This document shows, piece by piece, positions 1 through 64,000 of a stretch of DNA of 64,000 bases. Both the position numbers and the translations under genes were made by a program. Within the stretch, counting starts at the first letter, position 1. Every line of letters starts with the position of its first letter. The notes below the pieces were generated by a model. It ran no database searches and was not told where the DNA came from. It was given only the letters and a program-made list of their open reading frames with translations. The DNA comes from Bacteroidota bacterium (GTDB taxonomy: Bacteria > Bacteroidota > Ignavibacteria > UBA10030 > UBA6906), in NCBI GenBank assembly GCA_019637975.1, contig JAHBUR010000002.1, forward strand, positions 124,001 to 188,000, written 5' to 3'.

Positions 1-492
1 TTTTTCGTTACCGCCGGATATGGACAAACGGAGAAGGGCGATTTTGAGGTAGGCATCGAAGTAGGGCCGTCTTTAGTCATTGCAACCGGCGGTCATGAAG
101 CGATTGGCGCTTTGCTTTTGGCGGTCGAGCCCCATGCCGGCTATTTTCTCACCGACGCTCTCGCTGTGGGAGCCACGGTTTTTCTGTTTCGTCCATTCGA
201 TAGCGATCCTTCACAGTCTGCCATTTCCTTCGGAGCGGCGTACGCTTATGTGAACTACCATTTCAATGCGGGCGGTACCTGGTCTCCGTACGTTGGTGGC
301 AGACTCGGTGTGTTCAATGCAAATTCAGCCGCGCTCTTTGCGGCGAGTGCCCAGGCCGGCCTGCAGTTCTTTGCTGCCCGTCAGTTTTCGATCAACTTGC
401 AGCTCGAGGTCGGAACAATTGCGGGATCGGCAGGATCCGGGTCTGTCTTCCTGTCAACCCTGGGTATTGGCATGTCGTATCATATCAAGTAA
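1..492 (+). CDS. C-terminal part of an outer-membrane beta-barrel-like protein (5' end outside window)
   Basis: The frame is open from base 1, so the start lies upstream of the window. The visible 163 residues alternate short hydrophobic and aromatic strands with Gly/Asn/Ser turns, as in small outer-membrane beta-barrel proteins of the OmpW/porin-like kind. No catalytic motif is seen. It ends in Ile-Lys rather than the terminal aromatic residue typical of many barrels. The next gene, a lipoprotein, starts 57 bases downstream behind an AAAGGAG site. Family assignment rests on composition only. Confidence 0.55.
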   Translation, partial: FFVTAGYGQTEKGDFEVGIEVGPSLVIATGGHEAIGALLLAVEPHAGYFLTDALAVGATVFLFRPFDSDPSQSAISFGAAYAYVNYHFNAGGTWSPYVGGRLGVFNANSAALFAASAQAGLQFFAARQFSINLQLEVGTIAGSAGSGSVFLSTLGIGMSYHIK

Positions 493-549
493 TGGTCTTC
501 GACGGCGGATGGTAGGTGTAACTGTTAACAACCCAAAGGAGCAACACAA

Positions 550-1065
550 ATGAAACTCGCTCACAGAATCGGCTCATATTTTTGTCTTTTGGGAATAACC
601 ATATTTGTGTTGGATGGATGTGGTACTTCGTATGAGGTTACCCCACCACCGGGAAGAGGAGATTACTCTTACAACGATCTCAATACCGAGTTTTTGGAGA
701 AGGAAGTGGTTATCGAACTCAACGACGGGAGAGAAATGCATGCCAGGCAAATTCATGTCATCGCCGACTCTCTGTCATGGAACGAGTCTCTCACCGGAGC
801 ACACTATACGGTTGCAGTCAGCGATCTGAAAAGAATCAGTCGGAGGAATCATCTGTTGGGAGGCCTTGAAGGGCTCGGGTTTGGCGTACTTGTCGATGTG
901 GCCGCGCTTGTGGCAATCTCCTCCGCCTCTTCGCGCGAGTTTCCTATCGGCGGGTTCTTCGTTCTAATGGGGGTCCCACCCGTGGTTGCAGGGCTCGGCG
1001 CCGTCATGGGACATCGATACGAATACAACTTCCCGGTGGATTCAACGAATGCAAAGCAGAAGTAG
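550..1065 (+). CDS. putative lipoprotein of unknown function
   Basis: A 171-residue protein preceded by CAAAGGAGCAACACAA, a good ribosome site. The N-terminus is a short basic stretch, a hydrophobic core and a lipobox-like LDGC at about residues 21-24, so it is probably a lipoprotein. The middle (about 50-100) reads like a small beta domain (VVIELNDGREMHARQI) resembling the short SH3-like or PRC-like beta domains of FCB-group lipoproteins. The C-terminal third has two hydrophobic Gly/Ala-rich stretches that could be membrane segments. I do not recognise the family. Confidence 0.6.
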   Translation: MKLAHRIGSYFCLLGITIFVLDGCGTSYEVTPPPGRGDYSYNDLNTEFLEKEVVIELNDGREMHARQIHVIADSLSWNESLTGAHYTVAVSDLKRISRRNHLLGGLEGLGFGVLVDVAALVAISSASSREFPIGGFFVLMGVPPVVAGLGAVMGHRYEYNFPVDSTNAKQK

Positions 1066-1219
1066 AGTTTGGGCTGTGAAAATATAAATCGGCCATTCTT
1101 TGTTACGGGCACTGCACAGAACTACGCAATTACGAATCGCCAACGTTATATGTCATTTGTCTGCAACCTTCAGACGAAAAATGCTCTTGTCCCGTACCCT
1201 TTCACGAAAGGAGATACAC

Positions 1220-1432
1220 ATGAACAACAATATCATATTCCTCTTGGTGGTGTCTTGCCTCTTCACCATCACGAATCCAGTACATTCCCAATGGATTCAA
1301 ACCAACGGCCCGTATGGCAGCACTGTCAAGTGCCTTGCCGTCTCCGGCATTGATCTCTTTGCCGGGATTAGTGATGACCGTGTTGTCCCCACCACCGGCG
1401 TCCATTTCCAATATTCGAGGAGGCACTCATGA
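1220..1432 (+). pseudogene. truncated N-terminus of a secreted propeller-type T9SS cargo protein
   Basis: The ATG at 1220 follows CGAAAGGAGATACAC, a strong ribosome site. It encodes a signal peptide (NNNIIFLLVVSCLFTITNPV) and then WIQTNGPYGSTVKCLAVSG-DLFAG. That is the start of the first blade of the photosystem/sialidase-like repeat proteins found elsewhere in this window (compare the gene at 21469). The frame stops after 70 residues at a TGA that overlaps the ATG of the next gene (ATGA). No further blades or sorting domain follow in this frame, so it is most likely a gene whose body was lost. A functional short secreted peptide is less likely. Confidence 0.55.
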
Positions 1433-2649
1433 ATACAAGAATGGTTTTCTTCATGCTCGTGTGCGCAGGAACGTTACACGCCCAAGATTTTTGGGAGCCT
1501 GTGCTTCCATCGGGCTTTGCTCTTTCGTTTGCCGCAAATTCACAGGGCTACATTTACACGACAGGTTTTTACCGTTCGACTAACGGAGGAACAACCTGGG
1601 CGCTGATAAATTCCGGTCTTCAATCGGGTGGCATCTTCGTTGCCGTAAATCCGTTGAACGATGATTTGTTCGGTTCCGTGGGAAGCAAGATCTTCCGGTC
1701 AACAAACAATGGAGACTCATGGACTCTGCAGGATTCGGTGACGTTTCACGCGGATGGAGTGCGATTAACTTTGAACAACCAAGGGATTCTGTTTGGATAC
1801 GCAGATACCCTACGCAGGTCGACTGATAACGGAATTACATGGACTGTTATCCACAGCGGATTGCCGTTCGGCCAGATACCTGACCTTCGGGTTCACCCGA
1901 ACGGAAATCTCCTTTTGGCACGCAAGGGTGATTGGTTGTTTCGCTCTACTGATAATGGCAACAATTGGATAGCAGTTACGCTCCCGCCCATACCGCCCCC
2001 GCCGGGGCCTGATGCCGATGCGATTGCATTTGGTTCCGGAGATAAAGTCTACGTGGGAGATGACGGGCTGGGATTTTTGGGATCGACAAATGGTGGTTCC
2101 TCATGGACACAATTGAACAACGGACTGCCGAATACATTCGTGTGGGCATTAGCGGTAACTAATGGAGGAGATATTTTTGCAGGGATGGCAAATGGCGGGG
2201 TGTACCGTTCCACCAATGGCGGAGCCCAATGGGATAGTATCAATACAGGTTTGAATTCGCAATCGAGAAGAATCTACTCACTGTTCATAGCACCGAGCGG
2301 TCATATCTTTGCAGGAACCACCGGGGGAATATACCGCAGCGCGCAGCGCGTGTCGTATGTGGGAGAAGGTGGAAAGAGTTTCGCCACTCAATATTCTCTC
2401 TCTCAAAATTACCCGAATCCATGTAATCCGAACACGACCATACGTTATCAGCTACCCCAAACGGCAGTTGTGGTGTTACGGATTTATGATATTCTCGGTC
2501 AAGAGGTCGCAACACTGGTGAATAGGGAGATACAGGCGGGAAACTATGACATCACGTGGAACGCCGGCGGGATGGCAAGCGGAGTCTATTTCTATCAAAT
2601 CCATGCCGGTGATTTTGTTCAAACCAGAAAGTTGATTCTTATCAGATGA
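1429..2649 (+). CDS. secreted beta-propeller repeat protein with T9SS C-terminal sorting domain
   Basis: A 406-residue protein with an N-terminal signal peptide (cleavage near HAQ, residues 17-19). It has six or seven blades of the BNR/sialidase-like or photosystem-assembly type, each with the hallmark 'RSTNGGTTW' or a variant (RSTNNGDSW, RSTDNGITW, RSTDNGNNW, GSTNGGSSW, RSTNGGAQW). The last 80 residues are a type A T9SS sorting domain starting at LSQNYPNPCNPNTTI and ending [13 protein letters not shown]. It should be exported by Sec, cross the outer membrane by T9SS and be displayed on the surface or released. The start overlaps the stop of the truncated gene upstream, with AGGAGG just before it. 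Binding partner unknown. Confidence 0.85.
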   Translation: MNTRMVFFMLVCAGTLHAQDFWEPVLPSGFALSFAANSQGYIYTTGFYRSTNGGTTWALINSGLQSGGIFVAVNPLNDDLFGSVGSKIFRSTNNGDSWTLQDSVTFHADGVRLTLNNQGILFGYADTLRRSTDNGITWTVIHSGLPFGQIPDLRVHPNGNLLLARKGDWLFRSTDNGNNWIAVTLPPIPPPPGPDADAIAFGSGDKVYVGDDGLGFLGSTNGGSSWTQLNNGLPNTFVWALAVTNGGDIFAGMANGGVYRSTNGGAQWDSINTGLNSQSRRIYSLFIAPSGHIFAGTTGGIYRSAQRVSYVGEGGKSFATQYSLSQNYPNPCNPNTTIRYQLPQTAVVVLRIYDILGQEVATLVNREIQAGNYDITWNAGGMASGVYFYQIHAGDFVQTRKLILIR

Positions 2650-2701
2650 TCAGGCACAACGGAACCGGTTTTCATCACGGTTGGCAATGATTGGCAAGAC
2701 G

Positions 2702-2818
2702 ATGTCGCATTACAAGATTCTTAAGAAGCTTGGAGAAGGAGGAATGGGCGTGGTGTTGGATGTGGAGCCGGATCGGGAATTGGTATTGCGGTGGCCCCCG
2801 AAGGAAAAGAGAGAATGA
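2702..2818 (+). pseudogene. remnant of a Ser/Thr protein kinase N-terminus
   Basis: An ATG opens a 38-codon frame beginning MSHYKILKKLGEGGMGVV, the canonical start of bacterial Hanks-type kinases (subdomain I glycine loop, G-E-G-G-M-G-x-V). After VVLDVEPD the similarity ends and the frame stops at 2816-2818. The Lys of subdomain II, the HRD motif and the DFG motif are all absent. The following sequence is the leader of the next gene. This is a decayed or truncated copy left by rearrangement and is not expected to encode an active kinase. Confidence 0.65.
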
Positions 2819-2866
2819 AGAACGCCAGATGCCCAAAACGCAATGACTAAACTCTTTGGAGGAAAC

Positions 2867-3568
2867 ATGATTTCACGGACAAACATACGATTGATGCTTT
2901 GCTTCACGGTTTTCTGCTGTCTGTTTTGTACAACGGTTGCCTCCGGGTCCGGCAAGGTTGGCATCTACGCCATCCGTATGGTTCCATACGGAGCAGACGC
3001 GGAGAAATATACACGACCCAGCTGGGGAGCGGGACTCCACGCTGTGTTTCCATTGCCGGTTGTTTCGCAACTGTTTGCCATCACCTGCGGATTGGAATTG
3101 GTGAATTTTCTCGAAAAGGAGATCGATCTCAGGGAACCGGTCACGGGACTGCGCGTTCAACAAAAGACAAGTCAGGATTTCATTCGTCTCTTTGTGGGCG
3201 GACAGATCGGAGGACACGGGAACGGTTTCCTTCGGCCTCACGCGGGCATCTCCCTGGCTCTTATTCACAACCAGTTCACCATCGATAATGTCGTCCCAAA
3301 CGACAACGATCCCAACAATCCAATCTCCCAAAACGTGAAGGATGTGAGCAGCACTGTATTTGGATACGATCTGACACTCGGACTGGATTTGAATTTCTCA
3401 AACACCGTTGCGCTTGATGGCGGCGTGAAGTATGTCAAGAGCTTTTCTGTTCCCCAACAACTCGGTGCAGATGCCGCCAAGATCTATCCACAATATTTCC
3501 AGATATACCTCGGCGTTGGCGTCTCATTTGACATATTCAAGAAAGCAGAGGATCGCCTGCACGAGTGA
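2867..3568 (+). CDS. putative outer-membrane beta-barrel protein
   Basis: The ATG at 2867 is chosen because GGAGG lies about 5 bases upstream and a signal peptide follows directly (MISRTNIRLMLCFTVFCC, then TTVASG). The mature part of about 210 residues alternates polar and hydrophobic residues with turns, e.g. GGQIGGHGNGFLRPHAGISLALI and the final YFQIYLGVGVSFDIF strand. This is typical of 8-10 stranded outer-membrane barrels of the OmpA/porin-like beta-barrel clan. No function can be read from the sequence. Confidence 0.6.
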   Translation: MISRTNIRLMLCFTVFCCLFCTTVASGSGKVGIYAIRMVPYGADAEKYTRPSWGAGLHAVFPLPVVSQLFAITCGLELVNFLEKEIDLREPVTGLRVQQKTSQDFIRLFVGGQIGGHGNGFLRPHAGISLALIHNQFTIDNVVPNDNDPNNPISQNVKDVSSTVFGYDLTLGLDLNFSNTVALDGGVKYVKSFSVPQQLGADAAKIYPQYFQIYLGVGVSFDIFKKAEDRLHE

Positions 3569-3667
3569 TCACAGCTCCGCCTTCATTGAGCGGTTCCGTC
3601 CCATACAGTTGTTGGAATGAGCCAATAGTGTCGATGGTTACCACGCACTTATTTCAAAGGAGGAACG

Positions 3668-5023
3668 ATGAAAGCAACTTTGCCCGTACTCATATGCGCT
3701 GCAATTCTGGTGCACAATGTTTTACCTGCACAATTCGCCCAGCAGGGAAATAAACTTGTCGGCACGGGTGCTGTAGGCAATGCATACCAAGGCCGGTCTG
3801 TCGCACTCTCGGCGGACGGAAATACGGCGATCGTCGGGGGAGATCTTGATAGTAACAACGCAGGCGCAGCGTGGGTGTACACACGCACTGGTGGCATGTG
3901 GACACAGCAAGGAAACAAACTTGTCGGGACGGGCGCAGTGTTCAATGCAGGTCAAGGCATCTCAGTTTCCCTCTCCTCGGATGGGAATACCGCCATCATA
4001 GGTGCATATCTTGATAATCTATCTGCCGGTGCAGCATGGGTGTTTACGCGGAGTGGCGGTGTGTGGACTCAGCAAGGAAATAAACTTGTCGGCACAGGGG
4101 CGGTGAACGGAACCTTTGGTGCAGCGCAAGGCGCCTCTGTCTCCGTCTCCGCGGACGGCAATACGGCTATCGTGGGTGGTTGGGGTGACAATAACCAGGC
4201 AGGAGCAGCGTGGGTGTTCACACGAAGTGGCGGTGTGTGGACTCAGCAAGGAAATAAACTTGTCGGTGCAGGAGCTGTAGGCAATGCAGACCAAGGACAA
4301 TGTGTTTCCCTCTCCTCGGATGGGAATACGGCCATCGTTGGGGGTCTTCAGGATAATCTTAATGCGGGCGCGGCCTGGGTGTACACTCGGAGCGGCGGTG
4401 TTTGGACTCAGCAGGGAGCAAAACTTGTCGGCACAGGTGCTGTAGGCAATGCTCAGCAAGGCACTTCTGTGTCCATCTCTTGGGACGGGAATACGGCCAT
4501 CGTCGGGGGGTATGGTGACAATAGCAATGCAGGAGCAATGTGGGTGTACATACGAAGTAGCGGTGTGTGGAGTCAGGAAGGGTTAAAACTTGTCGGCACA
4601 GGCGCTGTAGGCAGTCCACGTCAGGGCTATTCTGTTTCGCTCTCTTTGGACGGAAATACAGCCATCGTGGGTGGGTTTGGTGACAGTGGCAATGCAGGTG
4701 CAGCATGGGTGTACACGCGTGGCGCGTCCGGCGTTTGGGGCCAGAGCGAAGAGGTACCACAGCGATTCAGTTTGAGGCAGAATTATCCCAATCCATTCAA
4801 CCCGAACACGGTAATCACATACGATGTTGCAGTGAGTTCACGCGTCCTCATGAGTCTCTATGACGCCCTCGGCCGTGAAGTGAGAACGCTTTTAGATGAA
4901 GAGAAGACCGCCGGATCATATCAAATCCAATTTGATGCGTCAGACTTGTCCACCGGAGTGTACTACTATCAATTGCGAGCTGGTGAATTTGTTGAAACAA
5001 GGAAGCTCATCTTCCTCAAATAG
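3668..5023 (+). CDS. secreted FG-GAP-like six-repeat protein with T9SS sorting domain
   Basis: A 451-residue protein with a signal peptide ending near LPAQ and a ribosome site AAAGGAGGAACG. Residues about 23-360 are six tandem repeats of 55-58 residues, each of the form QQGNKLVGTGAV-GNA-QG-SVSLS-DGNTAIVGG-DN-AGAAWVYTRSGGVWT. This resembles the FG-GAP/integrin-alpha-like or delta-60-type repeats that fold into beta-propellers. The repeats are also nearly identical at the DNA level (about 165 bp each), which points to recent tandem expansion. The C-terminus from [17 protein letters not shown] to VETRKLIFLK is a T9SS sorting domain. The stop codon TAG is the outermost base triplet of the inverted repeat that borders the DUF1670 element. 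Confidence 0.85.
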   Translation: MKATLPVLICAAILVHNVLPAQFAQQGNKLVGTGAVGNAYQGRSVALSADGNTAIVGGDLDSNNAGAAWVYTRTGGMWTQQGNKLVGTGAVFNAGQGISVSLSSDGNTAIIGAYLDNLSAGAAWVFTRSGGVWTQQGNKLVGTGAVNGTFGAAQGASVSVSADGNTAIVGGWGDNNQAGAAWVFTRSGGVWTQQGNKLVGAGAVGNADQGQCVSLSSDGNTAIVGGLQDNLNAGAAWVYTRSGGVWTQQGAKLVGTGAVGNAQQGTSVSISWDGNTAIVGGYGDNSNAGAMWVYIRSSGVWSQEGLKLVGTGAVGSPRQGYSVSLSLDGNTAIVGGFGDSGNAGAAWVYTRGASGVWGQSEEVPQRFSLRQNYPNPFNPNTVITYDVAVSSRVLMSLYDALGREVRTLLDEEKTAGSYQIQFDASDLSTGVYYYQLRAGEFVETRKLIFLK

Positions 5024-5428
5024 TATCAAATGATACCACGTGTCGGCCCGTTTAGTGGGCTGGCACGTGAGTGTCAGTCGTCGGGCCTCGTTGGTGATGC
5101 GGACGATCCTGTGCTGCCTGAGGGCGCGCAGGCCAGACTTCCGGTAGAGGGCGAGATCTTCCTCCGGTTGGTGAAGGGAGAGCTTGACAGAAATCTTCTT
5201 GCATAAGGCAACAGGTTTGCCGGCAGGTTCATTCTCGTCAATGGCCAGGTAATGCAGTTGCCCTGTGGCCAAGTCGATCTGGCCGTGAGCGAGGAAGTAC
5301 TCTTGGACCTGATTAAAGTACGCTTCAGCGAGGATCGGGGTGAGGTTGAAATCGCGTCCAAGCTTCATGATGATCGACTGTCGCACGGACTTGGACGAGA
5401 GACGCTTGTGTAACTGCTCGTGATTCAT
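4940..5428 (-). pseudogene. truncated DUF1670-family protein gene
   Basis: On the reverse strand the ATG at 5428 opens a frame whose first ~130 residues match my recollection of the DUF1670 N-terminal domain. Examples are an early 'VRQSIIMKLGRDFNL', then DENEPAGKPVALCKKI-VKLSLH-PEED, and RALRQHRIVRITNEA. In intact family members a helix-turn-helix region follows the RITNEA motif. Here the frame instead runs through the 17-bp inverted repeat at about 5037 and into antisense of the neighbouring cargo gene. The real homology therefore spans about 5040-5428 and the gene is 3'-truncated. Function of the family is unknown; a DNA-binding role is plausible. Confidence 0.6.
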
Positions 5429-5494
5429 ACATGATACCTTCGGAAACGTGGATGATGAAAATACACATTTTTACCTCGGTATCATTTGATACTA
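5021..5494. mobile_element. 474-bp MITE-like element with 17-bp inverted repeats carrying a DUF1670 gene fragment
   Basis: TAGTATCAAATGATACC (5021-5037) and GGTATCATTTGATACTA (5478-5494) are perfect reverse complements. Each arm is itself a near-palindrome (GTATCA-2 bp-TGATAC). They bracket a reverse-strand DUF1670-type reading frame without its C-terminal half. No transposase is inside. The left repeat contains the stop codon of the upstream T9SS cargo gene, so insertion may have occurred exactly at that gene's end. Alternatively the two sites are operator palindromes bound by a regulator. I see no target-site duplication beyond the repeats. Confidence 0.55.
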
Positions 5495-5526
5495 ACTATA
5501 AATGACGTGCAACTGGAAATAGCAGC

Positions 5527-5652
5527 GCCAAGCACTTCGTTCGATTTATTTGTAAAGGTAACGCACTTGCCAACGCTAGCCGGACAGTTGAACTCACTCC
5601 ATGCCGCCGTCTACGCTTTCTATATATTGACGGCGGCACGGCGTGCTTGGCG
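5527..5652. repeat. 126-bp nested palindrome upstream of lipoprotein gene (weakly attC-like)
   Basis: The outer arms are GCGCCAAGCAC (5527-5537) and GTGCTTGGCGC (5642-5652), perfect reverse complements. Inside lies a second perfect 10-bp inverted repeat (TGCCGCCGTC / GACGGCGGCA, about 5601-5637). Size and nested arms recall integron attC sites, and AACGTTAAC follows the right arm. I cannot fit the R''/R' core consensus convincingly and there is no integrase gene. Confidence 0.4.
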
Positions 5653-5694
5653 CAACGTTAACTGCAATTGCCCAGACATTAACACAAGGAGAAC

Positions 5695-6300
5695 ATGATG
5701 ACCAAGACTAACCTGTTTCTGATTGGAGCGATGGTCTTTTTCGTTTCGTGTAGCAAGGACACGGAACCGACTGCTACTGGCACGAATGGAACCGATGTCA
5801 TTCTTCCGCTAAAAGTCGGTAACCAATGGATATACCAATTGACGTACTCCGATACTACCCGTCCCAGCTACGATACAATAGCCGTTACCAGAGATACGCT
5901 GATTGGGACCGAGCAATGGTTTCTCGTTCGGGATCTTCGTTTCTTCAGCTTTGGTGTCGGACCAAGGGAAACGTGGTGGACAAACCGTTCAACGGGCCTT
6001 TGGGGACGGGACAGTGGGGTTTCATGGCTTGAGTGGAAATTTCCTGCATCCGTTGGTGATTCCTATCTTCGCCCGGATGGAGATACGGTTCGCATTCTTG
6101 CCACGAATGTGCCAATCAGTGTTCCAGCTGGTCGGTTTCCTTCGTATCAGTACGGTATCTACAGAGGGTTCCGCTCCGATTATTTCCTCTGTCCCCATGT
6201 AGGATATCCGACATTCGGTGAATTCGCTGTCACGGATTCCACTGGCCCTGGGATCATAAGGTTCGTTCGGGTGGAACTCTCAAGGGCGATTCTCAATTGA
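5695..6300 (+). CDS. putative lipoprotein
   Basis: A 201-residue product preceded by CAAGGAGAAC. The N-terminus MMTKTNLFLIGAMVFFVSCSKD is a signal peptide with lipobox FVSC at about 16-19. The mature part starts with a Thr/Gly linker and then LPLKVGNQWIYQLTYSDT. This opening is typical of FCB-group lipoproteins that begin with a 'PL-VGNxWvY' beta-sandwich domain. No enzyme motif is visible. It is probably held in the outer membrane. The gene stands alone between the palindrome at 5527-5652 and a long repeat-rich gap. Confidence 0.7.
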   Translation: MMTKTNLFLIGAMVFFVSCSKDTEPTATGTNGTDVILPLKVGNQWIYQLTYSDTTRPSYDTIAVTRDTLIGTEQWFLVRDLRFFSFGVGPRETWWTNRSTGLWGRDSGVSWLEWKFPASVGDSYLRPDGDTVRILATNVPISVPAGRFPSYQYGIYRGFRSDYFLCPHVGYPTFGEFAVTDSTGPGIIRFVRVELSRAILN

Positions 6301-6471
6301 AACAACTCACATTACCGAGTTCCATCATAGACTCTGGACTGGACCATTGCAGGTATGCAGAAACATCATCTCGTGCGATGAACGGGCAACGGCAGTAGAT
6401 AGTGTGGAACATCTGCGACACCGAAACGTCGGCTGTGAGCGGAGGGAGGAATGAACCGAAGGGGTTTCCCC

Positions 6472-6604
6472 CGGCCGTCACGGTTAACATGATGAATATC
6501 GCACCGTGACAGCGACATGCCTCCCAGATAATTGTGTCCATCACGGTACATAGTAATTCCGGGAAACCCCCGCCTAATTAATAGCGGGGCAGGCGTGACG
6601 GCCG
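6472..6604. repeat. 133-bp inverted-repeat element
   Basis: Perfect 11-bp terminal inverted repeats CGGCCGTCACG (6472-6482) and CGTGACGGCCG (6594-6604) enclose AT-richer sequence. A second inverted pair (GGGGTTTCCC just outside the left end, GGGAAACCCC inside the right end) is nested around it. No coding sequence of note. Part of the gap 6301-7680, which holds repeats but no credible gene. Confidence 0.55.
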
Positions 6605-6618
6605 AGCTAACCAGTAAG

Positions 6619-7160
6619 TATCTCACCCCTTCAGGGTGATGTGGTGGTGCTCGTATTTCCTGTCTTGGGACTTCGTCCCAAGCTATAGTATCTGACCCCC
6701 GCTAAAAGGTAAGGCACGGCGGGCAAGCCGTTGGGGTCGGATAAGGCAGCGGGTTTTGGATGACCAGCCTGTTGTGGGACGGAGTCCCGAGCTACAGCTT
6801 GTAGCGCGATTCTCCTGAATCGCCCCTTGCGCAAGTTCAGCCCCAACGGGGCGGGATATTATAGCCGGGGACGAAGTCCCCGGACAACATCATAAGAGAA
6901 ACATTCCCACAACCCTGAAGGGGTTGGATACCATCAGCGGTATCTCACCCTTTCGGGGTGATGAGATCGTTCTTCTGTTTTACTGTCTTGGGACTTCGTC
7001 CCAAGCTATAGTATCTGACCCCCGCCAAACCGCCAAAAAAGATCGGCGGTCAGGAAGGTAAGGCACGGCGGGCAAGCCGTTGGGGTCGGGCGCGGATGGC
7101 CTCGTGGCTTTGCAATGCCTGATGGGGGACGGAGTCCCGCGCTACAGGTTGAAACGCGGA
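6619..7160. repeat. two tandem units of a composite palindromic repeat
   Basis: Each unit is a string of small perfect palindromes in fixed order: CACCC-TTCA-GGGTG; TTGGGACTTCGTCCCAA followed by GCTATAGTATCTGAC; GGGACGGAGTCCC; GCCCCAACGGGGC; CCGGGGACGAAGTCCCCGG followed by ACAACATCATAAGAG; CAACCCTGAAGGGGTTGG. Unit 1 is 6619-6948 and a shortened unit 2 runs from 6949 to about 7160. The same string recurs at 9539-9960. Stop codons in all frames make coding unlikely. The spacers are conserved as well as the arms, so this is a dispersed repeat family and not chance hairpins. Confidence 0.75.
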
Positions 7161-7191
7161 TGGCGGCAGAACCCTCATCTGCACATCATCG

Positions 7192-7517
7192 GTAGAGACG
7201 ACCCGGCGGGTCGCCTCTACGCATTACCGGAAAGGCGATGTTGGTGTCACGAAATGCCTGCCCGCCTCCGGCGGGGTACCTGCACAGGGCAGGCGGGCGT
7301 AACACCCGGGTTAAAGAATTCAAGGGTTCTTACCTAACGAGAGGACACGCCGGAGGCGTGTCCCTACCAACCCATTTTTTGTAGGGACACGGCTCCGCTG
7401 TGTCCGACGGTTTTCTTGGTCGTCATGGAACATTCCATGACGACAAACTGCGCAATGCTGAGTTGTCTCGGAGAAGCGCTTTCGGTGTCACGGAATGGAT
7501 CGTGACACCGGGTTAAA
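7192..7517. repeat. cluster of distinct palindromic repeats
   Basis: Five separate palindromes lie in this stretch. They are GTAGAG-x-CGACCCG with its complement (7192-7220); a GTGTCACG...CACCCGGGTTAA unit around GCCTGCCCGCC (7244-7313); GGACACGCC/GGCGTGTCC plus GTAGGGACACGG (7343-7405); the perfect palindrome CGTCATGGAA-CA-TTCCATGACG (7421-7442); and GGTGTCACG...CGTGACACC (7484-7509). Close relatives of the last two occur side by side again at 13025-13137. No gene is supported here. Confidence 0.65.
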
Positions 7518-7680
7518 CAACAAGTGGCCGCCCAATGCGGTGGTTTGTTCACAGGTTGCCATAGGCTTCTGTCGCTCCCCCTCATTCTCCTGCCGTAAGA
7601 TTCCGATTCGCAAAACCCGGAAAATGGAGCAGTCAACAGTCAGTAAATCTGATAGTCGGCCTGATTTTCTCTGGCATCGT

Positions 7681-7700
7681 ATATGAGTACATACTCATAT
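7681..7700 (+). promoter_or_regulatory. ArsR-type operator
   Basis: A perfect 9-2-9 dyad, ATATGAGTA-CA-TACTCATAT, ends 20 bases before the arsR-type start codon. Its size, AT-rich ends and position match the autoregulatory operators of ArsR/SmtB repressors. Binding would block the promoter of the arsR-thioredoxin-permease operon until metalloid or metal is bound. Confidence 0.75.
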
Positions 7701-7720
7701 AGTTGATAACTCAGGAAGGA

Positions 7721-8038
7721 ATGATGAAAACCTCAGCAGATTTGAAAGCCGATATTCTCCTCGCTCTTGCACACCCGAACCGTATCCGCATTATTGAATA
7801 CCTTCGAAAGGATGTACGCTGCAACTGCGAGTTAGCTCCTGCTCTCGAGCTCGAACAATCAAACCTCTCACGACACTTGAAGATTCTGGTTCAGGCAGGC
7901 ATTCTGAAATCGTGGAAAGATGGGCTCCGCGTCAATTTCAAGGTTACTGATGAGAGGGTTTTCAAGATTCTTGATATCTCACGTGAGATTGCACGAAAAG
8001 ACGTGGAGAAGAAGGTTGAAGCACTTGAAGAAGGGTAA
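7721..8038 (+). CDS. arsR: ArsR/SmtB-family metalloregulatory repressor
   Basis: A 105-residue winged-helix protein. It opens with the family's LLALAHPNRIRIIEYL helix, then DVRCNCELAPALELEQSNLSRHLKIL, the helix-turn-helix of ArsR proteins. C34 and C36 form a CxC in the alpha-3 position where ArsR/CadC proteins bind As(III), Sb(III) or soft metals. The start at 7721 follows AGGAAGGA; the ATG at 7724 is equally possible. It precedes a redox thioredoxin-like gene and a COG0701 permease, and a perfect dyad lies just upstream. It is therefore inferred to be an autorepressor that derepresses the operon on arsenic or metal stress. Confidence 0.85.
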   Translation: MMKTSADLKADILLALAHPNRIRIIEYLRKDVRCNCELAPALELEQSNLSRHLKILVQAGILKSWKDGLRVNFKVTDERVFKILDISREIARKDVEKKVEALEEG

Positions 8039-8134
8039 AGGAGGAAATCCCAATAACCAAGCTCCAAGTTCCAAACAATTTGAAAAGCGCTGTGCAAGTC
8101 AACCTCAGTGTTGGATGATGAAAGGAATAAAGCA

Positions 8135-8392
8135 ATGACTATCAAAGTACTCGGACCCGGATGTATGAACTGCAAGACTCTTGAACGACGAACGCTCGAA
8201 GCGTTGGAGAAATCCGGCATTCAGGCTACAGTCGAAAAGGTTGTTGATCTCGACGGAATTATTGCATACGGCGTGATGCGAACACCGGGACTGGTGATCA
8301 ACGAGAGGGTGGTTGTGCAGGGGCGAGTCCCGACAGTTGATCAAATTCATGAGCTGATTGCAGCAGAAGCACGTAAGGTTGCGGCTCAATGA
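8135..8392 (+). CDS. small thioredoxin-fold redox protein (TM0996/MTH895 type)
   Basis: An 85-residue protein opening MTIKVLGPGCMNCKTLE, with the CxxC active site at C10/C13. It fits the 'small redox-active disulfide protein 2' family of glutaredoxin-like thioredoxins and has the cis-Pro segment TPGLVIN. The ATG at 8135 follows AAAGGA. Its last codon overlaps the permease start (ATGA), which implies translational coupling. In many genomes this protein sits next to COG0701 permeases and is thought to serve thiol chemistry linked to metalloid handling. Cytoplasmic; no signal peptide. Confidence 0.8.
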   Translation: MTIKVLGPGCMNCKTLERRTLEALEKSGIQATVEKVVDLDGIIAYGVMRTPGLVINERVVVQGRVPTVDQIHELIAAEARKVAAQ

Positions 8393-9507
8393 AAGAGTGG
8401 ATGAAGTTCAGCATCCTTGCCGCGGCGTTCGCCCTTTTCTACTTTGCTCCGATTGATGCGCCTGTTGTGCTCACCGCTCTCGGGGCAGGACTGACGTTGT
8501 TGCAGGAATACGCAAGACTTCATGTTCTGACCTGCCTCGTTCCCGCCTTCTTCATTGCCGGAACGATTGCAGTCTACGTCAAGAAGGATGCGGTACTCAA
8601 GCTGCTCGGCCCGACAACGAAAAAGTACATCGCGTATCCCATCGCAAGCGTATCGGGAGGCATTCTTGCCGTATGTTCGTGCACGATTCTTCCCTTGTTT
8701 ACAGGCATCTACAAACGCGGCGCAGGTATCGGGCCGGCGGTGGCGTTTCTCTTCACCGGGCCGGCAATCAACGTCACGGCTATTCTTCTGACGAGCAGCG
8801 TGCTTGGCTGGGATTTCGCCATCGGCAGATTGATCGCATCCATGATCATCTCCGTGATTGCGGGTTTGATAATGGCATACGTGTTTCGTGATCATGATTC
8901 AAGAAACAGCGCCAACGGCTTTGCATCAGGAATGTCGGGGGATCTCCCTTACTCCAACACTGTTGTCGTTCTCTTTCTTCTCCTTCAGTTGGCAGTATTG
9001 GTGGTCTTCGGACTTGCAATTGACCCGACTATGAAAGCTATGATCCTAGTATTGACGATTGCCGCGGCACTGTCCATCGTTTTCCTCAAGTTCCAGAAAG
9101 AACACAATGTAGAATGGATCGGCGAGACGTGGGGACTTACAAAGAAGATTCTCCCTTACCTCTTCGTTGGCGTGTTCATTGCGGGAATTATCGAAGTGAT
9201 TGTGCCGCAGGAGATTGTAACCGGACTTGTCGGGGAGAATACGCTGCTCTCCAATGCCATCGCCTCGACCTTCGGGGCGTTCATGTACTTCGCAACGTTG
9301 ACCGAGGTTCCCATCATTCAGAAGCTGATGGGACTTGGGATGGGTCGCGGCCCTGCACTGACGTTGTTCCTGACGGGAAATGCGTTGAGTCTGCCAAGCA
9401 TGATTGTGCTGTTCAACGTGATGGGAAGGAAGCAAGCGGCTACATATATCATCACCATCATGATACTGTCGGTGTTTGCGGGATGGATGTTCGGGGAATT
9501 TGTGTGA
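8389..9507 (+). CDS. COG0701/UPF0718 permease (ArsP-like)
   Basis: A 372-residue integral membrane protein with about 8-10 hydrophobic segments. The motif GGILAVCSCTILPLFTGIY (C96, C98) and the paired GPAINVTAIL and TGNALSLPSMIVL loops are typical of the two-repeat COG0701 family. That family includes ArsP, which exports trivalent organoarsenicals, and permeases of unknown substrate. Coupling to an ArsR repressor and a CxxC redox protein supports metalloid efflux, but the substrate cannot be read from sequence. The start overlaps the upstream gene by 4 bases. Confidence 0.8.
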   Translation: MKEWMKFSILAAAFALFYFAPIDAPVVLTALGAGLTLLQEYARLHVLTCLVPAFFIAGTIAVYVKKDAVLKLLGPTTKKYIAYPIASVSGGILAVCSCTILPLFTGIYKRGAGIGPAVAFLFTGPAINVTAILLTSSVLGWDFAIGRLIASMIISVIAGLIMAYVFRDHDSRNSANGFASGMSGDLPYSNTVVVLFLLLQLAVLVVFGLAIDPTMKAMILVLTIAAALSIVFLKFQKEHNVEWIGETWGLTKKILPYLFVGVFIAGIIEVIVPQEIVTGLVGENTLLSNAIASTFGAFMYFATLTEVPIIQKLMGLGMGRGPALTLFLTGNALSLPSMIVLFNVMGRKQAATYIITIMILSVFAGWMFGEFV

Positions 9508-9538
9508 TGGCTGGTCTTCCTGATCCCTGTCGCAGGGG

Positions 9539-10020
9539 GATCTCACCCTTTCAGGGTGTCGTATTGTTTTAGTGCATGAAGTCTTGGGACTTTGTCCCAA
9601 GCTATAGTATCTGACCTCTGCTGGGTCGGTAAGGCAGCGGGTTCTAGATGACCGGTCTGTTGCGGGACGGAGTCCCGCGTTACGGCGTGTTGTTCGGCGA
9701 TTCAGCCCCAACTGGGCGGGATATTATAGCCGGGGACGAAGTCCCCGGACAACATCATAAGAGAAACATTCCCACAACCCTGAAGGGGTTGGATATCACC
9801 AGCGGTATCTCACCCCTTCAGGGTGATGAGATCGTTCCTGTGTTTTTCTGTCTTGGGACTTCGTCCCAAGCTGTAGTATCTGACTCCTTCGGAGTCAACA
9901 CGGGATGAAGCATTCGCCGGCACTGTCCGACCCCAATGGGGTTAGATGGTAAAGCAGGGGACGAGGTCCTCAGAAAAAGACACACCAACAATCCCGACAA
10001 GCAACCCTGAAAGGATTGGA
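9539..10020. repeat. second copy of the composite palindromic repeat array
   Basis: Same order of palindromes and same spacers as at 6619-7160: TCACCC-TTTCAGGGTG, TTGGGACTTTGTCCCAAGCTATAGTATCTGAC (read across 9584-9615), GGGACGGAGTCCC, CCGGGGACGAAGTCCCCGG at 9730-9748, and CAACCCTGAAGGGGTTGG. A further unit follows from 9808 and decays by about 10020. It fills most of the 9508-10112 gap between the permease and the secreted thioredoxin; no gene is seen there. Confidence 0.75.
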
Positions 10021-10112
10021 CACACGCAGCAGTAATCGAAGAGAAATTGCCTCACTGCTTATAGGTCAGTTATATACGCGACAATGAACATCAACGAATC
10101 AGGAACATCATC

Positions 10113-10529
10113 ATGAACTGTATTCACCACTTCATTCTTATTGGAATGCTTCTTCTTGCGGGATTAGACAATCTGACCGCTCAATCAACATCCAACACAT
10201 CACATACAAACCCTAAAGACAAGCCGCAGACGCCTCTCGTTACCTTTGTTGAGCTTGGCTCCGTGAAGTGTATCCCTTGCCGCCAGATGCAACCGGTGAT
10301 GAAAGCCATCGAGGAAAAGTATGGCGAGCAGATACGTGTTGTGTTCTATGACGTCTTGAAAGACGACCAGGTACAGTATGCAGACAAGTATCGCATCAGG
10401 GTCATTCCCACACAAGTCTTTCTCGACAAAGATGGCAAGGAGTTTTTCCGGCATGAGGGATTTTATCCGGAGGCAGAAATCGACAAACTTCTTCAGAAGC
10501 GCGGTCTGAAGATCCTCAAGGGGAAATGA
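10113..10529 (+). CDS. secreted thioredoxin
   Basis: A 138-residue protein with a signal peptide (hydrophobic 7-18, cleavage near LTAQ) and a thioredoxin fold. The redox motif is VKCIPCRQMQPV (C53/C56), followed by RIRVIPTQVFLDKDG with the cis-Pro. CIPC is not the usual CGPC. Its last codon overlaps the CcdA start (ATGA). It should act in the periplasm as a thiol reductant or oxidant kept reduced by the neighbouring CcdA-like protein. Confidence 0.85.
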   Translation: MNCIHHFILIGMLLLAGLDNLTAQSTSNTSHTNPKDKPQTPLVTFVELGSVKCIPCRQMQPVMKAIEEKYGEQIRVVFYDVLKDDQVQYADKYRIRVIPTQVFLDKDGKEFFRHEGFYPEAEIDKLLQKRGLKILKGK

Positions 10530-11233
10530 ACATGCTTGACGAACTGTTTATCTGGCTCAGCACGGCAATCGGCGGGACGTTCGGCGTTGCCTTGCTTGCA
10601 GCATTCGGCTGGGGCGTCATCAGCATTATTCTCAGTCCGTGCCATCTCTCCAGCATTCCTCTTGTGGTCGGATATATCAGCAGTCAGGGAAAAGACGGAA
10701 TCCGGCGCGCATATTCCATCGCTTTCGTATTTGCTATCGGGATTCTGATCACCATCGGATTGATTGGAGCAATCACTGCCTCAGCCGGAAGGATGATGGG
10801 GGATGTCGGGGTATGGGGAAATGTACTTGTGGCCGGAGTGTTTTTCGTTGTGGGTCTCTACCTGATGGATGTCATTAGTGTATCGTGGAACGGATTCATG
10901 CCGCAAACATCGTTTGCCCGCGGATGGAAGAGAGCGTTGCTGTTGGGACTTATCTTCGGCATTGGACTCGGTCCGTGCACATTTGCATACATGGCGCCGG
11001 TGTTGGGCGTTGCGTTCAGCGTGGCAACAACAAACATGCTGGAGGCACTCTCCCTTATTACTGCGTTCGGTATCGGTCATTGCGCCGTGATTGTCGCAGC
11101 GGGAGGAACTGCCGGAACCGTGCAGAAATACCTCAACTGGACCGAGCGATCGAAGGGTGCAACCTGGCTGAAGCGAAGCGCAGGTGTGTTGGTAATGTTG
11201 GGGGGAGTGTATTACATCTCTACCGCATTCTGA
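10526..11233 (+). CDS. ccdA: CcdA/DsbD-type transmembrane electron transfer protein
   Basis: A 235-residue protein with six predicted membrane helices. It has the two conserved half-repeat motifs ILSPCHLSSIPLVVGY (C39) and GLGPCTFAYMAPVLG (C151). These two cysteines form the intramembrane disulfide of CcdA and of the DsbD beta domain, passing electrons from cytoplasmic thioredoxin to periplasmic partners. Partner here is most likely the secreted thioredoxin encoded 4 bases upstream. It may serve cytochrome c maturation (a dihaem cytochrome gene lies 600 bases downstream) or metalloid reduction. Confidence 0.85.
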   Translation: MNMLDELFIWLSTAIGGTFGVALLAAFGWGVISIILSPCHLSSIPLVVGYISSQGKDGIRRAYSIAFVFAIGILITIGLIGAITASAGRMMGDVGVWGNVLVAGVFFVVGLYLMDVISVSWNGFMPQTSFARGWKRALLLGLIFGIGLGPCTFAYMAPVLGVAFSVATTNMLEALSLITAFGIGHCAVIVAAGGTAGTVQKYLNWTERSKGATWLKRSAGVLVMLGGVYYISTAF

Positions 11234-11315
11234 GGATTCTCAGCAGTCCGACTTCTTGTAGCTCTATTCAACACTGCAGTAACATTCTTCAACACTTCAT
11301 AGCACGCTCCCTCCA

Positions 11316-11356
11316 TATTATTCTTGCCATTCGGCAAGTATTGCCTTGGAATAATA
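11316..11356 (+). promoter_or_regulatory. nested dyads upstream of MarR-type gene
   Basis: An inner perfect dyad CTTGCC-ATTC-GGCAAG (11323-11338) sits inside an outer pair TATTATTC (11316-11323) / GAATAATA (11349-11356). They lie 35-75 bases before the MarR-family start. MarR proteins commonly autoregulate through such inverted repeats, so this is a likely operator. Confidence 0.5.
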
Positions 11357-11391
11357 TTTGCCATTATTGAAGTGTCATTTCCCAAACGACT

Positions 11392-11823
11392 ATGGATGCT
11401 TGCCGGGCCGAAGGCCTGTTGCGACTTACCCAAGTAACCCAGAAGATCGCCCGTTGTCTGGCAGACGATGCCGGGTTGCAGGTGGGTGAATTCAACTGTT
11501 TGCTGCACCTGTATCTCGAAAAGCCGTGCTGCGTGCGCAAACTCACCGAGATGCTCGGCATCGGATCCAGTTCCACGTCGAAGCTTCTTCGCTCATTGGA
11601 CAGACGGGGATGGTTGACCCGCGAGTTGGATCCTGTCGATCGACGCATGGAGCGCGTTGCCCTGACGGAACAAGGGGTAGAGGCGGCAAGGCAGATACTC
11701 CTCGCCGCGGATTGCATTGCGGTTATGCTTCTTGGAAAACTTCCGGATGACCGTCGTGTGCCTTTCACAGAATGTATCAACACCGTAACCCAACACATCA
11801 AGACGATATCCAACCACAAATAG
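11392..11823 (+). CDS. MarR-family transcriptional regulator
   Basis: A 143-residue winged-helix protein: LQVGEFNCLLHLYLEKPCCVRKLTEMLGIGSSSTSKLLRSLDRRGWLTRELDPVDRRMERVALTEQG, read as separate motifs, matches the MarR helix-turn-helix and beta-wing (DPVDRR...LTEQG). C47-48 in 'KPCCVR' could be redox sensing. No clear Shine-Dalgarno site precedes the ATG. It lies 12 bases before the dihaem cytochrome gene and probably controls it. Confidence 0.8.
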   Translation: MDACRAEGLLRLTQVTQKIARCLADDAGLQVGEFNCLLHLYLEKPCCVRKLTEMLGIGSSSTSKLLRSLDRRGWLTRELDPVDRRMERVALTEQGVEAARQILLAADCIAVMLLGKLPDDRRVPFTECINTVTQHIKTISNHK

Positions 11824-11835
11824 AGAGGTTCTCCC

Positions 11836-12954
11836 ATGGATCAATCCATTACCAGAAAAGACTTCCTGAGGAACGGCACCAAGGTTGCCGCCGGTGCGGC
11901 ACTCGGCGTCGGCACGCTCCACATGCTCACCGGTTCCCAGGCTCACGCGGACAAGATGGTCACCCCGTGGCCGTGGCCATATCAGGCTGTTGACGTTGAA
12001 GCTGTGCGTATTCTCGGTCATGATGCATTTTGGGAAGGAAAAGGATGCTCATACGGCGCGTTCCATGCAATCGCTGCAAAACTGCGTCTTGTGCTTCCCG
12101 ATCCATGGAATCAACTCCCGTCAGAAGTCATGATCTACGGACACGGCGGCGGCGTGGGCTGGGGGGCAACATGCGGCGCGCTGAACGGACCGGCTGCTTT
12201 GATTTCCCTCGCTCTCACGAAGGCGCGTTCCGATATTCTCATCAGTGATATGTACGGCTGGTATACGCAAACGTTGTTCCCGACCGATATCAGCAACCAG
12301 TATGCGGTCAACCACGTTTTCAACGACAACCGATGCGATATCCTCCTCCCGCAGAATGCAGCAGGGTCACCATTATGCCATCCTTCGGTAACGGAGTGGT
12401 GCAAAACTTCGAGCTATCTTTCCGATTCCCTCCAGCGAAAAGAGCGTTGTGCCCGCATTACAGGTGATGTCGCCGCGTTTGCAGCGCAGATCCTCAACGA
12501 AGAGTTGGGAGGAACATTCGTTCCCCGCTATGTTCCACCCGCAATCATTGCAGCCTGCATGAGCTGTCACGGAACGGGTCCGACCAATATAGTTGCGGCA
12601 AAAATGGAATGTACACAATGCCATGGCACGAATCCGCACGTTTCGGCAGTGCAACATGTCGGTGATCCCGTCCCGACCTACAAGCTTGGCCAGAACTACC
12701 CGAACCCCTTCAACCCGTCCACGAATCTTGAGTTCTCGATTCCGAAATCGGAAACGGTGAGCTTGTCGGTGTATGACGTGCATGGCCGCCTTGTGAGGAA
12801 CCTCGTTACCAACGAGACATTCTCACAGGGAACATTCAAGACTCAGTGGGATGGAACAAATGATGCCGGAATGCGCGTCGCAACCGGCATCTACTTCGCC
12901 CGTTTGTCAGCAGGAACGTTCAATGCCGTTCAGAAGATGAATCTGATAAAATAG
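11836..12954 (+). CDS. split-Soret-cytochrome-like C_GCAxxG_C_C protein with two haem c sites and a T9SS sorting domain
   Basis: A 372-residue protein. Residues 1-39 are a Tat-like signal (TRKDFLRNG, then an Ala/Gly-rich core, cleavage near AHA). Residues about 55-225 carry the C_GCAxxG_C_C redox signature (GCSYGAFHAI; GWGATCGALNG; SPLCHPSVTEWC), a family that includes Desulfovibrio split-Soret cytochrome c. Two haem c motifs follow, CMSCH (C241-H245) and CTQCH (C259-H263). The last ~85 residues ([18 protein letters not shown] to NAVQKMNLIK) are a T9SS sorting domain, which would put this redox protein on the cell surface. It forms a likely operon with the MarR gene. Confidence 0.8.
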   Translation: MDQSITRKDFLRNGTKVAAGAALGVGTLHMLTGSQAHADKMVTPWPWPYQAVDVEAVRILGHDAFWEGKGCSYGAFHAIAAKLRLVLPDPWNQLPSEVMIYGHGGGVGWGATCGALNGPAALISLALTKARSDILISDMYGWYTQTLFPTDISNQYAVNHVFNDNRCDILLPQNAAGSPLCHPSVTEWCKTSSYLSDSLQRKERCARITGDVAAFAAQILNEELGGTFVPRYVPPAIIAACMSCHGTGPTNIVAAKMECTQCHGTNPHVSAVQHVGDPVPTYKLGQNYPNPFNPSTNLEFSIPKSETVSLSVYDVHGRLVRNLVTNETFSQGTFKTQWDGTNDAGMRVATGIYFARLSAGTFNAVQKMNLIK

Positions 12955-12983
12955 AGACGGCGAAATCGCCCCGTTTACGTGCT

Positions 12984-13018
12984 AACCCACAGGCTGTTCT
13001 TCGGCTTGTGGGTTTTTT
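12984..13018 (+). terminator. Rho-independent terminator
   Basis: The stem pairs AACCCACAGGC with GCTTGTGGGTT around a short loop containing TTCTTC and is followed by a run of six T. It lies 30 bases after the cytochrome stop. Confidence 0.8.
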
Positions 13019-13024
13019 GCGGGT

Positions 13025-13137
13025 CGTCATGGACCATTCCATAACGACAACATGCGTTGATCGTGTCACGGAAATGCCTGCCGACCCTGCGGCGGGTAAC
13101 AGGCAGGGAGGACGTGACGACCGGGTTACTGATAGCA
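13025..13137. repeat. pair of palindromic repeats related to 7421-7517
   Basis: CGTCATGGACCATTCCAT-ACG (13025-13047) followed by GTGTCACGGAAATGCCTGCC...CGTGACGACCGGGTTA (13063-13133). The same two families stand side by side in the same order at 7421-7517, and the second also at 7244-7313. They fill the space before the tail-tube gene. Confidence 0.6.
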
Positions 13138-13197
13138 AGTTGCAGTTGTTCCGGAATATTGACAGCTTGAGCCATCAATCATATCAGGAGATTGCGC

Positions 13198-13641
13198 ATG
13201 ACAGCCGAAACCTGGCCTCTTCCAAAGTTTTATTTTTTGGTAAACATTAACGGAACAGATTATCCTTTTCAGGAGGTATCCGGACTGGATGCTGAAGGTC
13301 AGGCAATTGAGTACAGGCACGGCGACAGCAAGCAGTTCTCCACAATCAAGATGCCGGGTATTGCAAAGACAGGAAATGTGACGCTGAAGAAAGGGGTCTT
13401 TGTCCAGGACAATAATTTCTGGCAATGGTATTCAGCAATCAAGATGAACAGTGTCAAGCGCTCCACGATAATCATCAAACTGCTCGATGAGTCGGGGAAT
13501 CCAACGATGACATGGACTCTGAACAATGCGTTTCCGACAAAGATCACAGGAACTGATTTGAAGTCGGTAGGTAACGAAGTAGCAATCGAGACGATAGAAC
13601 TGGCCCACGAAGGACTGAAAATCAGTACATTACCACTTTGA
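13198..13641 (+). CDS. phage-tail-tube-like protein (T4 gp19 / contractile injection system tube family)
   Basis: A 147-residue protein with start ATG 13198, 7 bases after AGGAG. The N-terminus (PKFYFLVNINGTDYPFQEVSGLDAEGQAIEYRHG) and the later KTGNVTLKKGVF and EVAIETIELAHEGLKI motifs match the conserved phage tail region family (TIGR02241/Phage_T4_gp19). That family builds the inner tube of contractile phage tails and extracellular contractile injection systems. No sheath, baseplate, AAA+ ATPase or effector gene is nearby. It is an orphan: a remnant, or a component supplied in trans to a particle encoded elsewhere. Confidence 0.8.
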   Translation: MTAETWPLPKFYFLVNINGTDYPFQEVSGLDAEGQAIEYRHGDSKQFSTIKMPGIAKTGNVTLKKGVFVQDNNFWQWYSAIKMNSVKRSTIIIKLLDESGNPTMTWTLNNAFPTKITGTDLKSVGNEVAIETIELAHEGLKISTLPL

Positions 13642-13661
13642 ACCGGGTGGTCACCCCGGTT
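13641..13661. repeat. small palindrome after the tube-protein gene
   Basis: AACCGGG (13641-13647) and CCCGGTT (13655-13661) are perfect inverted arms beginning at the last base of the stop codon. It resembles the ends of the GTCACG...CCGGGTTA repeat family and is not followed by a T tract. Confidence 0.4.
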
Positions 13662-13971
13662 AAAGGTGATGGCGGAGTGATCCTGCGGTCGTTGGTTTCA
13701 ACACACTTCGGCGGGCTCAGTGAAGGTGCTCAACCAACGGCCAAGTCCGGCGGGCAAGGCAGACAATATAGTCCCCGAGATGCGGCTGCGCCAAATCACA
13801 ACGCTGACAGTTGAAGCGACGGCAACGGGTCGTCCCGGCAACAAGGGCACGAAGACGGAGACGGTGCAGTAGGTTCAGCGCGGCGTATCACCAGTGCACA
13901 ACGCCGCCATAGCTGAGTCCAAAACACACCAACCATAAGAAAAGCAACACAATGAAAGAGGCGCCATGAAG

Positions 13972-14000
13972 TGCCCCGCATTCCAGCGGGGCATTTCTAT
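13972..14000 (+). terminator. Rho-independent terminator-like hairpin
   Basis: TGCCCCGC-ATTCCA-GCGGGGCA followed by TTTCTATT. It lies in the gene-free stretch 13642-14692, about 330 bases after the tube-protein gene, so it may end a non-coding transcript. Confidence 0.6.
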
Positions 14001-14105
14001 TGTTGTGGGAAGAGGTGTGTTTGAACCAATTGTAAGTCTATATAAAATAAGCAGTTAGACAAATATGTCTTAGCCAAGGAATAGGTGTCTGCCATTGCGT
14101 GGTGT

Positions 14106-14146
14106 CGTGTAAGGAAATTCGAAGCCCCGTGTAAGGAATTTCGAAG
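14106..14146. repeat. tandem 19-bp direct repeat
   Basis: CGTGTAAGGAAATTCGAAG (14106-14124) and CGTGTAAGGAATTTCGAAG (14128-14146) differ at one base and are spaced 22 bp start to start, two helical turns. This suggests a protein-binding site. No gene in the surrounding ~500 bases. Confidence 0.45.
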
Positions 14147-14343
14147 TCAAAATCAGGAATCTCCCTACAGACAAGCATGAGGGGATTCTGTATCTTGGGG
14201 GCAGTTGTGCGCTCGCTGCGAGACGTGAACGGGAAAAATACCTGTGCCCGACAATCGCCTGTCACCCATCAATCACTTTGTACAACGCACCCAATTGATG
14301 AATCGGGATCCCGTTCGCGTCTCTTGCGCAGTTTCCCTGCCTC

Positions 14344-14650
14344 GTAGAATACCCTTCCCCGTTTTTATGTTGAGTTATTCTACAGAGGTCTCACGTCGCC
14401 GGAGAAATCAAACGAGGAGGTTGGTATTTTCAATTTGAAAAAAGGGAGAATATGTAGTACCTTCACGGGTGAGTGAAGGCGCTCGCTGTCCTTTGAGCGT
14501 TGAAGGTGAGGCGTTGTCGACCACGTGTGGATGAGAAAGAGTTCCTCTGTGGTCCAGACGACTGCTCGCAGTGACATCACGAACAGCCAACTTTGGCAAG
14601 ACCTCTTTTCTCTTTCCACACTGGTGTGATGGGGAGAAGAGGTTTTTCTG
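14344..14650 (+). promoter_or_regulatory. hairpin-rich leader upstream of the HTCS gene
   Basis: A run of perfect inverted repeats: GTAGAATA/TATTCTAC (14344-14383), CCTTCAC/GTGAAGG (14460-14479), CGCTC/GAGCG (14480-14499), ACTGC-TC-GCAGT (14561-14572). Last comes a larger stem CCTCTT...AAGAGG containing CACAC-TG-GTGTG and followed by TTTTTCTG (about 14602-14650). The final hairpin resembles a terminator 45 bases before the HTCS start, so attenuation or an upstream small RNA is possible. Confidence 0.4.
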
Positions 14651-14692
14651 TTTCTTGAGAGTGCGGCTCTCCGTGTTCGCGATTTCACATTC

Positions 14693-17600
14693 ATGAATCT
14701 GAAGCTCACGATATATACGTCGCCACGTGTGGCGATGTTTCTCTGTCTCATCGCTTCACGCGCGATGGGAGTGAATCAGCCGCTCTTCGAAGACTGGCGT
14801 GTGGTTGAATTTACCACCTTGTCGGGTCTTCCCTCCAATCATATACACATAATCACGGAAACAGAAGACGGGACCCCGTGGGTTGTTACCTCGGGCGGGC
14901 TTGCCTGGTTTGACGGCTACCGATGGATTCCTGTTCCATTCCATGTGATGCCTGAGGCCACACGTCCCATCCTGATTGGGCCGACCGGCAGCGGAAGCCT
15001 GGCAGTGATCGTGAACTCCATTCTCTACGTCGGCAACCAGACTGGTTTCTACCCTCTTCCGATGGATAATGTGCGGGCTGCAGTACAGCTTGACAGTGAC
15101 TCGCTAATTGTGTTATGCGATTCATCTCTTTACGTCTATCATGTGAATCGTCTGTACGCAGAGCCGGCGAGTCAGGCTTCCGATATCAAGGGTGTGTATG
15201 AATTGGTGAGAACGCGCGGCGGAAGCGTGTGGATCAAAACCACAATGGGACTGTACCGACTTGAGGGAGGACAGTGGATAAAGAAGTTGCATTCAATTCC
15301 GAACGACTATCCTTTGAACTGCAGTGTGATTGCTGAGAACGAGGCGGGATCGGGATTGCTATCGATTGTCTTCCCATTTTCAATGCGGGGAATATGGGAA
15401 TGGAACAATGACGGGCCGTTGCTGATGAACACTTCCGAGAAAGGTGAGAATGTCAGGACGGCTGACATCGCCAATGACGGAGCGAAGATACTCGTCTATG
15501 AATCCGGATACATCTCGTTTCTCGAATCGGGAAGGTGGTCGCAACTGGAGTTCGAAAAGCCATCCCCTCGCCGCGTGGGGATGGTACGTTTCAGAAAGAA
15601 CGGCGATCTCTGGCTCTGTTCAGATGGCGGATTATTCCTCTTTAAACGATCATCTCAGCGATGGCGAATTTTCGGACACGAACAGCCCACTCCAAGGAAT
15701 TACATCAACGACATCCTGCTCGCCAAAGACAGCACACTCTGGGTTGCAACCGGCAATGGCGTTGAAGTACACGAGAGGAACGGGACGATAAGACACATCG
15801 AATACATCAACGGTTTCCCTTTGTACGTCGTGACGGGATTGATGCAGGAGGAATCGGGCCCCATCTGGATCAGCAGCGGGTCGGCGTTTGACGGAGCATT
15901 TCGGTGGGATGGCAAGCGGTGGCAACGGTTCGCGGCAGGAACGCCGCTTGCCGGTTGCCGCATTCACAGAATCCGCAAAGACCGGAAGGGCAGGCTGTGG
16001 TTTCTTGCAATCTCAGGAACAAAGGAACATCCCGACCCACGCAATCCCGGCGCGTATGTGTATGACAACGGATCGTTTGGACGATACAGCAAGGAATCGG
16101 GTCTTCTCAGCGGTTACGTCTATACGTTCGATGAAGGTCCTGATGGCGCGTTCTGGTTTGGCACACTCGATGGCCTGAGCAGACTACGAAACGGAACGTG
16201 GACGCACTGGACACTCCGGAACGGACTTCATGAATCGAGAATTTTCTCTCTTGCTGTTGACCGTGGGAACCAAGTGTGGTTTGCAGACAGAGAAAGCGGG
16301 CTTGGGTTTGTCGACACGAACGACAATGTTCACTATATCGGTGTCAAGGAGGGTTTGCCGAGCGGGAAAGTGTGGGAAGTGAAGCTTGACCCGGAGGGGA
16401 GGGTGTGGTGCACAACCCCTGCCGGGCTGGGAGTGATGCACAACGGCACGTGGTCAACTATTGACAGACACCTGGGCCTCGCCAGTGAGCATCTGTGGCC
16501 CGTTTTGCCTCTGAAAAACAGGGTCTATATCGGCTCGCGGAAAGGGCTTGCAATTCTCGACCTCAGCCAGATCAGTACGATCCGCACGCGCCTTTTTGCC
16601 GAGGAGCCGCTTGTGAGCAATAGAAGTGTTCTTCTTCGTTGGACAACATCATCCTTCTGGGGTGAAATTCCTTCTGAACGTATCAGGACACGCTACAGGA
16701 TCAACGATGGGCGCTGGTCTCCGTGGAGTGTGTACGAGGACGTAATGCTCAGCAACGTGGAGCCGGGTACGTATGCATACGAGGTTCAATCAGTCGGGCT
16801 GCTCGGCGAGATAACGCCGCACGGGATTACGGGAACGTTCCGCGTTGCGGTTCCATGGTACCTGCATCCCCTGTTCGTTTTTCCTGTAGGAACTCTCGTG
16901 CTGGCATTCTTATCACTCAGCGGATATGTGTTTATCCGGAGAAAACAACAGGCCCGCTTAACCGAGGAATTGAGACGGGAACACGAGCATGCACAGAAGC
17001 TGGCAGAACTCGAGACAATGAAATCCCGTTTCTTTGCCAACATTTCGCATGAATTCAGAACACCGCTCACACTCATTCTCGGCCCGCTCGACCAGTTGCG
17101 GACGGGTCATTTTACAGAAGAGAAGGCACGGCACATTGCTGACATGGCGCATCGCAATGCCCAGAAGCTGTTGGGTCTTATCAACCAACTGCTCGACCTC
17201 TCGAAGCTCGAAGCGGGCGGCATGACGTTGAATGCGAGCAGGGGGGATCTTGTGCATTTTCTTCGTGGACTTGTGATGGCATACCAATCGATGGCTGAAA
17301 ACGGGAACATTCATCTCGGATTTGTTTCCGAGCCTGAGCATGTTGACATGTACTTCGACAAAGAGAAGCTGGAAACAGTATTCAACAATCTCTTATTGAA
17401 CTCCTTCAAGGTCACATCGGACGGCGGCAAGATCACCGTATCCGTACATCTCTGCTCTGACATCCGATTCGGCTTTCCCTCGGATCAAGGAAGCGTCGAG
17501 GTGGTTGTTCGTGACACGGGCATCGGAATCTCCGAAGAGAATCTCTCTTACATTTTCAATCGATTTTACCAGATTCACCACCCCGGAGTACAGGCGTCAG

Positions 17601-18595
17601 GGGGCACAGGAATAGGTCTTGCGCTGGCGAAGGAACTCGTGGAGTTGCATCACGGGAATATCGGCGTCACGAGCAGCGTCGGCAAGGGGACTGAATTTGT
17701 AGTGAGCCTCCCACTCGGAAGGAGCCATTTGAAAGCGGAAGAGATAGTCGAACCTGCTGAAATATCTCATCACCCTGAGGCAGTGGAACCACGGGTCGGG
17801 TCCTGCCACGAAGCGTTGGAACATGCTCACGACCTTGGAAAGACAATCGTCCTCATTGTTGAAGACAACGCTGATGCGCGGCAGTATATCAAAGAGAATC
17901 TCCCCCCGGCATTTCATGTTGTCGAAGCAGCAGACGGCGAAGAAGGTGTTGAAAAGGCGCGGGAAGCAATCCCCGACCTTATCATCAGCGATATCATGAT
18001 GCCGAAGAAGGATGGCTACGAGATGTGCACCATCCTGAAGAACGATGAGAAAACCAGTCATATTCCCGTCATCCTTCTTACGGCAAAAGCGGGTCAACAA
18101 GACAAAATCGACGGCCTGGAAACCGGCGCGGACGATTTCATCATAAAACCGTTCGACGCGAAGGAGCTTCAGGTTCGTGTGAAGAATCTGATTGAAATAC
18201 GACGGAGGCTGAGAGACCGTTTCAGCAAGACGATTCCCTTGAAACCGGGAGAGATCGCCGTAACCTCCCTTGACGATGCATTTCTGAAGCGCGTTATGCA
18301 GGTTGTTGAAGAGAAGATGAGTGATGACAAATTCAGCCTGGAGGATTTCAGTCGCAACGTAGGGATGAGCAGGGCACAACTTCACCGAAAGCTCACCGCT
18401 CTGACGAACCACTCTCCCGGCGAATTCGTCCGATACCTTCGCCTCCACAGGGCAATGGAAAAACTGAAGTGCGGGGCGGGGTCGGTTTCTGAAATCGCCT
18501 ACAGCGTCGGGTTTGCCACGCCTGCCTATTTTGCCAAGTGTTTCCACGAACAATTCGGCGTTTCGCCGAGTGAGGTTCGAAGGGATTCGGGATGA
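14693..18595 (+). CDS. hybrid two-component system regulator (HTCS: propeller sensor, kinase, receiver, AraC output)
   Basis: A 1300-residue single-protein signalling chain. N-terminal signal region, then about residues 30-640 of Reg_prop-type propeller repeats (e.g. GLPSNHIHIITETEDGTPWV; DGAFWFGTLDGLSRL). A Y_Y_Y-like beta domain occupies about 650-720 and a membrane helix about 725-746. The HisKA domain has phosphoacceptor H786 in FFANISHEFRTPL. The ATPase has N-box NNLLLNS (about 898-904), G1 DTGIGIS and G2 GTGIGLAL. The receiver domain has phosphoacceptor D1100 (ISDIMMPKKDG) and K1132, and an AraC-type helix-turn-helix closes the protein (about 1195-1300). Such proteins sense periplasmic ligands, often glycans, and switch on adjacent genes. 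The four small secreted or lipoprotein genes downstream are the likely targets. Confidence 0.93.
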   Translation: MNLKLTIYTSPRVAMFLCLIASRAMGVNQPLFEDWRVVEFTTLSGLPSNHIHIITETEDGTPWVVTSGGLAWFDGYRWIPVPFHVMPEATRPILIGPTGSGSLAVIVNSILYVGNQTGFYPLPMDNVRAAVQLDSDSLIVLCDSSLYVYHVNRLYAEPASQASDIKGVYELVRTRGGSVWIKTTMGLYRLEGGQWIKKLHSIPNDYPLNCSVIAENEAGSGLLSIVFPFSMRGIWEWNNDGPLLMNTSEKGENVRTADIANDGAKILVYESGYISFLESGRWSQLEFEKPSPRRVGMVRFRKNGDLWLCSDGGLFLFKRSSQRWRIFGHEQPTPRNYINDILLAKDSTLWVATGNGVEVHERNGTIRHIEYINGFPLYVVTGLMQEESGPIWISSGSAFDGAFRWDGKRWQRFAAGTPLAGCRIHRIRKDRKGRLWFLAISGTKEHPDPRNPGAYVYDNGSFGRYSKESGLLSGYVYTFDEGPDGAFWFGTLDGLSRLRNGTWTHWTLRNGLHESRIFSLAVDRGNQVWFADRESGLGFVDTNDNVHYIGVKEGLPSGKVWEVKLDPEGRVWCTTPAGLGVMHNGTWSTIDRHLGLASEHLWPVLPLKNRVYIGSRKGLAILDLSQISTIRTRLFAEEPLVSNRSVLLRWTTSSFWGEIPSERIRTRYRINDGRWSPWSVYEDVMLSNVEPGTYAYEVQSVGLLGEITPHGITGTFRVAVPWYLHPLFVFPVGTLVLAFLSLSGYVFIRRKQQARLTEELRREHEHAQKLAELETMKSRFFANISHEFRTPLTLILGPLDQLRTGHFTEEKARHIADMAHRNAQKLLGLINQLLDLSKLEAGGMTLNASRGDLVHFLRGLVMAYQSMAENGNIHLGFVSEPEHVDMYFDKEKLETVFNNLLLNSFKVTSDGGKITVSVHLCSDIRFGFPSDQGSVEVVVRDTGIGISEENLSYIFNRFYQIHHPGVQASGGTGIGLALAKELVELHHGNIGVTSSVGKGTEFVVSLPLGRSHLKAEEIVEPAEISHHPEAVEPRVGSCHEALEHAHDLGKTIVLIVEDNADARQYIKENLPPAFHVVEAADGEEGVEKAREAIPDLIISDIMMPKKDGYEMCTILKNDEKTSHIPVILLTAKAGQQDKIDGLETGADDFIIKPFDAKELQVRVKNLIEIRRRLRDRFSKTIPLKPGEIAVTSLDDAFLKRVMQVVEEKMSDDKFSLEDFSRNVGMSRAQLHRKLTALTNHSPGEFVRYLRLHRAMEKLKCGAGSVSEIAYSVGFATPAYFAKCFHEQFGVSPSEVRRDSG

Positions 18596-18657
18596 GATAG
18601 TGCCTGCCTTGAATTCCGCCTGTACCTGCCAATTCTGTGCCACTCCTACCGGATGAA

Positions 18658-18752
18658 ACAATCGTTGTCAACTTTGCAACAAATGTGACAGCCTCTGCCA
18701 CGCACCGCCCGGCGATGCAACTATTGTTATCAAGTTTGCAACGCACGTGATA
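18658..18752 (+). promoter_or_regulatory. pair of direct repeats between HTCS and lipoprotein cluster
   Basis: The block TTGTCAACTTTGCAAC...ATGTGACAG (18664-18691) recurs as TTGTTATCAAGTTTGCAAC...ACGTGATAG (to 18752). The shared TTTGCAAC and GTGA elements sit exactly 62 bp apart (six helical turns) and about 95-160 bases before the first lipoprotein start. AraC-type outputs of HTCS proteins bind such direct repeats, so this is a candidate binding site for the upstream regulator. Confidence 0.5.
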
Positions 18753-18846
18753 GGTACTCCCCCGGATGATTTTTTTAATTGGCGGCGACTGGCGTACACA
18801 TCGAATGGCGTAGTCAGTGGAGAAGTATTCACACGAGGAGGTAGCT

Positions 18847-19374
18847 ATGAAACCCATATTGTTTATTCTCGCTGTCGTGATTGCGGCAATGGTCGTCGGC
18901 TGTCAGGAGAATGGCTCGATGAATCCTGCCGCAAATCAGGAACCTGCGGTACAGGTTGTGGATAAGCCAAGCCCGGATATCAGATTGCCTCTGCAGGGCA
19001 TCCTGAAAGACCCCGACCATCGTTACAGTTACACACAGATTCTCGGCACAGCCGCTGTTCACTTTGAAGGCTCAGGCCGGTTGGTCAACTTGACCTTGAG
19101 TGTCGATGCCGAACTGTGGCCACCGGAATACCCTGATGACATTCGGTGGATCGTTTCCAGCGTCACGACGGAACGGGTCAAACTCCCGGCGGAAGGAGGC
19201 TCGCTTACTATCACAAGGAACTACCCGATTTCAGGGAGATCCAGAAGCATCCTGCTGACATTGGATTTCCAGATTACTCATCAACCGGGTTTCCGTATTC
19301 AAGTGACCTGCCTTGATGATATGCGCCTCACATTGGTGCAGAGGCATGTTGATACGGCAGCGATCCATTGGTGA
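18847..19374 (+). CDS. small lipoprotein, member 1 of a paralogous cluster
   Basis: A 175-residue protein with start ATG 18847 after GAGGAGGTAGCT. Signal peptide with lipobox MVVGC (Cys about 19). The mature part holds a beta-rich domain beginning IRLPLQGILKDP and ending in a DFQITHQPGFRIQVTCLDDMRL strand pair. It shares this layout with the next two genes (IPYDLVLRDP; RIPLVGILPEP), so the three are diverged duplicates. Its function is unknown; position behind the HTCS gene and the paired direct repeats suggests induction by that sensor. Confidence 0.7.
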   Translation: MKPILFILAVVIAAMVVGCQENGSMNPAANQEPAVQVVDKPSPDIRLPLQGILKDPDHRYSYTQILGTAAVHFEGSGRLVNLTLSVDAELWPPEYPDDIRWIVSSVTTERVKLPAEGGSLTITRNYPISGRSRSILLTLDFQITHQPGFRIQVTCLDDMRLTLVQRHVDTAAIHW

Positions 19375-19431
19375 CCTCCAATCGCTGCCGGACTATCAAC
19401 CAACATTAACCATAGAAGCAAGGAGGTACAG

Positions 19432-19944
19432 ATGAATTTTGCAATGCGCGTTCTTTGCATCGTCCTTGTCGTGATCCTAATATCGGGGTGTCAGGACGAT
19501 CCGATAACGAACCCAGTGACAGATCTCTCGAATCCAACTGTTGGTTGTTCGAAACGTTCGCCTGAAACCGTCATCCCATACGATCTCGTTCTGAGAGACC
19601 CGACTCAAATGTTCAACGGATGGATCGAGGTACACGGAACGATCACGTATTCATTGACAGTATTGCCCATCATTCGTGAGACGCGTGTATCCGTGGTCGG
19701 AGTAAATGAAGCGCGGCTGTGGCCGATGGGAGAAGAGGGACTGGTCTGGACCATCTCGTGCAAATCGGGATACTCGTGCTGTATTCCCGCGGGAGGCATG
19801 GGCGAGTTGCACTGTGCTTTCCCTGTGGAGGGAAGAAGAGACGGCTTGGTGCTTCGAGCAACAATGCGCGTGTCGACGGACAGGATGGAGGTTGATCGTA
19901 TGTGGCTTGATGCGCCGAAGCCGCCGTTACCTGACGATTTCTAA
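19432..19944 (+). CDS. small lipoprotein, member 2 of the cluster
   Basis: A 170-residue protein preceded by CAAGGAGGTACAG. N-terminal MRVLCIVLVVILISGCQDD with lipobox LISGC. The mature part has four or more cysteines (KSGYSCCIPAGG, GELHCAF) and the same overall strand order as member 1: an early VIPYDLVLRDP and a closing LRATMRVSTDRMEVDRMWLD. The extra cysteines could form disulfides in the periplasm or bind a metal. Not recognised beyond the local family. Confidence 0.7.
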   Translation: MNFAMRVLCIVLVVILISGCQDDPITNPVTDLSNPTVGCSKRSPETVIPYDLVLRDPTQMFNGWIEVHGTITYSLTVLPIIRETRVSVVGVNEARLWPMGEEGLVWTISCKSGYSCCIPAGGMGELHCAFPVEGRRDGLVLRATMRVSTDRMEVDRMWLDAPKPPLPDDF

Positions 19945-20090
19945 AAACATGCTGGTGGGATGGGGTCCTGGAACGGCTATGTTGAAGCAGAGTGTGTTGT
20001 GGGTCGGCACGCAGGGCGCTACTATCCGGGGCCCCAGAATGTGAGGTTCGGGGAAGTTCATTCACTAACTCTTAGCAGGAGAAAACGAAA

Positions 20091-20570
20091 ATGCAACTCA
20101 AAGTATTGGTGTGTGCATGCTTGATTGTGGCAATGGTGTGCGGTTGCGAGTCCCCTGTCGATTCCGAGTTGGCGATGGGAGATAGTCACTCTATTGATGC
20201 TGAAAAAGCCCGGACCTCCGGTGGAAGAATCCCGCTGGTTGGCATTTTGCCGGAGCCCGGATCACAAACGCAATACAGCATGGACGGTTTCGTCGACTAT
20301 GGGATCGCACGCGTGCCTGAAGCATGCAGCCTTGTTGAACTTGATTTGGGAACTGCTGTGTGCCTCAGAGCGCTGGAATGTGACAAGCCGATGTGCACCA
20401 TCCAGGAGAAATCGACACACATGGTCTGCGTCTCGGAAGAAGGCGTCGCGCTTCTGGAAATCCGCTATCTGATTCAGGAAAGAAACGACAGGCTCGCGCT
20501 GATTGTGCAGTTTCAGGTTACGCAGGATAATCTGGAAATCGACGCAGTGTCGCTTGACTACATAGAATGA
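20091..20570 (+). CDS. small lipoprotein, member 3 of the cluster
   Basis: A 159-residue protein after CAGGAGAAAACGAAA. The signal peptide has lipobox MVCGC. The domain begins RIPLVGILPEPGSQTQYSMDGF and ends LIVQFQVTQDNLEIDAVSLDYIE, matching members 1 and 2 in length and order, and again has several cysteines (CLRALECDKPMC). The stop overlaps a possible ATG for the next frame. Confidence 0.7.
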   Translation: MQLKVLVCACLIVAMVCGCESPVDSELAMGDSHSIDAEKARTSGGRIPLVGILPEPGSQTQYSMDGFVDYGIARVPEACSLVELDLGTAVCLRALECDKPMCTIQEKSTHMVCVSEEGVALLEIRYLIQERNDRLALIVQFQVTQDNLEIDAVSLDYIE

Positions 20571-20590
20571 CATTCGACCTAAGGGATGCA

Positions 20591-20965
20591 ATGAAATCAC
20601 GTGCTTTCATTTATATAATTCTCATCTGTATGCCATGGTCGGCACGCGCACAAAGGGAGAAAGCGGAATACAGCGGTGTCCAATTCATTGCCGTTCACTG
20701 GATCGTTTCAGTGGAGGATCGAGGAAAAACCGTTATTCTTGAGGACGAGTCACAGTGGAGAATCTGCCCCCGTTGTTCACCCTCTGTATGCAGAATATGG
20801 CCGGGTGCCACAGTTGCGATTGTGAAGCGTGACGATTCATATCGCTATCCGTACCGCCTGTGGATAACGGGCAACGGCCCGCACGCCTTTCCGGTTGATG
20901 CAACATGTATAGCGGACAAATCACAGCAAGTTGCGCAGAAGGGACAACTGACGGTAATAGAGTAG
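20591..20965 (+). CDS. small secreted protein, last gene of the lipoprotein cluster
   Basis: A 124-residue protein when started at ATG 20591 (AAGGGA 6 bases upstream), which gives a clean signal peptide ([21 protein letters not shown], cleavage after ARA). An earlier ATG at 20567 overlaps the stop of member 3 and is the alternative. The mature part contains three cysteines in [17 protein letters not shown] and reads like a small beta-barrel (OB-like): a [14 protein letters not shown] strand pair, then [11 protein letters not shown]. The family is unknown to me. Probably co-transcribed with the three lipoproteins. Confidence 0.6.
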
Positions 20966-20980
20966 TATTACGTGGGAGCA

Positions 20981-21278
20981 AGGGAGTTTTTTTTGAGTGC
21001 GGCGAACTCCAACGAGCTTACGATAGAACAGACCATCCCGGCCCACTCAATCCAACAACAACCATCCGTTATACAATTCCTGCAGAGACGTATGGCCATA
21101 CGTTCCTACGAGTGTATGATGTTCTCGGTCGCGAGGTGGCAACACTGGTGGATGAGGTTCAGGAGGCGGGTTACAAGTCGGTGACGTTGACGCTTCGGGA
21201 CTCTCGAGCGGAGTGTACCTGTATCGGTTGAATGCCGGTAGTTTCAGCGAAACCAAGAAGCTTGTGGTTCTACGGTAA
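20981..21278 (+). pseudogene. decayed T9SS cargo gene: sorting-domain remnant with frameshift
   Basis: From 21034 the frame reads [16 protein letters not shown]...[28 protein letters not shown], a T9SS sorting domain whose YPNPFNP motif is already mutated. At about 21187 one base is missing. In the next frame the domain continues [19 protein letters not shown] and ends ETKKLVVLR at a TAA (21276-21278). No signal peptide or body domain is found upstream. It is a dead 3' end of a cargo gene. Confidence 0.75.
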
Positions 21279-21399
21279 GATGGGTAACAAAGTGCCTCAA
21301 TTGACAGAAAATATCACAACGTACGGAGTTCACCATATGTGACCAGCCCAATAGCTTCTCGATGAACTATTGAATATACTGGCGTGAGTTCATTCTCAT

Positions 21400-21434
21400 A
21401 GGCCATTCATCCAGCAGGATGTGTGGCCTTTTTG
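21400..21434 (+). terminator. Rho-independent terminator
   Basis: AGGCCA-TT-CATCC, loop AGCA, GGATG-TG-TGGCCT, then five T. It ends the region before the 21469 gene and lies only 35 bases before that start, so it could also act as an attenuator. Confidence 0.7.
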
Positions 21435-21468
21435 TTTTCAGGGCATACCGACAAGGAAGAGCATTTAT

Positions 21469-23004
21469 ATGAAGACGACATTCTTAGCGTTGCTGTTTTG
21501 TGTAACAAACGTAGTCTACTCCCAGTGGGAGCAGATCAACAACGGATTGCCAAGCTTAGGCGTTGCTGCCCTTGCTGTGGGCCCGAATGGGGGTGGAGGG
21601 ACTCACCTTTACTCCTGCGGCTACCGTGTTTGTCTTTCAACAAACAATGGCATGGACTGGACAATAGTGAACACAGGATTGCCGAGCAATCCGCAACATG
21701 CTATTGTCATTGCCGGCTCGACTGTCTTTGTCGGAACCGGAGGTGGCGTGTACCGTTCGACGGACAACGGGGGGAGTTGGACTATTGCTAACTCAGGACT
21801 GGAAGGCAGTTACGTATACAATTTTTCCGTGAGCGGGTCGCTTGTCTTTGCCGGGACAAACGGCAACGGTGTTTTTCGTTCTTCAAACAACGGCGCGAAT
21901 TGGACTGCGGTGAATTCCGGATTGACAAACAAAGTAATTTTAGGCACTGCTGTCGGCCAAAACGGTACAGAGGGAATAAACCTCTTTGCAGCAACTTCCG
22001 GCGGTGTCTTCTTTTCTGCCGATAGCGGTGCGAGCTGGACGGCAGTGAACACGGGATTGACCACTCCCTATTTCAGATCAATCGCGGTTTCCGGGACCAA
22101 TCTGTTTGCAGGGAGTGACGGCAATGGTATCTTCCTCTCTACGAACAACGGCACAAGTTGGTCGGAGGTGAATACGGGATTGCCTGCATCCGCCAGGGTT
22201 TTTTCACTGACAGTCTGCCCCAGCGGGGTCTTTGCCGGGCTGTACCAGGCTGGAGTCTACTTCACCGTAGACAATGGAGCCAACTGGACTGCCTGCAATA
22301 CGGGTCTTGGAGGGACTCCGGGAAAACTCATCAATTGCGGAACATATCTTTATCTCGCTGACCAAGGCGCTTTTCCCACGGGCGTTTGGCGCAGGCTGAT
22401 AACCGATGCGCTTCCTGTCCAGCTCTCGATGTTTGCAGCGTATCCGGTTCTGCCGCATGGGGTTCGATTGGAGTGGACGACGCTGTCTGAGATCAACAAC
22501 TATGGATTCGAGGTACAGAAATCTTCTTCAGCGCACGAGGGATACTCTACACTGCCCAACAGTTTCATTCCGGGACATGGCACAACGAACGAACCGCGCC
22601 ACTACACATGGACAGATTCAACCGCCATCGCGGGGTCATTGTATTACCGGCTGAAACAAATCGATCTTGACGGTACTGTGCATTATAGTGACGGCATCAG
22701 GGTTGACGTGCTTACAGGCGTCAAGGAGGGTGATCTTCCCGCTGCATTTCGTCTTTTTCAGAACTACCCGAACCCGTTCAACCCAACGACAGCAATCAGC
22801 TATCAGCTTCCGGCAGTCAGCCACGTCACGCTCAAGGTGTTTGATCTTCTCGGTCGCGAAGTAGCAACGCTGGTAGATGGCGTGCAAGAGGCGGGCAAGT
22901 ATTCTGTTCGGTTTGAAGCTGGCAACCTGCCCGGCGGTGTATATTTCTACCAGTTGAACTCCGGCACTGTTGTTCAAACACGAAAACTCATTCTGATGAA
23001 GTAA
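21469..23004 (+). CDS. secreted propeller repeat protein with T9SS sorting domain
   Basis: A 511-residue protein with start ATG 21469 after AAGGAAGAG. Signal peptide [19 protein letters not shown]. About seven blades of 'STNNGxxW-xVNTGL' type run to residue ~315: [65 protein letters not shown] beta-sandwich follows ([12 protein letters not shown]...[21 protein letters not shown]), a module often seen just before the tail in these cargo proteins. The T9SS sorting domain ([18 protein letters not shown] to [10 protein letters not shown]) closes it. Surface or released; ligand unknown. Confidence 0.87.
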
Positions 23005-23405
23005 GTGTCATCGTAGGGCGACCTGAAGGGTCGCCCTACCCGTCTTTCCCCGTTGCTGCTTGCGCATTCACCCCCTATTCTGTATCTTTCTCGCAGCTTT
23101 GAACCATATCCCGACCGGCAGAAGAAGCGGAAACAGCCAACCAACCCCGCTCGAATCGCCGGTTATGCTTCACATACACACATTGGTGGTTTTGGTCGCA
23201 ACGGCAGATCGAACCTGCCGGCAATCCGTTTCAACGTTCTCACACTCATAGTCACCGCACGTGCGGATGATTCGTTCATCTCAAACCGATTTATGGAAGG
23301 AGGTGGAGCTATTAACTGCTGCATAGCACGTTGACTGTTATGAGCACGTCAGCGTTGCACGTTTGAACATCCAACAACTATACACAAACAGAATTGGAGT
23401 ATGTT
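23005..23405. other. gene-free stretch with one palindrome
   Basis: Holds the palindrome GTAGGGCGACC...GGTCGCCCTAC (23013-23039), 9 bases after the cargo gene stop, which may terminate it although no T run follows. The rest shows no credible start plus reading frame, tRNA or repeat. Confidence 0.5.
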
Positions 23406-23699
23406 ATGGAAGGAATTCTCCCCTTGGTTATTCAGTTGGTCAGCGGTGCAATCGGCGGCAATGTCGCCGGGAACATGATGAAGAAAAGCTCGCTGGGCAT
23501 GATCGGCAATTCGATTGCGGGTCTTGTGGGCGGCGGATTGGGAGGTCAACTCATAGGAATGTTGACAGGTGGCGCCGCCCCCGAGGCAAGTACTTTGGAT
23601 CTCGGTGGCATTATCAGCAGCATCGCCGGCGGCGGTGTTGGCGGTGGCGTTCTGATGGCAATTATCGGTGTCATCAAGCAGGCAATGGCGAAGAAATAG
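23406..23699 (+). CDS. small glycine-rich membrane protein (glycine-zipper-like)
   Basis: A 97-residue protein with start ATG 23406 six bases after GGAG. It is almost entirely hydrophobic Gly/Ala/Ile/Leu with GxxxG spacing (VSGAIGGNVAGNM; SIAGLVGGGLGGQLIG; IAGGGVGGGVLMAIIGVI) and a short basic end (KQAMAKK). Two or three short helices could oligomerise in a membrane. Proteins of this look are common in the phylum, but I know of no assigned role. A terminator follows directly, so it is monocistronic. Confidence 0.65.
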   Translation: MEGILPLVIQLVSGAIGGNVAGNMMKKSSLGMIGNSIAGLVGGGLGGQLIGMLTGGAAPEASTLDLGGIISSIAGGGVGGGVLMAIIGVIKQAMAKK

Positions 23700-23717
23700 G
23701 AAACTGTACAAATCCAT

Positions 23718-23750
23718 CCGCCTGTCCGTTACATACGGGCAGGCGGATTT
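23718..23750 (+). terminator. Rho-independent terminator
   Basis: CCGCCTG-T-CCGT-TACAT-ACGG-G-CAGGCGG followed by ATTTGTGTT, 18 bases after the small membrane protein gene. The T tract is imperfect. Confidence 0.65.
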
Positions 23751-23803
23751 GTGTTATAGATACTCACCGAACGAACTATCAACCACCAACCAACAACCAC
23801 CAA

Positions 23804-24481
23804 CTAATCGGGACGTCCGTTCCGGTCGTTATCCTTGAAGCCTGCCGAGAACGAGGCCTTGATGGCATCATCAATTGTCTGTGCATTGCCCGGCACAGTC
23901 GGGTCGAGCGCCTGACCGTTGCGAACAAACCACGATTCCGGATCAACAACGAGCGTGACATTCACGATTTCATCATTCGTGACGGAAAGAGGCGTGGTAA
24001 GCCTGATTTCCTGACTTGCATTCTGCCGGGATTTGAATACGAAGGACTGTCCGTTATACGTGCCGCGCACAATGACTGAGTAGCGGAGTTGTCCGCTTTC
24101 GCCCTCACGAAATTCCTGGTCGGGAATCGGCTCGAAATCTTCGGGTTTGTGCAAGCGAAAGCGGATGCGGTCGTACTTTCCAACGGGCACGTTCGAGGCT
24201 GCGACTTGGTGAACCGGGCCGTTCAGATTCAATGTAACCGCAAACGGGCCCACCTTCACATCAACTCCATTGTCAGACGGGAATTGATGGAACTTGATGT
24301 TCTTCACAAGAATCTTTGCAGACTCAATGGTAAGTGCGCCGCCCGTTTTTTGGACAGAAGACGGGCTTGCTATACTGAGCGAGAAGTTCTCCCCGTCTGT
24401 CGGTGACGTAATACTCTCCTTGCTGCAACCTGTGAGCGTAACTGCCGCAAGCACGAGGGCTGAAACGATCTGCTTTTTCAT
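23804..24481 (-). CDS. lipoprotein with DUF4382-like domain
   Basis: On the reverse strand, start ATG 24481 is preceded by AAAGGAGCATCTC. The 225-residue product begins MKKQIVSALVLAAVTLTGCSKE, a lipoprotein signal with Cys at 19. The segment ALTIESAKILVKNIKFHQ... and VPVGKYDRIRFRLHKPEDFEP is typical of DUF4382-like beta-sandwich lipoproteins, in which a short 'v.i..i.vh' strand is followed by 'vpaGkY..irl.i'. It ends in a Asp/Asn/Arg-rich FKDNDRNGRPD tail. It is the only protein gene on the reverse strand in this part and is divergent from 24766. Confidence 0.7.
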   Translation of the reverse strand: MKKQIVSALVLAAVTLTGCSKESITSPTDGENFSLSIASPSSVQKTGGALTIESAKILVKNIKFHQFPSDNGVDVKVGPFAVTLNLNGPVHQVAASNVPVGKYDRIRFRLHKPEDFEPIPDQEFREGESGQLRYSVIVRGTYNGQSFVFKSRQNASQEIRLTTPLSVTNDEIVNVTLVVDPESWFVRNGQALDPTVPGNAQTIDDAIKASFSAGFKDNDRNGRPD

Positions 24482-24765
24482 GAGATGCTCCTTTGTGTTA
24501 TGTAATGATGGTTGATTTGGATTGGCTGTGCTCATCCTATGTCTAAAGTCATGCCAGCAGATACCTCTGAAAATGGCGCAGAATTGCAGGATTTGAGTGT
24601 TGAGAAATTCGACTGTGGGGCGGCGAAAGGACGTTCTCCATTGCCGCACACACTACGGCTGATGCGGTGCCGCCACATCAATGTTTTCTGTGGCTTTCGT
24701 ATCAGTGGTTTCGTATTCTGTCATAGTCAGGGTTCTACAACGAAACAATCCCGGAGGGTAGAACG

Positions 24766-26103
24766 ATGAAACCCGCGTACATTATTTTTCTCCTCGTATT
24801 CTTCATCCCATCCTTACACGCTCAGTCATGGCAATATATCGGTCCGGACTCCCTCTCCTGGAGAAGCGTTCGCCAGATGGATGTGTTGTTTTTGCCCGGG
24901 CAGATGCCACGAATCGGCGTTGGGACAAATAGGGGCGTCGCCGGACAACTGAACGGTATCTGGAAATACTTGCCCGACCGGCATCTGCGTCCGGTGTCGA
25001 ATGACGAATTCTACCGCTCGATGTATTTCGCCTCTTGGAATGATTCGCTTGCTTTTATAGGGGCTGATGTGATTGAGCTGGCGTTTGGTGAGCCGGGTTC
25101 GGGGCGCGGAACATTATTCAATGTGTATTCACAGCATTGGAATGTGTACATCGAGGGAGGGGGTTGGGTGGGACATACGCCGTCCCTCACGATTGCCATT
25201 TCGCCGCATGTTGCTGGCAAAGCCTACGAGTGGATTCTTTACATGAACCGAACCACGTCTGGCGGGCAAGAATGGGAGACTCTGTCGTTTGAATCCTATG
25301 GAAGTTTCTTTTTGGTGACTGATCAGAGACGGGATTCCGTGCTGTACGCAGGTTCCCGCCCGCCGGCTGGGATGGGTATCTATCGGAGTACGGATGACGG
25401 TTCGACGTGGAATCTTGTCAGATCGATGTCCTTTCCCTGGATTTATCCTCACACATACTCAGATTTTTACGCGCACGGCGATACGTTGATTCTGTCAACC
25501 AGTCTTTTCCCTAATTCGGCAGATTCGAGTTGTGGAATTTCCATCAGCACAGACTACGGAGTCTCGTGGAACCGCGTTCTCAGCAACACTAATGTCCAGA
25601 AGTTGATACGGGATTCGGTATCGCCGCAGCACTTCTACGCCGCAGCTCAAGGAGGAATCTACCGAAGTGCAACTTCGGGATTGAGCTGGCATCTGTACGC
25701 GGCGTCATTGCCTTCATCAAAACTTGTCGATATTCGAAAGCATCCTGCGGCTGATACGTTCTATGTTGCCTTCTCCGACTCAGGAGTGTACAAAGTATAT
25801 GATATCTCGACTTCTCTTCGGAGTAGCGGGGATGTGCCGCTTGAGTTTTCGCTCGGTCAAAACTATCCGAATCCGTTCAACCCTTCCACAACAATTATCT
25901 TCTCACTTCCACATGAAGCACACGTGAATCTTTCGCTTTTTGATCTTCTTGGTAGAACTCAAGCAGTTCTTGTGAACGGGAACAGAGAGGCGGGGATCCA
26001 CCGGATCAATGTCGACGGAAGCTTTCTCGCGAGCGGTGTGTACTTCTATCGCATGGTATCCGACGCCTTCGTGGCGACGAGGCGAATGATATTGCTGAAA
26101 TAG
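24766..26103 (+). CDS. secreted propeller-type protein with T9SS sorting domain
   Basis: A 445-residue protein after GGAGGGTAGAACG. Signal peptide MKPAYIIFLLVFFIPSLHAQ. The body (about 21-350) is a loosely conserved BNR-like propeller; only some blades keep the Asp-box (YRSTDDGSTW, ISTDYGVSW, YRSATSGLSW). Sorting domain from [18 protein letters not shown] to ATRRMILLK. Surface-exposed or secreted; role unknown. Transcribed divergently from the DUF4382-like lipoprotein. Confidence 0.82.
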   Translation: MKPAYIIFLLVFFIPSLHAQSWQYIGPDSLSWRSVRQMDVLFLPGQMPRIGVGTNRGVAGQLNGIWKYLPDRHLRPVSNDEFYRSMYFASWNDSLAFIGADVIELAFGEPGSGRGTLFNVYSQHWNVYIEGGGWVGHTPSLTIAISPHVAGKAYEWILYMNRTTSGGQEWETLSFESYGSFFLVTDQRRDSVLYAGSRPPAGMGIYRSTDDGSTWNLVRSMSFPWIYPHTYSDFYAHGDTLILSTSLFPNSADSSCGISISTDYGVSWNRVLSNTNVQKLIRDSVSPQHFYAAAQGGIYRSATSGLSWHLYAASLPSSKLVDIRKHPAADTFYVAFSDSGVYKVYDISTSLRSSGDVPLEFSLGQNYPNPFNPSTTIIFSLPHEAHVNLSLFDLLGRTQAVLVNGNREAGIHRINVDGSFLASGVYFYRMVSDAFVATRRMILLK

Positions 26104-26210
26104 CTCGCAGAGCGACAGGCCGGTATCGCTCAAGCCTTCCATCGTACAAGATTGAATGTTGACTCATCAGAGGGATGTTTGTACCTTTTGATACAAAATG
26201 GAGATTCCTG

Positions 26211-27692
26211 ATGAGGTATGCTGTTCTTTGTGTGTGCTTAGCTCTTGCAGTAGCCGGATGTACAGTCAACCACAACGAGGTCATCGTCGATCCTTCCTCG
26301 CTTCCAAGCGGCGAGTATTCGGCGACAATTCAACCGATCTTCGACCGCGAGTGTGGCGGGTCGAGTTGTCACGGCGGCGGGCCGAGAGGATTTGCGGCAG
26401 GACTCGATCTGACATCGTATGAGGGACTCATGCGTGGTTCACGTTTCGGGGCCGTCGTCATTTCAGGGATGCCGTACATGAGCCATCTTGTGCAGACGAT
26501 CAATCCCAACGATACTGTACTAAGTCCCGTCTCTTCCGTTCAAATGCCCGCAAGCCGGAATCCGCTCCCGCACAGCGATGTTCAGACGATTGTCCGTTGG
26601 ATCCGGAATGGGGCAAGAAATGACAGGGGTGAGTTCCCCTTTGCCGATCCCCGCCCCAGAGGTAAAGTCTTCTTCACAAGCCAGTTTGTTGACCTTTTAG
26701 GCGTGCTCGATCGGGAAACACACCTCGTTACCCGCTACGTTTCTGTCGGCAGAACGCTTCCGATAACGGGTGTGTTGGAAGCCCCTCACAACGTCGCGGT
26801 AGATGAGCAGGGAGTGTACTACTACGTGACGATGATTCAGAGCGGAAAGCTCAAGAAGTTCGAGGTTGCAACCAACCGGTTTGTGGGTGAGGCAAACGTT
26901 CCTGTGGCCCCGGCGCATATCGTCCTGACGTCGGATGGAGCGAAGGCATACGTAACAGATTTTGATGTGTCGCAGGCTTCGGTCGGGCAGGTGTACGTTG
27001 TTAATCCAGTCACGATGGCGGTGACGAAGGTAATCCGCGGCGGAACAACGATGAAATCCACGCATGCAGCCCGCCTTTCACACGACGAAAAGTACCTGTA
27101 CGTTGCAAGTAACGGGCGCGATATGTTCCACGTTATCAGCGTGGAACGGGATTCCGTTGTAGCCGATATCCCGATTGCGTCGGATGTGCCGCCGTTCGGC
27201 TCGAACGTACACAGACCCTACCAGATTGCCGTTCGCAACGACGACCAGTTCATTTATACAACGCTCAACGGAACAGGAAGAGTGAGCATTATCCGCAGAA
27301 CGGGGGATACATTTTCGTTGATTAGTGACACGATTCGAGTCGGAACAAATCCCCTTCAATGTGAAGTGACGAGAGATCAGCGATATCTGTACGTCTGCAA
27401 CCGGGGATCGGGCACCGTTTCTGTTATTGACGCACAGACGAACCAGTTCTTCACAACAATAGTCGATGTTGGCCCGCAACCTCACGGAATCGACATTTCC
27501 GAAGACAGCCGGACGGTGTATGTGACATGCGAGAATATCATAGCGTCAGAACCGCCTCATCATCCCGTTACAGGAAGCACGGCACCCGGATTCATAACAA
27601 TTATTGACGTGGGTCTGCAATCGGTTGTTAAGAGAGTAGAAGTCGGAGGATTTGCCGCCGGTGTTGCAGTCTATCCGGGGAAGGGGAATTGA
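26211..27692 (+). CDS. lipoprotein with cytochrome c-like domain and YVTN beta-propeller
   Basis: A 493-residue protein with start ATG 26211. Lipobox LAVAGC (Cys about 18). Residues about 35-145 resemble planctomycete-type cytochrome c domains (IQPIFDRECGGSSCHGGG...LVQTINPNDTVLSPVSSVQMP...TIVRWIRNGA). The haem motif is C48-x4-C53-H54 instead of CxxCH, with a possible distal Met in VQMP. Residues about 160-490 are a seven-blade YVTN/YncE-like propeller (LYVASNGRDMFHVISVE; LYVCNRGSGTVSVIDAQTNQF; VYVTCENII). It could transfer electrons at the outer membrane. Followed one base later by the next lipoprotein gene. Confidence 0.75.
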   Translation: MRYAVLCVCLALAVAGCTVNHNEVIVDPSSLPSGEYSATIQPIFDRECGGSSCHGGGPRGFAAGLDLTSYEGLMRGSRFGAVVISGMPYMSHLVQTINPNDTVLSPVSSVQMPASRNPLPHSDVQTIVRWIRNGARNDRGEFPFADPRPRGKVFFTSQFVDLLGVLDRETHLVTRYVSVGRTLPITGVLEAPHNVAVDEQGVYYYVTMIQSGKLKKFEVATNRFVGEANVPVAPAHIVLTSDGAKAYVTDFDVSQASVGQVYVVNPVTMAVTKVIRGGTTMKSTHAARLSHDEKYLYVASNGRDMFHVISVERDSVVADIPIASDVPPFGSNVHRPYQIAVRNDDQFIYTTLNGTGRVSIIRRTGDTFSLISDTIRVGTNPLQCEVTRDQRYLYVCNRGSGTVSVIDAQTNQFFTTIVDVGPQPHGIDISEDSRTVYVTCENIIASEPPHHPVTGSTAPGFITIIDVGLQSVVKRVEVGGFAAGVAVYPGKGN

Positions 27693-27693
27693 G

Positions 27694-28668
27694 ATGAAAA
27701 AGATTGCATTCTTTGCTGCGTGTTTGTTTGCTATTTCCTGCAACGAAACGAACCACGTCGTTGCCCCGTTTGTCGCACGTGTGTCGCTGACTGTGCAAAA
27801 CCTTCCGCCAGTTGAAAACGCCCACTATGCCTTGTGGGGAACATTCTACAACTTCAGCAAATCAAACGGAGGCGATGGCCCGCAACACGAGGGTGAATTC
27901 GAGTTGTTCGGGGAGTTTACCGTAATGCCCGACGGCAGCTTGCGAAACTGGAATACCGGCAACGTACTGTTCGCTGTGCCCGAAGGACGGGATCCGCAAC
28001 TATTGAAAGACATTGTTGTTACGATTCAAAGCGGCCACCATCATACACTTGCCAAAGCAAATGATGACGAGCCCGGCCCTGTTATCATGGGAGGGGCATT
28101 CTACGGAACGGAATCCCATGCCTACGCCGACCTGTCAATGTCGTATGCCGATGCTTTCAAATCCAATTTCTCTTTAGTGACGGGAAGGACCACCATCGTC
28201 TGCCCGACATCGCCGTTGGATTCCAACTCCGGAGTCTGGTTTGTAGAGCCGGGTCCGCCGTACACAGCAGGAATCAGAAGTCTTCCGGCATTGCCGTCCA
28301 GTTGGCGATACCAGGGTTGGGTAGTGCGTCCTGACATCGTTACGGGCATTTTCACGTATTGGTCGACAGGCAGGTTCTCCCGAGCCGACAGCGCTGATTT
28401 CGACGGTGCCGGGCCGAATAGCGGACTGGCACCGCCGCTGAATTTCCCCGGTCAGGACTTCGTGCAAGGCTCGACAGTCTTCACGAACCTTCGATCAGGC
28501 GAATACTCGTTCATGGTGACCATTGAGCCCGTGCCCGATAATTCGCATGATCCGTTTTTCCTGAAGCTTCTCACGTCGGGCGCAAATGCCCCTGTCGGGC
28601 GAACGTACACGATGCAGAATGTCATCGCCACGAGCGCGCCGACAGGAAGAGTCGTTATCATCAGATAA
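27694..28668 (+). CDS. putative lipoprotein, operonic with the cytochrome/propeller gene
   Basis: A 324-residue product with start ATG 27694, one base after the upstream stop and behind AAGGGGAATTG. Signal MKKIAFFAACLFAISCNE with lipobox AISC. The mature part starts with a beta domain of the type 'vsLTVQNLPPVENAHYALWGTF', which resembles anti-sigma-K factor-like or DUF4397-type domains. It also contains a His-rich turn (QSGHHHTLAKANDDEPG). Function unknown; the tight spacing suggests a partner of the propeller lipoprotein. Confidence 0.65.
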   Translation: MKKIAFFAACLFAISCNETNHVVAPFVARVSLTVQNLPPVENAHYALWGTFYNFSKSNGGDGPQHEGEFELFGEFTVMPDGSLRNWNTGNVLFAVPEGRDPQLLKDIVVTIQSGHHHTLAKANDDEPGPVIMGGAFYGTESHAYADLSMSYADAFKSNFSLVTGRTTIVCPTSPLDSNSGVWFVEPGPPYTAGIRSLPALPSSWRYQGWVVRPDIVTGIFTYWSTGRFSRADSADFDGAGPNSGLAPPLNFPGQDFVQGSTVFTNLRSGEYSFMVTIEPVPDNSHDPFFLKLLTSGANAPVGRTYTMQNVIATSAPTGRVVIIR

Positions 28669-29445
28669 ATGAATGCAGGTTGCACAATCTATATGAAGAA
28701 CATCTTGAGTTACGGATTCTTCCTTCAACGTCAGCACTTTCCCATTCATCACAAAGCAAAGATGCTCGTGGGGGCAGTCTTTGCAGCTTTTGTTATTGCG
28801 GCAAGGGCTAACGCCCAATTTGAGGGAGTGGTGGAAAGCAAGAATACATCAACGAATGAATTCGGCCAGCCTCATGAATTTGTGATGACGATGTGGATCA
28901 AGAAAGATATGGTGAAGATTGAAACCCGAAGCGAAACGTTCGGCTCGACGATGATCTATCGGACGGACAAGCGACGAATCTGGATGCTCAATGCCGATGA
29001 CAAGTCGTATTTTGAGATTTCACAAGATGAGAAGCCTCAGGAAATGATCGCACCAGGAGGCACAACGGCGAAGTATTCGATCAAGCGAACAGGCAAAACC
29101 AAAACAATAGCCGGATACAAGAGCGAGCAATTTATCATCAAACGTGAAACCGAGCAGACGGAATTGTGGGGGACGAAGAGTCTGAGCCAGCTCGTCACTA
29201 CTCTTTCGAAAGCGCTGGGTCAGGAGCACGCCGAGGCTACCGAAGGCGCTACCGCAGAAGTTATGAAAATGGGAATCTACCCTCTCGCGTCGGCCACGAA
29301 AATCGACGGCGTTCTGGCCGAATCGCAGGAAGTGACCAGAATTGAACAGAAGAAACTCGACCCGCTAATCTTTGAGTTGCCTGCCGGCTACAAGAAGCAG
29401 AAATCCGTTGAGTTTTTCGATCCGGCAGGAGGGGAGAAGAAATAG
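28669..29445 (+). CDS. DUF4412-like periplasmic protein
   Basis: Up to 258 residues. The ATG at 28669 abuts the upstream stop; ATGs at 28693 and 28762 are alternatives, and the last gives the neatest signal peptide (MLVGAVFAAFVIAARANAQ). The mature part (FEGVVESKNTSTNE...MTMWIKKDMVKIETRS...YRTDKRRIWMLNADDKSYFEI...TKTIAGYKSEQFIIK) follows the DUF4412 pattern: a LolA/LppX-like half-barrel suggested by repeated amphipathic strands. A role in envelope lipid or lipoprotein handling is only inferred. A strong terminator follows. Confidence 0.7.
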   Translation: MNAGCTIYMKNILSYGFFLQRQHFPIHHKAKMLVGAVFAAFVIAARANAQFEGVVESKNTSTNEFGQPHEFVMTMWIKKDMVKIETRSETFGSTMIYRTDKRRIWMLNADDKSYFEISQDEKPQEMIAPGGTTAKYSIKRTGKTKTIAGYKSEQFIIKRETEQTELWGTKSLSQLVTTLSKALGQEHAEATEGATAEVMKMGIYPLASATKIDGVLAESQEVTRIEQKKLDPLIFELPAGYKKQKSVEFFDPAGGEKK

Positions 29446-29446
29446 A

Positions 29447-29476
29447 AAAGGCTAACACGACTGTTAGCCTTTCTGT
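29447..29476 (+). terminator. Rho-independent terminator
   Basis: A perfect 11-bp stem AAAGGCTAACA / TGTTAGCCTTT with loop CGAC, then TCTGT. It starts two bases after the DUF4412-like stop and is the best terminator in the window. Confidence 0.85.
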
Positions 29477-29561
29477 ACCAAAGGAGGGACTCCCCGAACG
29501 CAGAGCGTTCGGGGTAAACGAACCTTTACCCCGACACAGTCGGGGCTCACCCGGTTTAGGC
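29475..29561 (-). pseudogene. tRNA-Leu 3' remnant interrupted by palindromic insert
   Basis: Read on the reverse strand, GCCTAAACCGGGTGAG (29561-29546) and GAGTCCCTCCTTTGGTAC (29492-29475) are identical to the variable arm and the T-arm/acceptor 3' end of the intact tRNA-Leu at 29902-29987. Between them lie 53 bases (29493-29545). The tRNA's own GGTTC is retained in the middle, flanked by hairpins (CCCCGAC/GTCGGGG; GGGGTAAA/TTTACCCC; CCGAACGC/GCGTTCGG). The stop codon of the GIY-YIG gene (29556-29558) lies inside the remnant. Confidence 0.8.
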
Positions 29562-29852
29562 TGTCTTTGATGCGATGACCTGTTCCAAAAACCTATGGCC
29601 GGGACCGCTTTTGAGGAACTGTTCTCTTCGTCTGGCTTCGGAACCTGATGGCACTTGTTCAGAGTAGACAAGTACAAAAGGGCGGCGGTGACGGGTTGAA
29701 AATGTTTTGCCGGAATTGTGCTCATTAATCCGCCGCTCGAAATCAGATGTCATGCCAATGTAGAGCTTATGGTCTTTGAGCGACCGAAGAACGTAAACCG
29801 TATATGAGGTACTTTTCTGCAGGTTGGTGGGGAATACTGATTCTTCATCCAC
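29556..29852 (-). CDS. GIY-YIG nuclease of the URI/UPF0213 type, downstream of tRNA-Leu
   Basis: A 98-residue protein with GTG start at 29852. Single catalytic domain: TSYTVYVLRSLKDHKLYIGMT (GIY-YIG as VYV-10-YIG), catalytic-type Arg in FERRINEHN, then TRHRRPFVLVYSEQVPSGSEARRREQFLKSGPGHRFLEQ with the family's Glu helix. Length is normal for stand-alone URI proteins. The last residues (KTA-stop) are encoded by sequence copied from the tRNA-Leu variable arm. Such nucleases nick DNA; here the placement between an intact tRNA and a tRNA remnant suggests a homing or insertion function. A second homologue stands next to tRNA-Ser at 60816. Confidence 0.85.
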   Translation of the reverse strand: MDEESVFPTNLQKSTSYTVYVLRSLKDHKLYIGMTSDFERRINEHNSGKTFSTRHRRPFVLVYSEQVPSGSEARRREQFLKSGPGHRFLEQVIASKTA

Positions 29853-29856
29853 GCCG

Positions 29857-29888
29857 AGGCCCGCCCCGATTTTGGTTCGGGCGGGCCT
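29857..29888 (-). terminator. terminator-like hairpin after tRNA-Leu
   Basis: AGGCCCGCCC-GA, loop ACCAAAA, TC-GGGGCGGGCCT on the reverse strand, 14 bases after the tRNA 3' end and 5 bases before the GIY-YIG start codon. No long T run follows, so it may equally be one of the palindromic repeats. Confidence 0.45.
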
Positions 29889-29901
29889 GTCGGAGCGTAC
29901 G

Positions 29902-29987
29902 TACCAAAGGAGGGACTCGAACCCTCACCCGGTTTAGGCCGGACTGGATTTTGAGTCCAGCGCGTCTACCAATTCCGCCACTTTGGC
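29902..29987 (-). tRNA. tRNA-Leu (anticodon CAA)
   Basis: An 86-base class II cloverleaf on the reverse strand: acceptor GCCAAAG/CTTTGGT, anticodon stem CTGGA/TCCAG around loop CTCAAAA (anticodon CAA, reads UUG), long variable arm GTCCGGCCTAAACCGGGT, T arm GAGGG-TTCGAGT-CCCTC. The 3' CCA is not encoded (discriminator A, then CGT). A sigma70-like promoter lies immediately upstream. Confidence 0.93.
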
Positions 29988-30001
29988 ATTGAGTTGAACA
30001 C

Positions 30002-30030
30002 AATATAAACTTTTCGGCCGGGAAAAACAA
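30002..30030 (-). promoter_or_regulatory. promoter of tRNA-Leu
   Basis: On the reverse strand TTGTTT (30030-30025), a 17-base spacer and TATATT (30007-30002), ending 14 bases before the tRNA 5' end. Confidence 0.65.
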
Positions 30031-30077
30031 TTTGCTCGCCTTTGCTACGAAACCCCTTTCATGTATATTTCTTCACG

Positions 30078-33000
30078 ATGAGCAAACGGTTTCTCATAAT
30101 TCCGGCGGCAATCTTCCTCGCTGCAGCATCGTTTGCTCAAGAGTTAGCTGTACCGGCACTTCCAACTGCTGTACACTCGTTTAATCTTACATCCAGTAAC
30201 AGAGATTCCGTCTTTCAGCTTCCACACCAGTTCATCACAACATTTGGCGACAGCGTTGTGCTGGATTCAGTCCGGACGCTTGTCAGAGATGTTGAGTATA
30301 GAATTGATTATCGATTCGGACGGATTACGTTCGATTCCACACTTGTCAACTCCCTTGAACCGGATTCTTCCTACACGATCACGGTGTATTACGGCTATTT
30401 GCCATTCCGATTTCAGGATTCGTACTACCGACGGAAGTTGGTTGTGCTGAAGGATTCTGTTGGAAGGGACACATTGCGGATTTCCCGACCGCGTTCGTCG
30501 TTCGGACTTGACGATATTTTCGGGCAGAATTTACAGAAAAGCGGGAGCATTGTGCGGGGATTTACGGTTGGCTCGAATCGTGATTTCTCGCTGAATAGCG
30601 GGCTCCGCCTTCAGCTCGCAGGCAAACTCACCGACGATATCGAAGTCGTGGCGGCCCTGACGGACGAGAACACGCCAATTCAGCCCGAAGGAACTACGCA
30701 AACGCTGCAGGAATTCGACAAAGTATTTGTTGAATTGCGAAGCACAGATGGATCTGCTACACTCGGAGATTTCAACCTCGAACTTGCCGGAACGGAATTC
30801 GCCCGCCTGAATCGGAAGCTGCAGGGTGCCAAGGTGGGTGCAAACTACCGCCTCGGATTTGCCGGAGGTACGTCACTTCTTACCGCCGCAACAACACGCG
30901 GCAAATTCAATACAAATCAATTTCAGGGACTTGAAGCGGTTCAGGGTCCGTACCGGTTGGTGGGAAAGAACAACGAACGGCAAATCATCATAATAGCCGG
31001 AACCGAGCGTGTGTACATCAACGGCGAGTTGCAAACCCGGGGGGAAACCAATGATTACACAATCGACTATTCCAACGGTGAAGTTACGTTCACCCCTCGC
31101 CGTCTCATCACTTCCGCCTCACGCATAACAATTGACTTTGAGTATTCCGACAGGCAGTTTTCCCGATCTCTTCTTGCCGGACAAAATTCATCCCGGTTCT
31201 TCAATGACAAGGCAACGTTCACATTCTCCTACCTGCGTGAAGCAGATGATCCTGATTCTCCGATTGACTTCTCGCTGACTGACAGTTCCCGCGCGATTCT
31301 TCAAGCCGCAGGTGATGATCAATCAAAGGCTGTTCTCAGCGGCGTTACACGGGTCGATTCCAACGGATACTATGTTCCTGACAGTACGCTCATCGGTGGC
31401 ACGCTGTATCATCATTTCAGATACGCACCAGGACGCGATGCGCAGTACGTGATAACCTTCTCTCGTGTCGGAGCAGGGCAGGGAGAATACGTCAGACAGT
31501 CAGTCGGTGTATTCGAATGGCGGGGTCCGGGACTTGGCGATTATGTTCCGGTCAGATTTCTTGCGTTGCCGACTTCGTCCCAAGTAATCGATTTTCAGCT
31601 TGACGTAGCGCCAACATCAGATTTGCGGGTCTCCGGGGAATACGGGGCAAGCAGCTATGATGCGAATCGGCTCTCGACTCTCGGCGACGGTGATAATGCG
31701 GGTCATGCCCTCAAAGTCGAAGCGGCATATACTCCAAAAGAGGTGACCATCGGCGGGGCAAACATTGGCTCGTTTGACATGAGGATTCGTGAACGGTATG
31801 TCAACAAAAGATTCGTTCCTGTTGACAGGGCAAACGATATTGAGTTCAACAGGAAATGGGGGATCGAATCTCTCACTCAATCCAATGAGGAGATTCAGGA
31901 AGGATCCTTTCGCTATGCTCCAACAAATGCCATTTCTGTCGGAACAGGGTACGGAAAGATCGTGAGGGGCGAAGCGTTGCGAACAGTTCGAAACGATGCC
32001 ACCTTTTCGATGAAGGGGGATTCGCTGCCGGCTGTTCACTATTTCTTCGAGAGTGTGCGGACACGGGAAACACCATCAGACAACTACAGTTCCTGGTTGA
32101 GACAAAACGGAAGTTTCGAGTACACGTGGAACGACATCATTCCCACATTTAAGTATGAGAATGAGAACAGGAAAATCAGGTACTTGTCAAAGGACTCGCT
32201 GAAAGCGGGGAGTTTTGCATTCAACGTGTTTGCGCCCGGCTTTCGTATACCGGATTTCTGGAAGATGTCTCTCTCGACCCAGCTTGAATGGCGGAATGAG
32301 GATGCGTTCAGTGCCGGCAGCCTGATTCGGGAATCGAGAGCATTTACACATTCGTATGCGTGGAAGCTGTCGGAATGGAACTCGCTCTCGTCTTCGCTCG
32401 ACGTGACATTCAGAAACAAGAAATACACTCCAACCTTTAAGTCGTTGGGAAACAAAGACATAAGTACCGTCCTCGTCCGCAACCAGAGCCGTTTCACGCC
32501 ATTCAACAGAGGAATCGAAACCGACCTCTTTTATGAAGTGGCAACCCAGCGCTCATCACGCCTTGAGCGGGTGTTCGTCAGGGTTGCGTTAGGCACAGGA
32601 AACTACAAGTATCTCGGTGATCTCAACAACAACGGCGTTGCGGATGAAAGCGAGTTTGTGCTCACACGATTCGATGGCGACTACATAGCCGTTACGGTCC
32701 CTTCCGACCAGCTCTATCCGGTCATTGATTTGAAGACAAGCGTCAGGCTTCGCATCACTCCCTCCCGACTCTTTTCATCTTCGGGAACAGTGTGGGGGGA
32801 TATCCTGAATGCTGTTACAAGTGAGACATACGTACGTGTTGAAGAAAAAAGCAGTGAACCCGATCTCAAGAAGATTTACCTGTTGCACTTCAGCAGATTC
32901 CAGTCCGATTCCACAATTGCGGGATCGACATATTTTACCGAGGATGTGAACTTCTTCGAAGGACGTCCCGAGTTTAATGCGCGTCTTCGATTCTCGCAAC

Positions 33001-33581
33001 GTAAAGGCTTGGCGAAGTTTGCTTCAAGCAGTTCAAGCGGAATACAAGAACGTAGTTTTACACGAGAGCGCTCGTTGCGTCTGCGATGGCAACTTGTTAC
33101 AGAAATTGCCAATCAGATCGACCTTGTGAACCGCATTGATCGGGTAAGCAGTACGGAAATGAACAGCAGATTGCGGGATATCGAATCGAATACGCTCGCG
33201 TTCGATCTTTCCTATCGCCCGTATCAACATATTGAAACGGGAATGAAGTTTGAAGTCGGCAAATCCACGGATCAATACAGTATACCTGCAGTCAAGGCGG
33301 ATCTCAATACGCAATCGGTGAGATTCGTGTACGCATTTCAGGGAGCGGGGCAAGCACGCGTTGAAGCGTCGCGTGAAGAAATTCTCCTAAGCAGAACAAG
33401 CGATATACTCCCGTTTGAACTGACGGGCGGGCGAGTTCCCGGGAAGACATATCTGTGGCGGGCGGCGTTCGACTATCGCGTCACGCATTTCATTCAGGCG
33501 ACGTTGAACTACGACGGCCGGACGGAAGGAGGGAGACCTCCCGTTCACACGGCGCGTGCCGAAGTACGCGCCTTCTTCTGA
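30078..33581 (+). CDS. large SprA-like outer-membrane beta-barrel protein
   Basis: 1167 residues from ATG 30078, giving the signal peptide MSKRFLIIPAAIFLAAASFAQ. Residues about 150-270 (FGQNLQKSGSIVRGFTVGSNRD; LAGKLTDDIEVVAALTDENTPIQPEGTTQTLQEFDKVFVEL; ATLGDFNLEL) and about 320-370 (NGEVTFTPRRLITSASRITIDFEYSD) resemble the N-terminal part of SprA/Sov, the T9SS outer-membrane translocon. The protein is only half SprA's length. The remainder is a long series of amphipathic strands. It may be a shortened SprA paralogue widespread in FCB bacteria. A TATATT element lies 8 bases before the start (TTTGCT at 30041, 17-base spacer), so the message may be nearly leaderless. Confidence 0.6.
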   Translation: MSKRFLIIPAAIFLAAASFAQELAVPALPTAVHSFNLTSSNRDSVFQLPHQFITTFGDSVVLDSVRTLVRDVEYRIDYRFGRITFDSTLVNSLEPDSSYTITVYYGYLPFRFQDSYYRRKLVVLKDSVGRDTLRISRPRSSFGLDDIFGQNLQKSGSIVRGFTVGSNRDFSLNSGLRLQLAGKLTDDIEVVAALTDENTPIQPEGTTQTLQEFDKVFVELRSTDGSATLGDFNLELAGTEFARLNRKLQGAKVGANYRLGFAGGTSLLTAATTRGKFNTNQFQGLEAVQGPYRLVGKNNERQIIIIAGTERVYINGELQTRGETNDYTIDYSNGEVTFTPRRLITSASRITIDFEYSDRQFSRSLLAGQNSSRFFNDKATFTFSYLREADDPDSPIDFSLTDSSRAILQAAGDDQSKAVLSGVTRVDSNGYYVPDSTLIGGTLYHHFRYAPGRDAQYVITFSRVGAGQGEYVRQSVGVFEWRGPGLGDYVPVRFLALPTSSQVIDFQLDVAPTSDLRVSGEYGASSYDANRLSTLGDGDNAGHALKVEAAYTPKEVTIGGANIGSFDMRIRERYVNKRFVPVDRANDIEFNRKWGIESLTQSNEEIQEGSFRYAPTNAISVGTGYGKIVRGEALRTVRNDATFSMKGDSLPAVHYFFESVRTRETPSDNYSSWLRQNGSFEYTWNDIIPTFKYENENRKIRYLSKDSLKAGSFAFNVFAPGFRIPDFWKMSLSTQLEWRNEDAFSAGSLIRESRAFTHSYAWKLSEWNSLSSSLDVTFRNKKYTPTFKSLGNKDISTVLVRNQSRFTPFNRGIETDLFYEVATQRSSRLERVFVRVALGTGNYKYLGDLNNNGVADESEFVLTRFDGDYIAVTVPSDQLYPVIDLKTSVRLRITPSRLFSSSGTVWGDILNAVTSETYVRVEEKSSEPDLKKIYLLHFSRFQSDSTIAGSTYFTEDVNFFEGRPEFNARLRFSQRKGLAKFASSSSSGIQERSFTRERSLRLRWQLVTEIANQIDLVNRIDRVSSTEMNSRLRDIESNTLAFDLSYRPYQHIETGMKFEVGKSTDQYSIPAVKADLNTQSVRFVYAFQGAGQARVEASREEILLSRTSDILPFELTGGRVPGKTYLWRAAFDYRVTHFIQATLNYDGRTEGGRPPVHTARAEVRAFF

Positions 33582-33716
33582 GTCAGATTTTTTTTGAGCA
33601 AGCAAAAAGAAACAGAATTTCTTCTTGCATTTTTTGAAAGCCTTCGTTATACTCAATTCGCATCTTCTGAACCCGGTGCCCTCACGTTCCCCAACAATTC
33701 AACACTGCTGCTCCTC

Positions 33717-34220
33717 ATGGTTTATTGCACGTCCTTCGAATCCAAAATTGGACTCATCTACGTCGCTTCGACGGAGAAGGGGACGTGCAAGATCAGTGTG
33801 CCGCGGCAGAACAGGAAGGACTTCTTCGGATGGTTGCACGACAATTTCGACAATAATGAAGTGTTGGATAACAAGTCGCGCAACAAGGAAACCATCGACC
33901 AACTGAACCGTTACTTCAACGGGAAACTCGCAAAGTTCACATTGCCCGTCGACTTGATCGGTTCCCCTTTTCAACTCCGTGTGTGGAAGGAACTCAACAA
34001 AATACCGTACGGAACAACCATTTCGTACAGACAATTGGCGAAGCGTATCGGCACAAGCCGCGGATTCCAGGCCGTGGGCCGGGCGAATGCGGCGAACCCG
34101 TTGCCCATCGTGATTCCGTGTCATCGCGTTCTCGGAGCAGACGGATCTCTCGTCGGTTACTCGGCAGGAGTGAAGACCAAAGAATTCCTTCTGAAGCTTG
34201 AGGGCGCCCTCATGATCTGA
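33717..34220 (+). CDS. ogt: methylated-DNA--protein-cysteine methyltransferase (Ogt)
   Basis: 167 residues from ATG 33717; a TTG further up (33594) would add 41 atypical residues and is rejected. The active-site motif NPLPIVIPCHRVLGADGSLVGY contains the alkyl-acceptor Cys at C135 in PCHR. The preceding SPFQLRVWKELNKIPYGTTISYRQLAKRIG... and GRANAANP are the helix-turn-helix and Asn-hinge of the family. It removes O6-methyl groups from guanine (and O4-methyl from thymine) by suicide transfer to the Cys. Cytoplasmic DNA repair; followed by a terminator. Confidence 0.93.
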   Translation: MVYCTSFESKIGLIYVASTEKGTCKISVPRQNRKDFFGWLHDNFDNNEVLDNKSRNKETIDQLNRYFNGKLAKFTLPVDLIGSPFQLRVWKELNKIPYGTTISYRQLAKRIGTSRGFQAVGRANAANPLPIVIPCHRVLGADGSLVGYSAGVKTKEFLLKLEGALMI

Positions 34221-34250
34221 TCGGGCGACACGCCTCGCAGTTGATTGACA

Positions 34251-34283
34251 AAGGGAACTGAACACGCGGAAGTTCCCTTTTCG
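34251..34283 (+). terminator. Rho-independent terminator
   Basis: AAGGGAACT ... AGTTCCCTT with an 11-base loop, followed by TTCGTTTTC, 30 bases after the ogt stop. Confidence 0.75.
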
Positions 34284-34455
34284 TTTTCTTGCGCGTGGTG
34301 TCTTTTATTGATTACCGCGTTGATTTTCGTTATCATCACGTATGCCGAAGTGAAATATGCATGAAGTGAAGTGGAGGTTGCCGCAGTTTCACGGAAGCAC
34401 GGAGGTGTTGCTGTGATGTGTCGTTGTGCAGAGTGTATGTACTGAATTCTTATTG

Positions 34456-36687
34456 ATGCAAGCATTTCTCGAATCTCTCAACCCCGTTCAACGCGAAGCC
34501 GCCGCCGCCATCGACGGTCCGGTGATGATTGTTGCCGGTGCCGGCAGCGGTAAGACACGGGTTCTCACATACCGTACGGCGTATATTCTTGCGCAAGGGA
34601 AACGCCCCGAGTCCATACTCGCGCTTACGTTCACCAACAAAGCCGCGAAGGAAATGAAGGAACGTATCATCGCGTTGGTGGGTCCGGACAGCCGCGGCAT
34701 TTGGATGGGAACATTCCATTCGATTTTTGCGCGCATTCTTCGCTTCGAAGCCGAACATCTCGGGTACGAGCGCAATTTCTCGATTTATGATACGGACGAC
34801 TCGCAGCAGATGGTGAGAAGCATCATGCAATCTCTCAACATCTCGCAACAACAATACCCGGCGAACGGCGTTCGTTCACGCATCAGCCAGGCGAAGAATC
34901 AAATGATGTCGGCCAGGCAATTCAAAGCGGCGGCGGCAGATCCGTTGATGGAAAAGACGGCGTTTGTGTACGAGGAATATGAGAAGCGACTGCGGCACAA
35001 CAACGCGATGGATTTTGATGATCTGTTGCTGAAGCCCCTCGAGTTGTTCCAGAAACACAAGGAAATCCTCCAACGCTACCAGTGGCGATTCCGGTACCTG
35101 ATGGTGGATGAATACCAGGATACCAACCGTGTGCAGTACAAGCTCATCAACGAATTGGCGAGTCTCGGCAGAAACATTTGTGTTGTTGGAGATGATGCGC
35201 AGAGCATCTATGCATTCAGGGGTGCCGATATCAGGAACATTCTGGATTTCGAAAAAGACTATCCGGAGGCAAAGGTCTTCAGGCTTGAACAGAATTACCG
35301 CTCGACGAAAACGATTCTCGCGGCGGCGGATTCCGTCATCAAAAGAAATGTGGATCAGATCGAGAAAACCCTCTGGACTGATAATGATGAAGGCGAGCCT
35401 GTCACGCTTATCATTGCTGATGATGACAGGGAAGAGGGGTTCAAGGTTGTACAAAAGATTGAAGAGGAAACCCGCAAACGCAAGCTCGATTTGAAGGATT
35501 TTGCCGTTTTGTACCGCACAAATGCGCAATCCCGCTCTATCGAAGATGCCTTGCGGCGCAACGGCATTCCGTACATAATAGTGGGGGGAGTGGCTTTCTA
35601 CAAACGCAAGGAAATAAAGGATGTTCTTGCGTATCTGAGGGTTATCGCCAACCCCAAAGATGCCGAAAGCATGCTGCGCATTATCAACTATCCCGGCCGC
35701 GGAATCGGCGAGACAACAGTGGAAAGGATCCAAACGTTTTGCCGCGAACAGTCGCTCCCGTTGTTTGACGGACTGGCGTCGGAACAACTTGGCGACGCGA
35801 TCCCTGAGCGGGCCCTGAAATCCGTCCGCAAGTTCTCCGCACTGTTGAAGAAGTACATTGCATTGAAGGATGAACTCAGTGTAGGTGAGTTGGCTCGCAT
35901 GCTTGTGGATGAACTCGGCATCCTCCAAGATTTCAAAGAGGAAAACACGATGGAATCGCTTGCACGACGGGAGAACGTGCTGGAACTTCTTTCCGCGTTG
36001 ACCGAGTTCAACGATTTGCGGCCAGATGCCGGACTGGATGGTTTCTTGGAGGAAGTCTCGCTTGTATCAGATGTCGATCAGGCTGAATTCGGGCGGAATG
36101 CAGTGACCATTATGACGCTGCATGCGGCAAAGGGATTGGAGTTTCCCGTTGTGTTCGTTACCGGATTGGAAGAAGGATTGTTTCCGCTTTCCAATTCGAT
36201 GCTCGATAAGAAGGAGTTGGAAGAAGAACGCAGATTATTCTACGTCGGCATCACCCGCTCGATGAAGAAACTGTATCTCCTGTACGCGTTGACTCGTTAC
36301 CGGTTCGGCGAGTTCAGTTATTCCGTCCGGTCGAGGTTTCTGGATGAGATTGATGAGTCCCTGGTGGTCACGGAAGGGAATTCACGGCTTGCCGCGTTCT
36401 CGCCTCCGGCGCCGCGTGAAGTACGCAAGCCGTTCGCGCAATTCAAAAAGAACAACGATGACGTGAACAAGTACTTCACCGACATAATGCCGGATTATGA
36501 GAACGAGTCCCAAATAGGCCCGGTGCCAAAACATAAGGTCGGGTCCCGCGTCATCCATGAAGCATTCGGGCGAGGCCGGATTATTGCTATCGACGGACGC
36601 GGTGACAATGCGCGTGCCGTCGTTGATTTCGAGTCTGTGGGGAAAAAGAACCTGATGCTGAAGTTCGCAAACCTGCGCTCTGCGTGA
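34456..36687 (+). CDS. pcrA: UvrD/PcrA-type DNA helicase
   Basis: 743 residues from ATG 34456, the usual UvrD/PcrA length. Superfamily 1A motifs in order: Q motif NPVQREAA; Walker A GAGSGKT (28-34); Ia LTFTNKAAKEMKERI; TFHS; Walker B/II VDEYQDTN (217-224); III GDDAQSIYAFRGA; IV EQNYRS; V TIMTLHAAKGLEFPVVFVTGLEEGLFP; VI EERRLFYVGITRSMKKLYL. The C-terminal HKVGSRVIHEAFGRGRIIAIDG is the Tudor-like tail of PcrA. A 3'-5' helicase for nucleotide excision and mismatch repair and for removing recombinase or stalled polymerase. Followed 31 bases later by yihY. Confidence 0.95.
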   Translation: MQAFLESLNPVQREAAAAIDGPVMIVAGAGSGKTRVLTYRTAYILAQGKRPESILALTFTNKAAKEMKERIIALVGPDSRGIWMGTFHSIFARILRFEAEHLGYERNFSIYDTDDSQQMVRSIMQSLNISQQQYPANGVRSRISQAKNQMMSARQFKAAAADPLMEKTAFVYEEYEKRLRHNNAMDFDDLLLKPLELFQKHKEILQRYQWRFRYLMVDEYQDTNRVQYKLINELASLGRNICVVGDDAQSIYAFRGADIRNILDFEKDYPEAKVFRLEQNYRSTKTILAAADSVIKRNVDQIEKTLWTDNDEGEPVTLIIADDDREEGFKVVQKIEEETRKRKLDLKDFAVLYRTNAQSRSIEDALRRNGIPYIIVGGVAFYKRKEIKDVLAYLRVIANPKDAESMLRIINYPGRGIGETTVERIQTFCREQSLPLFDGLASEQLGDAIPERALKSVRKFSALLKKYIALKDELSVGELARMLVDELGILQDFKEENTMESLARRENVLELLSALTEFNDLRPDAGLDGFLEEVSLVSDVDQAEFGRNAVTIMTLHAAKGLEFPVVFVTGLEEGLFPLSNSMLDKKELEEERRLFYVGITRSMKKLYLLYALTRYRFGEFSYSVRSRFLDEIDESLVVTEGNSRLAAFSPPAPREVRKPFAQFKKNNDDVNKYFTDIMPDYENESQIGPVPKHKVGSRVIHEAFGRGRIIAIDGRGDNARAVVDFESVGKKNLMLKFANLRSA

Positions 36688-36718
36688 GACCGGCTTCTCT
36701 CGCGATGAGGAGAACACC

Positions 36719-37651
36719 ATGGTAGAATCCGTCATCAAGGTTGTCAAATTCTTCCTGCGCTATCTTGAAACCGTCTGGTTTTATACGCGGCGTATCGGGA
36801 AGAAGTTGTTCGGCGAAGACATTCTCTTCCTTGCTTCCGGACTCGCGTTCAACGGCATTCTCACCATGATTCCGCTGATGCTGCTGACTGCCTCCGCGCT
36901 CGGTATGTTCCTGAATTCCTCCCAAGCAGCAATCGGACAGCTTAACGATATTCTCGATGCGATCTTTCCGCCTCAACCGTTTGCCATCAGCATCAAGCAA
37001 TCCATTCTCGCGGTTGTAGAAGATATTGTCGCGTACAGGCGTTCGATTGGAATTTTCGGCGCTATCGTATTGCTGTGGACAGCCACGTCGCTGTTTGATG
37101 CGTTGCGGAGTGTTCTGCATCGCATATTTCATTTAAAGCGGACTCGGGGTCTCCTTGTCAGTCTTCTGCACGATGTCGTGTTTGTGTTTCTGGTGTTTCT
37201 CCTGTTTGTAACGTCGAACGTGTTCATCTGGATGCTCTCGTTTCTCAAGACTATCGGAGAAACGGTGCCCGCCCTTCACACACTGACCCGGATAGATCTT
37301 GGTACCACGCTGCCGACGATTGTTGTTGTGCTGCTCACGGCGGTGATGTTCTACATCGTCTATCGCTACATACCAGACACAAAGCCCCCCCGGCTAACGG
37401 GCATCATCGCAACGATCACCACGACTGTGCTGTGGGTTGTGTCGGGCAAAGTGTTTGCCCTGTATCTCTCCCAATTCTCTGCCATCGGCACAATCTACGG
37501 TCCGTACGCCTTCATTCTGGTGCTACTGATCTGGATCTACTATTCAAGTATAATTTTCGTCATCGGGGCCATTGTCGGGCAGGCGTATTGGGAGAGGGCG
37601 AAGCTGAAGGAGGCCGGAAAACTTCGCCGCTGGGTGGACATTGAGGAATAG
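36719..37651 (+). CDS. yihY: YihY/RNase BN-family inner-membrane protein
   Basis: 310 residues with ribosome site GAGGAGAACACC. Six predicted helices. The family core is visible in DILFLASGLAFNGILTMIPLML, near the start, and SAIGTIYGPYAFILVLLIWIYYSSIIFVIGAIVGQAY near the end. Early literature called this RNase BN; that activity belongs to another protein, and the true function of YihY proteins (possibly transport) is unknown. Probably co-transcribed with the helicase gene. Confidence 0.85.
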   Translation: MVESVIKVVKFFLRYLETVWFYTRRIGKKLFGEDILFLASGLAFNGILTMIPLMLLTASALGMFLNSSQAAIGQLNDILDAIFPPQPFAISIKQSILAVVEDIVAYRRSIGIFGAIVLLWTATSLFDALRSVLHRIFHLKRTRGLLVSLLHDVVFVFLVFLLFVTSNVFIWMLSFLKTIGETVPALHTLTRIDLGTTLPTIVVVLLTAVMFYIVYRYIPDTKPPRLTGIIATITTTVLWVVSGKVFALYLSQFSAIGTIYGPYAFILVLLIWIYYSSIIFVIGAIVGQAYWERAKLKEAGKLRRWVDIEE

Positions 37652-37669
37652 CTGTTCGCCCGGTTCTTG

Positions 37670-37732
37670 TTGACATTCTGCGCAGTCTTCTTTATATTCG
37701 TCACAGGTTCCAGTGGTTGTTAAAACTGGAAC
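37670..37732 (+). promoter_or_regulatory. sigma70-like promoter and 5'UTR hairpin of the tlpA-like operon
   Basis: TTGACA (37670-37675), 17-base spacer, TATATT (37693-37698). The predicted transcript starts near 37705 and begins with a perfect hairpin GTTCCAGT (37707-37714) / ACTGGAAC (37725-37732), leaving about 45 bases to the first ATG. The 5' hairpin may stabilise the message. Confidence 0.75.
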
Positions 37733-37777
37733 TTCCAGTTCTCAGATTCCCACTTCCATACATAAAACGCATCTGCA

Positions 37778-38293
37778 ATGAAGACTATGAGTCGTTGTCA
37801 GATAGTTTACCTTCTGTTGTTTGTCGTACTTGTTCTCTCATCAAAGGCCTACTCGCAATCGAGTTCCATTACTCAACTTAAACTCGACGGATTGGATGGA
37901 ACGCGCTCGGTGCTTTCAGAATATCTGAAGAAGGGGCCTGTGTACATGAACTTCTGGGCTTTGTGGTGCGAACCGTGCAAACTTGAGCTCCGGGCGTTGA
38001 AGTCCTTTGCCAAGGAGCATGAAGACGGTGCGTTCACGATTCTTGCCGTGAATCTCGACAGTCCGAAGAGTATTGCAAAAGTGAAATCATATGTTCGGTC
38101 GCAGAGTTATCCCTTTCCGGTGATGCTCGACCCGAACTCACAGGTGTTTCAGGCGCTGAACGGCCAGAATCTCCCGTTCGCCGTCTTGATCGACAAGTCG
38201 GGGAAGGTTGTTTCAGCACGCACCGGTTTTCTGCCCGGTGATGAAAAGGAAATTGCAGACGAGATTCTAAAACTCAGTATGATGAAAGAATAA
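37778..38293 (+). CDS. TlpA-like secreted thioredoxin
   Basis: 171 residues, signal peptide cleaved near AYSQ. Thioredoxin fold with MNFWALWCEPCKLEL (C64/C67) and a cis-Pro in NLPFAVLIDKSGKVV, typical of the TlpA/ResA/DsbE group that reduces or oxidises periplasmic thiols. Driven by a consensus promoter and followed 13 bases later by a DUF6029-type gene and then an Omp28-like gene. This trio recurs in related genomes as far as I recall, and would form a secreted-protein redox or display unit. Confidence 0.85.
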   Translation: MKTMSRCQIVYLLLFVVLVLSSKAYSQSSSITQLKLDGLDGTRSVLSEYLKKGPVYMNFWALWCEPCKLELRALKSFAKEHEDGAFTILAVNLDSPKSIAKVKSYVRSQSYPFPVMLDPNSQVFQALNGQNLPFAVLIDKSGKVVSARTGFLPGDEKEIADEILKLSMMKE

Positions 38294-38306
38294 ACGGAGC
38301 CATTTA

Positions 38307-39947
38307 TTGCGTAAACTGGTACTACTGCTTTGTATTCCGGCTTCACTGACAGCACAATCACATCTCAACTATTCGGTAAGTAACTATCTCCGCTACGGAA
38401 GCGGTGATGAACGTGTGGGCACTGTTTCGCAGCGGCGTGACTATTTCGAGAATCTGACCGAGGCAAAGATTTCGATGTCCGATTTCCTGATCGGTTTCCG
38501 GTTGCTGCACGATGCGCCGCCCGAGTTCGGGGCCGAGTTCTCGGGTATCAAGAAACGCTATCTCGAATTCAGAAAGGACGATTTCTACATCCGCGCCGGT
38601 GATTCATACACTCTGTACGGACGGGGTCTCGCGTTGAATTTGTTCGAAAGCAGGGCGCTTGCCTATGATACAGGACTTGACGGCGTGAAGATGGAGTATT
38701 CCAATGACAAGGTAAGAGTCGGCATCACTGCGGGTGATGTCCGCTATCTCGACATTCTCGACCTGAGTCGCGTTGAAGAGTATCGCTTGCGGGCGGGGAC
38801 AGTTGAGGTAAATCCTTTTCCGTATTTCGGATTCGGGTTTACTGTTGCATCAGGAAAATCGAGATTTCCGCCCCCGGCGTTCCCCGATATGTACGCGCAG
38901 TTTGACATACCCGAATACTCGGTGAAAGGCTCGTATGCAGGATTCGATTTCTATGCTTCGTACGCCGAGAAGCGAACCACCGTGTATGGCGACACGAACG
39001 GTACGCATCGGGGGACGGGGTTCTACGGGTCATTGTCGTATTCTGAAGAATCATTCGGCGTGACAGTGGAGTACAAAGACTACAGGTTCGGCATTACCGA
39101 CCCGTTGAATCGGGACAATCGCAACAGGGCACACAAAGCCCTTGCGTTTCAGAATGCGCCGATCGTTCACAAGGAGCATACATTCACGCTGCTCTCCCGC
39201 TATCCTCACGTTATTGATTTCAATGACGAAGTCGGATTTCAGGTGGATGTATTCTACACAGCCCTTGAGCGGTTCACCGGTTCGTTGAATTTCTCCGCTT
39301 CAAGCAGGCATTACAGTTTTGATTCAGTCGGTGTCCGGAGTATTTTCGGTGCTCCGTTTCCCGTATTTGGTTCAATGCCGCGGAACACATCATTCCTGCC
39401 GAGCTTTGACAGGCAGTTTTCACCTTTCTGGGAAGTGTACACTGACGTTCAGTACTATTTTGATGACGGAGGAACTGATTACGTGCTGGTTGGATTGAAC
39501 AGGAGGTCCGAGGATTTGGCAGAACTGTATCCTCTGCCTGGAAACCGGAAGGGGGTCATCGAATCCCGGCGGCTGACGGCAATTCCCGTTTCGGTACAGT
39601 ACACCGTTGCGGATGAATGGGTGTTGAAGTTCGTCTCCGAGCGGCAATGGGTGTACGACGATGCAAACCCGTCGAAACGGAGGTTCTACAACCATTTACT
39701 CTCGCTCGGCGTTGCCCGCTCTCCCGATTTTGCCGTGACGCTTCGCTACGAATTCACAACGGACGAAAAGACGAACGACGGACGAAAGAACTGGACAGCT
39801 ATTGACGCATCGTACAGATACAGCAACAATCACACACTAACACTTACTGTAGGAGGAGACCGGGGAGGGCAAATCTGTGCAAACGGAGTATGCCGTGTTG
39901 TAAACCCGTTCTTAGGAGTTCGGGCAAGTATTCTCAGTTATCTGTAG
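38307..39947 (+). CDS. DUF6029-like outer-membrane beta-barrel protein
   Basis: 546 residues from a TTG start at 38307 (CGGAG 6 bases upstream); no ATG fits the signal peptide LRKLVLLLCIPASLTAQ. The body opens LNYSVSNYLRYGSGDERVGTVSQRRDYFENLTEAKI and FYIRAGDSYTLYGRGLALNLFESRALAYDTGLDG. This is the pattern of DUF6029 proteins, large barrels in Bacteroidota often encoded beside TlpA and Omp28 genes. Many amphipathic strands, ending in LGVRASILSYL. Function unknown. Confidence 0.7.
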   Translation: MRKLVLLLCIPASLTAQSHLNYSVSNYLRYGSGDERVGTVSQRRDYFENLTEAKISMSDFLIGFRLLHDAPPEFGAEFSGIKKRYLEFRKDDFYIRAGDSYTLYGRGLALNLFESRALAYDTGLDGVKMEYSNDKVRVGITAGDVRYLDILDLSRVEEYRLRAGTVEVNPFPYFGFGFTVASGKSRFPPPAFPDMYAQFDIPEYSVKGSYAGFDFYASYAEKRTTVYGDTNGTHRGTGFYGSLSYSEESFGVTVEYKDYRFGITDPLNRDNRNRAHKALAFQNAPIVHKEHTFTLLSRYPHVIDFNDEVGFQVDVFYTALERFTGSLNFSASSRHYSFDSVGVRSIFGAPFPVFGSMPRNTSFLPSFDRQFSPFWEVYTDVQYYFDDGGTDYVLVGLNRRSEDLAELYPLPGNRKGVIESRRLTAIPVSVQYTVADEWVLKFVSERQWVYDDANPSKRRFYNHLLSLGVARSPDFAVTLRYEFTTDEKTNDGRKNWTAIDASYRYSNNHTLTLTVGGDRGGQICANGVCRVVNPFLGVRASILSYL

Positions 39948-39983
39948 CTCGCTTTTCCATCAACCAAACAATAAGGAGGAGTT

Positions 39984-41063
39984 ATGAAAAAACTCTCACT
40001 ACTTCTGGCCGTTGTGATCCTGCTGAGCGGATTCACCGCTACCGGCGACGCAGCCGCGCGGAAGGTGTTGTTCGAGATGATCACCAGCACAACGTGCGCT
40101 CCGTGCTATCCCGCCGATGTGTTTTACTTCCAGAACTGGCTTCCGAATTATGGCGGTGCTGCAAGCGTCGTTACCCTTGCCTATCATGTCTGGTGGCCCA
40201 CGCCGGGGAATGATCCGATGTATCTTGCCAATACTGCGCCTGTTCAGACGAGGATGAACTACTATGCACCCAGTGGCAACTTCGCTCCGCGTGCCTTTAT
40301 CGACGGATTTATTGATGGCGGAAGCGGATACAGTTCATGGCCGGGAGCAATCGAGGGACGTTGGCTGGATTTCAGCCCCATCAACATCGTTGTGACCGGA
40401 ACACGAAACGGCAACACATTGGAGATGAATGCCGCGATCACTGCCGAGCAAAACGTCAATTCTGCAAACTGGCGGGTTCATTGGGCTGTTGTGGAATCTG
40501 AGATTCCCGAACCGCAAAACTCGGGCAGCGGGTACGTTCCGTTCATCCATCATTTCGTCCACCGGAACATGTACCCCGATGCCAACGGCTCACCCATTTC
40601 CATTTCTCAGGGACAAACGGTCAACGTTCCCCGTACCATCACCCTTAACTCGAACTGGAATGCCACGCATTGCCGCGTGATCGTATTTGTTCAGGATAAC
40701 GCGAACAAGAAAGTCCAGAACGTCGAGTACATGGAAGTCCCTGACATTCCGACCAGCGTCGGCAATCCGTCAAACGACATTCCCACAACATTCGCCATCT
40801 CCCAAAACTACCCCAATCCCTTCAACCCGACGACGCAGTTCGACTATGCGGTGAGCAGCCGTTCATTCATCTCGATAACAGTGTATGACCTGCTCGGCCG
40901 TGAAGTGAAATCACTTGTGTCAGACGAGAAGGCTGCCGGTGTCTATAAAGCGGAATGGGACGGGACGGATAATGCAGGCACAGTATTGCCCAGCGGCATG
41001 TATCTCTATCGCATGACGGCAGGCAATTTCTCTGAAACCAGGAAAATGATTCTCATGAAGTAA
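39984..41063 (+). CDS. Omp28-like thioredoxin-fold protein with T9SS sorting domain
   Basis: 359 residues after AAGGAGGAGTT. Signal peptide ends near GDAAA. Residues about 26-250 form the Omp28-like domain: KVLFEMITSTTCAPCYPADVFYFQNWLP with CxxC at C38/C41, then VVTLAYHVWWPTPGNDPMY and a beta domain. The CxxC suggests a redox role or a structural disulfide. Sorting domain from [19 protein letters not shown] to SETRKMILMK exports it by T9SS. Likely cotranscribed with the TlpA-like and DUF6029-like genes, which may supply its redox partner. Confidence 0.85.
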   Translation: MKKLSLLLAVVILLSGFTATGDAAARKVLFEMITSTTCAPCYPADVFYFQNWLPNYGGAASVVTLAYHVWWPTPGNDPMYLANTAPVQTRMNYYAPSGNFAPRAFIDGFIDGGSGYSSWPGAIEGRWLDFSPINIVVTGTRNGNTLEMNAAITAEQNVNSANWRVHWAVVESEIPEPQNSGSGYVPFIHHFVHRNMYPDANGSPISISQGQTVNVPRTITLNSNWNATHCRVIVFVQDNANKKVQNVEYMEVPDIPTSVGNPSNDIPTTFAISQNYPNPFNPTTQFDYAVSSRSFISITVYDLLGREVKSLVSDEKAAGVYKAEWDGTDNAGTVLPSGMYLYRMTAGNFSETRKMILMK

Positions 41064-41236
41064 CGGAAGTTGTTCCTGCCGGAACAATGAACACGATGGC
41101 AACAGGGGCCTGTGCGTGCACGGGCCCTTGCCGGCGAGGTTGAACCATTCGTGTTGTTTCTTGTCATGCTTTGGCTGTACCATTCACATCACACAAATCA
41201 CACTCACAAACCACATACACTACTAAAGGAGGTTGT

Positions 41237-44065
41237 ATGATGCGTATCATTACTGTTGCGGCGTTTCTGGTGCTGGCGCTGCCTGCATTGCTGTTGGGTG
41301 GAGTAGGTGGGCAGACTTTGCAGCCGGTGCCTGCAAGCCCGGACACCGTTGGTCCCGATGCATGGGGATATACGGCAGTCCGGCATAACGAGCCCGGAGG
41401 CCCCGTGTTCAATTGGGTTGATATTACAACCCGGGGAACTCTGGTAACGGGCCTCGGCGACGATAACTTCGTCGGGCCGTTCCCGATGCAACTCCAGTTC
41501 CCCTATTACTGGTACAATGTCGACAGGTTCTATGTCGGCTCGAACGGGTACATCAACTTCTCGGCGCCCGGCAACTTTGCCCCCCCGTTTGCTGCGCTGC
41601 CGAACACAGCCAACCCGAATGACATGCTCGCCATCTGCGTCGGCGATCTCGTTCTCAGCGGACAGGCGGGAGCAGGAGGCCAGGTGTATTACTGGACGAA
41701 TGCAGTCGATTCGGTTGTTGTCAGTTTTATCAACGTGACGGAATGGGAGCAGACGATCAACCCCAATACACGCCACACGTTCCAGGTTATTCTGAGAAAA
41801 GCAGACAGCTCGATCACTTACCAGTACGGACGGCAGGAGGGACGTTACAATTCTACCAATAATACCCGTCTGTGTATTGGTATTGAGAACGCCACGGGAC
41901 AGATCGGCGTAAACTATGTTTACTCTACCGCGCCTCCGCATGCTGCATTGCCCGATAGCGGCCACGCCATCCGGTTCAAGAGAACAGTCAACACGGGCCT
42001 GCAGATTACCGATGCGGGTATTGTTGGCGGACTGAACGCGGGGAACATAGGAAAGATCATTAATGTGAATGTTCCTGACACTGTGAAGTGTGTTGCGAAG
42101 AATTTCGGCACGGCGGCACTTTCCAATGTTCGGATTACGTATCAGATTTCACGTGCGCTCGAAACCTACAGGGATACAGTGTTTATTGCATCGATGGCAC
42201 CGAGTTCCGAGCAGACCGTCGTATTCCCCCGACTCTTTACACCAACAGTCACGGGTTCATACACCGCGCGCTTTGATGCGTTTGTTGCAGGCGACGTCGG
42301 GCCAGGCAACAACACAAAAACTGCAGAGATAGTCTCGGCATCGTTTGCGCTTGGTCAGCGTACGACGATTCAATTCGAAAGCGGAACTGCATCGACAACA
42401 ACTGGTTGGATTGGCGGCGGAGGTTACGGCGTGATGATTGACCTTCCTGCATCGGCCTATCCGGTACGCGTGGAATCCGTGTATGTTCGCATTGGCGCGG
42501 TAACGGCGCAGCCCTTGACGGTAGAGATTCTGGACGGTTCAAGCGGAGCGCCGGGGGCTGTTCTCGCAACGAGGACACTGGATGGTGTAGCCAACACGTT
42601 CAACGGTATCGACTTCAGAAGCGATAGTGTGAGAATCACTGGGGGCAGATTCTTCGTCGGTGCGAAAGGCAATATCGCGTTCTCGCGTGAAACCACTGCG
42701 CCGATATCGTACCGTACTTGGGAATTCACAGGAGGCTGGGCACCCTACAGGTCACAGGACATTGAGGATGCGCTGATACGGGCTACGGTTGTGCCGGTAA
42801 CGCCGTCGATTGCACCGAATCCCGATGAAGCTTGCTACGCTGGTCCGATTCCTGCCTATCCAACAGGTATGTTCGGTCACGCCTCGGCAGCATTGGGTGA
42901 CACGCTATACATCGTAGGCGGTTCGGCGACGGGTGTGCCATCGACAGCGGTGTACACATACTCGATTTCAACAAAGACGTGGGGAACAGGCGTTTCGCTG
43001 CCCACCGCGAAATCAGGCGGTGACCTTGTAGCACTTGGCGGCAGCCTCTACTACATCGGCGGCGGCTTGACTGCAATTACCGCAGGCGATGCGGCCCAGT
43101 ACAAGTACACTCCGGGAGCCGGTTGGACGGCAATCGCTGACATCCCAACACCTGTTACAGGAAATACCGCAGAAGCATGGGGTGATAGCGTGATTATCAA
43201 TGTTGCAGGCGGATGGACTACCTATCTCACGACAGTCCAGGTCTATCGTCCCGCATCGAATACATGGTCTACCTCTACACCGCTTCCCGTCGGTCGCAGA
43301 ACGCATGCAATGGGCTTGTGGGGCAACCAGATTCTTGTTGCGGCAGGCTTCAGCGGGGCGTACCGCAACGACTTCTACATCGGGACGATTGGTGCCAACG
43401 CCAATACGATTACATGGGCAGCCGGACCCGCGGTGCCTATGAGAGGAGGATCATCCCGCCCGGGCGGCCATGCCGTAAACGGCCGATTCTACTTCGTGAC
43501 AGGCGAAACTTCACCGGCTCCTGCACAGCAGGATAGTATCTATATCTGGGATATAAATGGTGCCGCATGGTTGCCGCAGATCATTACCGGCCGCGGCGGC
43601 GGTGCTGGCTCGAACTACTGGGGTGTCGTGTCGTCAACAGTCACTCCGAACAATGTCCGCATCTGGATTCCGGGCGGTTCGGTTCCCGGTGCAACCCAGT
43701 GGGGCTTGTATGTTCTGACGGATGATTGCAGAATTGTTGACGTTGAGGAGATTCCTGCGTCTGTCCCGACTGAGTTCGGTCTGAGCCAGAATTACCCGAA
43801 TCCGTTCAACCCGACAACAACAATCCAATACTCCCTGCCTCGTGCATCATCCGTGAATCTACAAGTCTTCAATATTCTCGGACAGCAGGTGATGCAGCTT
43901 CAAAATGAGGTTGTTTCGCCGGGCGTTCACAATATCGTTTGGAATGGCCAGAACCGATTCGGCCAGCCCGTTGCCAGCGGCGTGTATTTCTATCGCCTCG
44001 AAGCAAAGCCGGTTGATGGAAGCTCGCCGTTCAGCGATATCAGAAAGATGCTGCTCCTCAAGTAA
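41237..44065 (+). CDS. large secreted Kelch-propeller protein with T9SS sorting domain
   Basis: 942 residues from ATG 41237 (AAAGGAGGTTGT). Signal peptide MMRIITVAAFLVLALPALLLGG. About 55-280 is a lectin/nidogen-like beta-sandwich (FPYYWYNVDRFYVGSNGYINFSAPGNF; NTRHTFQVILRKADSSITYQYG). About 285-400 is a CARDB-like Ig domain (VKCVAKNFGTAALSNVRITYQI), then another sandwich. About 560-830 is a Kelch-type propeller (ALGDTLYIVGGSATGVPSTAVYTYSISTKTWGTGVSLPTAKSGGD; YYIGGG; NTWSTSTPLPVGRRTHAMGL). T9SS tail from [18 protein letters not shown] to SDIRKMLLLK. Surface adhesin or carbohydrate-binding role is plausible. Followed by a strong terminator. Confidence 0.85.
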   Translation: MMRIITVAAFLVLALPALLLGGVGGQTLQPVPASPDTVGPDAWGYTAVRHNEPGGPVFNWVDITTRGTLVTGLGDDNFVGPFPMQLQFPYYWYNVDRFYVGSNGYINFSAPGNFAPPFAALPNTANPNDMLAICVGDLVLSGQAGAGGQVYYWTNAVDSVVVSFINVTEWEQTINPNTRHTFQVILRKADSSITYQYGRQEGRYNSTNNTRLCIGIENATGQIGVNYVYSTAPPHAALPDSGHAIRFKRTVNTGLQITDAGIVGGLNAGNIGKIINVNVPDTVKCVAKNFGTAALSNVRITYQISRALETYRDTVFIASMAPSSEQTVVFPRLFTPTVTGSYTARFDAFVAGDVGPGNNTKTAEIVSASFALGQRTTIQFESGTASTTTGWIGGGGYGVMIDLPASAYPVRVESVYVRIGAVTAQPLTVEILDGSSGAPGAVLATRTLDGVANTFNGIDFRSDSVRITGGRFFVGAKGNIAFSRETTAPISYRTWEFTGGWAPYRSQDIEDALIRATVVPVTPSIAPNPDEACYAGPIPAYPTGMFGHASAALGDTLYIVGGSATGVPSTAVYTYSISTKTWGTGVSLPTAKSGGDLVALGGSLYYIGGGLTAITAGDAAQYKYTPGAGWTAIADIPTPVTGNTAEAWGDSVIINVAGGWTTYLTTVQVYRPASNTWSTSTPLPVGRRTHAMGLWGNQILVAAGFSGAYRNDFYIGTIGANANTITWAAGPAVPMRGGSSRPGGHAVNGRFYFVTGETSPAPAQQDSIYIWDINGAAWLPQIITGRGGGAGSNYWGVVSSTVTPNNVRIWIPGGSVPGATQWGLYVLTDDCRIVDVEEIPASVPTEFGLSQNYPNPFNPTTTIQYSLPRASSVNLQVFNILGQQVMQLQNEVVSPGVHNIVWNGQNRFGQPVASGVYFYRLEAKPVDGSSPFSDIRKMLLLK

Positions 44066-44091
44066 CATCAAGATTTGCAAGGAAATGCACT

Positions 44092-44125
44092 ATGAACTCC
44101 AGCAAACGCTGGAGTTCATTTTTTC
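44092..44125 (+). terminator. Rho-independent terminator
   Basis: Perfect 12-bp stem ATGAACTCCAGC / GCTGGAGTTCAT with loop AAAC and a following T6 run, 27 bases after the Kelch gene. Confidence 0.9.
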
Positions 44126-44279
44126 TGCTGATTCCCAAAATGTACACAGCTATTGATTTTAGCTTTGCTTGTCCTTACGTTTTCGACGTCGACGCGTGTT
44201 CGAGGGGAATACCAGTAGTTTGACTGACGCAGACCAATCCGGTTCCCCATTCTAATCACAAATCCAAAGGAGGTGCACC

Positions 44280-44696
44280 GTGAAGTATCCAACTAAAGTT
44301 CTTATTCTCTGCTTTATAGTTTTCATGGGTGGCCATCTCAGTGCAGGCGTCGGGTGGAACCTAATCTGGGAGACTAATCCAAGCTTTCCATTGGCGGCCG
44401 GGCAAGACTCTGGCCCTATCAGCTTCAATCCTGGGAAATCTGCTTATGAATTGAGGTTCGAGTTTCTGAGAGACGTGATTACTGGAGGTGATGAAGACCC
44501 AATTACTTATGCTCGCGTTGTGGTGAAGGATGGAAATGGCGCAACATTGCTCGACAAGAATTATGACTTGCCGAACATTGGTCAAACTTATGCTTTTCAG
44601 GAGGTCATTTCCAGTTCAAGTGGCACACAGACCATTACTGTTTACTGTCCAACTGGATTCTACCAGTATCTAAGAGCAAAGACATATTGGACATAG
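44280..44696 (+). CDS. small secreted protein of unknown function
   Basis: 138 residues from a GTG at 44280, eight bases after AAAGGAGGTG. Signal peptide (KYPTKVLILCFIVFMGGHLSAG). The mature ~115 residues suggest a single beta-sandwich (VGWNLIWETNPSFPLAAGQDSG; AYELRFEFLRDVITGG; ATLLDKNYDLPNIGQTYAFQEV; TQTITVYCPTGFYQYLRA). The coding sequence is visibly AT-richer than its neighbours, and terminators lie on both sides, so it may be a recently acquired single-gene unit. Not recognised. Confidence 0.65.
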   Translation: MKYPTKVLILCFIVFMGGHLSAGVGWNLIWETNPSFPLAAGQDSGPISFNPGKSAYELRFEFLRDVITGGDEDPITYARVVVKDGNGATLLDKNYDLPNIGQTYAFQEVISSSSGTQTITVYCPTGFYQYLRAKTYWT

Positions 44697-44738
44697 TTCT
44701 GTAGGTTGACAAACGCGTCGACAAGCTAGACGGGCATG

Positions 44739-44772
44739 GCTCCGGCGTCACTGCCGGGGCTTCTGTTTTTTT
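44739..44772 (+). terminator. Rho-independent terminator
   Basis: GCTCCGGC-GTCACT-GCCGGGGC (one G-T pair) followed by TTCTGTTTTTTT, 43 bases after the small secreted protein gene. Confidence 0.8.
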
Positions 44773-44793
44773 GATCTCCCGTAGTGCGCTTTG

Positions 44794-44822
44794 TTGATTC
44801 ACCCATCCCTCTTTGATATATT
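44794..44822 (+). promoter_or_regulatory. promoter of the acyl-CoA carboxylase gene
   Basis: TTGATT (44794-44799), 17-base spacer, TATATT (44817-44822), giving a leader of about 40 bases to the ATG at 44868. Confidence 0.6.
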
Positions 44823-44867
44823 TCACCTGCAAACCGGAATCTCACCTTCATTCTACCCAGCACGATT

Positions 44868-46415
44868 ATGTCAAAGAACAGTGTCGAGTATCTCAAGAAA
44901 TTGGAAGCACAGGCTCTTCTCGGCGGCGGCGAAAAGCGCATCGACGATCAGCACGCGAAAGGCAAACTCACAGCACGCGAGCGTGTCAACGTCCTGCTTG
45001 ACGAAGGGAGCTTTCAGGAAGTGGATATGCTCGTCGAGCATCGTTCGAGTGATTTCGGATTGGAGAAGCAGAAGTTTTTGGGCGACGGCGTTGTAACAGG
45101 AACCGGAACAATCGGGGGCAGAACCGTATGCGTCTTCAGCCAGGATTTCACGGTATTCGGCGGCTCACTTTCCGAGGCGCACGGACAAAAGATCTGCAAG
45201 ATTATGGATCTTGCAATGAAAATCGGATGCCCAGTTATCGGGCTGAATGATTCTGGCGGGGCGCGCATTCAGGAAGGCGTTGTGAGTTTAGGCGCGTACG
45301 CGGATATTTTTCTGAGGAATACGCTGGCGTCGGGCGTCGTTCCGCAAATCTCCGCCGTCATGGGGCCATGTGCGGGCGGGGCAGTCTATTCGCCCGCGAT
45401 CACCGATTTCACGTTGATGGTGAAGAACACGAGCTACATGTTCGTGACAGGCCCGAACGTCGTAAAAACAGTAACGCACGAAGAAGTAACGTCGGAGGAA
45501 CTCGGCGGCGCGGTAACGCATGCCTCGAAAAGCGGCGTTGCACATTTTGCGTGCGAGAATGAGGTGGAATGTCTCGAAAACGTCCGGCGGCTCGTCAGCT
45601 TCATCCCTCCGAACAATCGTGAGGATCCCCCGCGGGTACAGCCTCGTGACAATCCGAACAGAAAAGACGCGGCGCTCGACTCCATCATTCCCGCCAATCC
45701 CAATAAACCCTACGACATCAAGGACGTGATTCACCGTGTTGTTGACGACGGGGATTTCTTTGAGGTTCATGCGTTGTACGCCGAAAATATCGTCGTGGGA
45801 TTTGCCCGACTCGATGGCATGCCCGTCGGCATTATTGCCAACCAGCCGAATGTGCTTGCCGGCGTTCTCGATATCGACTCATCAAAAAAGGGGGCACGCT
45901 TTGTCCGCTTTTGCGATGCGTTCAATATTCCGCTTGTCGTGTTTGAAGACGTGCCCGGCTTTCTCCCCGGCACGGATCAGGAGTGGCGCGGCATCATTAC
46001 CAACGGCGCAAAGCTATTGTATGCCTTCTGCGAAGCGACCGTCCCGAAGATCACCGTCATCACACGAAAAGCATACGGCGGCGCTTATGATGTGATGAAC
46101 TCGAAACACATCCGCGGCGATTTCAATTTCGCCTGGCCTTCAGCCGAAATAGCCGTGATGGGACCGAAAGGTGCCGCCGAGATTATCTTCAAGAAGGAAA
46201 TTGACAAAGCAGCCGACAAAGACGCGGCCCTCGCCCAACGTGAGAAAGAGTACAGGGAGAAATTTGCGAATCCCTATCTTGCCGCCAGTCGCGGCTACAT
46301 CGACGCGGTGATTGTGCCAAGCGACACGCGGCCCCGCCTGATTTCCGCGCTGAAGACGCTGGAGAACAAAGTCGATTACAACCCGAAGAAGAAACACGGG
46401 AACATTCCGCTGTGA
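44868..46415 (+). CDS. pccB: acyl-CoA carboxylase carboxyltransferase subunit (propionyl/methylmalonyl-CoA type)
   Basis: 515 residues, the normal PccB/MmdA length. Diagnostic motifs: [61 protein letters not shown] (first oxyanion hole, carboxybiotin side), [12 protein letters not shown], then in the C-terminal half [40 protein letters not shown] and [10 protein letters not shown]. It transfers carboxyl between biotin and propionyl-CoA (PccB), or the reverse in methylmalonyl-CoA decarboxylase (MmdA). The biotin carboxylase/BCCP or Na+-pump subunits are not in this window, so the direction is open. Confidence 0.9.
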
Positions 46416-46561
46416 CGGGGAGCGGAAGGAACAACGGTGTACGGCAGCATTAAAATTCTTCAATTGCTCCGGCAACGCCTTGATTGTTCGCGCCGCATCG
46501 CGTATTTTGAAGCCACCATTTCCCAGCAGTGCTGCCCTGATGTTCACTTTAGAGAGGATGC

Positions 46562-48772
46562 ATGAGAAAAACTGTTCTTGTCTTGACATCGTTCGCGTTC
46601 CTGCTTCTTGCAGGATGTTCCACCGACGAAACCACCCGGAACCTCTCTTCTGCTACGAATTCCGCCGACACTTCAACTTCACCAATAACCGAACACGTAC
46701 CGGAACCCGTGGAATCGCAGGGCATGCCGGACAATCTCCTGATCAGCAACGACTCGCTGACGGCGGTTCAACTCGAACGCGCACGGCAGCATTATCTCTC
46801 GGCCATGCGCGCCGAGGAAACAGGCGATTCGGGCAGGGCGAGCCGCCAGTTTGAACGGGCGATCGAAATCCTCGATGAACTTAGTTACTATCCCGAAATA
46901 GAATCAAACCAGGATTTCACTGATCTCAGCAAGACCATAGTCGAGGACTACGAGAAGTTTCTGAGCAAGTCGGGTGTTGTCGATTCGACACTCTCGGTAT
47001 TTGCTCTGCGCGAGAAACTCAATCTCCTCTCCGATCAGCTCGATACTGCGTCCGTTCAACCGGAACGCATCATCGTCGGTACATCGGTGCCACTCGTCGT
47101 GAACAATCTTGTGCAGAAGCATATTCAATTCTTCACGAACCGGGGACGCCATCATATGGAACGCTGGCTCGAGCGCTCCGGCAAGTATTTCCCGATGATT
47201 CACAAAATTTTCAGGGAAGAGGGCGTTCCCGAAGAAATGGCCTATCTCGCCATGATCGAAAGCGGCCTGAATCCGGTGGCACGTTCGTGGGCGAAAGCGC
47301 TAGGCATGTGGCAGTTCATCAAAGGAACGGGAGTACGGTACGGATTAACAGGCAACTTCTGGTACGACGATCGCCGCGATTTCGAGAAAGCGACGCGGGC
47401 GGCGGCGCAACACTTGCGCGACCTCTATGCCGATTTCGATGACTGGTATCTCGTGATGTCGGCGTACAACGCGGGCGCCGGACGAGTGTACCGGGCGATG
47501 CGCCGGAGCGGCTCGAAGGATTTTTGGGAGATGAGAAGATTTCTCCCCCGCGAAACGAGAAGCTATGTGCCGTCGTACATCGCCGTTTCGCTGATCGCCA
47601 TGAATCACAAAGAGTACGGCTTCGACGTCACGCCGGCGGATCCGCTGGAGTACCACTATGTAACCGTCGATGAATGTGTTGATTTGGAGGTGCTTGCAGA
47701 ATGTGCGGGTACGGATTTCGACATCCTGCGTGAGTTGAACCCCGGACTCATCCATCGTTCCACGCCGCCGACATCCAAGGGATTCCAGTTGCGCGTACCG
47801 GGTTCGGTCGACAAGGAGATGTTCCAACAGAACTATGCGGCGCTACCGGAAAGCAAGAAGATGTCCTGGGTGACACACAGGGTGAAGAAGGGTGAAACCA
47901 TTCAAAGCGTAGCGCGGCATTATGGCGTGTCGCATCAGGTTCTTGCAGAAGCGAACGGACTGAAAGCACGCAGCAGATTGAAGGTTGGCGGAAATGTCAT
48001 GATCCCGGTCTCCAAAGAGCGAACCGATATCGCGTCGAACATACCATCGTCCATGATGTATGATCCCGAGCCGAAAGAGAGTGTCCGCAGTCAGGCACGC
48101 ACGATTCGTTCGGCTCCTGCTGCTCCGGAAATCCCGGCGGACAAAACGAGATTGACGTACCGCGTAAAAAGCGGAGATACCATCGGGCATATCGCGGAAT
48201 GGTACGGGGTTCGGGCAACAGACATTCGAACGTGGAATAATCTTCCGTACAACCGGCCGATTCAAGTGGGGCAGAGAATCGTTGTCTGGGTTGACAAGTC
48301 TGCCGCCCCGGCACTTGCCTCGATTGATGCGATGACGCCGACTCAGAAGAAGTCCCAACCCGGAAAATCCGTTCCGGTCACCGAATCTGCCGCCGACGCT
48401 TCGGGCGTGTACGTGGTGAAGTCGGGCGACTCGCTGGACAAGATTGCACGCGAGCATGGCGTGACTGTTCAGCAGATTCAGCGTTGGAACAGCCTGCGTT
48501 CGTCGCGCATCATGCCGGGCGACGAGCTGGTCGTCTATCCGGTTGTGAAGGAAGTCGAATCGGCCCGTGCCAAATCACTCGCCGATGCCCGCGCAACCTC
48601 CGCGGGGAAGTCGAAGCATATCATCTACGTTGTCCGGAAAGGCGATACCGTGTGGCAGATTGCGCAACAGTATGATGTTCAGGAGTCGCAAATCAGAGAA
48701 TGGAATTCTTTGAACCGCAACGGCCGGATCTATGCCGGTCAAGAATTGATTATCAAGAAGGAAACAAACTGA
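46562..48772 (+). CDS. mltD: membrane-bound lytic murein transglycosylase D with four LysM domains
   Basis: 736 residues after GAGAGGATGC. Lipoprotein signal with LLLAGCSTD. Residues about 200-340 are the SLT/goose-lysozyme-like domain: [34 protein letters not shown] with catalytic Glu at E233, and later YNAGAGRV and the TRSYVP motif of the MltD group. LysM domains start near residues 436, 532, 617 and 687 ([36 protein letters not shown]). It cleaves peptidoglycan strands to 1,6-anhydro products during growth and is anchored to the outer membrane. E. coli MltD usually has two LysM; four is more typical in Bacteroidota. Confidence 0.95.
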
Positions 48773-48795
48773 CCGTTCGGTTAGTTGCCGGTTGG

Positions 48796-48827
48796 AAAGG
48801 GATGTGCTTGGCTGCACATCCTTTTTG
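48796..48827 (+). terminator. Rho-independent terminator
   Basis: GGATGTGC-TTGGCT-GCACATCC followed by TTTTTGTTTT, 27 bases after mltD. Confidence 0.88.
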
Positions 48828-48869
48828 TTTTATGCGAATGTGAATTCTCTGTAAACCTCCCGCGTATTC

Positions 48870-48898
48870 TTGACTTTCGGAGCGAATAGCAATAAATT
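48870..48898 (+). promoter_or_regulatory. promoter of the six-gene envelope operon
   Basis: TTGACT (48870-48875), 17-base spacer, TAAATT (48893-48898), about 48 bases before the ATG at 48947. Confidence 0.65.
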
Positions 48899-48946
48899 GG
48901 CTTCACAAGATTCTGTTCATCTCAACCCAAGATTTCCCCCGAATTG

Positions 48947-51091
48947 ATGCAGCTTCGATACAAATTCTTGCTTGCCGTCCTTTCGCTGTCGCTGTTTGGC
49001 TTTCTCACCAACATCTCCGGGGATACCGGCGGCCCCATTCTCTTCAAAATTGCGGACGATTCAGATCGGAACTACACAACGGTAGGCAACATCGGTCTCA
49101 CGATAACCAATTTCGGCACCATCGGAACCCGCAACGCATACTGGAGCGAGGGCCAGCCGTCATGTGAATATCCCGTTGGGTCCCGCATCGAACATCTCTA
49201 TCAAGGAGGACTCTGGGTCGGGGCGGAAATCAAGTCGCCAAATCCGGCACGCGACGGGCTCCGCGCAGTGAGTACCGGCTCATCAAATACCGTCTCCACC
49301 GTAACCGGAAGGGGATTCGAATTTGTTTCGATACCGGGAACATCAATCATTCAACGTTCATCTCTCTCTGAATCCCGCTACTTCGACACAAGCGCCATCA
49401 GCCACCAGGATTTCATCGGTTGGTACACTGATACGACGCCGCGAGACAGTTCCGAGCCAGACAGACCCGTGCCTCTCGGCATTACTGTCCGTCAGGAATC
49501 GTACGCCTGGAATTTTCCGTTTGCCGACGCGTTCGTCGTTCTCAACTACACAATCTACAACACGGGTCTTGACACGCTCGATTCTGTGTATGTCGGATTG
49601 TGGGATAATGCTGTTGTCCGGAATACGAACAACGTCCGGCCGGGAACCGCAGGCTATTTTGAACGCGGGGCGAACGGCTATGCTGACACGCTTCGCATGA
49701 AGTATTCTTTTGATTTTGACGGCGTGCCAACTCCTCCGGCCGCAGGGAGTTACATTGGCATCAAGCTGTTGGGCATGACGCCGTTTCCGATAGGGGTGGA
49801 TTCACTTGGGAATTTGGGCCCCAAAACATACTACAACGCCTGGCGTTTTTCGACGACGGCCGCGGGTGATCCGGCGTATTTCTCGCCGTTGCTTGATTTC
49901 GGAACGGTTGCAGGCGAGCGCAGCCGGTACGATCGAATGTCTGCTTCTCTTCCTCCCGACAGGATAGCTCCTTTGCGTACCCGCGCCGACAACATGACGA
50001 CTCTTCTTACGACCGGCCCGTTTCATTCGCTGTTGCCGGGTGATTCGTTGCAGGTGGTGTTCGGGGTGATTTGTGCCAGGAAATTCGGCCCCGATGCGGC
50101 AAATCTCGATACGCGTGAACAACGCCGAACTCTCTATACGAATGCGGGCTTCGCACAGCAGGCGTACGACGGGGAAGATGTAAACGGGAACAATATTCTT
50201 GATCCGGGAGAGGATCTTAACGGGAATGGCATTCTCGATCATTTTATTCTCCCCCAACCTCCCCGATCACCAAAGGTGAAGGCAGTTGTCGAGAGTCAGA
50301 AAGTGACAATCTATTGGGACAAATCGACGGCGGAGCTTTCGGTGAATCCGATTACGCGACGACAGGATTTCGAGGGATACAGAATTTACCGCTCGAATCC
50401 GGGGGCGGATTTCATCGATCCGACAAATGTTCTTTTGAATCTGACGCTCGTCGGAGAATTCGACAGACCCGACAACACCATCGGGTACAACACGGGCTTC
50501 AGCAGAATTCTTCTTCCCCAAGCGCAACGGTTTCCGGGAGATACCGTAGATTATTGGTATAGATTTCCACCAACAGGGGAGAGCATTCCTCATCTCAACG
50601 GGTGGCAGTACATTTACGGCGTTGCGTCGTACAGCCAGGGCGATTCGGCGTTGTCACTTCCGTCTCTTCAGAGCAGAACGGAGATTCGCCGTGTCATCCC
50701 CGGAACAGATACGGTGGATGTTGCGAATCTCAAAATCGGCGTCTATCCGAATCCCTATTATGCAAATGCATATTGGGATGGCGGAACCGAACGATCACGG
50801 AAAATCTACTTCTACAATCTTCCTCCGCGATGTGAAATCAAAATCTACACGCTGGCGGGCGATGTTGTTGCAAACCTTCAGCATGAAGGGGCAACGTACG
50901 ACGGCGGAACAATGGAGTGGTTTCAACGATTCGGCAGCACGCAAACACCGATTCAGTTTTCCGGAGGCGAGCATGCGTGGGATTTGATTACAAAATTCGA
51001 TCAGGCTATTGCCTCGGGATTGTATCTCTTCACAGTTCGCAACAGCGACACGGGTGATGTGAAGACGGGGAAATTCCTGGTGATAAAATAA
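48947..51091 (+). CDS. large secreted protein with EF-hand/dockerin-like repeat and a C-terminal sorting-like tail
   Basis: 714 residues from ATG 48947; the TTG just before is less likely. Signal-like N-terminus (FLLAVLSLSLFGFLTNISG). The first 400 residues are beta-rich (NYTTVGNIGLTITNFGTIGTRN; HLYQGGLWVGAEI), a pattern common in FCB-group secreted proteins of unknown role. Residues about 409-430 (DVNGNNILDPGEDLNGNGILD) are a Ca-binding DxNxNxxxDxxED loop pair. A fibronectin-like domain follows, then YPNPYYANAYWDGG...RKIYFYNLPPRCEIKIYTLAGDVV...ASGLYLFTVRNSDTGDVKTGKFLVIK, a variant T9SS tail. First gene of the operon that includes a PorV-like protein. Confidence 0.75.
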   Translation: MQLRYKFLLAVLSLSLFGFLTNISGDTGGPILFKIADDSDRNYTTVGNIGLTITNFGTIGTRNAYWSEGQPSCEYPVGSRIEHLYQGGLWVGAEIKSPNPARDGLRAVSTGSSNTVSTVTGRGFEFVSIPGTSIIQRSSLSESRYFDTSAISHQDFIGWYTDTTPRDSSEPDRPVPLGITVRQESYAWNFPFADAFVVLNYTIYNTGLDTLDSVYVGLWDNAVVRNTNNVRPGTAGYFERGANGYADTLRMKYSFDFDGVPTPPAAGSYIGIKLLGMTPFPIGVDSLGNLGPKTYYNAWRFSTTAAGDPAYFSPLLDFGTVAGERSRYDRMSASLPPDRIAPLRTRADNMTTLLTTGPFHSLLPGDSLQVVFGVICARKFGPDAANLDTREQRRTLYTNAGFAQQAYDGEDVNGNNILDPGEDLNGNGILDHFILPQPPRSPKVKAVVESQKVTIYWDKSTAELSVNPITRRQDFEGYRIYRSNPGADFIDPTNVLLNLTLVGEFDRPDNTIGYNTGFSRILLPQAQRFPGDTVDYWYRFPPTGESIPHLNGWQYIYGVASYSQGDSALSLPSLQSRTEIRRVIPGTDTVDVANLKIGVYPNPYYANAYWDGGTERSRKIYFYNLPPRCEIKIYTLAGDVVANLQHEGATYDGGTMEWFQRFGSTQTPIQFSGGEHAWDLITKFDQAIASGLYLFTVRNSDTGDVKTGKFLVIK

Positions 51092-51144
51092 GAATGTGTA
51101 GTGAATTAACTTTTTCTTTCAGTAAAAATATAGGAGGGATGTTC

Positions 51145-53646
51145 ATGGGAGTATCTAAGAAATTTCTACCGATCCGGCTGTTGGCCGGATTGGTTCTGTT
51201 GTCGCTGATGGTGTTCCCGCATGCGAACGCCACGACACACACGATCACGTTTACTTGTTGCGAGTACACACCATCGTTTCTGCAGGCATCGGTCGGCGAT
51301 ACGATCCGGTGGCTGGGTGAATTCGGCGACCATCCGCTCAGTTCAACCACGATTCCTTCCGGAGCGGCGCCGTTTTCCGCAAACTCGGGATCATCATTTT
51401 CCTATGTGATTCAGGTGGCCGGATTGTACAACTACCATTGTGACTTCCACCAGCCCAGTATGGCGGGATCGTTCAATGCAAATCCTTCAGCCCAATATCC
51501 GCTTGTGACGATACGCCAGATTCAGGAGGTTTCGCTTGATTCTCTTCGCCTTCTGGATACCCTGCAGCGAACGCAGACACTGCGTTGGACGTTGCAACGA
51601 TCTCCGTACTATCAGGATACGGTGAGGGTGCGGGGCGTTTGCGTAGTCCCTGCGAAGGTAATCGGGTTCACGGCAAGCGGGTTTAATATGCTGATTGCCG
51701 ATACGGCAAATCCCAATGAATGGGGGGGATTATTCGTTCGTCCGAATTTGAGTACAGGTTCGCCGGACACAACGCTTGCTATTCAGTGGGGTATATTGAA
51801 TGTCGAGCCGGGTGATTATGTCGAGTTGACGGGCTACATTGATGAATTCCCGGCAGGCGATCCGGTGAGCGCGACGCAAATAGTACCGCTGTATAGTGAA
51901 CCGCTCACGATTCTCGGTTCAGCTCCGGTTCCTCCGCATGCCAACAAACTCACATCGGATTTCTATAAGGGAATCTTCCCGAGCGGAGGTCCCAACGGGA
52001 TACAGTTCTCTACAGGTGAGCCGATGGAGTTCATGCGGGTTACGCTCCGGAATCTGCAGGTTGTCAGCACATTGAATGCAACCAACGGGACTTTCAATAT
52101 GGTCGATCAGTCGGGCAATGCGATCTCCACAATGGATGCATCGAAGTGGTTTACTACCCGTGCCCATCGAGATCCGACATCAACGTATGCATTGCCCCCG
52201 GCCGGCGCTGTAGTCGACTCGATCAAAGGGTACATCATGACGAACAGCGGGCAGGAAGCGCCCCGGGGATACCGCATTGCTCCTGTGTATCCGGGTGATA
52301 TTGCGTACGGGGCGGTGGTTTTGCCCGTTCTTTCTACCCACCGGCGTAATCCGATTGTGGTTCCGCCCGATTCAACTCCTGTTGTTAGTCTCCGTGTTGC
52401 CCGCGGCAGTGTCGGAATTGCAAGCGTGCAGTTGCGCTACAGTCTCAACAATGACGCGTTCGTGAATGTGCCCATGACATTCACTGCGTCCGATACAACA
52501 TACAGGGCATCCATTCCGCAGCAAGTGGCCGACACATTCGTGAAGTACTACATTAATGTTATGGACTCGGCGGGCAACAATGTGAAGTTGGCAAGTTCCG
52601 CCTTCGATGGAAGCCAGTCCGATACGGTCCGCGGTTTCTTCTTCTACAACGTGCTCAACAGACCGCTCACCATTCGCGACGTGCAGCAAACCCCGTTCCT
52701 CAATGGCAGAAGCGGATACATTGGAGCCCGCGTGACACTGCGCGGTGTGGTTACAGCCGATACGGCAAGTCTTGTGCTGCCTCCGACCAGATTCCGCGGA
52801 ACGAACGTGTGGTACATGCAAACCGGCAACCAGCCGTGGTCGGGAATTTGGCTGCACAACGATTCGCTTTCTCTTGAACTGCAGGCCCTGAGAAACGGTG
52901 ACAGTATCAGCGTCACCGGAACAGTTGCCGAGGATTTTGACGTCACACGGTTGCAGGCTTTGACACCGCCGACGATTCATACGTCAGGTAATCCGGTTCC
53001 CGCTCCGATTGTGCTGACAACGAATACCTTTGGCGCAGGCGTTGGAAACGGAACGCCTTCGGCTGAACAGTGGGAGGGAATGCTGGTGCAGTTCAACAAC
53101 GTGGTTCTGTCGGATACCATGCCGACATTCCAGGAGATTTATGAATTCGGTGTGAACGACGGTTCCGGACAGGTTATTCTGCGTCGGGACGGCAGGCATC
53201 ACTTTACAACAACAAGTCTCGATCCGACACCCGGACTTGTACAGATTCCGCCCGGCTCGCAGATTTCGTTCCTGCGCGGCATCGTGTATTATTCCGGTAA
53301 TGCGTACAAGGTTGTGCCTCGTGCCAACTCCGATTTCGGAACAATCACCGGAGTCTCGCTGACATATACACCGGCCATCCCGACGGAGTTCGGCCTGAAG
53401 CAGAATTATCCGAATCCCTTTAACCCTTCAACTACCATTGAGTTCAGTCTGCCCAAGAGCGAGTTTGTCACGGTAAAAGTGTACAACACGCTCGGACAAG
53501 AGGTGGAGACTCTGGTCAGCGGAGTACAGGAGGCGGGTACATATACGGCACGTTTCGACGCGTCGCGATTGACGTCGGGCGTGTACTTCTATCGGTTGCA
53601 AGCCGGCCAATTTTCACAAACGAAGAAAATGATCCTCGTAAAGTAA
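51145..53646 (+). CDS. secreted cupredoxin-domain protein with T9SS sorting domain
   Basis: 833 residues from ATG 51145, seven bases after AGGAGG; an ATG at 51139 is too close to the site. Signal peptide ends near ANA (29). Residues about 31-110 are a plastocyanin-like cupredoxin: GDTIRWLGEFGDHPLSS gives H63, and YNYHCDFHQPSMAGSF gives C99, H102 and M106, a complete type 1 copper ligand set. The middle holds two OB/DUF5689-like segments (VRVRGVCVVPAKVIGF; VTLRGVVTADTASLV). Sorting domain from [18 protein letters not shown] to TKKMILVK. Possibly a surface electron carrier or copper-binding cargo. Followed by a hairpin at 53655. Confidence 0.82.
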   Translation: MGVSKKFLPIRLLAGLVLLSLMVFPHANATTHTITFTCCEYTPSFLQASVGDTIRWLGEFGDHPLSSTTIPSGAAPFSANSGSSFSYVIQVAGLYNYHCDFHQPSMAGSFNANPSAQYPLVTIRQIQEVSLDSLRLLDTLQRTQTLRWTLQRSPYYQDTVRVRGVCVVPAKVIGFTASGFNMLIADTANPNEWGGLFVRPNLSTGSPDTTLAIQWGILNVEPGDYVELTGYIDEFPAGDPVSATQIVPLYSEPLTILGSAPVPPHANKLTSDFYKGIFPSGGPNGIQFSTGEPMEFMRVTLRNLQVVSTLNATNGTFNMVDQSGNAISTMDASKWFTTRAHRDPTSTYALPPAGAVVDSIKGYIMTNSGQEAPRGYRIAPVYPGDIAYGAVVLPVLSTHRRNPIVVPPDSTPVVSLRVARGSVGIASVQLRYSLNNDAFVNVPMTFTASDTTYRASIPQQVADTFVKYYINVMDSAGNNVKLASSAFDGSQSDTVRGFFFYNVLNRPLTIRDVQQTPFLNGRSGYIGARVTLRGVVTADTASLVLPPTRFRGTNVWYMQTGNQPWSGIWLHNDSLSLELQALRNGDSISVTGTVAEDFDVTRLQALTPPTIHTSGNPVPAPIVLTTNTFGAGVGNGTPSAEQWEGMLVQFNNVVLSDTMPTFQEIYEFGVNDGSGQVILRRDGRHHFTTTSLDPTPGLVQIPPGSQISFLRGIVYYSGNAYKVVPRANSDFGTITGVSLTYTPAIPTEFGLKQNYPNPFNPSTTIEFSLPKSEFVTVKVYNTLGQEVETLVSGVQEAGTYTARFDASRLTSGVYFYRLQAGQFSQTKKMILVK

Positions 53647-53654
53647 TGAGAACT

Positions 53655-53680
53655 GGGCGGGCCTTTGTGCCCGCCCGTTT
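53655..53680 (+). terminator. hairpin between operon genes (partial terminator)
   Basis: GGGCGGGC-CTTTGT-GCCCGCCC followed by GTTTCC, 9 bases after the cupredoxin gene and 5 before the next start. The weak T tract fits partial termination or mRNA processing within the operon. Confidence 0.5.
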
Positions 53681-53684
53681 CCGT

Positions 53685-55481
53685 ATGAAATCACTTCACG
53701 TCATAGTGCTGGTGTCGCTTTCGCTTTCGTTGCTTCACTGCAACGAAAAGATGGATGACAGTCCCAAGGCAAACCAACTGCCGAGATCATTCCTCTGGTT
53801 ATATCCCGACTCATCTGTAGGGATTGGTGTGAGCCGCCAGCATCTTCGTTGGTGGGGTGAAGATCCGGACGGTGTCGTCAGGGGATATTTGGTCGGATTT
53901 GTGCCCTTCAGGTTTTCCGGCATTCCGAATCCCGACACAATCCGCTACACGTGGACTTCGGAGAATGACACCGTCATCCAGTTCCCCCTTGACACACTCT
54001 TCCGATACTATACGGTGTTTGTTCGAGCGGTCGATAACACGTTCCCCGGTTTGCCGGAAAAGAGCATCGTTCGACTTACGCCAACGCCGTATATTGACCG
54101 GAACGAAAACGGTGTCTTCGATGGCGGGGACGAGGCTCTTCCGGGGATATCCGCAGCAATGGATCAGATCGGGACGTTTCTTGCTTTCCCGATTCGGAAT
54201 ACGCCGCCCACGATTGCATTTGCCCAGAATCCGAATGAGCCGGGAACTGCATTGCGCCTTCCCGATTCAACCTATACCGCGGTCAGTATCGGCTTCAAAG
54301 GTATGGATGCAGACGGCGACAACACGTTGGCGAATTACCGCATAGCGTTGAATGACACGTCGAATCCCGCGAACTGGCTTTCCTTGCGTTTGCGGGATAC
54401 GCTGGTAACGCTGGTTGTGCCGCGTTCACGAAGTGATATTGCGCCGGAAATTCCGGGAACTGAAGTGACGGCTGATGTGTATTCAGGAAGATTTCTCGGC
54501 AGACAACTTATCGGCCAGTTGCCCGGATTACGTCTTGATGCCCCGAATGTTGTGTTTCTGCAAGCGTGGGATATTGCAGGAGAAGCAAGTCCGGTTATCC
54601 GCATTCCTTCTTCAACAGATTCGTGGCGGGTGAAACGGCCGCGAGGGAAAGTTCTGCTCGTTTCCGACTACACACGAAATGACAGCGGGCTCGCCCGTTC
54701 GACGTATGTCAATACGCTGCGCGCGGTTCCTGATCCGCAATTTGACCAAATCGACTTCCTGAACATTGCCGCCGGAATTGATATTACGAGAAAACAGCGC
54801 GGTGAAGTCAGTCGCATGGTGCCGCCCTACGTGGATCCGGCTCTGGTAAACACATTCCTTCTGTATGATTTTGTGTTCTTGTACACAGACGAGATTCCGT
54901 CACTTTCTGTCATTCAATCGGTTCCCTTCTATTACCTTCAAAACGGAGGGAAGATGCTTTTCTCCGCGATGTTCTCCGCGGATTTCACGCTGTTCAATCC
55001 GACAGCAATTCTGCGCGAGTTCGCTCCGATTGACAGCGTCTCGAGCGTATTTCTTGGAACGCCGCATCCGTTCCCGTCGCCGGGCGACAACAGAATACGC
55101 GGGGCCTCGAAACTCTACCCGGACTCGAGCATAGCGACGAATATCTATCCCCGATTAGCGTTTAATGGCACGCGTTCCACCACGCACCTCTTCTTCTGGC
55201 GTGATATGTATCGCCGGACTGATGCCCGTGTGATTTACTATCTTGAGCCCGATTCTCTCTCACCCATTCGATACAACGCCGTTGACCCGAGAGGAGAAGG
55301 GGATACGTTCAGGCCCAAAGTTGCTGTCGTTGACGGACAGGGCCGCATTGCCTTTTTCGGTTTGCCGTTGCATTTGTTGAACAATACCAATGAAGGAAAT
55401 CAGGGACTGACGCCGCTGTTCACAAAGCTCTTCACACAGCATTTCAGTCCGTATCATCGAGTCGATAGAAGAAAATTCTGA
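53685..55481 (+). CDS. putative lipoprotein in the envelope operon
   Basis: 598 residues from ATG 53685, chosen because it begins the signal MKSLHVIVLVSLSLSLLHCNEK (lipobox LLHC). The earlier ATG at 53646 would be translated through the 53655 hairpin. The mature part starts with an Ig/fibronectin-like module (SVGIGVSRQHLRWWGEDPDGVVRGYLVGF; AVDNTFPGLPEKSIVRL) with a Ca-loop-like DRNENGVFDGGDE. A GATase-like or Rossmann-like segment follows (RPRGKVLLVSDYTRND...TYVNTLRAVPDPQFDQIDFLNI). The stop overlaps the next ATG. Function unknown. Confidence 0.7.
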   Translation: MKSLHVIVLVSLSLSLLHCNEKMDDSPKANQLPRSFLWLYPDSSVGIGVSRQHLRWWGEDPDGVVRGYLVGFVPFRFSGIPNPDTIRYTWTSENDTVIQFPLDTLFRYYTVFVRAVDNTFPGLPEKSIVRLTPTPYIDRNENGVFDGGDEALPGISAAMDQIGTFLAFPIRNTPPTIAFAQNPNEPGTALRLPDSTYTAVSIGFKGMDADGDNTLANYRIALNDTSNPANWLSLRLRDTLVTLVVPRSRSDIAPEIPGTEVTADVYSGRFLGRQLIGQLPGLRLDAPNVVFLQAWDIAGEASPVIRIPSSTDSWRVKRPRGKVLLVSDYTRNDSGLARSTYVNTLRAVPDPQFDQIDFLNIAAGIDITRKQRGEVSRMVPPYVDPALVNTFLLYDFVFLYTDEIPSLSVIQSVPFYYLQNGGKMLFSAMFSADFTLFNPTAILREFAPIDSVSSVFLGTPHPFPSPGDNRIRGASKLYPDSSIATNIYPRLAFNGTRSTTHLFFWRDMYRRTDARVIYYLEPDSLSPIRYNAVDPRGEGDTFRPKVAVVDGQGRIAFFGLPLHLLNNTNEGNQGLTPLFTKLFTQHFSPYHRVDRRKF

Positions 55482-58354
55482 TGCGATTCCGTTTCACATA
55501 TCTTCTTGCGTTTCTCGTATTTCTGGTTACCGAGTATTCCCTTGCACAGACTGGCGGGAAAGGGAGAATTGAGGGGAGAGTCCTTGATGCGAAAGGAACT
55601 GAAGGCTTGCCGGGGGCAAACGTTGTTCTCAAGGGAACCTACCACGGCGGGTCATCGAACATCGACGGGGTTGTCAAGATCGAAAACGTGAATCCCGGTT
55701 CGTACACGATTGAAGTGACACTGCTCGGGTATAAAGTCGTTCAGTTTACGAATATCAAAGTGGAGGCCGGCCAAACAGCCCGCTTCACGGCGCGGATGGA
55801 AGAGACAGTTCTCGCAATGGACAAGGAAGTGATCGTGATAGGAGAAAAGCCGCTGTTCGATATCGAGGAAACGGCGAGCCGGCGTTCAGTTGGGCAGCAG
55901 GATATCCAAGCTGCGGCACTGACGAAGGTGGAAAATATCGTCGCATTGCAGCCGGGCGTTGTGTTTTCCGACAACGAGATTCATATCCGTGGCGGGAGAA
56001 CGCATGAAGCGGCGTTGTTGCTCGATGGTGTGTCGATACAAGATCCTCTGGCGGGAACAGGGTTCGGCCTGCAGGTCAGTCCCGGCTCAATTCAGGATGT
56101 TGAAGTGATTACCGGCGGCTACAATGCCGAGTACGGGCAGGCCACATCGGGGATCGTCAGTATCACCACACGGGAGGGTTCCGAGAAGTACAGCGGTTCG
56201 GTTTCCTACAAACTCGATCACTTCGGGCTGAACAAGAACGCCCGCTCTAACTGGAATACCGACAATTTCGACATGAGTTTGAGCGGACCGGAGCCTCTTA
56301 CCACGTATCTTCTTCCGGCGTTGGGGATTGAGATTCCAGGATCGATGAGTTTCTTCGGGACGGTATTTGCCAAACGCAGCGATGACTATACACGCTGGGT
56401 ACAGATTGCTGACGGCCAGGGGAGGCCCGCTGGCTATGTGGTGCAGGCACCGAACGGCCTCTACTCATCCATCTTTCCTTCGGGAGGAGGGTCAAGTTTC
56501 TCGCCCCGGCGGAACAACGACTATTCGATGCTGGCAAAATTCACGTACAAGCCCACCGGAACCGTGAAGCTTTCCTACACATTCAATCAGTCAGTTGTCA
56601 TCAATCAGAACACGCAAACGATACAGGCAACACTCGACCGCGTGGAGCCGAACCCCGGTTATCAATATCTCTTTCAGTTTATACCCGATAGCGCAAACAC
56701 GTTCACGCAACGGAACATACAGCACGCACTATCCTGGACGCATACACTGAGCAAGGAAATGTTCTATGATGTTCGCATCAGCCGGTACACTGCCCACATT
56801 CGCGGCGATGCAAACGGCAAGGATTTCAGCCAGTATATCGAACCGCAGGATATTGTGACGTTTCCGATCCGCTACTACAATCAGAATACCGACACGGTCG
56901 GCGTGATTCCGGGTGACGGTTTCTATGATATAGGGGCGCCCAGTTCGTACCGCGACCAGTATGCATCGGAAATCACGCTGAAGTTCGACTTGACGAACTA
57001 TTTCAGCGAGCGCAACAAGTTCAAAACCGGCGTCGAGCTGCGGTTCCAGGAATTGCAAATGGTGGATATCTTCAGGCCGTGGATCAAGCCGCAGGGATTC
57101 GACAACGACATCTACAACGTCAATCCCGCACTCGGCGCGTTATACGTTCAGGATAACATCACATTAAAAGGGATGATATTGAATGTCGGGTTGCGACTCG
57201 ACTATTGGCTTCCGGGAAAGTATGTTGATGACATTGCGAGCGATACATCGAGTTCCCTAATTGTCTCGCCCGGATTGCGCAAGCAATATCTTGACAATAC
57301 ATTCAGTTTGTTCGGGAGAAGAGTGAAGGCGAGAATGAGTCCGCGTCTCGGTATCTCGCATCCCATTTCGGACAATCAAACCCTGTTCTTTTCATACGGG
57401 CATTTCTCGAAATTCCCGCGTCCACAGTATGTCTACTCGAAACTCAACCGCACGAGCGTCCGGTCGAATACCGCCGCCGTCGGCAATCCCGATTTGAATC
57501 CCGAAACAACCGTTGCCTATGAACTCGGCGTCCGCAATCAACTTTCGGGGAATGACGTTCTCACTGTGACGGCGTATTATAAAGACATATTTGATTACAT
57601 CACGGAGAAGACTGTTCGCAGAACATCCGGTCTCGGCGGCACGCAATTCTACTCGACAAACCTTAACGCCGACTACGCACGTGTGAAGGGGATCGAGGCA
57701 GAATACAAGAAGCGTATCGGCAATTGGTTCAGAGGCTCGCTTTCAGGCTCGTATTCCATTGCTACCGGCAAGAGTTCATCGCCGAACGAGAATTCCGTCC
57801 GCTTGCAGGAAGGGGAGCCGGAAAACATCAAGGAACGGTTCCTGATTTGGGACAGGCCGGTGCAAGTGTCGGCAAATTTCAACTTCACAGTTGCGAAAGA
57901 TGAACCGCTGTTCGGTTTTGCTCCCGGCATTCTTGACGACTATAATCTTTTTGTACGCGTGTTCCTCCAATCCGGCAAGCGGTATACGCCCCAACGGCTT
58001 CTGGGCACAAACGCCATTACCGGACGGCCGGAATGGATTACCGATATTGAACGCATCAACGAGGGTCGCGGCGAAAACTGGTTTACGGTGGATATCAATT
58101 TTGAGAAGTATTTCGATCTCGGATTTGCGCGCCTGATCGCGGCAATCGAGGTTCAGAATCTTCTCAACAACAAAAACTCTCAAATCATCAATCCGGTAAC
58201 GGGCCGTGCATACGAGTATGGAGACCCGACCCCGCTCAGTTGGAACGACCCGGTATATCCGCAGCTGACGGGCAACGTATCGCCATACCCGTATGACCCC
58301 GCACGATACAGGGAACCGCGGACAATGCGGCTCAGCCTTGCGTTGAGATTCTGA
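55481..58354 (+). CDS. TonB-dependent receptor with carboxypeptidase-regulatory-like N-terminal domain
   Basis: 957 residues. Signal peptide to SLAQ. About 28-115 is the CarboxypepD_reg-like domain (GRIEGRVLDAKGTEGLPGANVVLKG...GSYTIEVTLLGYK). About 120-240 is the plug (LTKVENIVALQPGVVFSDNEIHIRGGRTHEAALLLDGVSIQDP; DVEVITGGYNAEYGQATSGIVSITT). The rest is a 22-strand barrel ending RTMRLSLALRF, with a terminal Phe. It would import a large ligand with TonB energy; no SusD partner is adjacent, so glycan specificity is not implied. Starts overlap both neighbours by one base, showing tight translational coupling. Confidence 0.92.
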   Translation: MRFRFTYLLAFLVFLVTEYSLAQTGGKGRIEGRVLDAKGTEGLPGANVVLKGTYHGGSSNIDGVVKIENVNPGSYTIEVTLLGYKVVQFTNIKVEAGQTARFTARMEETVLAMDKEVIVIGEKPLFDIEETASRRSVGQQDIQAAALTKVENIVALQPGVVFSDNEIHIRGGRTHEAALLLDGVSIQDPLAGTGFGLQVSPGSIQDVEVITGGYNAEYGQATSGIVSITTREGSEKYSGSVSYKLDHFGLNKNARSNWNTDNFDMSLSGPEPLTTYLLPALGIEIPGSMSFFGTVFAKRSDDYTRWVQIADGQGRPAGYVVQAPNGLYSSIFPSGGGSSFSPRRNNDYSMLAKFTYKPTGTVKLSYTFNQSVVINQNTQTIQATLDRVEPNPGYQYLFQFIPDSANTFTQRNIQHALSWTHTLSKEMFYDVRISRYTAHIRGDANGKDFSQYIEPQDIVTFPIRYYNQNTDTVGVIPGDGFYDIGAPSSYRDQYASEITLKFDLTNYFSERNKFKTGVELRFQELQMVDIFRPWIKPQGFDNDIYNVNPALGALYVQDNITLKGMILNVGLRLDYWLPGKYVDDIASDTSSSLIVSPGLRKQYLDNTFSLFGRRVKARMSPRLGISHPISDNQTLFFSYGHFSKFPRPQYVYSKLNRTSVRSNTAAVGNPDLNPETTVAYELGVRNQLSGNDVLTVTAYYKDIFDYITEKTVRRTSGLGGTQFYSTNLNADYARVKGIEAEYKKRIGNWFRGSLSGSYSIATGKSSSPNENSVRLQEGEPENIKERFLIWDRPVQVSANFNFTVAKDEPLFGFAPGILDDYNLFVRVFLQSGKRYTPQRLLGTNAITGRPEWITDIERINEGRGENWFTVDINFEKYFDLGFARLIAAIEVQNLLNNKNSQIINPVTGRAYEYGDPTPLSWNDPVYPQLTGNVSPYPYDPARYREPRTMRLSLALRF

Positions 58355-59367
58355 TGAAGAGACTCCTTGTTCATATTGTTCTGCTCTCTGTGTTTGTGTC
58401 GCACGGCGTCGCGCAATTGGTGCCGAACCTGGGAGGACAGCGCGCCGGTATTTCAGCTTTCCAGTTCCTCAAAATCGGCGTTGGTGCACGCGGCGTCGCG
58501 ATGGGCGAATCATTTGTGGCTGTTGCCAACGATGCATCGGCGTTGTTCTGGAATCCTGCCGGACTTGTAGATGCGCAGCAACATCAAGTTATTGCGTCAC
58601 ATGCAGAGTATCTCGTCGATATCAGGCACGAGTTCCTCGGTATTTCGTACCGCCTTGGAGAGAATGACGCGGTCGGTGTTTCATTTTCTTCCCTTCATAT
58701 GAAGGATATGGAAATCACGACGGAACTTCAGCCCTTCGGTACGGGAAGGTATTTCTCGTTCGGCGATATCGCCATCGGGCTTACCTACTCGAAGAAGATG
58801 ACGGAACAGTTCAGTTTCGGCGCAACCGTCCGGTATGTTGAAGAAACCCTCGACATTCTGAAAATGCGGTCAGTGATGGTGGATCTGGGAACGTTGTACT
58901 GGACCGGACTCGGTTCTACCCGCTTTGCGGTTACCATCTCGAATTTCGGTTCGGATGTCGAACCCAAAGGAAACCTGACACAGGCGAGCGGTGTCAGCGT
59001 CAGTTCCTTCCAGTCGTTTTCGTTACCGACGATCTTCAAGTTGGGTGTGGCAATGGAAGCGATGGAAACGGAGGATTCACGCCTGACAACATCGCTCCAG
59101 CTCAATCACCCCAACGACAATTCCGAGCATTTCCGGCTGGGGCTGGAATACGCGTTCAAGAACACATTGTACCTCCGCGGAGGAGTCAAACGGACTATCG
59201 GGCAGCGGCTGTTCGGGCAGGATGAAACATCACCTGAAGATTTCACCTTCGGCGCAGGCTTTGCGGTCGATCTTGCCGGGCTTACACGCGTGAATGCCGA
59301 TTACGCATTTGCCCGTTTCGGAGACCTTGGTTCTGTGCATCGAATCTCCATTGCATTCACATACTGA
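58354..59367 (+). CDS. PorV/PorQ-family outer-membrane protein
   Basis: 337 residues. Signal peptide to GVAQ, then the family signature AGISAFQFLKIGVGARGVAMGESFVAVANDASALFWNPAGL (FadL-like clan). Strands such as LGISYRLGENDAVGVSFSSLHMKDMEIT and FRLGLEYAFKNTLYLRGGVK continue to a C-terminal HRISIAFTY with terminal aromatic. PorV (LptO) carries T9SS cargo to the outer-membrane attachment complex. Its operon here contains two proteins with sorting tails, consistent with a dedicated secretion or display set. Confidence 0.85.
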   Translation: MKRLLVHIVLLSVFVSHGVAQLVPNLGGQRAGISAFQFLKIGVGARGVAMGESFVAVANDASALFWNPAGLVDAQQHQVIASHAEYLVDIRHEFLGISYRLGENDAVGVSFSSLHMKDMEITTELQPFGTGRYFSFGDIAIGLTYSKKMTEQFSFGATVRYVEETLDILKMRSVMVDLGTLYWTGLGSTRFAVTISNFGSDVEPKGNLTQASGVSVSSFQSFSLPTIFKLGVAMEAMETEDSRLTTSLQLNHPNDNSEHFRLGLEYAFKNTLYLRGGVKRTIGQRLFGQDETSPEDFTFGAGFAVDLAGLTRVNADYAFARFGDLGSVHRISIAFTY

Positions 59368-59370
59368 GCG

Positions 59371-60444
59371 ATGAAATTCACATCAGACATCTTTTTCATC
59401 TCGCTGATTCTCCTGTCAATGCTCGTCGGATGTCAGGAGAAACCGCCTTTGTTGGAGCCGGTTTCTGATACGGTGTTCGATACCGCGTATGTCGAACTGA
59501 CTCCGGGCTTCAGCGGCTTTACAAGGCCTGAGGATATTCTCATCGGCAACGATCAGTTGCTGTATGTCGCCGACACGTATGGCGAGGAATCTGGACGTAT
59601 CGTGATGATGAACAGGGCGGGACAGATTCTAGGCACGAAAGCGATGCTGCGACCGATGTCGATTGCGCAAGATAGCCGGCTTGATCTTTTAGTGGGGGGA
59701 ATGGTTGTTGCGGCCAACGGCGACAGTGTCGGGGCTGTATTCCGGATTCATCTTGTCGAAGTACAGCATCAACTTGATCAGGCGCGGGTTGATACGATCT
59801 GGAGAGAACTTGCACGCCCGGCACGCCGTTTTCCCGGGATTACCGTGTTCGGCGACAACACGTATCTCGTTGTTCGAGACGGCCCCGATAATTCGAGTTT
59901 CATTGACCCCGATGCCCTCGTTCTGCAGTTCGACAAGAATGACCGTTTCGTTACTCCGGTAGCGTCGTTAACGACCCGCTCGGGAAGCGGCATCACGGAT
60001 ATCTTCCGGCCGACTGCCATTGCGTCGTTTACCGGTTCGAGAGACTTCATCATAGCACAGCAACAGAGTTTTGTTTCGTACGGGGCGCTATGGATGATCT
60101 ATCAGAATACGCCCGAGTTTGAAGGCTGGCTGCCGAGGTTCGATCCTGCCCGTACCGCCGACAGGGGCGTTGATTTCATCAGGCCGAACCGCTACAGCTA
60201 CCCCTCAGCCGTTGCCATCGACAGAACACGACGGGATGTTTTTGTGGCCGATGCTGATCTCGACAGTGTCTTCAAGTTCAACAGTCGCGGTACGTTCAAA
60301 GTGGAATCATTCGGAAGAGCGAAGTCCGGCGGCTCCATGGTGCGGCCTACCGGTCTTGCATACTTTGAAAGGGTCCTGTACGTGCTTGACGGCGACAGGG
60401 GAGAAGTTCTGCGCTTCCGCTTGACGACGGATGTGCAGCGATAA
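59371..60444 (+). CDS. lipoprotein with NHL-like beta-propeller
   Basis: 357 residues, 3 bases after the PorV-like gene. Lipobox MLVGCQEK. The body is NHL/6-bladed propeller-like: FTRPEDILIGNDQLLYVADTYG, GRIVMMNRAGQILG, FRPTAIASF, YSYPSAVAIDRTRRDVFVADADLDSVFKFNSRG, MVRPTGLAYFERVLYVLDGDRGEVLRFRL. Such propellers bind proteins or glycans. Last gene of the six-gene operon; ends 56 bases before the tRNA-Ser region. Confidence 0.8.
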   Translation: MKFTSDIFFISLILLSMLVGCQEKPPLLEPVSDTVFDTAYVELTPGFSGFTRPEDILIGNDQLLYVADTYGEESGRIVMMNRAGQILGTKAMLRPMSIAQDSRLDLLVGGMVVAANGDSVGAVFRIHLVEVQHQLDQARVDTIWRELARPARRFPGITVFGDNTYLVVRDGPDNSSFIDPDALVLQFDKNDRFVTPVASLTTRSGSGITDIFRPTAIASFTGSRDFIIAQQQSFVSYGALWMIYQNTPEFEGWLPRFDPARTADRGVDFIRPNRYSYPSAVAIDRTRRDVFVADADLDSVFKFNSRGTFKVESFGRAKSGGSMVRPTGLAYFERVLYVLDGDRGEVLRFRLTTDVQR

Positions 60445-60499
60445 ACTGCTTGCAAAGAGTCTCTGTTTTTCCTAAATTCATTCGGTTTTTATCATGTTC

Positions 60500-60611
60500 G
60501 GAGAGGTGGGTGAGTGGCCGAAACCAGCGGTTTGTCCGTCCCGTTCGATGGTCAAGCTTAGGAACGGGACGAGATCTCGTCACGCAAGGCGTGACGGACT
60601 AAACCGCCGTA
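60500..60611 (+). pseudogene. broken tRNA-Ser copy with palindrome in the anticodon loop
   Basis: Bases 60500-60534 are identical to the first 35 bases of the intact tRNA-Ser (60667). A 64-base palindromic insert (60535-60598, beginning TCCGTC and ending GACGGA) sits between TTTG and CTAA of the anticodon loop. CTAAACCGCCGTA (60599-60611) then resumes the tRNA. The variable arm is lost; CCAAGAGTTTAATTTT just beyond looks like a decayed T arm. Not functional. Confidence 0.85.
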
Positions 60612-60666
60612 TGGTCCAAGAGTTTAATTTTAAGAAGCGAGATTTTCCAGTTCATTGTTTCATTTC

Positions 60667-60759
60667 GGAGAGGTGGGTGAGTGGCCGAAACCAGCGGTTT
60701 GCTAAACCGCCGTAGGGTGTAAAACTCTACCGAGAGTTCGAATCTCTCCCTCTCCGCCA
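60667..60759 (+). tRNA. tRNA-Ser (anticodon GCT)
   Basis: A 93-base class II cloverleaf with encoded CCA: acceptor GGAGAGG/CCTCTCC, D arm GAGTGGCCGAAACC, anticodon stem CGGTT/AACCG with loop TGCTA region (anticodon GCT, reads AGC/AGU), variable arm GTAGGG-TGTAAAA-CTCTAC, T arm GAGAG-TTCGAAT-CTCTC, discriminator G. A strong terminator follows. Broken copies lie on both sides. Confidence 0.95.
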
Positions 60760-60766
60760 CAATGGG

Positions 60767-60798
60767 AGTCCCAACCCTGTAGAAGGGTTGGGACTTTT
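60767..60798 (+). terminator. Rho-independent terminator of tRNA-Ser
   Basis: AGTCCCAACCCT (60767-60778), loop GTAGA, AGGGTTGGGACT (60784-60795), then TTT. Perfect 12-bp stem. Confidence 0.9.
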
Positions 60799-60815
60799 AA
60801 TTTGGAGGTTGCTTG

Positions 60816-61139
60816 ATGGCGTATCATGTATACATTTTGTTTTCACGTCTGCATGAGCGGACGTATGTGGGTCAGACAGAAGACCTGGAAAACCGTGTCC
60901 GGCACCATAATGCAGGGCGAGTGCGGTCGACGAAAGCCTACCGGCCTTGGGAGGTTCTGCACAGCGAATCCTACTCGACACGCGCTGAAGCAATGCAACG
61001 GGAGCAATGGTACAAGAGTCCGCAAGGGAGAAGGGCATTGAAAGAGCTTCTCTCTCGGGCGATTGCCTCCAGCGGTTTGTCCGTCCCGTTCGATGGTCAA
61101 GCTCAGGAACGGGACGGGATCTCGTCACGCAAGGCGTGA
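60816..61139 (+). CDS. GIY-YIG nuclease of the URI type, downstream of tRNA-Ser
   Basis: 107 residues from ATG 60816 (TTTGGAGG nine bases upstream). Catalytic core: AYHVYILFSRLHERTYVGQTEDLENRVRHHNAGRV, then STKAYRPWEVLHSESYSTRAEAMQREQWYKSPQGRRALKELL. It is homologous to the protein at 29556. The C-terminal ~24 residues are atypical: from codons AGC GGT TTG on, the frame reads a tRNA-Ser fragment and then the 64-base palindrome, stopping at the palindrome's TGA. Without the palindrome the frame would end at a TAA in the tRNA variable arm. Probably a nuclease of a selfish element targeting tRNA-Ser. Confidence 0.85.
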   Translation: MAYHVYILFSRLHERTYVGQTEDLENRVRHHNAGRVRSTKAYRPWEVLHSESYSTRAEAMQREQWYKSPQGRRALKELLSRAIASSGLSVPFDGQAQERDGISSRKA

Positions 61140-61308
61140 CGGACTAAACCGCCGTAGGGTGTAAAATCCGTCCCGAAGTGATGTACCAGTGTATCGGGGC
61201 GGGATCTGCCGGGTGGATCTTTGTTAGGGACTCTACCGAGAGTTCGCCGTCCCGTACACGGGACGAGCCTCGATCCCAATCGGGATCGGGAATCTCTCCC
61301 TCTCCGCA
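61069..61308 (+). pseudogene. tRNA-Ser 3' remnant interrupted by three palindromic inserts
   Basis: The tRNA-Ser sequence from CCAGCGGTTTG to CCTCTCCGC is present in order but split. Insert 1, 61080-61143 (64 nt), lies in the anticodon loop at the same position as in the 60500 copy and is 62/64 identical to it. Insert 2, 61167-61230 (64 nt), lies at the edge of the variable-arm loop, after TGTAAAA. Insert 3, 61247-61290 (44 nt), lies in the T loop, TTCG|AAT. All tRNA segments between inserts match the intact gene. The first 71 bases overlap the end of the nuclease gene. Confidence 0.88.
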
Positions 61309-61674
61309 AGACTACGCCCCGCCAAAAAACGGCGGGGCTTCGTCCTGCTGGCAGCCTGTGTTCCCGTCAAAAGGCGAATGCGGGCGTAGTCAGCATAACC
61401 GACGAAGCCGCTTCTCAGGCGCAGTCGATCTCTCCCTCTATAGCAAGGCAACGCCCTGCGAGAAAACGGCAATGCCTTGTCTTTCGGGCATACGGCAGGC
61501 ATTGAGCTTGCCTTTTCCTTTTCCCTTCCTCCCATAATTCCAAGCGACGGCGGTCACATTTTTTGGCAGGGGCTTTGTGTTTCAAGGGTTTTTTTCTCAT
61601 TTTTGTCTCGGGGTTTACACACTTCGCTCTCCGTCAACATTGGTCGCAGAACACATTTGAACACATTCAGTGGT
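61309..61674. other. gene-free stretch with palindromes and a second tRNA-Ser tail fragment
   Basis: GCCCCGCC/GGCGGGGC (61316-61338) is a perfect hairpin. ATCTCTCCCTCT at 61428-61439 repeats the tRNA-Ser T-stem/acceptor tail seen at 61292-61303, and both are followed a few bases later by GCAAG. AGGCAACGCC/AATGCCT-type inverted arms follow (about 61446-61505). No credible protein gene; possible short frames are compositionally repeat-derived. Confidence 0.5.
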
Positions 61675-64000
61675 ATGACTTCTCATCGGGTCACGGTTTT
61701 GCTCGCCGGCATTTCACTGCTGATTGCCTCGCCAGATTCGCATAACTCGCTCAGTGCGCAAACCAGGGCCCAACTCAAGCAACAAGCGGAGGGCAGGCTC
61801 AAGGAAATGTCCCCCGACGAAATTGAACGAAAGCTGAAAGAATACGGCATCTCACGTGAAGAAGCCGTCAGAAAAGCAAAAGAACTGAACATCAGTCTGG
61901 AAGAATACCTTGCAAAGCCCTTGCAGGTTGAGCCGCAATCCGGCGTGTCACTATCCCGCCCTCAACTTCAACCTGAACCGGTACATGTCAGCAAGCGCAG
62001 TGATGACACAACCGCACAGCGTCCGCTCTTGCTCATTCCGGGCCTATCAGACCGGAATGGGGTTGACAGTCTTCAGCCGTTCGGGTATGAGATTTTCCGT
62101 CTTCCTTCCTCTGCATTTGAACCTGTTCTTAATCTGTCGAGTCCGCCATCATACGTGCTCGGGCCGGGCGATGAAGTCGTCATTACCGTGTGGGGTGAAA
62201 CAAAGCTGAATTACCAGCTTCAGATCAATCGTGAGGGAAATGTTGTCGTGCCGGATGTCGGGCCGGTCAGCGCGAACGGCGCCACCCTTTCCGAGTTCAG
62301 AGAGAGGCTGCTGCGGCGAATGGGCTCCATCTATTCGGGATTGGACAGCCGCTACGGTACACCGAATACGTTTCTTGATGTTTCGCTCGGAAAACTCCGG
62401 ACCATTCAGGTTTTCGTATTAGGAGAGGTAGCAGCGCCCGGAAGCTACTCGATCTCTTCCTTTGCGACAGCGTTTACGGCACTGTACGTGGCAGGCGGAC
62501 CCGGTGTCACCGGAACCCTCCGTGATGTGCAGATCATGCGCAAGGGAACCGCAGCAACGTCACTCGATATGTATGACTACATCATCCGGGGAGACAACTC
62601 CAAGGATATCCGGCTTCAGGATGGCGATGTGGTGTTTGTGAAGCCCGCACTCAGACGCGTTGCAGTTATCGGGGCGGTCACGAGGCCGGCAATCTATGAA
62701 TTGCGCGCCGGTGAGACACTCGGCGATCTTCTTTCCCTTGCAGGAGGCTTGCGCTTCGATGCATACCACAACAGAATTCACATTGAGAGGATTGTTCCCT
62801 TCGATCAGCGAACTGCATTCGACAAGAACATCCTCGACATGGATGTACTGTCCGGCTCGCTTGCGGAAGTGCAACGAAGCAACACACGATTGGAAGATGG
62901 CGATGTGATCTCGGTATTCAAGATTTCTGACCTCGTACAGAACCGGGTCAGCATTACGGGCAATGTCAACAAACCGGGACGCTTCGAACTGCGGGCGGGT
63001 ATGAGAATCAATAATCTGATTCTTGCCGCGGACAGTCTTCAACGCAACACGTTTTCCGAGCGCGGAACGCTCTTCCGCATGTTGCCGAATCTGAGACGGG
63101 AAATTCACGCGTTCAATCCGAGGCTTGCACTGGAGGGGGACGATGCGCATAACCTCCTGTTACAAAACGAAGACAGCCTCATCATTTACAAAGCGAGCCA
63201 ATTCTTCCCCGAACAGACGGTAACAATCAGCGGTGCGGTACGCAAGCCGGGTGTGTATCCGCGCAGCGAGAAGATGACCGTTGCAGATCTTGTTGTGTTG
63301 GCCGGCGGACTCAAGGAGAATGCGTCAAAGAAGGGTTGGGAAATTTCACGCATAGATACAACGAAACTCGGCACATACAGCACCGTGTACCGGCTTGATG
63401 TCACGCACGACTACTGGGACGCAAACAACGGACAAGGGTTTGCTCTCAAGGATTTCGACTTCGTATCGGTGCCTGTTGACCCGCGCTTCACCCAAAACAA
63501 GCTCGTGGTTCTTTCAGGACACCTCATGAACCCCGGTGCTTATGCGCTGCAGTATGAAGGGGAGAGGCTCGTGAATGTTATTCGCAGGGCAGGCGGACTT
63601 CGACCGAGCGCATTTCCGGGCGCATCCCGGTTTCACCGCAAGCAGAATGCAACCGGTATGATCCCCATTGATTTTGAGAAGGCGCTCAATGATACACTTG
63701 CACGGGACAACATTGTGCTGAATGAAGGCGATTCGATTCACGTGGCTTTTCACGAGGACGTCGTGTATGTGTACGGCGAGGTGTTTGCCCCTTCCGCTAT
63801 TCTCTACAAGAAAGGCGAAAGCGTGGAGTACTATATCCGTCAGGCCGGAGGGTTCAAGCAAGAAGCGGACGAAAGCCGTGTTGTGGCGTTCCTGCCGAGC
63901 GGCAAAAAGTACGAGCCGGGTTGGTTCTTCCTGGGCGATCCCGAACTTCCTCCGGGGAGCACAATCAGCGTCCCGAAGGTAATTGAAAAGGAGGACAAGA
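61675..64000 (+). CDS. polysaccharide export protein with multiple SLBB domains (3' end outside window)
   Basis: Starts at ATG 61675 with a signal-like segment (VTVLLAGISLLIASP) and stays open to the window end (775 codons). A charged helical stretch (about 40-85, MSPDEIERKLKEYGIS) precedes the Wza-like Poly_export domain (PPSYVLGPGDEVVITVWGETKLNYQLQINREGNVVVPDVGPV, about 158-200). At least five SLBB-type beta-grasp modules follow (VFVLGEVAAPGSYSI; VAVIGAVTRPAIYELRAG; VSITGNVNKPGRFELRAG; VTISGAVRKPGVYPRS; LVVLSGHLMNPGAYAL; VYVYGEVFAPSAILY). It forms the outer-membrane/periplasmic channel for capsule or exopolysaccharide, so a glycan locus probably continues beyond the window. Confidence 0.9.
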   Translation, partial: MTSHRVTVLLAGISLLIASPDSHNSLSAQTRAQLKQQAEGRLKEMSPDEIERKLKEYGISREEAVRKAKELNISLEEYLAKPLQVEPQSGVSLSRPQLQPEPVHVSKRSDDTTAQRPLLLIPGLSDRNGVDSLQPFGYEIFRLPSSAFEPVLNLSSPPSYVLGPGDEVVITVWGETKLNYQLQINREGNVVVPDVGPVSANGATLSEFRERLLRRMGSIYSGLDSRYGTPNTFLDVSLGKLRTIQVFVLGEVAAPGSYSISSFATAFTALYVAGGPGVTGTLRDVQIMRKGTAATSLDMYDYIIRGDNSKDIRLQDGDVVFVKPALRRVAVIGAVTRPAIYELRAGETLGDLLSLAGGLRFDAYHNRIHIERIVPFDQRTAFDKNILDMDVLSGSLAEVQRSNTRLEDGDVISVFKISDLVQNRVSITGNVNKPGRFELRAGMRINNLILAADSLQRNTFSERGTLFRMLPNLRREIHAFNPRLALEGDDAHNLLLQNEDSLIIYKASQFFPEQTVTISGAVRKPGVYPRSEKMTVADLVVLAGGLKENASKKGWEISRIDTTKLGTYSTVYRLDVTHDYWDANNGQGFALKDFDFVSVPVDPRFTQNKLVVLSGHLMNPGAYALQYEGERLVNVIRRAGGLRPSAFPGASRFHRKQNATGMIPIDFEKALNDTLARDNIVLNEGDSIHVAFHEDVVYVYGEVFAPSAILYKKGESVEYYIRQAGGFKQEADESRVVAFLPSGKKYEPGWFFLGDPELPPGSTISVPKVIEKEDK

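Follow-up and report, generated by a model that had tools for sequence, protein, structure and literature searches.

Why does a gene for a small GIY-YIG nuclease lie between the only tRNA-Leu(CAA) gene of a bacterial genome and a partial copy of that same tRNA? The arrangement was found within the window, that is, the whole stretch of 64,000 nucleotides that was analysed. Its minus-strand order, namely tRNA-Leu(CAA), a hairpin, the GIY-YIG gene and a 3' tRNA-Leu remnant, had been given in a preliminary description and proved to be real, as judged by ARAGORN, Rfam, a PF01541 match (E=1.6e-15) and the alignment of the remnant. The features of the locus are as follows:

29901-29987, minus strand: intact tRNA-Leu(CAA), sole copy in the genome (ARAGORN and Rfam agree)
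29858-29888, minus strand: G+C-rich hairpin between tRNA-Leu and the nuclease gene, a likely terminator (from the sequence)
29556-29852, minus strand: 98-aa GIY-YIG nuclease of the Leu-CAA clade (PF01541)
29475-29561, minus strand: whole 3' tRNA-Leu remnant, three blocks and two hairpin inserts
29546-29561, minus strand: remnant block 1, tRNA-Leu positions 49-64 (alignment)
29525-29545, minus strand: hairpin insert 1, 21 nt, CCCCGACTGTGTCGGGGTAAA; changes in the sister species in the loop only
29519-29524, minus strand: remnant block 2, GGTTCG, tRNA positions about 65-70 (alignment)
29492-29518, minus strand: hairpin insert 2, 27 nt, in the T-loop (GGTTC^G, one-base placement ambiguity)
29475-29491, minus strand: remnant block 3, 3' end of tRNA-Leu, AGTCCCTCCTTTGGTAC (alignment)
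29445-29472, minus strand: terminator-like hairpin 3' of the remnant, kept in the sister species

The remnant comprised tRNA positions 49-64, 65-69 and 70-87, with 39 bases aligned and 0 mismatches. Alignment of the region behind the nuclease stop codon with tRNA-Leu gave a score of 23, while the best of 2,000 dinucleotide shuffles reached 14; a chance match, which the preliminary description had raised as a concern, does not explain such a score. The 34 matched bases of that description belonged to a real match, but they were not contiguous, being split into three blocks by two hairpin inserts which had been left out. The stop codon TAA was located inside GCCTAAACC, copied from the variable arm of tRNA-Leu, in agreement with its earlier placement. 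Together with its inserts, the remnant folded far better than shuffled sequences (z -4.1). Like the remnant with its terminator-like hairpin at 29445-29472, the tRNA itself is directly followed by a hairpin at this site in two of three element-free relatives (G009 and G006).

The Leu nuclease matched PF01541 with 57.6 bits (cut-off 22.6), which places it in the GIY-YIG superfamily. Its GTG start is uncertain, the starts of relatives lying about 12 codons later. Residues Y20, Y31, G33, R41 and E77 were invariant in the alignment, and the catalytic Y, Y-x-G, R, H and E were conserved among the nucleases; the protein is barely more than its catalytic domain. In comparison with the sister species (G001), the Leu nuclease showed a dN/dS of 0.14, indicating purifying selection. 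Its dS was 0.59. Replacement of the Leu nuclease, read from this high dS, was rejected because the neighbouring host genes were nearly as diverged (0.40-0.51). The Ser(GGA) nuclease reached a dS of 1.44, far above the 0.58 of the adjacent host gene, which suggests replacement and gives indirect support to copying into a cleaved allele by recombination.

A further instance was found in the same window at tRNA-Ser(GCT), where the alignment scored 46 and none of 1,000 shuffles exceeded 13:

60500-60614, plus strand: 5' remnant of tRNA-Ser(GCT), its anticodon loop carrying a hairpin insert of 64 nt
60667-60759, plus strand: intact tRNA-Ser(GCT)
60816-61139, plus strand: GIY-YIG nuclease of the Ser-GCT clade
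61069-61307, plus strand: 3' tRNA-Ser remnant, four blocks and three hairpin inserts, its start overlapping the nuclease ORF

This tRNA is flanked by remnants on both sides, and the anticodon-loop hairpin insert of about 64 nt is alike in the 5' and 3' remnants. Elsewhere in the window, an Acido-Lenti-1 RNA (RF01687) was detected at 6839-6883, with 40.5 bits, barely over the gathering score.

The genome contained seven PF01541 genes, two large (open frames of 639 and 531 aa) and five small. All five small ones were located within about 250 bp of a tRNA gene, namely Cys, Ser(GCT), Leu(CAA), Ser(GGA) and Pro(TGG). Each of these loci held partial tRNA copies, most of which matched the tRNA at 100% identity, and palindromic inserts broke the copies up. 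The further tRNA/nuclease/remnant triplets anticipated in the preliminary description therefore exist, and other genomes yielded more than 160 additional tRNA-nuclease loci. All 43 tRNA genes were recovered. Since each anticodon except CAT occurs once, it is a single-copy, presumably essential tRNA gene that hosts the element and stays whole. The other tRNAs of the genome were without a remnant, except for a hairpin-bearing 3' copy of tRNA-Gly(CCC) with no nuclease; one additional match of the remnant scan, Thr(TGT), was the neighbouring intact tRNA-Thr. This Gly(CCC) ghost locus (L326/L356, contig C15 of this genome, G000) was also seen in G001 (L317/L327).

Across 21 genomes of the order, an unbiased Pfam search gave 62 small GIY-YIG loci for examination. 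Of these, 36 had a tRNA no more than 300 bp away, and in 36/36 the nearest tRNA was on the same strand. The set was extended with a profile of tRNA-linked proteins (60 genomes) and a pattern scan of named genomes; unlike the Pfam set, the two profile-based sets are biased to tRNA-linked proteins. In the extended set, 174 of 256 nuclease matches had a tRNA no more than 400 bp away, with 174 co-oriented and 0 opposite, and 22 of the matches outside this distance were at contig ends. Across 169 distinct loci, from the same order as well as Patescibacteria, Omnitrophota, Elusimicrobia and Flavobacteriaceae, the nearest tRNA was on the nuclease strand without exception. Taxa with such loci included Ignavibacteria, other Bacteroidota (Zunongwangia, Mesonia), Patescibacteria, Omnitrophota, Elusimicrobia and others, and the order-level set covered 23 anticodons. 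Loci mostly measured 290-480 bp, larger ones being tandem copies or carrying long inserts. Tandem repeats of nuclease and tRNA-Arg(TCG) were observed in Zunongwangia and Mesonia (L276, L277) and recall SegB-driven tRNA amplification. The preliminary description named class II tRNAs (Leu and Ser); the architecture is not confined to them and was also found at Asp, Pro, Val, Gly, Cys, Asn, Arg, Ala and other tRNAs. Its mirror image, with a 5' remnant, the nuclease and the intact tRNA, was as common as the form with a 3' remnant.

Where the nuclease was 3' of the tRNA, a 3' remnant usually followed it; where it was 5' of the tRNA, a 5' remnant preceded it. In the 165 loci with sufficient flank, a remnant of the neighbouring tRNA was found on the predicted side in 122, compared with 38/163 on the other side and 1% for the null of tRNAs of other amino acids. 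These 122 remnants amounted to 4,986 aligned bases with 2.4% mismatch; 71 were mismatch-free, and 88 contained an insert of at least 10 nt. Junction positions clustered around the anticodon arm, and a search for strict clade-specific junctions found positions that were not sharp.

In a tree of 55 proteins, the tRNA-linked nucleases clustered by isoacceptor. None of the small GIY-YIG proteins that made up a 20-member clade (99/95) in the same genomes had a tRNA neighbour. For 158 tRNA-linked proteins, 69 changes of isoacceptor label were counted, compared with 129.5 after shuffling (0/200 shuffles as low), so that nuclease phylogeny follows tRNA identity, a relationship that the preliminary description had put forward for testing; the tree rests on 80 columns with many deep forks unresolved, and near-copies add to the clustering. 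The Asp, Pro-GGG, Pro-CGG, Asn, Leu-CAA, Ser-GGA/CGA and Arg clades each extended across several families of the order, and several isoacceptor clades mixed the 5' and 3' forms.

Sites empty in one genome and occupied in another, as expected of free-standing homing genes, were identified at Leu, Asp, Val and Gly(TCC). In G009, G006 and G007, tRNA-Leu(CAA) directly adjoins the same neighbour gene and the element is absent; in the present genome, the position of that neighbour beside the tRNA is taken by the remnant. At the Leu(CAA) site of G002, a remnant with a T-loop insert was found and the nuclease was absent. The Asp, Val and Gly(TCC) sites are empty here and occupied in G001, where the downstream host sequence resumes after the remnant at Asp and Gly, and the upstream host sequence precedes the remnant at Val. 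At Asp, a 34-nt host flank was duplicated along with the tRNA, and at Val the nuclease ORF runs directly into the tRNA, leaving no spacer for a promoter of the tRNA's own. These sister-species comparisons show insertion with partial duplication of a single-copy tRNA. The turnover is considerable: among tRNAs occupied in either sister, the same nuclease clade was present in both only at Leu and Ser(GGA). At the Leu locus of G001, the ancestral-looking CTTACACC was in the tRNA and CCTAAACC in the remnant, opposite to the simplest expectation, so the variable-arm letters do not tell which copy is donor-derived.

The remnants and inserts of the two sisters differed by only a few hairpin-loop bases, next to a spacer that had diverged freely. 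This points to constraint acting on the remnant, or to its tRNA-derived part being homogenised. The idea that remnants are simple decaying scars was weakened by so few loop-base differences while host genes showed a dS of 0.4-0.5.

The inserts were cleanly placed, with no tRNA base lost in the alignments, and 120 inserts favoured loops (28 within stems versus 55.8 expected). Twenty of 23 T-loop inserts occurred directly after GTTC (GTTC^GA). Many 30-nt inserts consisted of two 15-nt hairpins with strong covariation: seven pairs were changed on both sides, with 97.1% pairing (0/500 shuffles). Insert families varied from locus to locus. Exact-pattern copies of the double hairpin were at tRNA loci in 3/3 cases in this genome, and in relatives in many cases and not in some; a double-hairpin search within the window found nothing beyond chance. 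The same inserts also occurred in nuclease-free tRNA fragments, which in one genome are arranged in tandem. Downstream of a tRNA-Val(TAC), in the minus orientation of the locus, five tandem units of about 140 nt were observed (L306 941-1530, G013), each made up of the 3' portion of a tRNA whose T-loop holds a 30-nt double hairpin, and none with a nuclease. In several remnants (L005 1431-1491, L039 and L041), the anticodon stem-loop was swapped for an unrelated perfect hairpin. One double hairpin (L316 1501-1530, G014) was located away from any tRNA, yet between inverted-repeat arms (gggagt...actccc).

The best explanation, to which we assign a probability of roughly three in four, is that these are free-standing, isoacceptor-specific homing endonuclease genes which invade tRNA genes and leave one intact copy. 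A small GIY-YIG nuclease dedicated to one isoacceptor family would cut the tRNA gene of an element-free chromosome, and repair from an element-bearing copy would insert the nuclease gene and duplicate whichever part of the tRNA lies to one side of the break. One complete tRNA would stay, the other part forming the remnant: duplication of the 3' part would yield tRNA, nuclease and 3' remnant, and that of the 5' part would yield 5' remnant, nuclease and tRNA. The nuclease, lying in the tRNA's direction of transcription, is probably co-transcribed with it. Remnants carry, or would acquire, loop hairpins; these may eliminate the cleavage site or prevent the element from being lost by recombination. 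Counting against this reading are the 43 of 165 loci without an above-threshold remnant on the predicted side, the variable-arm letters of the Leu locus, the conservation of the remnant hairpins, unlike simple debris, and, because the protein has little beyond the catalytic domain, the question of how one tRNA gene is recognised.

The constant co-orientation and close spacing of nuclease and tRNA, the overlap of the ORF with the tRNA in the 5' form (L041, L001, L049) and the restriction of sister differences in remnant hairpins to loops would also suit a domesticated role at the RNA level, in which the protein would be a ribonuclease or processing factor, host-derived or selfish, that works on the co-transcribed tRNA, and the remnant would be a tRNA-like control element. 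We consider this improbable: the catalytic residues, like the nearest structures, belong to GIY-YIG enzymes that cut or repair DNA, and the patchy presence at single-copy tRNAs, with sisters differing at most occupied tRNAs, argues against an essential processing role. Decayed integrative elements, in which the remnants would be attachment-site halves of tRNA-targeting integrases and the GIY-YIG gene the last cargo, are very unlikely. A displaced 3' end at a classic integrase target would look alike, but the loci mostly offer space for one gene, 5' remnants are as frequent as 3' remnants, nuclease phylogeny tracks the isoacceptor, and hairpin inserts break up the remnants.

The hairpins themselves raise an alternative in which the double-hairpin inserts would belong to the mobile or driving unit and enter the centres of tRNA hairpins at nuclease-made breaks, with the remnant as a working part of the element. 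The avoidance of stems, the position after GTTC, the covarying hairpin pairs, the nuclease-free fragments with the same inserts, and the remnant stems kept beside diverged spacer are consistent with such a two-part system. It is nevertheless doubtful, since some double-hairpin copies are away from tRNAs, insert families are unlike between loci, and cutting by the nuclease at insertion points is an assumption. Both ideas may also be merged into a single system, which we advance tentatively and at less than even odds, whereby isoacceptor-specific nucleases would open tRNA genes at loop centres, hairpins would insert there, and the hairpin-armoured fragment would be maintained and functional. If so, this fragment could serve as protection from self-cleavage, as a homology arm or as an RNA signal.

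Under the preferred reading of homing genes that invade tRNA genes, genes named merely GIY-YIG nuclease would contain a large and structured family of tRNA parasites spread over many bacterial phyla, with a lineage per isoacceptor. They would provide more than 20 natural nuclease-target pairs for studying DNA recognition by a bare nuclease domain of about 85 residues, an example of a selfish gene living in a single-copy essential gene without splicing, and a possible reason why incomplete tRNA copies and hairpins occur near the tRNA genes of bacteria.

Selfish nucleases that keep a tRNA functional are familiar from bacterial tRNA genes in which group I introns carry homing endonucleases. There, splicing keeps the tRNA, whereas here duplication keeps it whole; no intron family match was found in the window, and tRNA-Leu is uninterrupted. 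The 3' ends of tRNAs are classic integrase targets, and tRNA-targeting integrative elements restore the 3' end, giving one intact tRNA with a displaced end left behind. The present loci differ in lacking an integrase, in being mostly under 0.5 kb and in having the 5' form as commonly as the 3' form; between tRNA and remnant there is space for the nuclease ORF alone. Fungal and other mitochondria contain double-hairpin elements, pairs of short hairpins that are described as mobile in organelle genomes. Their likeness to the inserts is in form only, the latter lying within bacterial tRNA fragments at loop centres. Small stand-alone GIY-YIG proteins of UPF0213 (BH0048, EF2693; 1zg2, 1ywl) share domain and size and were the best solved relatives by sequence profile. 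The main non-tRNA clade of small GIY-YIG proteins in these genomes, which may include UPF0213 proteins, has no tRNA neighbours.

Free-standing GIY-YIG homing genes near tRNAs are already known from phages. The phage homologues were related GIY-YIG genes, with no tRNA beside the two phage examples examined. In the searchable literature, outside which most subscription journals lie, no description of the arrangement in cellular genomes was found; its occurrence on bacterial chromosomes, the nuclease-isoacceptor co-phylogeny, the remnant rule and the conserved hairpin inserts in tRNA loops of remnants are apparently undescribed. SegB of phages T4 and T6 is likewise encoded by a free-standing GIY-YIG gene among same-strand tRNA genes, and its segmental tRNA amplification resembles the tandem nuclease-tRNA units observed here (PMC13096335). 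SegB is reported to cleave inside tRNA genes with a preference for RAWTSGAAC (PMC13096335), the reverse complement of which, GTTCSAWTY, fits the T-loop consensus. SegB differs in its 221 aa, large C-terminal region and phage-borne location. It is reported to be without isotype preference, in contrast to the isoacceptor-tracking family here, and is not known to follow a tRNA-remnant rule. A BLASTP comparison with SegB aligned 20 residues (E=0.049) and gave no Seg-family homology beyond the motif; we claim no Seg membership, and the nucleases would at most work like SegB, which is the closest tested analogue for GIY-YIG cutting inside tRNA genes.

Follow-up and report, generated by a model that had tools for sequence, protein, structure and literature searches.

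The window, a stretch of 64,000 nucleotides of DNA from a Bacteroidota bacterium, contains at 60390-61430 two hairpin-interrupted pieces of a tRNA-Ser(GCU) gene on either side of an intact tRNA-Ser(GCU) gene and a gene for a small GIY-YIG nuclease, and the question is how this arrangement arose. Probably, a resident tRNA-Ser(GCU) gene was split by a chromosomal, tRNA-specific, free-standing GIY-YIG homing cassette that supplied a replacement tRNA, the hairpin insert at the split (E1) most likely serving to block recutting.

Anatomy and history of the tRNA-Ser(GCU) locus

The comparison within the genus covers three genomes: the window genome, G001 and G002. The features of the locus are:

60390-60499, + strand: native upstream flank of the tRNA-Ser locus (window 60390-60521 versus G001, 85% over 132 bp)
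60500-60534, + strand: 5' part of the resident tRNA-Ser(GCU), nt 1-35 (35/35 identical to the intact gene)
60535-60598, + strand: 64-nt insert E1, which splits the anticodon after its first base and folds as a double hairpin (-34.8 kcal/mol)
60599-60615, + strand: 5' fragment, tRNA nt 36-52 (16/17 identical)
60616-60666, + strand: 51-nt spacer that separates the 5' fragment from the intact tRNA
60667-60759, + strand: intact tRNA-Ser(GCU) with encoded CCA (ARAGORN; Rfam 55.7 bits)
60768-60801, + strand: terminator-like hairpin and T run 3' of the intact tRNA (read from the sequence)
60816-61139, + strand: GIY-YIG nuclease ORF, domain at about 60819-61064 (Pfam PF01541, E 1.3e-15)
61069-61079, + strand: 3' fragment, tRNA nt 25-35 (11/11)
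61080-61143, + strand: second copy of E1 (62/64 identical to the first)
61144-61165, + strand: 3' fragment, tRNA nt 36-57 (22/22)
61166-61229, + strand: E2, insert in the variable-arm loop (spliced alignment and fold)
61230-61245, + strand: 3' fragment, tRNA nt 58-73 (16/16)
61246-61289, + strand: E3, double-hairpin insert in the T-loop, TTCG^AA (spliced alignment and fold)
61290-61307, + strand: 3' fragment, tRNA nt 74-91, without encoded CCA (18/18)
61308-61365, + strand: native downstream flank (terminator) of the tRNA-Ser locus (61290-61365 versus G001, 91% over 76 bp)
61396-61430, + strand: probable relic of a different GIY-YIG gene, matching the 3' end of a G001 GIY gene (94% over 35 bp)

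Within 60500-61307, ARAGORN and Rfam detect the intact tRNA alone, which is the single full-length match in the genome and the only intact copy found. An interrupted tRNA-Ser lies upstream of it, as an earlier note on this DNA had claimed, but it stops at tRNA nt 52 and is a 5' part rather than a complete copy. The two 64-nt copies that the note had placed at 60535-60598 and 61080-61143 were recovered (two matches versus 0 expected in shuffles), differ at 2 of 64 positions and interrupt the tRNA at the identical site, between nt 35 and nt 36 (TTTG^CTAAA), with no alternative placement. The insert, described as a palindrome, does fold, but as two adjacent hairpins; the duplication, put at about 88 bp, is present but is 92 nt long and 97% identical, the repeated block (60524-60615 and 61069-61160) comprising tRNA nt 25-52 plus E1. 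Because the copies of E1 differ at so few positions and the adjoining tRNA at only 1 of 28, they have one shared origin. The 3' end of the nuclease ORF runs into the 3' tRNA fragment and E1. Compared as a possible nuclease relic or promoter copy, the spacer at 60616-60666 shows weak matches to GIY gene ends and no significant similarity to the native flank (92 of 1000 shuffles were equally good). The GIY-YIG gene whose end is matched by the probable relic at 61396-61430 is intact downstream of tRNA-Ser in G001 (L079).

The anticodon loop, in which E1 lies, is the usual position of bacterial tRNA introns, and this would suit a reading in which the interrupted tRNA is functional and E1 is an intron or is otherwise removed. 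That reading is scarcely credible: E1 is 64 nt long, Rfam finds no group I intron or other intron over the window, both fragments are incomplete tRNAs, and an intact copy exists. The locus is also unlike the islands that integrate at tRNA genes, as no integrase adjoins the tRNA among the neighbouring proteins searched.

In G001, the match to window 60390-60521 consists of the upstream flank and first tRNA nucleotides, the match to 61290-61365 consists of the 3' end and 3' flank of an intact tRNA, and the two bracket one intact tRNA-Ser(GCU); the fragments in the window are therefore the two halves of one resident gene. The earlier note had read them so and had pointed to the flanks at 60500 and 61308, which in G001 both border a single intact tRNA-Ser locus. 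Its identification of the newcomer as tRNA plus nuclease also agrees with the comparison, the tRNA 3' flank and the nuclease DNA being absent from both congeners. Beyond the congeners, the other genomes of the order give just two matches to this DNA, of about 70% over roughly 110 bp; a search of 98 genomes of the order for the donor of the cassette identified none, the best DNA matches (about 70%) being in family f6. A CCA end is encoded by the intact tRNA-Ser(GCU), is absent from the 3' half and from the tRNA-Ser(GCU) genes of G001 and G002, and is encoded by 2 of the 37 tRNAs read in the window genome. Taken alone, CCA is a modest sign of a newcomer, since one substitution could create it, but CCA together with the foreign flank fits arrival from outside. 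The native flanks have diverged by 9-15% between the window species and G001, compared to which the 97% identity of the 92-nt duplication implies that the duplication is younger than the split of the two species. G001 and G002 each have a dead 5' fragment of their own just upstream of the intact tRNA, the two being partly alike, and so the locus has been struck on more than one occasion, with a layered history beyond one event.

The earlier note also took the resident gene to carry E1 already when the intact tRNA and the nuclease were inserted, duplicating about 90 bp including E1. This order requires a single insertion event, and it accommodates the near-identity of the two copies of E1, both bordered by tRNA nt 25-52, as well as the flank synteny that identifies the fragments as halves of a single gene. 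However, it calls for a second functional tRNA-Ser(GCU) beforehand: the relatives have one functional tRNA-Ser(GCU) apiece, and interruption of the resident gene by E1 would thus be lethal unless a replacement were already there, and the resident was probably the sole functional copy before arrival. Furthermore, the same fragment ends recur in one-sided cassettes, in which the 5' remnant extends to about nt 42-52 or the 3' remnant begins at about nt 23-25, and in three of these (L059, L128 and L135, from other families but with the same nuclease lineage) an E1-type insert is located exactly between nt 35 and nt 36; thus, a target-site duplication is not needed to account for the overlap. The prior interruption of the resident gene is accordingly not well borne out, and this order of events is unlikely. 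Given the probable lack of a second functional copy and the shared junctions of the one-sided cassettes, E1 is placed with or after the cassette: it is more likely that E1 came with the cassette, or that it entered one remnant later and was converted into the other.

The nuclease and its relatives beside other tRNA genes

The nuclease is encoded by its own open frame, outside any Rfam intron in the window, and consists of a single catalytic domain of about 80-90 aa, with no other domain recognised and no obvious DNA-binding domain; residues Y6, Y17, G19, R27, H31 and E63 are invariant in the five small GIY-YIG copies of the window genome. The group I intron endonuclease model matches it far below cut-off. 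The closest solved sequences are the UPF0213 proteins BH0048 (E 5e-13) and EF2693 (E 7e-11), followed by SLX1; UPF0213 and SLX1 relatives are structure-specific rather than long-site nucleases, and to our knowledge small GIY-YIG proteins of these types have not been recognised as tRNA-associated mobile genes. The nuclease gene sits at its putative target, splitting the tRNA-Ser gene and missing from the intact allele of relatives. A phage origin was considered and rejected, as a tblastn comparison of the window nuclease with 50,697 phage records yielded no match at 1e-5. In PHROG it likewise lacks a match at E<=0.01, and two of its relatives match PHROG homing endonuclease families weakly.

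All five small GIY-YIG genes of the window genome adjoin tRNA genes, namely Ser(GCU), Leu(CAA), Ser(GGA), Pro(UGG) and Cys, and small GIY-YIG genes are present in 46 of 60 genomes of relatives. Across the order, 106 of 119 such genes (sampled by best score, not exhaustively) are within 450 bp of a tRNA, for which the chance expectation is estimated at <1% (about 43 tRNAs in 4.25 Mb); in all 106 cases the two genes are on the same strand, with the tRNA upstream of the nuclease in 55 and downstream in 51. Many of the 13 without a near tRNA are close to contig ends. A further, phylum-wide set gave 27 of 31 GIY-YIG genes near a tRNA, all on the same strand. Named records with the arrangement come from Ignavibacteria, a Melioribacter MAG, Flavobacteriaceae, Crocinitomicaceae, Rhodohalobacter, Cloacimonadota, Magasanikbacteria and Omnitrophota, of which a few could be misassigned by MAG binning. 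The tree of the nucleases, although built from few columns and with many weak forks, tracks the tRNA anticodon, requiring 40 changes versus 79.9 when shuffled (0 of 200 shuffles were as low), and the window nuclease clusters with Ser(GCU) nucleases from other families (support 93), some of them being those with E1-type inserts at the anticodon site (L059, L128, L135). The tRNA-Ser locus is thus one of a recurring class of loci in several bacterial phyla. In open-access texts, no description of bacterial tRNA-adjacent GIY-YIG genes or of tRNA-loop palindromes was found, an absence that is weak evidence.

Tandem units are present in three single-contig genomes, as tRNA-(GIY-remnant) repeated five times at 450 bp and four times at 322 bp, and as (remnant-GIY)-tRNA repeated three times at 323 bp. 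Contigs often stop at tRNA/GIY-YIG loci in many relatives (e.g. G013:C43, G043:C15, G049:C13), which suggests that tandem arrays are collapsed or broken in draft assemblies and hence undercounted. Clusters of tRNA genes recombine readily, and plain tandem duplication of the tRNA followed by decay, with the GIY-YIG gene as a bystander, might leave dead copies of the kind seen here. The earlier note had named tandem copies without a nuclease in a relative as the observation that would tell against insertion, and G002 partly provides it, with several dead tRNA-Ser copies and no nuclease within 3-5 kb; these copies are hairpin-studded too, so it is equally likely that a nuclease once present was lost and that the copies arose by plain duplication. 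Considering the invariably shared strand, the tRNA-specific nuclease lineages and the usual position of the nuclease between tRNA and remnant, a bystander role is very improbable.

A second cassette in the window is arranged as follows:

29475-29987, - strand: second cassette, at tRNA-Leu(CAA)
29901-29987, - strand: intact tRNA-Leu(CAA)
about 29559-29807, - strand: GIY-YIG gene
about 29475-29561, - strand: 3' remnant

The stop codon of this GIY-YIG gene falls inside the hairpin-studded tRNA-Leu remnant, which has one hairpin in the T-loop. The cassette is orthologous in G001 (L049), where the hairpin stems are kept and the loops differ.

Hairpins within and beyond tRNA remnants

On the opposite side of most nucleases there is a remnant that matches the neighbouring tRNA at 97% of positions (3726 of 3845 in all), the nuclease usually being between the intact tRNA and the remnant. 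Inserts in the remnants were located with a purpose-written spliced aligner, for which the minimum is about 5 nt in a block and 8 nt in an insert. Of 120 inserts, 84 lie in the D, anticodon or T loop regions (assigned by position, not fold), which make up about a third of the tRNA. In the 75 remnants with inserts, the insert nearest to the nuclease side is separated from it by a median of 11 nt of tRNA (IQR 9-14), a distance that probably marks the nuclease cut. In 17 remnants no hairpin was detected, and thus a hairpin is not obligatory.

Two types of hairpin element recur. The 30-nt type consists of two hairpins, TNNGCC-nna-GGCNNA and TNCGCC-tnn-GGCGNA, with 98.2% of cells paired, double changes in 23 cells versus 7.8 when shuffled, and a covariation of 0.284 versus 0.075 when shuffled. 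Beyond tRNA loci, the number of its copies in a genome ranges from 0 to about 36, in most cases versus 0-2 control matches, and they lie at sites that resemble TTC^GAA, some of them inside other palindromes. A scan of 60 genomes for E1-type hairpins gave 21 sites, spread over 11 of the genomes, and the control gave none. In the window genome, there is no other full-length copy of E1, which rules out a genome-wide REP repeat as its sole source. The earlier note had offered a strictly specific insertion site as one explanation of the shared junction: the nuclease lineage is indeed tRNA-specific, but E1-type inserts are also present in a D-loop and at non-tRNA sites. Both types are found away from tRNA genes and in some cases inside other palindromes (L218, L236, L243, L244), which indicates that they are dispersed elements, concentrated in tRNA remnants.

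Several other occurrences were recorded. Apparent coding sequences contain 30-nt double hairpins, which are 10 codons long (L206, L208, L211, L213, L222), recalling palindromic elements that insert in genes. In G052, six copies of one E1-type hairpin lie within a larger palindromic repeat (GATTCCCGA...TCGGGAATGAC; L234, L241, L245, L247-L249), and the copies are most similar across the surrounding repeat. In the window genome, nested palindromes near a contig start, outside any recognised tRNA (L003, C4:400-1000), include an E1-type second hairpin at C4:650-680. In the window itself, short palindromes and repeats, including a repeated GGCAAGCCGTTGGGGTCGG motif, cluster at 6700-7500 around a match to the Acido-Lenti-1 RNA (6839-6883, minus strand).

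The dispersed copies, and the hairpin-studded tRNA copies of G002 that have no nuclease nearby, are consistent with hairpins that are unrelated to the nuclease, namely non-autonomous mobile repeats that favour stem-loops and are harmless in dead tRNA copies. This is a serious competitor of the blocking role, although the less probable of the two, as it does not account for the narrow distance of about 11 nt between the nearest hairpin and the nuclease side or for the tendency of insert type to follow the tRNA/nuclease lineage. The numbers of nucleases and 30-nt hairpins per genome are also correlated (Spearman 0.65 in 60 genomes), a value inflated by relatedness and by the hairpin copies inside remnants; within families the correlation is significant in f3, marginal in f5 and f6, and not significant in f1, the family of the window genome. 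A broader proposal, that each tRNA-specific nuclease lineage has its own hairpin that marks or blocks the cut site, the two forming a mobile system spread by homing across several phyla, is more doubtful still and is advanced tentatively.

Proposed order of events and significance

In the favoured model of a homing cassette, the nuclease would recognise a cassette-free tRNA gene and cut at or close to a loop, in this case that of the anticodon, and the break would be repaired from a cassette-bearing copy, by which the host would gain an intact hybrid tRNA and the nuclease gene. The displaced parts of the resident gene would persist as fragments on the 5' side, the 3' side or both sides, and E1 at the split point would most likely prevent recutting of the remnants; from one remnant it would be copied into the other via the tRNA sequence that they share. 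One point against the model is that the nuclease should also be able to cut the intact tRNA gene; this probably remains weakly cuttable, which would give rise to tandem arrays of cassettes. Also against the model are the lack of an obvious DNA-binding domain in the nuclease, the structure-specific nature of its closest solved relatives, the remnants in which no hairpin was detected, the layered history of the locus, the spacer at 60616-60666 and the failure to find a donor in the 98 genomes. The tandem units of the three single-contig genomes are what would be expected if the intact tRNA is occasionally recut, as has been seen experimentally with phage SegB.

SegB of T-even phages is a free-standing GIY-YIG homing endonuclease whose gene adjoins tRNA genes; it cuts within tRNA-containing sequence and thereby, through homologous recombination, drives the amplification in tandem of the tRNA together with its own gene (PMC13096335). 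The loci described here resemble SegB in having a GIY-YIG gene beside tRNA genes and in forming comparable tandem arrays, but they are on bacterial chromosomes, encode a single domain of about 80-90 aa in lineages that follow tRNA species, and have split and replaced tRNA genes with hairpin inserts. In fungal mitochondria, at atp6 of Allomyces (ORF360) and among the mobile ORFs of Rhizophagus, a nuclease ORF enters a gene and brings a substitute for part of it, by which the native end is displaced; these elements occupy mitochondrial protein genes rather than bacterial chromosomal tRNA genes, and replacement of the gene end is common to both. The double-hairpin elements of Allomyces mtDNA (Paquin et al. 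2000, cited in PMC4478555) and the GC clusters of yeast mitochondria are short, GC-rich palindromes with the behaviour of mobile elements, and the yeast clusters merge and shuffle. Compared to these, the present elements are on bacterial chromosomes, include a 30-nt family of fixed architecture with covarying stems, and are concentrated in tRNA remnants that adjoin nucleases. Rickettsia palindromic elements are short bacterial palindromic repeats able to insert in genes; their size, sequence and host differ from those of the elements described here, and we know of no tie between them and tRNA-adjacent nucleases.

Among the targets that bacteria offer, tRNA genes rank with the most conserved, and the route of exploiting them that is known to us is based on integrases. 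If the model is correct, a minimal nuclease (about 85 residues) has time and again colonised tRNA genes of many different kinds in Bacteroidota, Cloacimonadota, Omnitrophota and candidate phyla with neither integrase nor intron, replacing essential genes as it did so. This would account for puzzling tRNA pseudogenes and duplicated tRNA arrays, would constitute a natural collection of GIY-YIG nucleases sorted by target, and would offer a bacterial setting in which to test the origin of short double-hairpin repeats, which have long been unexplained in fungal mitochondria.

Follow-up and report, generated by a model that had tools for sequence, protein, structure and literature searches.

Stand-alone GIY-YIG nuclease genes within split tRNA genes: a candidate family of minimal tRNA-targeting mobile elements in Ignavibacteria and other bacteria

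Free-standing GIY-YIG homing endonucleases are known from phages, where SegB of T4 and T6 cuts within tRNA genes and drives tandem amplification (PMC13096335, PMC2988022). We regard SegB as the nearest precedent for the locus reported here, a stand-alone GIY-YIG gene adjoining tRNA-Ser(GCT) in a 64,000-nucleotide stretch of DNA (the window, to which all coordinates refer unless a locus is named) of a Bacteroidota bacterium of the class Ignavibacteria (assembly GCA_019637975.1, contig JAHBUR010000002.1). In both systems a GIY-YIG enzyme adjoins tRNA genes without an intron, and cleavage, recombination and the joint tandem amplification of tRNA and nuclease, as described for SegB, would have their counterpart here. 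However, SegB belongs to phage tRNA arrays, whereas the present genes reside in bacterial chromosomes, encode a bare URI domain of ~90 aa and are accompanied by a host tRNA gene that has been split and replaced, by hairpin-bearing remnants and by nuclease lineages matched to tRNA species. I-TevI and the group I introns of tRNA genes likewise combine GIY-YIG catalysis with tRNA targets, but the window locus has no intron and its tRNA is restored by a copy instead of by splicing. A parallel of another kind is offered by REP sequences with their RAYT transposases, in which small palindromes surround one nuclease-type gene and some copies lack the gene (PMC3116915, PMC8266576). RAYTs are HuH tyrosine enzymes, whereas our gene matched PF01541 as its sole family, with no HuH tyrosine transposase among its matches, and the palindromes lie inside the loops of tRNA copies.

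Prophages and islands that integrate at tRNA genes resemble the locus in that an intact copy is restored upon insertion; here, in contrast, the units measure 0.3-0.6 kb, carry no integrase and involve a duplication of up to most of the tRNA plus flank. Rickettsia palindromic elements are palindromes inserted into genes, including RNA genes; we know of no nuclease linked to them and, unlike them, the palindromes described below are tied to tRNA copies. SLX1, a nuclease cutting branched DNA, and the UPF0213 proteins are to our knowledge neither mobile nor linked to tRNA genes, and they provide the closest solved sequences and folds to the window nuclease (1zg2, 1ywl, 7wme, 6seh). A literature search that left aside preprints and most subscription papers retrieved no published account of a bacterial GIY-YIG gene associated with tRNA remnants, REPs or palindromes.

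The tRNA-Ser(GCT) locus

Every feature of the locus lies on the forward strand. An intact tRNA-Ser(GCT) at 60667-60756 (ARAGORN; Rfam RF00005, 55.7 bits; 3' end at 60756 or 60759) is followed by a terminator-like hairpin (60767-60795) and by a URI-type GIY-YIG gene of 107 aa, running from an ATG at 60816 to a stop at 61139 (PF01541, E=1.3e-15; 57.9 bits against a curated cut-off of 22.6). A 3' remnant at 61069-61307 retains nt 25-91 of the tRNA in four blocks that keep the tRNA order, with three inserts of ~64, 63 and 43 nt between them: the palindromic insert A' in the anticodon loop (61080-61143), insert B in the variable loop (61167-61229) and insert C, a double hairpin, in the T loop (61247-61289). 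The last codons of the nuclease ORF are tRNA-derived remnant sequence. A preliminary description, made from the letters of the window, had recognised the tRNA, terminator and nuclease gene in series on one strand, the remnant reaching from the anticodon stem to the tRNA end and the entry of the nuclease coding end into it; all of this stands, with the qualification that the remnant is interrupted. It made no mention of an upstream 5' piece, the palindromes, the nuclease-free remnants, the tRNA-Leu(CAA) case and the decayed relics, all of which are described below.

The 5' piece consists of tRNA nt 1-35 (60500-60534; 100% identity with the intact tRNA over 38 nt) and carries in its anticodon loop the palindrome-rich insert A (60535-60598), the same 64-nt insert as in the 3' remnant, remnant and insert together spanning 60500-60615. 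Two copies of a 92-nt direct repeat (60524-60615 and 61069-61160, the latter forming the first 92 nt of the 3' remnant) are 97% identical, lie 545 nt apart and border a cassette of 453 bp (60616-61068) comprising a leader, the intact tRNA-Ser, the terminator and the nuclease gene. The nuclease is the single protein that the cassette encodes, in keeping with the element of ~0.5 kb without integrase proposed at the outset, and no integrase was found either among the neighbouring window ORFs scanned (PorV-like, NHL-repeat, TonB-receptor and SLBB/polysaccharide-export). An Rfam scan detected no intron family at the locus or in the window, the nuclease gene lying outside any intron or intein, and a phage or plasmid origin was set aside, since searches of 50,697 phage records and of plasmid records yielded no match to the nuclease. 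Insert A was ruled out as a dispersed repeat, being present at the tRNA-Ser locus only. The arrangement is not attributable to chance, because direct repeats with E<=1e-4 flank no more than 4 of 300 random window positions and all five stand-alone GIY-YIG genes of the genome share the arrangement.

Comparison with a congener (G002, locus L032) bears on the history of the gene. The left flanks (60380-60479, the end of the NHL-repeat gene and the region upstream of the original tRNA-Ser) are 90% identical until shortly before the 5' remnant, and the sequence immediately behind the intact tRNA-Ser of the congener is 89% identical to the flank behind the 3' remnant of the window (61302-61365, the original terminator and right flank); the sequence behind the window's own intact tRNA-Ser, the terminator-like hairpin included, has no counterpart in L032. 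Therefore, the remnants mark the borders of the old gene, the intact tRNA being part of the inserted cassette. Judged from these flanks, the 3' remnant once formed the end of the original tRNA-Ser and was displaced, in agreement with the initial proposal of an insertion that restores an intact tRNA and displaces its 3' part. Further downstream, 61396-61430 resembles the 3' end of a different nuclease gene located at the same tRNA-Ser in G002 (35 bp, 94% identity, E=9e-13) and is followed by a second decayed tRNA-Ser 3' end with terminator (61428-61470; 81% over 43 nt, E=1e-8). On the basis of these two relics the same tRNA-Ser gene was occupied at least twice, by different nucleases; the two congeners carry different nuclease lineages at this tRNA-Ser, with the relic of the other in the source genome.

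A reading of the locus as the remnant of an integrase-based island, for which the tRNA served as attachment site before the integrase was lost, would account for the restored tRNA, as integrase-borne islands likewise restore tRNA 3' ends. However, we deem it extremely improbable in view of the lack of an integrase in the cassette and among the scanned neighbours, of the recurrence of the compact tRNA-nuclease-remnant unit in dozens of genomes and of the position of the nuclease gene, which is found on either side of the intact tRNA depending on the locus.

Recurrence, partner tRNAs and empty sites

A second, independent instance within the window lies on the reverse strand: an intact tRNA-Leu(CAA) (29901-29987; ARAGORN, Rfam), a GIY-YIG nuclease (29556-29825 from domain to stop; PF01541, E=1.2e-15) with its stop inside the remnant, and a tRNA-Leu 3' remnant (29475-29560) with palindromes in its variable and T loops, the stems of which are unchanged in the congener. 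The genome contains seven PF01541 genes, two long and five stand-alone, and each of the latter adjoins both a tRNA and a broken duplicate of it, the partners being Ser-GCT, Leu-CAA, Ser-GGA, Pro-TGG and Cys-GCA; the random expectation for a position within 400 bp of a tRNA, according to our own estimate from 43 tRNAs in 4.25 Mb, is ~1%. At the level of sequence the nuclease is evidently under purifying selection, with dN/dS ~0.14 against the congener in two ortholog pairs (the Leu and the Ser-GGA nucleases).

The class sample comprised 161 nuclease genes from searches of the class and of the congeners, taken as best-scoring and coming in many cases from draft genomes; therefore, the fractions given here for class and phylum are not unbiased. 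A tRNA was located within 400 bp of 76 of these genes, in all 76 cases on the same strand, and 12 more adjoin remnants without a tRNA. Set against the rough ~1% expectation, these counts bear out the enrichment of URI genes at tRNAs that the preliminary description had anticipated in relatives, and its potential objection, remnants that never come with the nuclease, fails, since remnants with a nuclease are common among them. Direct repeats (E<=1e-4) flank 61 of the 76 tRNA cases and 59 of the other 85 genes. In a phylum-wide sample 13 of 52 genes lay at tRNAs, again all on the strand of the tRNA, and tRNA plus remnant were observed in 7 of 10 hits from other genomes (Flavobacteriales, Niabella, Sphingobacteriales, Omnitrophota, Taylorbacteria, Desulfobulbaceae and Desulfobacterales). 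Two further observations concern gene number and context: one ~3.0 Mb genome of the phylum sample (G141) carries 25 GIY-YIG domain genes, far above its relatives, and at L057 (1801-2047, reverse strand), in the surroundings of a tRNA-Asn, a group I intron (RF00028) directly adjoins a stand-alone GIY-YIG gene.

The catalytic Tyr, Gly, Arg and Glu of the GIY-YIG superfamily are kept in the family of the window nuclease, Y17, G19, R27, H31 and E63 being invariant among 30 sequences and nearly so among the 161. Its structure model (pLDDT 88, with the first 80 residues above 90 and the remnant-derived C-terminal residues of low confidence) shows no extra DNA-binding domain. On the nuclease tree the partner tRNA changes 25 times, compared with 65 in shuffles; when each combination of tRNA and host family was reduced to a single row, the amino acid of the partner tRNA changed 23 times versus 41.4 in shuffled data (0/1000 as low), and host family does not cluster. 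Therefore, nuclease lineages follow the tRNA gene and not the host. Such tracking of a tRNA across host families is the expectation for target-specific homing, with the presumed target read from the position of the genes. A separate related clade of ~60 sequences is without a tRNA, and its inspected members lie in palindromic-repeat arrays. The arrays around sister-clade genes at L038, L045, L058, L071, L081 and L083 consist of palindromic intergenic repeats of the types ATTCCCGC..GCGGGAAT and CCTGAGCGAAGTCGAAGG, and genes in such arrays have direct repeats on their flanks and in some cases stand in tandem triplets.

Empty sites, for which a search had been suggested from the outset, were sought in three congeners, and clean ones with synteny on both sides were recovered for Pro, Cys, Asp and Gly. 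The occupied Pro allele is longer by 658 bp, the left flank being colinear through tRNA nt 24 and the right flank from nt 59; that of Asp is longer by 344 bp, with the tRNA from nt 60 plus 43 bp duplicated; that of Gly by 346 bp, with a right junction near nt 57; and that of Cys by 289 bp, on the 5' side. These alignments reveal element-free alleles in the congeners. Loci in other states were also found: nuclease-free remnants accompany the Leu, Ser-GGA and Ser-GCT genes of G001, and tRNA-Val is accompanied by a decayed remnant in G000 and by a nuclease at the same place in G002. Taken as allele states, these loci fit gain, decay, loss and re-invasion of elements.

The intact tRNA is identical in occupied and empty alleles at Pro, Cys, Asn and Gly, which rules out self-immunity through recoding of the tRNA at these four loci. 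Therefore, self-immunity there must have another source, and protection of the occupied allele by its flank or by structure is possible. As expected of homing endonucleases, the genes are intron-free, have element-free alleles and display a target specificity that extends over whole lineages, the target being deduced from position; protection of the occupied allele through disruption or recoding of the target was, however, not found, and for this reason we do not class the element as a plain free-standing homing endonuclease. The remnants might alternatively be ordinary relics of tandem tRNA duplications and unrelated repeat insertions, with the nuclease as a passive passenger of repeat-rich intergenic DNA, and nuclease-free tandem tRNA fragments of this sort do exist (L106, L182-L184). 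Nonetheless, a constant strand in 76 of 76 cases, a tree that tracks the tRNA, clean insertions and a low dN/dS are unexpected of a passenger, and we hold this alternative to be highly improbable.

Palindromes in the tRNA remnants

At least one disrupted arm was recorded in 62 of 69 scored remnants, and in 41 of the 69 a palindrome with a stem of at least 6 sits at the indel, versus 6-15% of random 30-60 nt stretches. The whole arm is often exchanged for another hairpin, as in the anticodon arms of tRNA-Lys (L055) and tRNA-Thr (L106). In the latter locus (1-260) tandem tRNA-Thr copies with TCCCGATTTTAATCGGGA as anticodon arm precede an intact tRNA-Thr, with no nuclease within 1.5 kb. Many remnant hairpins start with TCCCG and end with CGGGA, and TCCCGA..TCGGGA hairpins are in excess genome-wide (32 vs 4). 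Hairpins of this type also occur within RNase P RNA and a TPP riboswitch of one genome (L087, 1360-1781, and L095, 1431-1540). A palindrome-rich block (CTTGGGACTTCGTCCCAAG, CCGGGGACGAAGTCCCCGG) occurs in the window as two near-copies, at 6664-7005 and 9583-9870; one of them overlaps a match to Acido-Lenti-1 of Rfam (6839-6883), possibly a mobile palindrome in its own right.

A family of T-loop inserts, GTTC|TCCCGAAGGGA with entry at GTTC|GA, is represented by 26 copies in 12 genomes (0 in the control). Its members (L246-L271) form a double hairpin in partial tRNA copies of many isotypes; most lie beside the tRNA that they match, and for most the inspected locus contains no nuclease, as is the case for the hairpin-bearing remnants at L182-L184 and L106. 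These T-loop inserts are possibly non-autonomous partners of the nuclease elements. The cleavage motif of SegB is RAWTSGAAC (PMC13096335). By our own comparison it reads GTTCSAWTY on the other strand, the T-loop sequence at which the T-loop inserts enter, a coincidence that is suggestive but falls short of proof. The position of the palindrome was also considered as a nuclease-specific cut site, and this was ruled out, as loci with the same disrupted arm are not grouped on the nuclease tree (changes in tree versus shuffled: T 15 vs 14.1, D 12 vs 14.1, AC 12 vs 15.4); Asp loci are fairly uniform in this respect.

The palindromes could instead come first, as mobile units that enter the loops of hairpin-forming DNA and are mobilised by an SLX1-like nuclease in a manner comparable to RAYT and REP, nuclease-bearing loci then being autonomous and nuclease-free remnants non-autonomous. 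The frequency of palindromes at indels and of disrupted arms, the mostly nuclease-free T-loop inserts, the sister clade in palindrome arrays, the TCCCGA hairpins in RNase P RNA and the TPP riboswitch, and a nuclease flanked by two copies of one hairpin (L102) all argue for such an order of events, as does the greater richness in PF01541 genes of the 12 genomes with the T-loop insert (p=2e-4). However, that last link is not seen inside the three main host families (p=0.28), the correlation between palindrome number and nuclease number is modest (rho 0.34-0.40) and confounded by kinship, and TCCCG..CGGGA hairpins persist in genomes with one PF01541 gene (G082, G010), so that we judge a primary role of hairpin mobility rather unlikely. 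The notion that the nuclease is required for palindromes was set aside on the same modest correlation and its absence, for the T-loop insert, within the main families. Conceivable, though less likely than not, is a two-part mobility system based on the recognition of hairpin-forming DNA by an SLX1-like GIY-YIG nuclease, which would swap or insert hairpins in tRNA-gene arms, REP arrays and structured RNA genes and so give rise to autonomous nuclease-bearing and to nuclease-free tRNA-hairpin copies.

The remnants could also have a function: with their arms swapped, they would form tRNA-like structures, as RNA or DNA, that serve the nuclease as binding site, in autoregulation or as decoy, in a stable two-part system. 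Consistent with this, the Leu and Ser(GGA) remnants are nearly unchanged between congeners except in the hairpin loops whereas spacer and nuclease diverged, the Leu remnant of G002 retains a form absent from the intact tRNA of the same genome, and the 3' remnant of the window folds more stably than shuffles (z=-4.45). But the flanks at the Leu and Ser(GGA) loci are well conserved too, remnants decay elsewhere (61428-61470, L193), and neither arm nor side is conserved along the nuclease tree; we therefore consider a function of the remnants improbable.

Proposed mode of mobility and implications

Our best reading is a family of minimal tRNA-targeting mobile elements working like free-standing homing endonucleases, whose cleavage and transposition we infer. 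It is probable that each is a tRNA-specialised mobile element of ~0.3-0.6 kb, composed of an SLX1/UPF0213-like GIY-YIG gene and a tRNA-gene piece, with one tRNA per nuclease lineage. The allele comparisons place the element within the tRNA gene, with the original split or partly duplicated around it and an intact tRNA present. The nuclease would cut the tRNA gene, or its hairpin form, in the element-free allele, and recombinational repair via the shared tRNA sequence would then copy the element in or, as with SegB, duplicate it in tandem, the replacement tRNA that is carried along rendering the insertion harmless. The spare tRNA pieces would subsequently gather REP-like hairpins in their loops, and these hairpins may abolish nuclease sites as well. 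Counting against the mobile-element reading are the nuclease-free remnants, the unrecoded intact tRNA, the mismatch between disrupted arm and tree and the ~60-sequence clade away from tRNAs.

Together the loci give the impression of a class of tiny mobile elements, directed at tRNA genes, that has so far been overlooked. If this is correct, much of the phylum's large stock of stand-alone GIY-YIG genes would consist of very small selfish elements, for which essential tRNA genes are landing sites paid for by a replacement copy, and the principle of SegB would extend from phages to bacterial chromosomes. Tandem tRNA fragments and the hairpins within RNA genes would likewise have an origin, and a collection of compact nucleases would become available in which every member apparently has one tRNA gene as its partner. 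Two old questions would thereby become testable: by what means REP-like palindromes travel through genomes, and how a homing nuclease avoids cutting its own target once this has been restored.

Follow-up and report, generated by a model that had tools for sequence, protein, structure and literature searches.

A GIY-YIG nuclease gene and hairpin-interrupted tRNA remnants suggest a small element that splits and restores tRNA-Ser(GCU) in a bacterium of the Bacteroidota

The interrupted tRNA remnant found in the 64,000-nucleotide stretch of Bacteroidota DNA analysed here (the window) is probably, at odds that we put at about 0.6, the old 3′ half of a tRNA-Ser(GCU) gene, displaced when an isoacceptor-specific GIY-YIG element of homing type, which restores the tRNA, split that gene. 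In the proposed sequence of events, a small element with a GIY-YIG (Slx1-like) gene would split tRNA-Ser(GCU) between nucleotides 35 and 36, carrying its own copy of tRNA nucleotides 36-93 and a terminator. The resident 5′ half and the 3′ half of the element would then form the present intact tRNA-Ser, and the old 3′ half of the tRNA would be displaced behind the nuclease gene. The locus is arranged as follows.

60500-60534, plus strand: 5′ remnant of tRNA-Ser(GCU), tRNA nucleotides 1-35 (100% identity to the intact tRNA in a spliced alignment)
60535-60598, plus strand: double-hairpin insert, a copy of insert 1, at junction 35|36 (TCCGTC..GACGAGATCTCGTC..GACGGA; RNA fold z -5.3)
60599-60615, plus strand: further part of the 5′ remnant, tRNA nucleotides 36-52 (94% identity, alignment to the intact tRNA)
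60667-60759, plus strand: intact tRNA-Ser(GCU)
60768-60794, plus strand: terminator-like hairpin 3′ of the intact tRNA-Ser(GCU)
60816-61139, plus strand: GIY-YIG (Slx1/UPF0213-like) nuclease gene (PF01541, E 1e-15)
61069-61079, plus strand: 3′ remnant, tRNA nucleotides 25-35 (spliced alignment)
61080-61143, plus strand: insert 1, 64 nt, double hairpin, anticodon loop, 35|36 (spliced alignment, fold)
61144-61165, plus strand: 3′ remnant, tRNA nucleotides 36-57 (spliced alignment)
61166-61229, plus strand: insert 2, 64 nt, edge of variable loop and stem, 57|58, with a start like that of insert 1, weakly folded (spliced alignment, fold)
61230-61245, plus strand: 3′ remnant, tRNA nucleotides 58-73 (spliced alignment)
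61246-61289, plus strand: insert 3, 44 nt, two hairpins, T loop, 73|74 (TTC|GAATC; spliced alignment, fold)
61290-61307, plus strand: 3′ remnant, tRNA nucleotides 74-91 (spliced alignment)
61315-61338, plus strand: terminator-like hairpin 3′ of the 3′ remnant (counterpart in the sister genome G001)
61399-61439, plus strand: hairpin and tRNA fragment ATCTCTCCCTCT, the probable vestige of an older round (the hairpin matches the terminal part of a GIY-YIG element in G001)

The preliminary description of this DNA had reported inserts of 64, 64 and 44 nt in a tRNA remnant, placed in the anticodon loop, at the edge of the variable arm and in the T loop, with all stem-forming segments intact. Spliced alignment bore this out for tRNA-Ser, with junctions at 35|36, 57|58 and 73|74: the 3′ remnant (61069-61307) consists of four blocks and three inserts, and no tRNA base has been lost. 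The statement that the inserts are palindromic elements is right; inserts 1 and 3 are strong hairpin pairs (z -5.6 and -4.7), and the fold of insert 2 (z -1.2) does not clearly exceed that of shuffled sequence, as 27 of 200 shuffled sequences fold equally well. Insert 1 does comprise two hairpins, and insert 2 does begin in the same way. The second copy of insert 1, in the 5′ remnant, had been missed; it is 97% identical and occupies the same tRNA junction. The 3′ end of the GIY-YIG gene runs into the tRNA remnant. In the 4.25-Mb genome, no Ser(GCU)-like match other than the intact gene is full-length, and this gene was also the only hit above threshold when the region was searched against Rfam. 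An archaeal-type tRNA intron, in which the sole copy is interrupted and needs splicing, is ruled out by this intact and uninterrupted tRNA-Ser(GCU), situated ~310 bp upstream of the 3′ remnant. Between the tRNA copies of the locus, the GIY-YIG gene is the only open reading frame that matched a protein family, and no tyrosine or serine integrase was found there.

Comparison with G001 gives the arrangement a direction. In that genome the counterpart of the hairpin at 61315-61338 stands directly 3′ of the intact tRNA-Ser, so the hairpin is the presumptive ancestral 3′ flank of the tRNA, and the order of features is most simply explained if the nuclease gene and the tRNA 3′ half of the window arrived later. 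The hairpin at 60768-60794, which now follows the intact tRNA, is unlike the one 3′ of the orthologous G001 tRNA. The hairpin and tRNA scrap at 61399-61439 match the terminus of another nuclease element, one that G001 still carries, which indicates that elements have entered the Ser(GCU) locus on more than one occasion. In another genome (G002, L037), an intact tRNA-Ser(GCU) lies amid several hairpin-interrupted remnants, and no nuclease gene was noticed in the stretch read; the layout looks as if the nuclease gene had been lost.

The nuclease has ~107 residues, and PF01541 matches residues 3-71 of 107. The closest solved structures by sequence are an SLX1 homolog (7wme) and the UPF0213 proteins 1ywl and 1zg2, and the alignment of homologues has conserved columns Y, Y.G, R, HN, E and K. 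On these features the protein is assigned to the Slx1/UPF0213 branch of the GIY-YIG superfamily, with a predicted catalytic domain and no auxiliary domain. NCBIfam has no family for it, and no relatives were found in the viral contigs and plasmids searched. The dN/dS of nine pairs of nuclease genes ranged from 0.07 to 0.23 (a tenth pair was saturated), and the protein is therefore under purifying selection.

The association of this gene with tRNAs extends across the order. At a cut-off of E<=1e-6, 71 of the 98 genomes from the order had homologues. A scan of genome contigs with the single protein reached only 6 loci. From the best-scoring part of the homologue list we took 126 distinct nuclease copies at 110 loci, picked by protein similarity alone and blind to tRNAs. 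Among these copies, 114 have a tRNA within 500 bp and 100 within 150 bp; in no case does the nearest tRNA lie on the opposite strand. By chance, proximity within 150 bp would be expected in ~0.5% of cases, and in any case under 1%, judging from the 43 tRNA matches in the genome of the window. For the other 12 copies, several of them at contig ends, no tRNA was seen within 500 bp, and three more distant homologues (L246-L248) have no adjoining tRNA. The adjoining tRNAs serve at least 12 amino acids. The order of parts is either intact tRNA, nuclease and 3′ remnant (type A, 65 copies) or 5′ remnant, nuclease and intact tRNA (type B, 49 copies), and a remnant of the same tRNA was found on the far side in 96 of 113 loci, as against 3 with a shuffled tRNA and 10 with a tRNA for another amino acid. 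At one locus (L061), the unit of tRNA nucleotides 36-90, nuclease and hairpin is repeated in tandem, as expected if an element inserts itself at 35|36 and reconstitutes the tRNA. The window itself carries a second unit, at tRNA-Leu(CAA), which has an orthologue in G001 with conserved hairpin stems (29493-29987, minus strand):

29493-29545, minus strand: part of a tRNA-Leu remnant, with hairpin inserts at 29525-29545 and 29493-29519
29571-29807, minus strand: the other GIY-YIG gene in the window, with tRNA-Leu(CAA) 94 bp upstream
29901-29987, minus strand: intact tRNA-Leu(CAA)

In a tree built from 121 nuclease domains, there are 31 changes of tRNA isoacceptor, compared with 83 in shuffled data (minimum 76), 16 of hairpin class, compared with 40 (minimum 34), and 20 of layout (A or B), compared with 36; the domain is short and many branches are weak, but the counts are still far outside those of the shuffles. 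Nuclease lineages are thus each largely specific for one tRNA isoacceptor. As in homing endonucleases, the gene lies at a specific target and its specificity follows its lineage. Where loci of different families have homologous flanks, one is often of type A and the other of type B, which suggests repeated entry into one and the same tRNA gene, and such switching between A and B would give indirect support to copying into an unoccupied target. Each nuclease lineage may accordingly re-enter its own tRNA time and again, on either side.

The arrangement also occurs outside the order. The layout of the window recurs in a homologous element (L269) from a different family of the class, with hairpins at 35|36, 56|57 and 72|73 of tRNA-Ser(GCU), all of different sequence from those of the window. 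Because another family has matching sites with different hairpins, faulty assembly is unlikely to account for the three-site pattern, a concern that the preliminary description had raised. Among class- and phylum-level relatives, 24 of 32 nuclease copies in 22 loci lie within 400 bp of a tRNA. Read by eye, two Desulfobacterota metagenome-assembled genomes have a tRNA-Asn, a terminator, the nuclease and then a hairpin-interrupted tRNA-Asn remnant, and one from the Sphingobacteriales has a similar arrangement.

The remnants of the 110 loci provided 61 comparable inserts, which fall into classes of ~20, 22, 30, 34-46 and 54-64 nt and consist mostly of two consecutive hairpins; some fit no class. 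These hairpin classes are frequent near nuclease genes and hardly occur in control stretches taken from these loci, with the exception of a loose motif for the 64-nt class. The best defined is the 30-nt class, TNNGCC-NNN-GGCNNA twice, with 428 copies in 44 of 98 genomes; the reversed pattern has no copies in the 98 genomes, and a control pattern with one extra base per loop had zero matches. In 60 sampled elements the stems covary, 111 of 120 variable dinucleotides being complementary compared with 36 after shuffling. The class is therefore a dispersed double-hairpin element, present in multiple copies beyond chance. It occurs in 41 of 71 genomes with the nuclease and in 3 of 27 without it (P 3e-5, with kinship ignored). 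The majority of sampled copies are not in tRNAs, and some seem to be part of coding sequence: at L172, L204, L208, L211 and L212, double hairpins of 10 codons each appear to lie in frame at the 3′ ends of host genes that are terminated by SGVYFYR-like sorting domains. Closely spaced or tandem copies were seen at L264-L266 (G021:C9, G060:C596 and G026:C65), spaced by ~140 nt in G021 and by ~92 nt or multiples in G060. The class of the window (TCCGTC..GACGGA) has three further copies of 48 nt in its own genome and copies in several relatives. The three 48-nt relatives of insert 1 (L249 1046; L250 903 and 1516) have a common right flank, CGATTT(C/A)GACA, and thus belong to a larger repeat. In one genome, a 54-nt double hairpin is nested in the loop of a larger dispersed palindrome (GTCATTCCC..GGGAATC) in seven copies (L251-L255, L262 and L263).

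Two related tRNA-Pro remnants (L082 and L084) have one hairpin site in common and differ in the second, and this pair of empty and filled orthologous sites points to precise insertion of double hairpins. The preliminary description had also considered that something keeps the stems intact. In support of this, the few differences between sister species within hairpins fall in hairpin loops, in a handful of alignments read by eye, where the neighbouring nuclease gene has a dS of 0.6-1.3; some Arg and Pro sister pairs differ in hairpin stems or in filled sites. Conversion with the intact tRNA could account for the tRNA parts of the remnants, but not for the hairpins.

Why the inserts sit in loops can be answered in part. 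The preliminary description had proposed insertion directed at single-stranded loops, and an enzyme that places palindromes into the loops of folded tRNA-gene DNA or RNA would agree with the clustering, since loops hold 37 of the 61 inserts compared with 25 expected if placement were uniform (P ~0.002), and with a few non-tRNA copies that are centred within inverted repeats (L187, L185 and L200). The loop bias over all insert classes is real but moderate, as 16 of the 61 inserts are in stems. For the 30-nt class, moreover, the sites are explained by a palindromic sequence target, TTY|RAA, derived from 50 genomic sites, whose logo has no evident target duplication. A matrix built from 43 non-tRNA sites ranked the nine tRNA sites 1, 1, 1, 1, 1, 2, 3, 4 and 6 of ~72 junctions, and 94% of its mass within tRNAs falls in loops; 30-nt inserts thus lie in loops because TTCGAA-like motifs lie there, and sequence choice is enough for this class. 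Genome-wide, 30-nt copies are mostly outside hairpins or tRNAs, the very lack of loop preference that had been named as evidence against loop-directed insertion. The flanks of 30-nt copies can pair into a hairpin-like structure in 7 of 49 cases compared with ~4.5 expected (6 compared with 2 at a stricter cut-off), a weak inverted-repeat signal that comes from few sites, several being tRNA remnants. An inserter that recognizes structure and not sequence is thereby rejected for the 30-nt class only, for which the proposal is largely refuted, and overall we regard loop-directed insertion as very unlikely. For the class of the window, the few genomic copies hint at a less strict target centred on R|Y, for example TTTG|CTAAA.

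Three other explanations were also considered. Hairpins might break the homology between remnant and tRNA and so stop deletion of the nuclease gene by RecA or slippage, whatever their origin, and the uninterrupted identical tracts in the remnants of the window are indeed only 11-35 nt long (11-22 nt for the segments of the 3′ remnant). However, remnants at L061, L067 and L087 retain 44-70 nt of uninterrupted identity, and such survivorship would not predict that hairpin sequences are conserved; we consider it unlikely. It is decidedly unlikely that neutral tandem tRNA duplicates simply collect unrelated palindromes as they decay, with the nuclease as a bystander or a host repair gene. The 30-nt and 48-64-nt elements are widespread outside tRNAs, and purifying selection on intact tRNAs would let inserts persist only in debris, both as such decay would have it; against it stand the one-way adjacency of nuclease and tRNA in 114 of 126 copies, the isoacceptor-specific clades, the conservation of hairpin stems and remnants although the synonymous sites of the neighbouring gene have diverged heavily, and the recurrence of the three hairpin sites in a distant family. 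A search for an HUH/Y1 transposase, which the preliminary description had recommended, did find five Y1_Tnp (RAYT-like) genes in the genome (L291-L295), and the hairpins could in principle be REP-like elements moved by such RAYT/TnpA-REP transposases. Yet none of the five adjoins a tRNA or a double hairpin of these classes, and two are flanked by different repeats of their own (CCCACGAC..GTCGTGGG and GCAGGGGC..GCCCCTGC), which leaves this origin only a slim chance.

For the reading that we prefer, a GIY-YIG element that enters and rebuilds its tRNA, the nuclease would cut the tRNA gene and drive insertion by homing; we infer this mobilisation, and every mechanistic step past the layout, from sequence comparison. 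The hairpins of the displaced halves are members of larger dispersed families with palindromic target preferences. They may be cognate to the nuclease, as recognised ends or as blocks to re-cutting; alternatively, they may hinder recombination, or be independent elements that only the dead half can tolerate. Their persistence in remnants would reflect the inability of intact tRNAs to accommodate them. Some observations count against parts of this reading. Insertion does not destroy the recognition site as homing would have it, since an intact tRNA is regenerated beside the element and should stay cuttable; any protection would have to lie elsewhere. The hairpin classes also track tRNA type, so the pairing of nuclease and hairpin is confounded with target and descent. 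Finally, three genomes have 30-nt elements and no GIY-YIG match at the threshold.

Several known systems resemble these elements in part. The free-standing GIY-YIG and Seg homing endonucleases of T-even phages, which are thought to spread by cutting their targets, are in some cases encoded near tRNA genes and so provide a precedent for a GIY-YIG nuclease gene beside tRNA genes. The genes described here differ in being chromosomal, of single-domain Slx1-like type and confined to one isoacceptor per lineage, and in that the tRNA is split and regenerated and a hairpin-studded remnant is left. Islands and prophages that integrate at tRNA genes through tyrosine integrase att sites likewise restore the tRNA and leave a remnant at the far end; here, in contrast, there is no integrase, the element measures ~400-500 bp, it may lie on either side of the gene and its remnant is interrupted by hairpins. 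REP/REPIN sequences and their RAYT (Y1) enzymes share the short palindromic pairs and the classes that track a nuclease lineage, whereas the present nuclease is GIY-YIG and not Y1/HUH, the target is the palindromic TTY|RAA and the local Y1 genes go with other repeats. Double-hairpin elements of fungal and algal mitochondria and the palindromic elements of Rickettsia are inserted into RNA genes and, in frame, into coding genes. They too have adjacent hairpins with changing stems; those described here are bacterial, have defined size classes and a defined target motif, and are linked to tRNA-specific nuclease genes. A 2006 survey of the GIY-YIG superfamily (PMC1564403) covers prokaryotic Slx1 homologues and, in the passages covered, does not report a tRNA-gene neighbourhood. 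In the open literature, from which most subscription journals are excluded, no tRNA-specific chromosomal GIY-YIG elements were found.

It is possible, at somewhat less than even odds, that these loci represent an undescribed class of bacterial mobile element, in which an Slx1-like GIY-YIG nuclease of ~90-110 residues and its cognate double hairpins enter and rebuild one isoacceptor gene and the hairpins also spread alone, as a GIY-YIG counterpart of REP/RAYT, in the phylum of the window, the Desulfobacterota and the Sphingobacteriales. This would give a likely job to widespread small GIY-YIG proteins so far known by their domain alone, and would mean that bacterial chromosomes bear nuclease genes specialised by tRNA isoacceptor. 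It would also account for odd broken tRNAs and for strange C-termini of open reading frames that run into tRNA remnants. These elements have a defined target motif and a candidate enzyme and may provide a test case for the spread of palindromic repeats with hypervariable stems.
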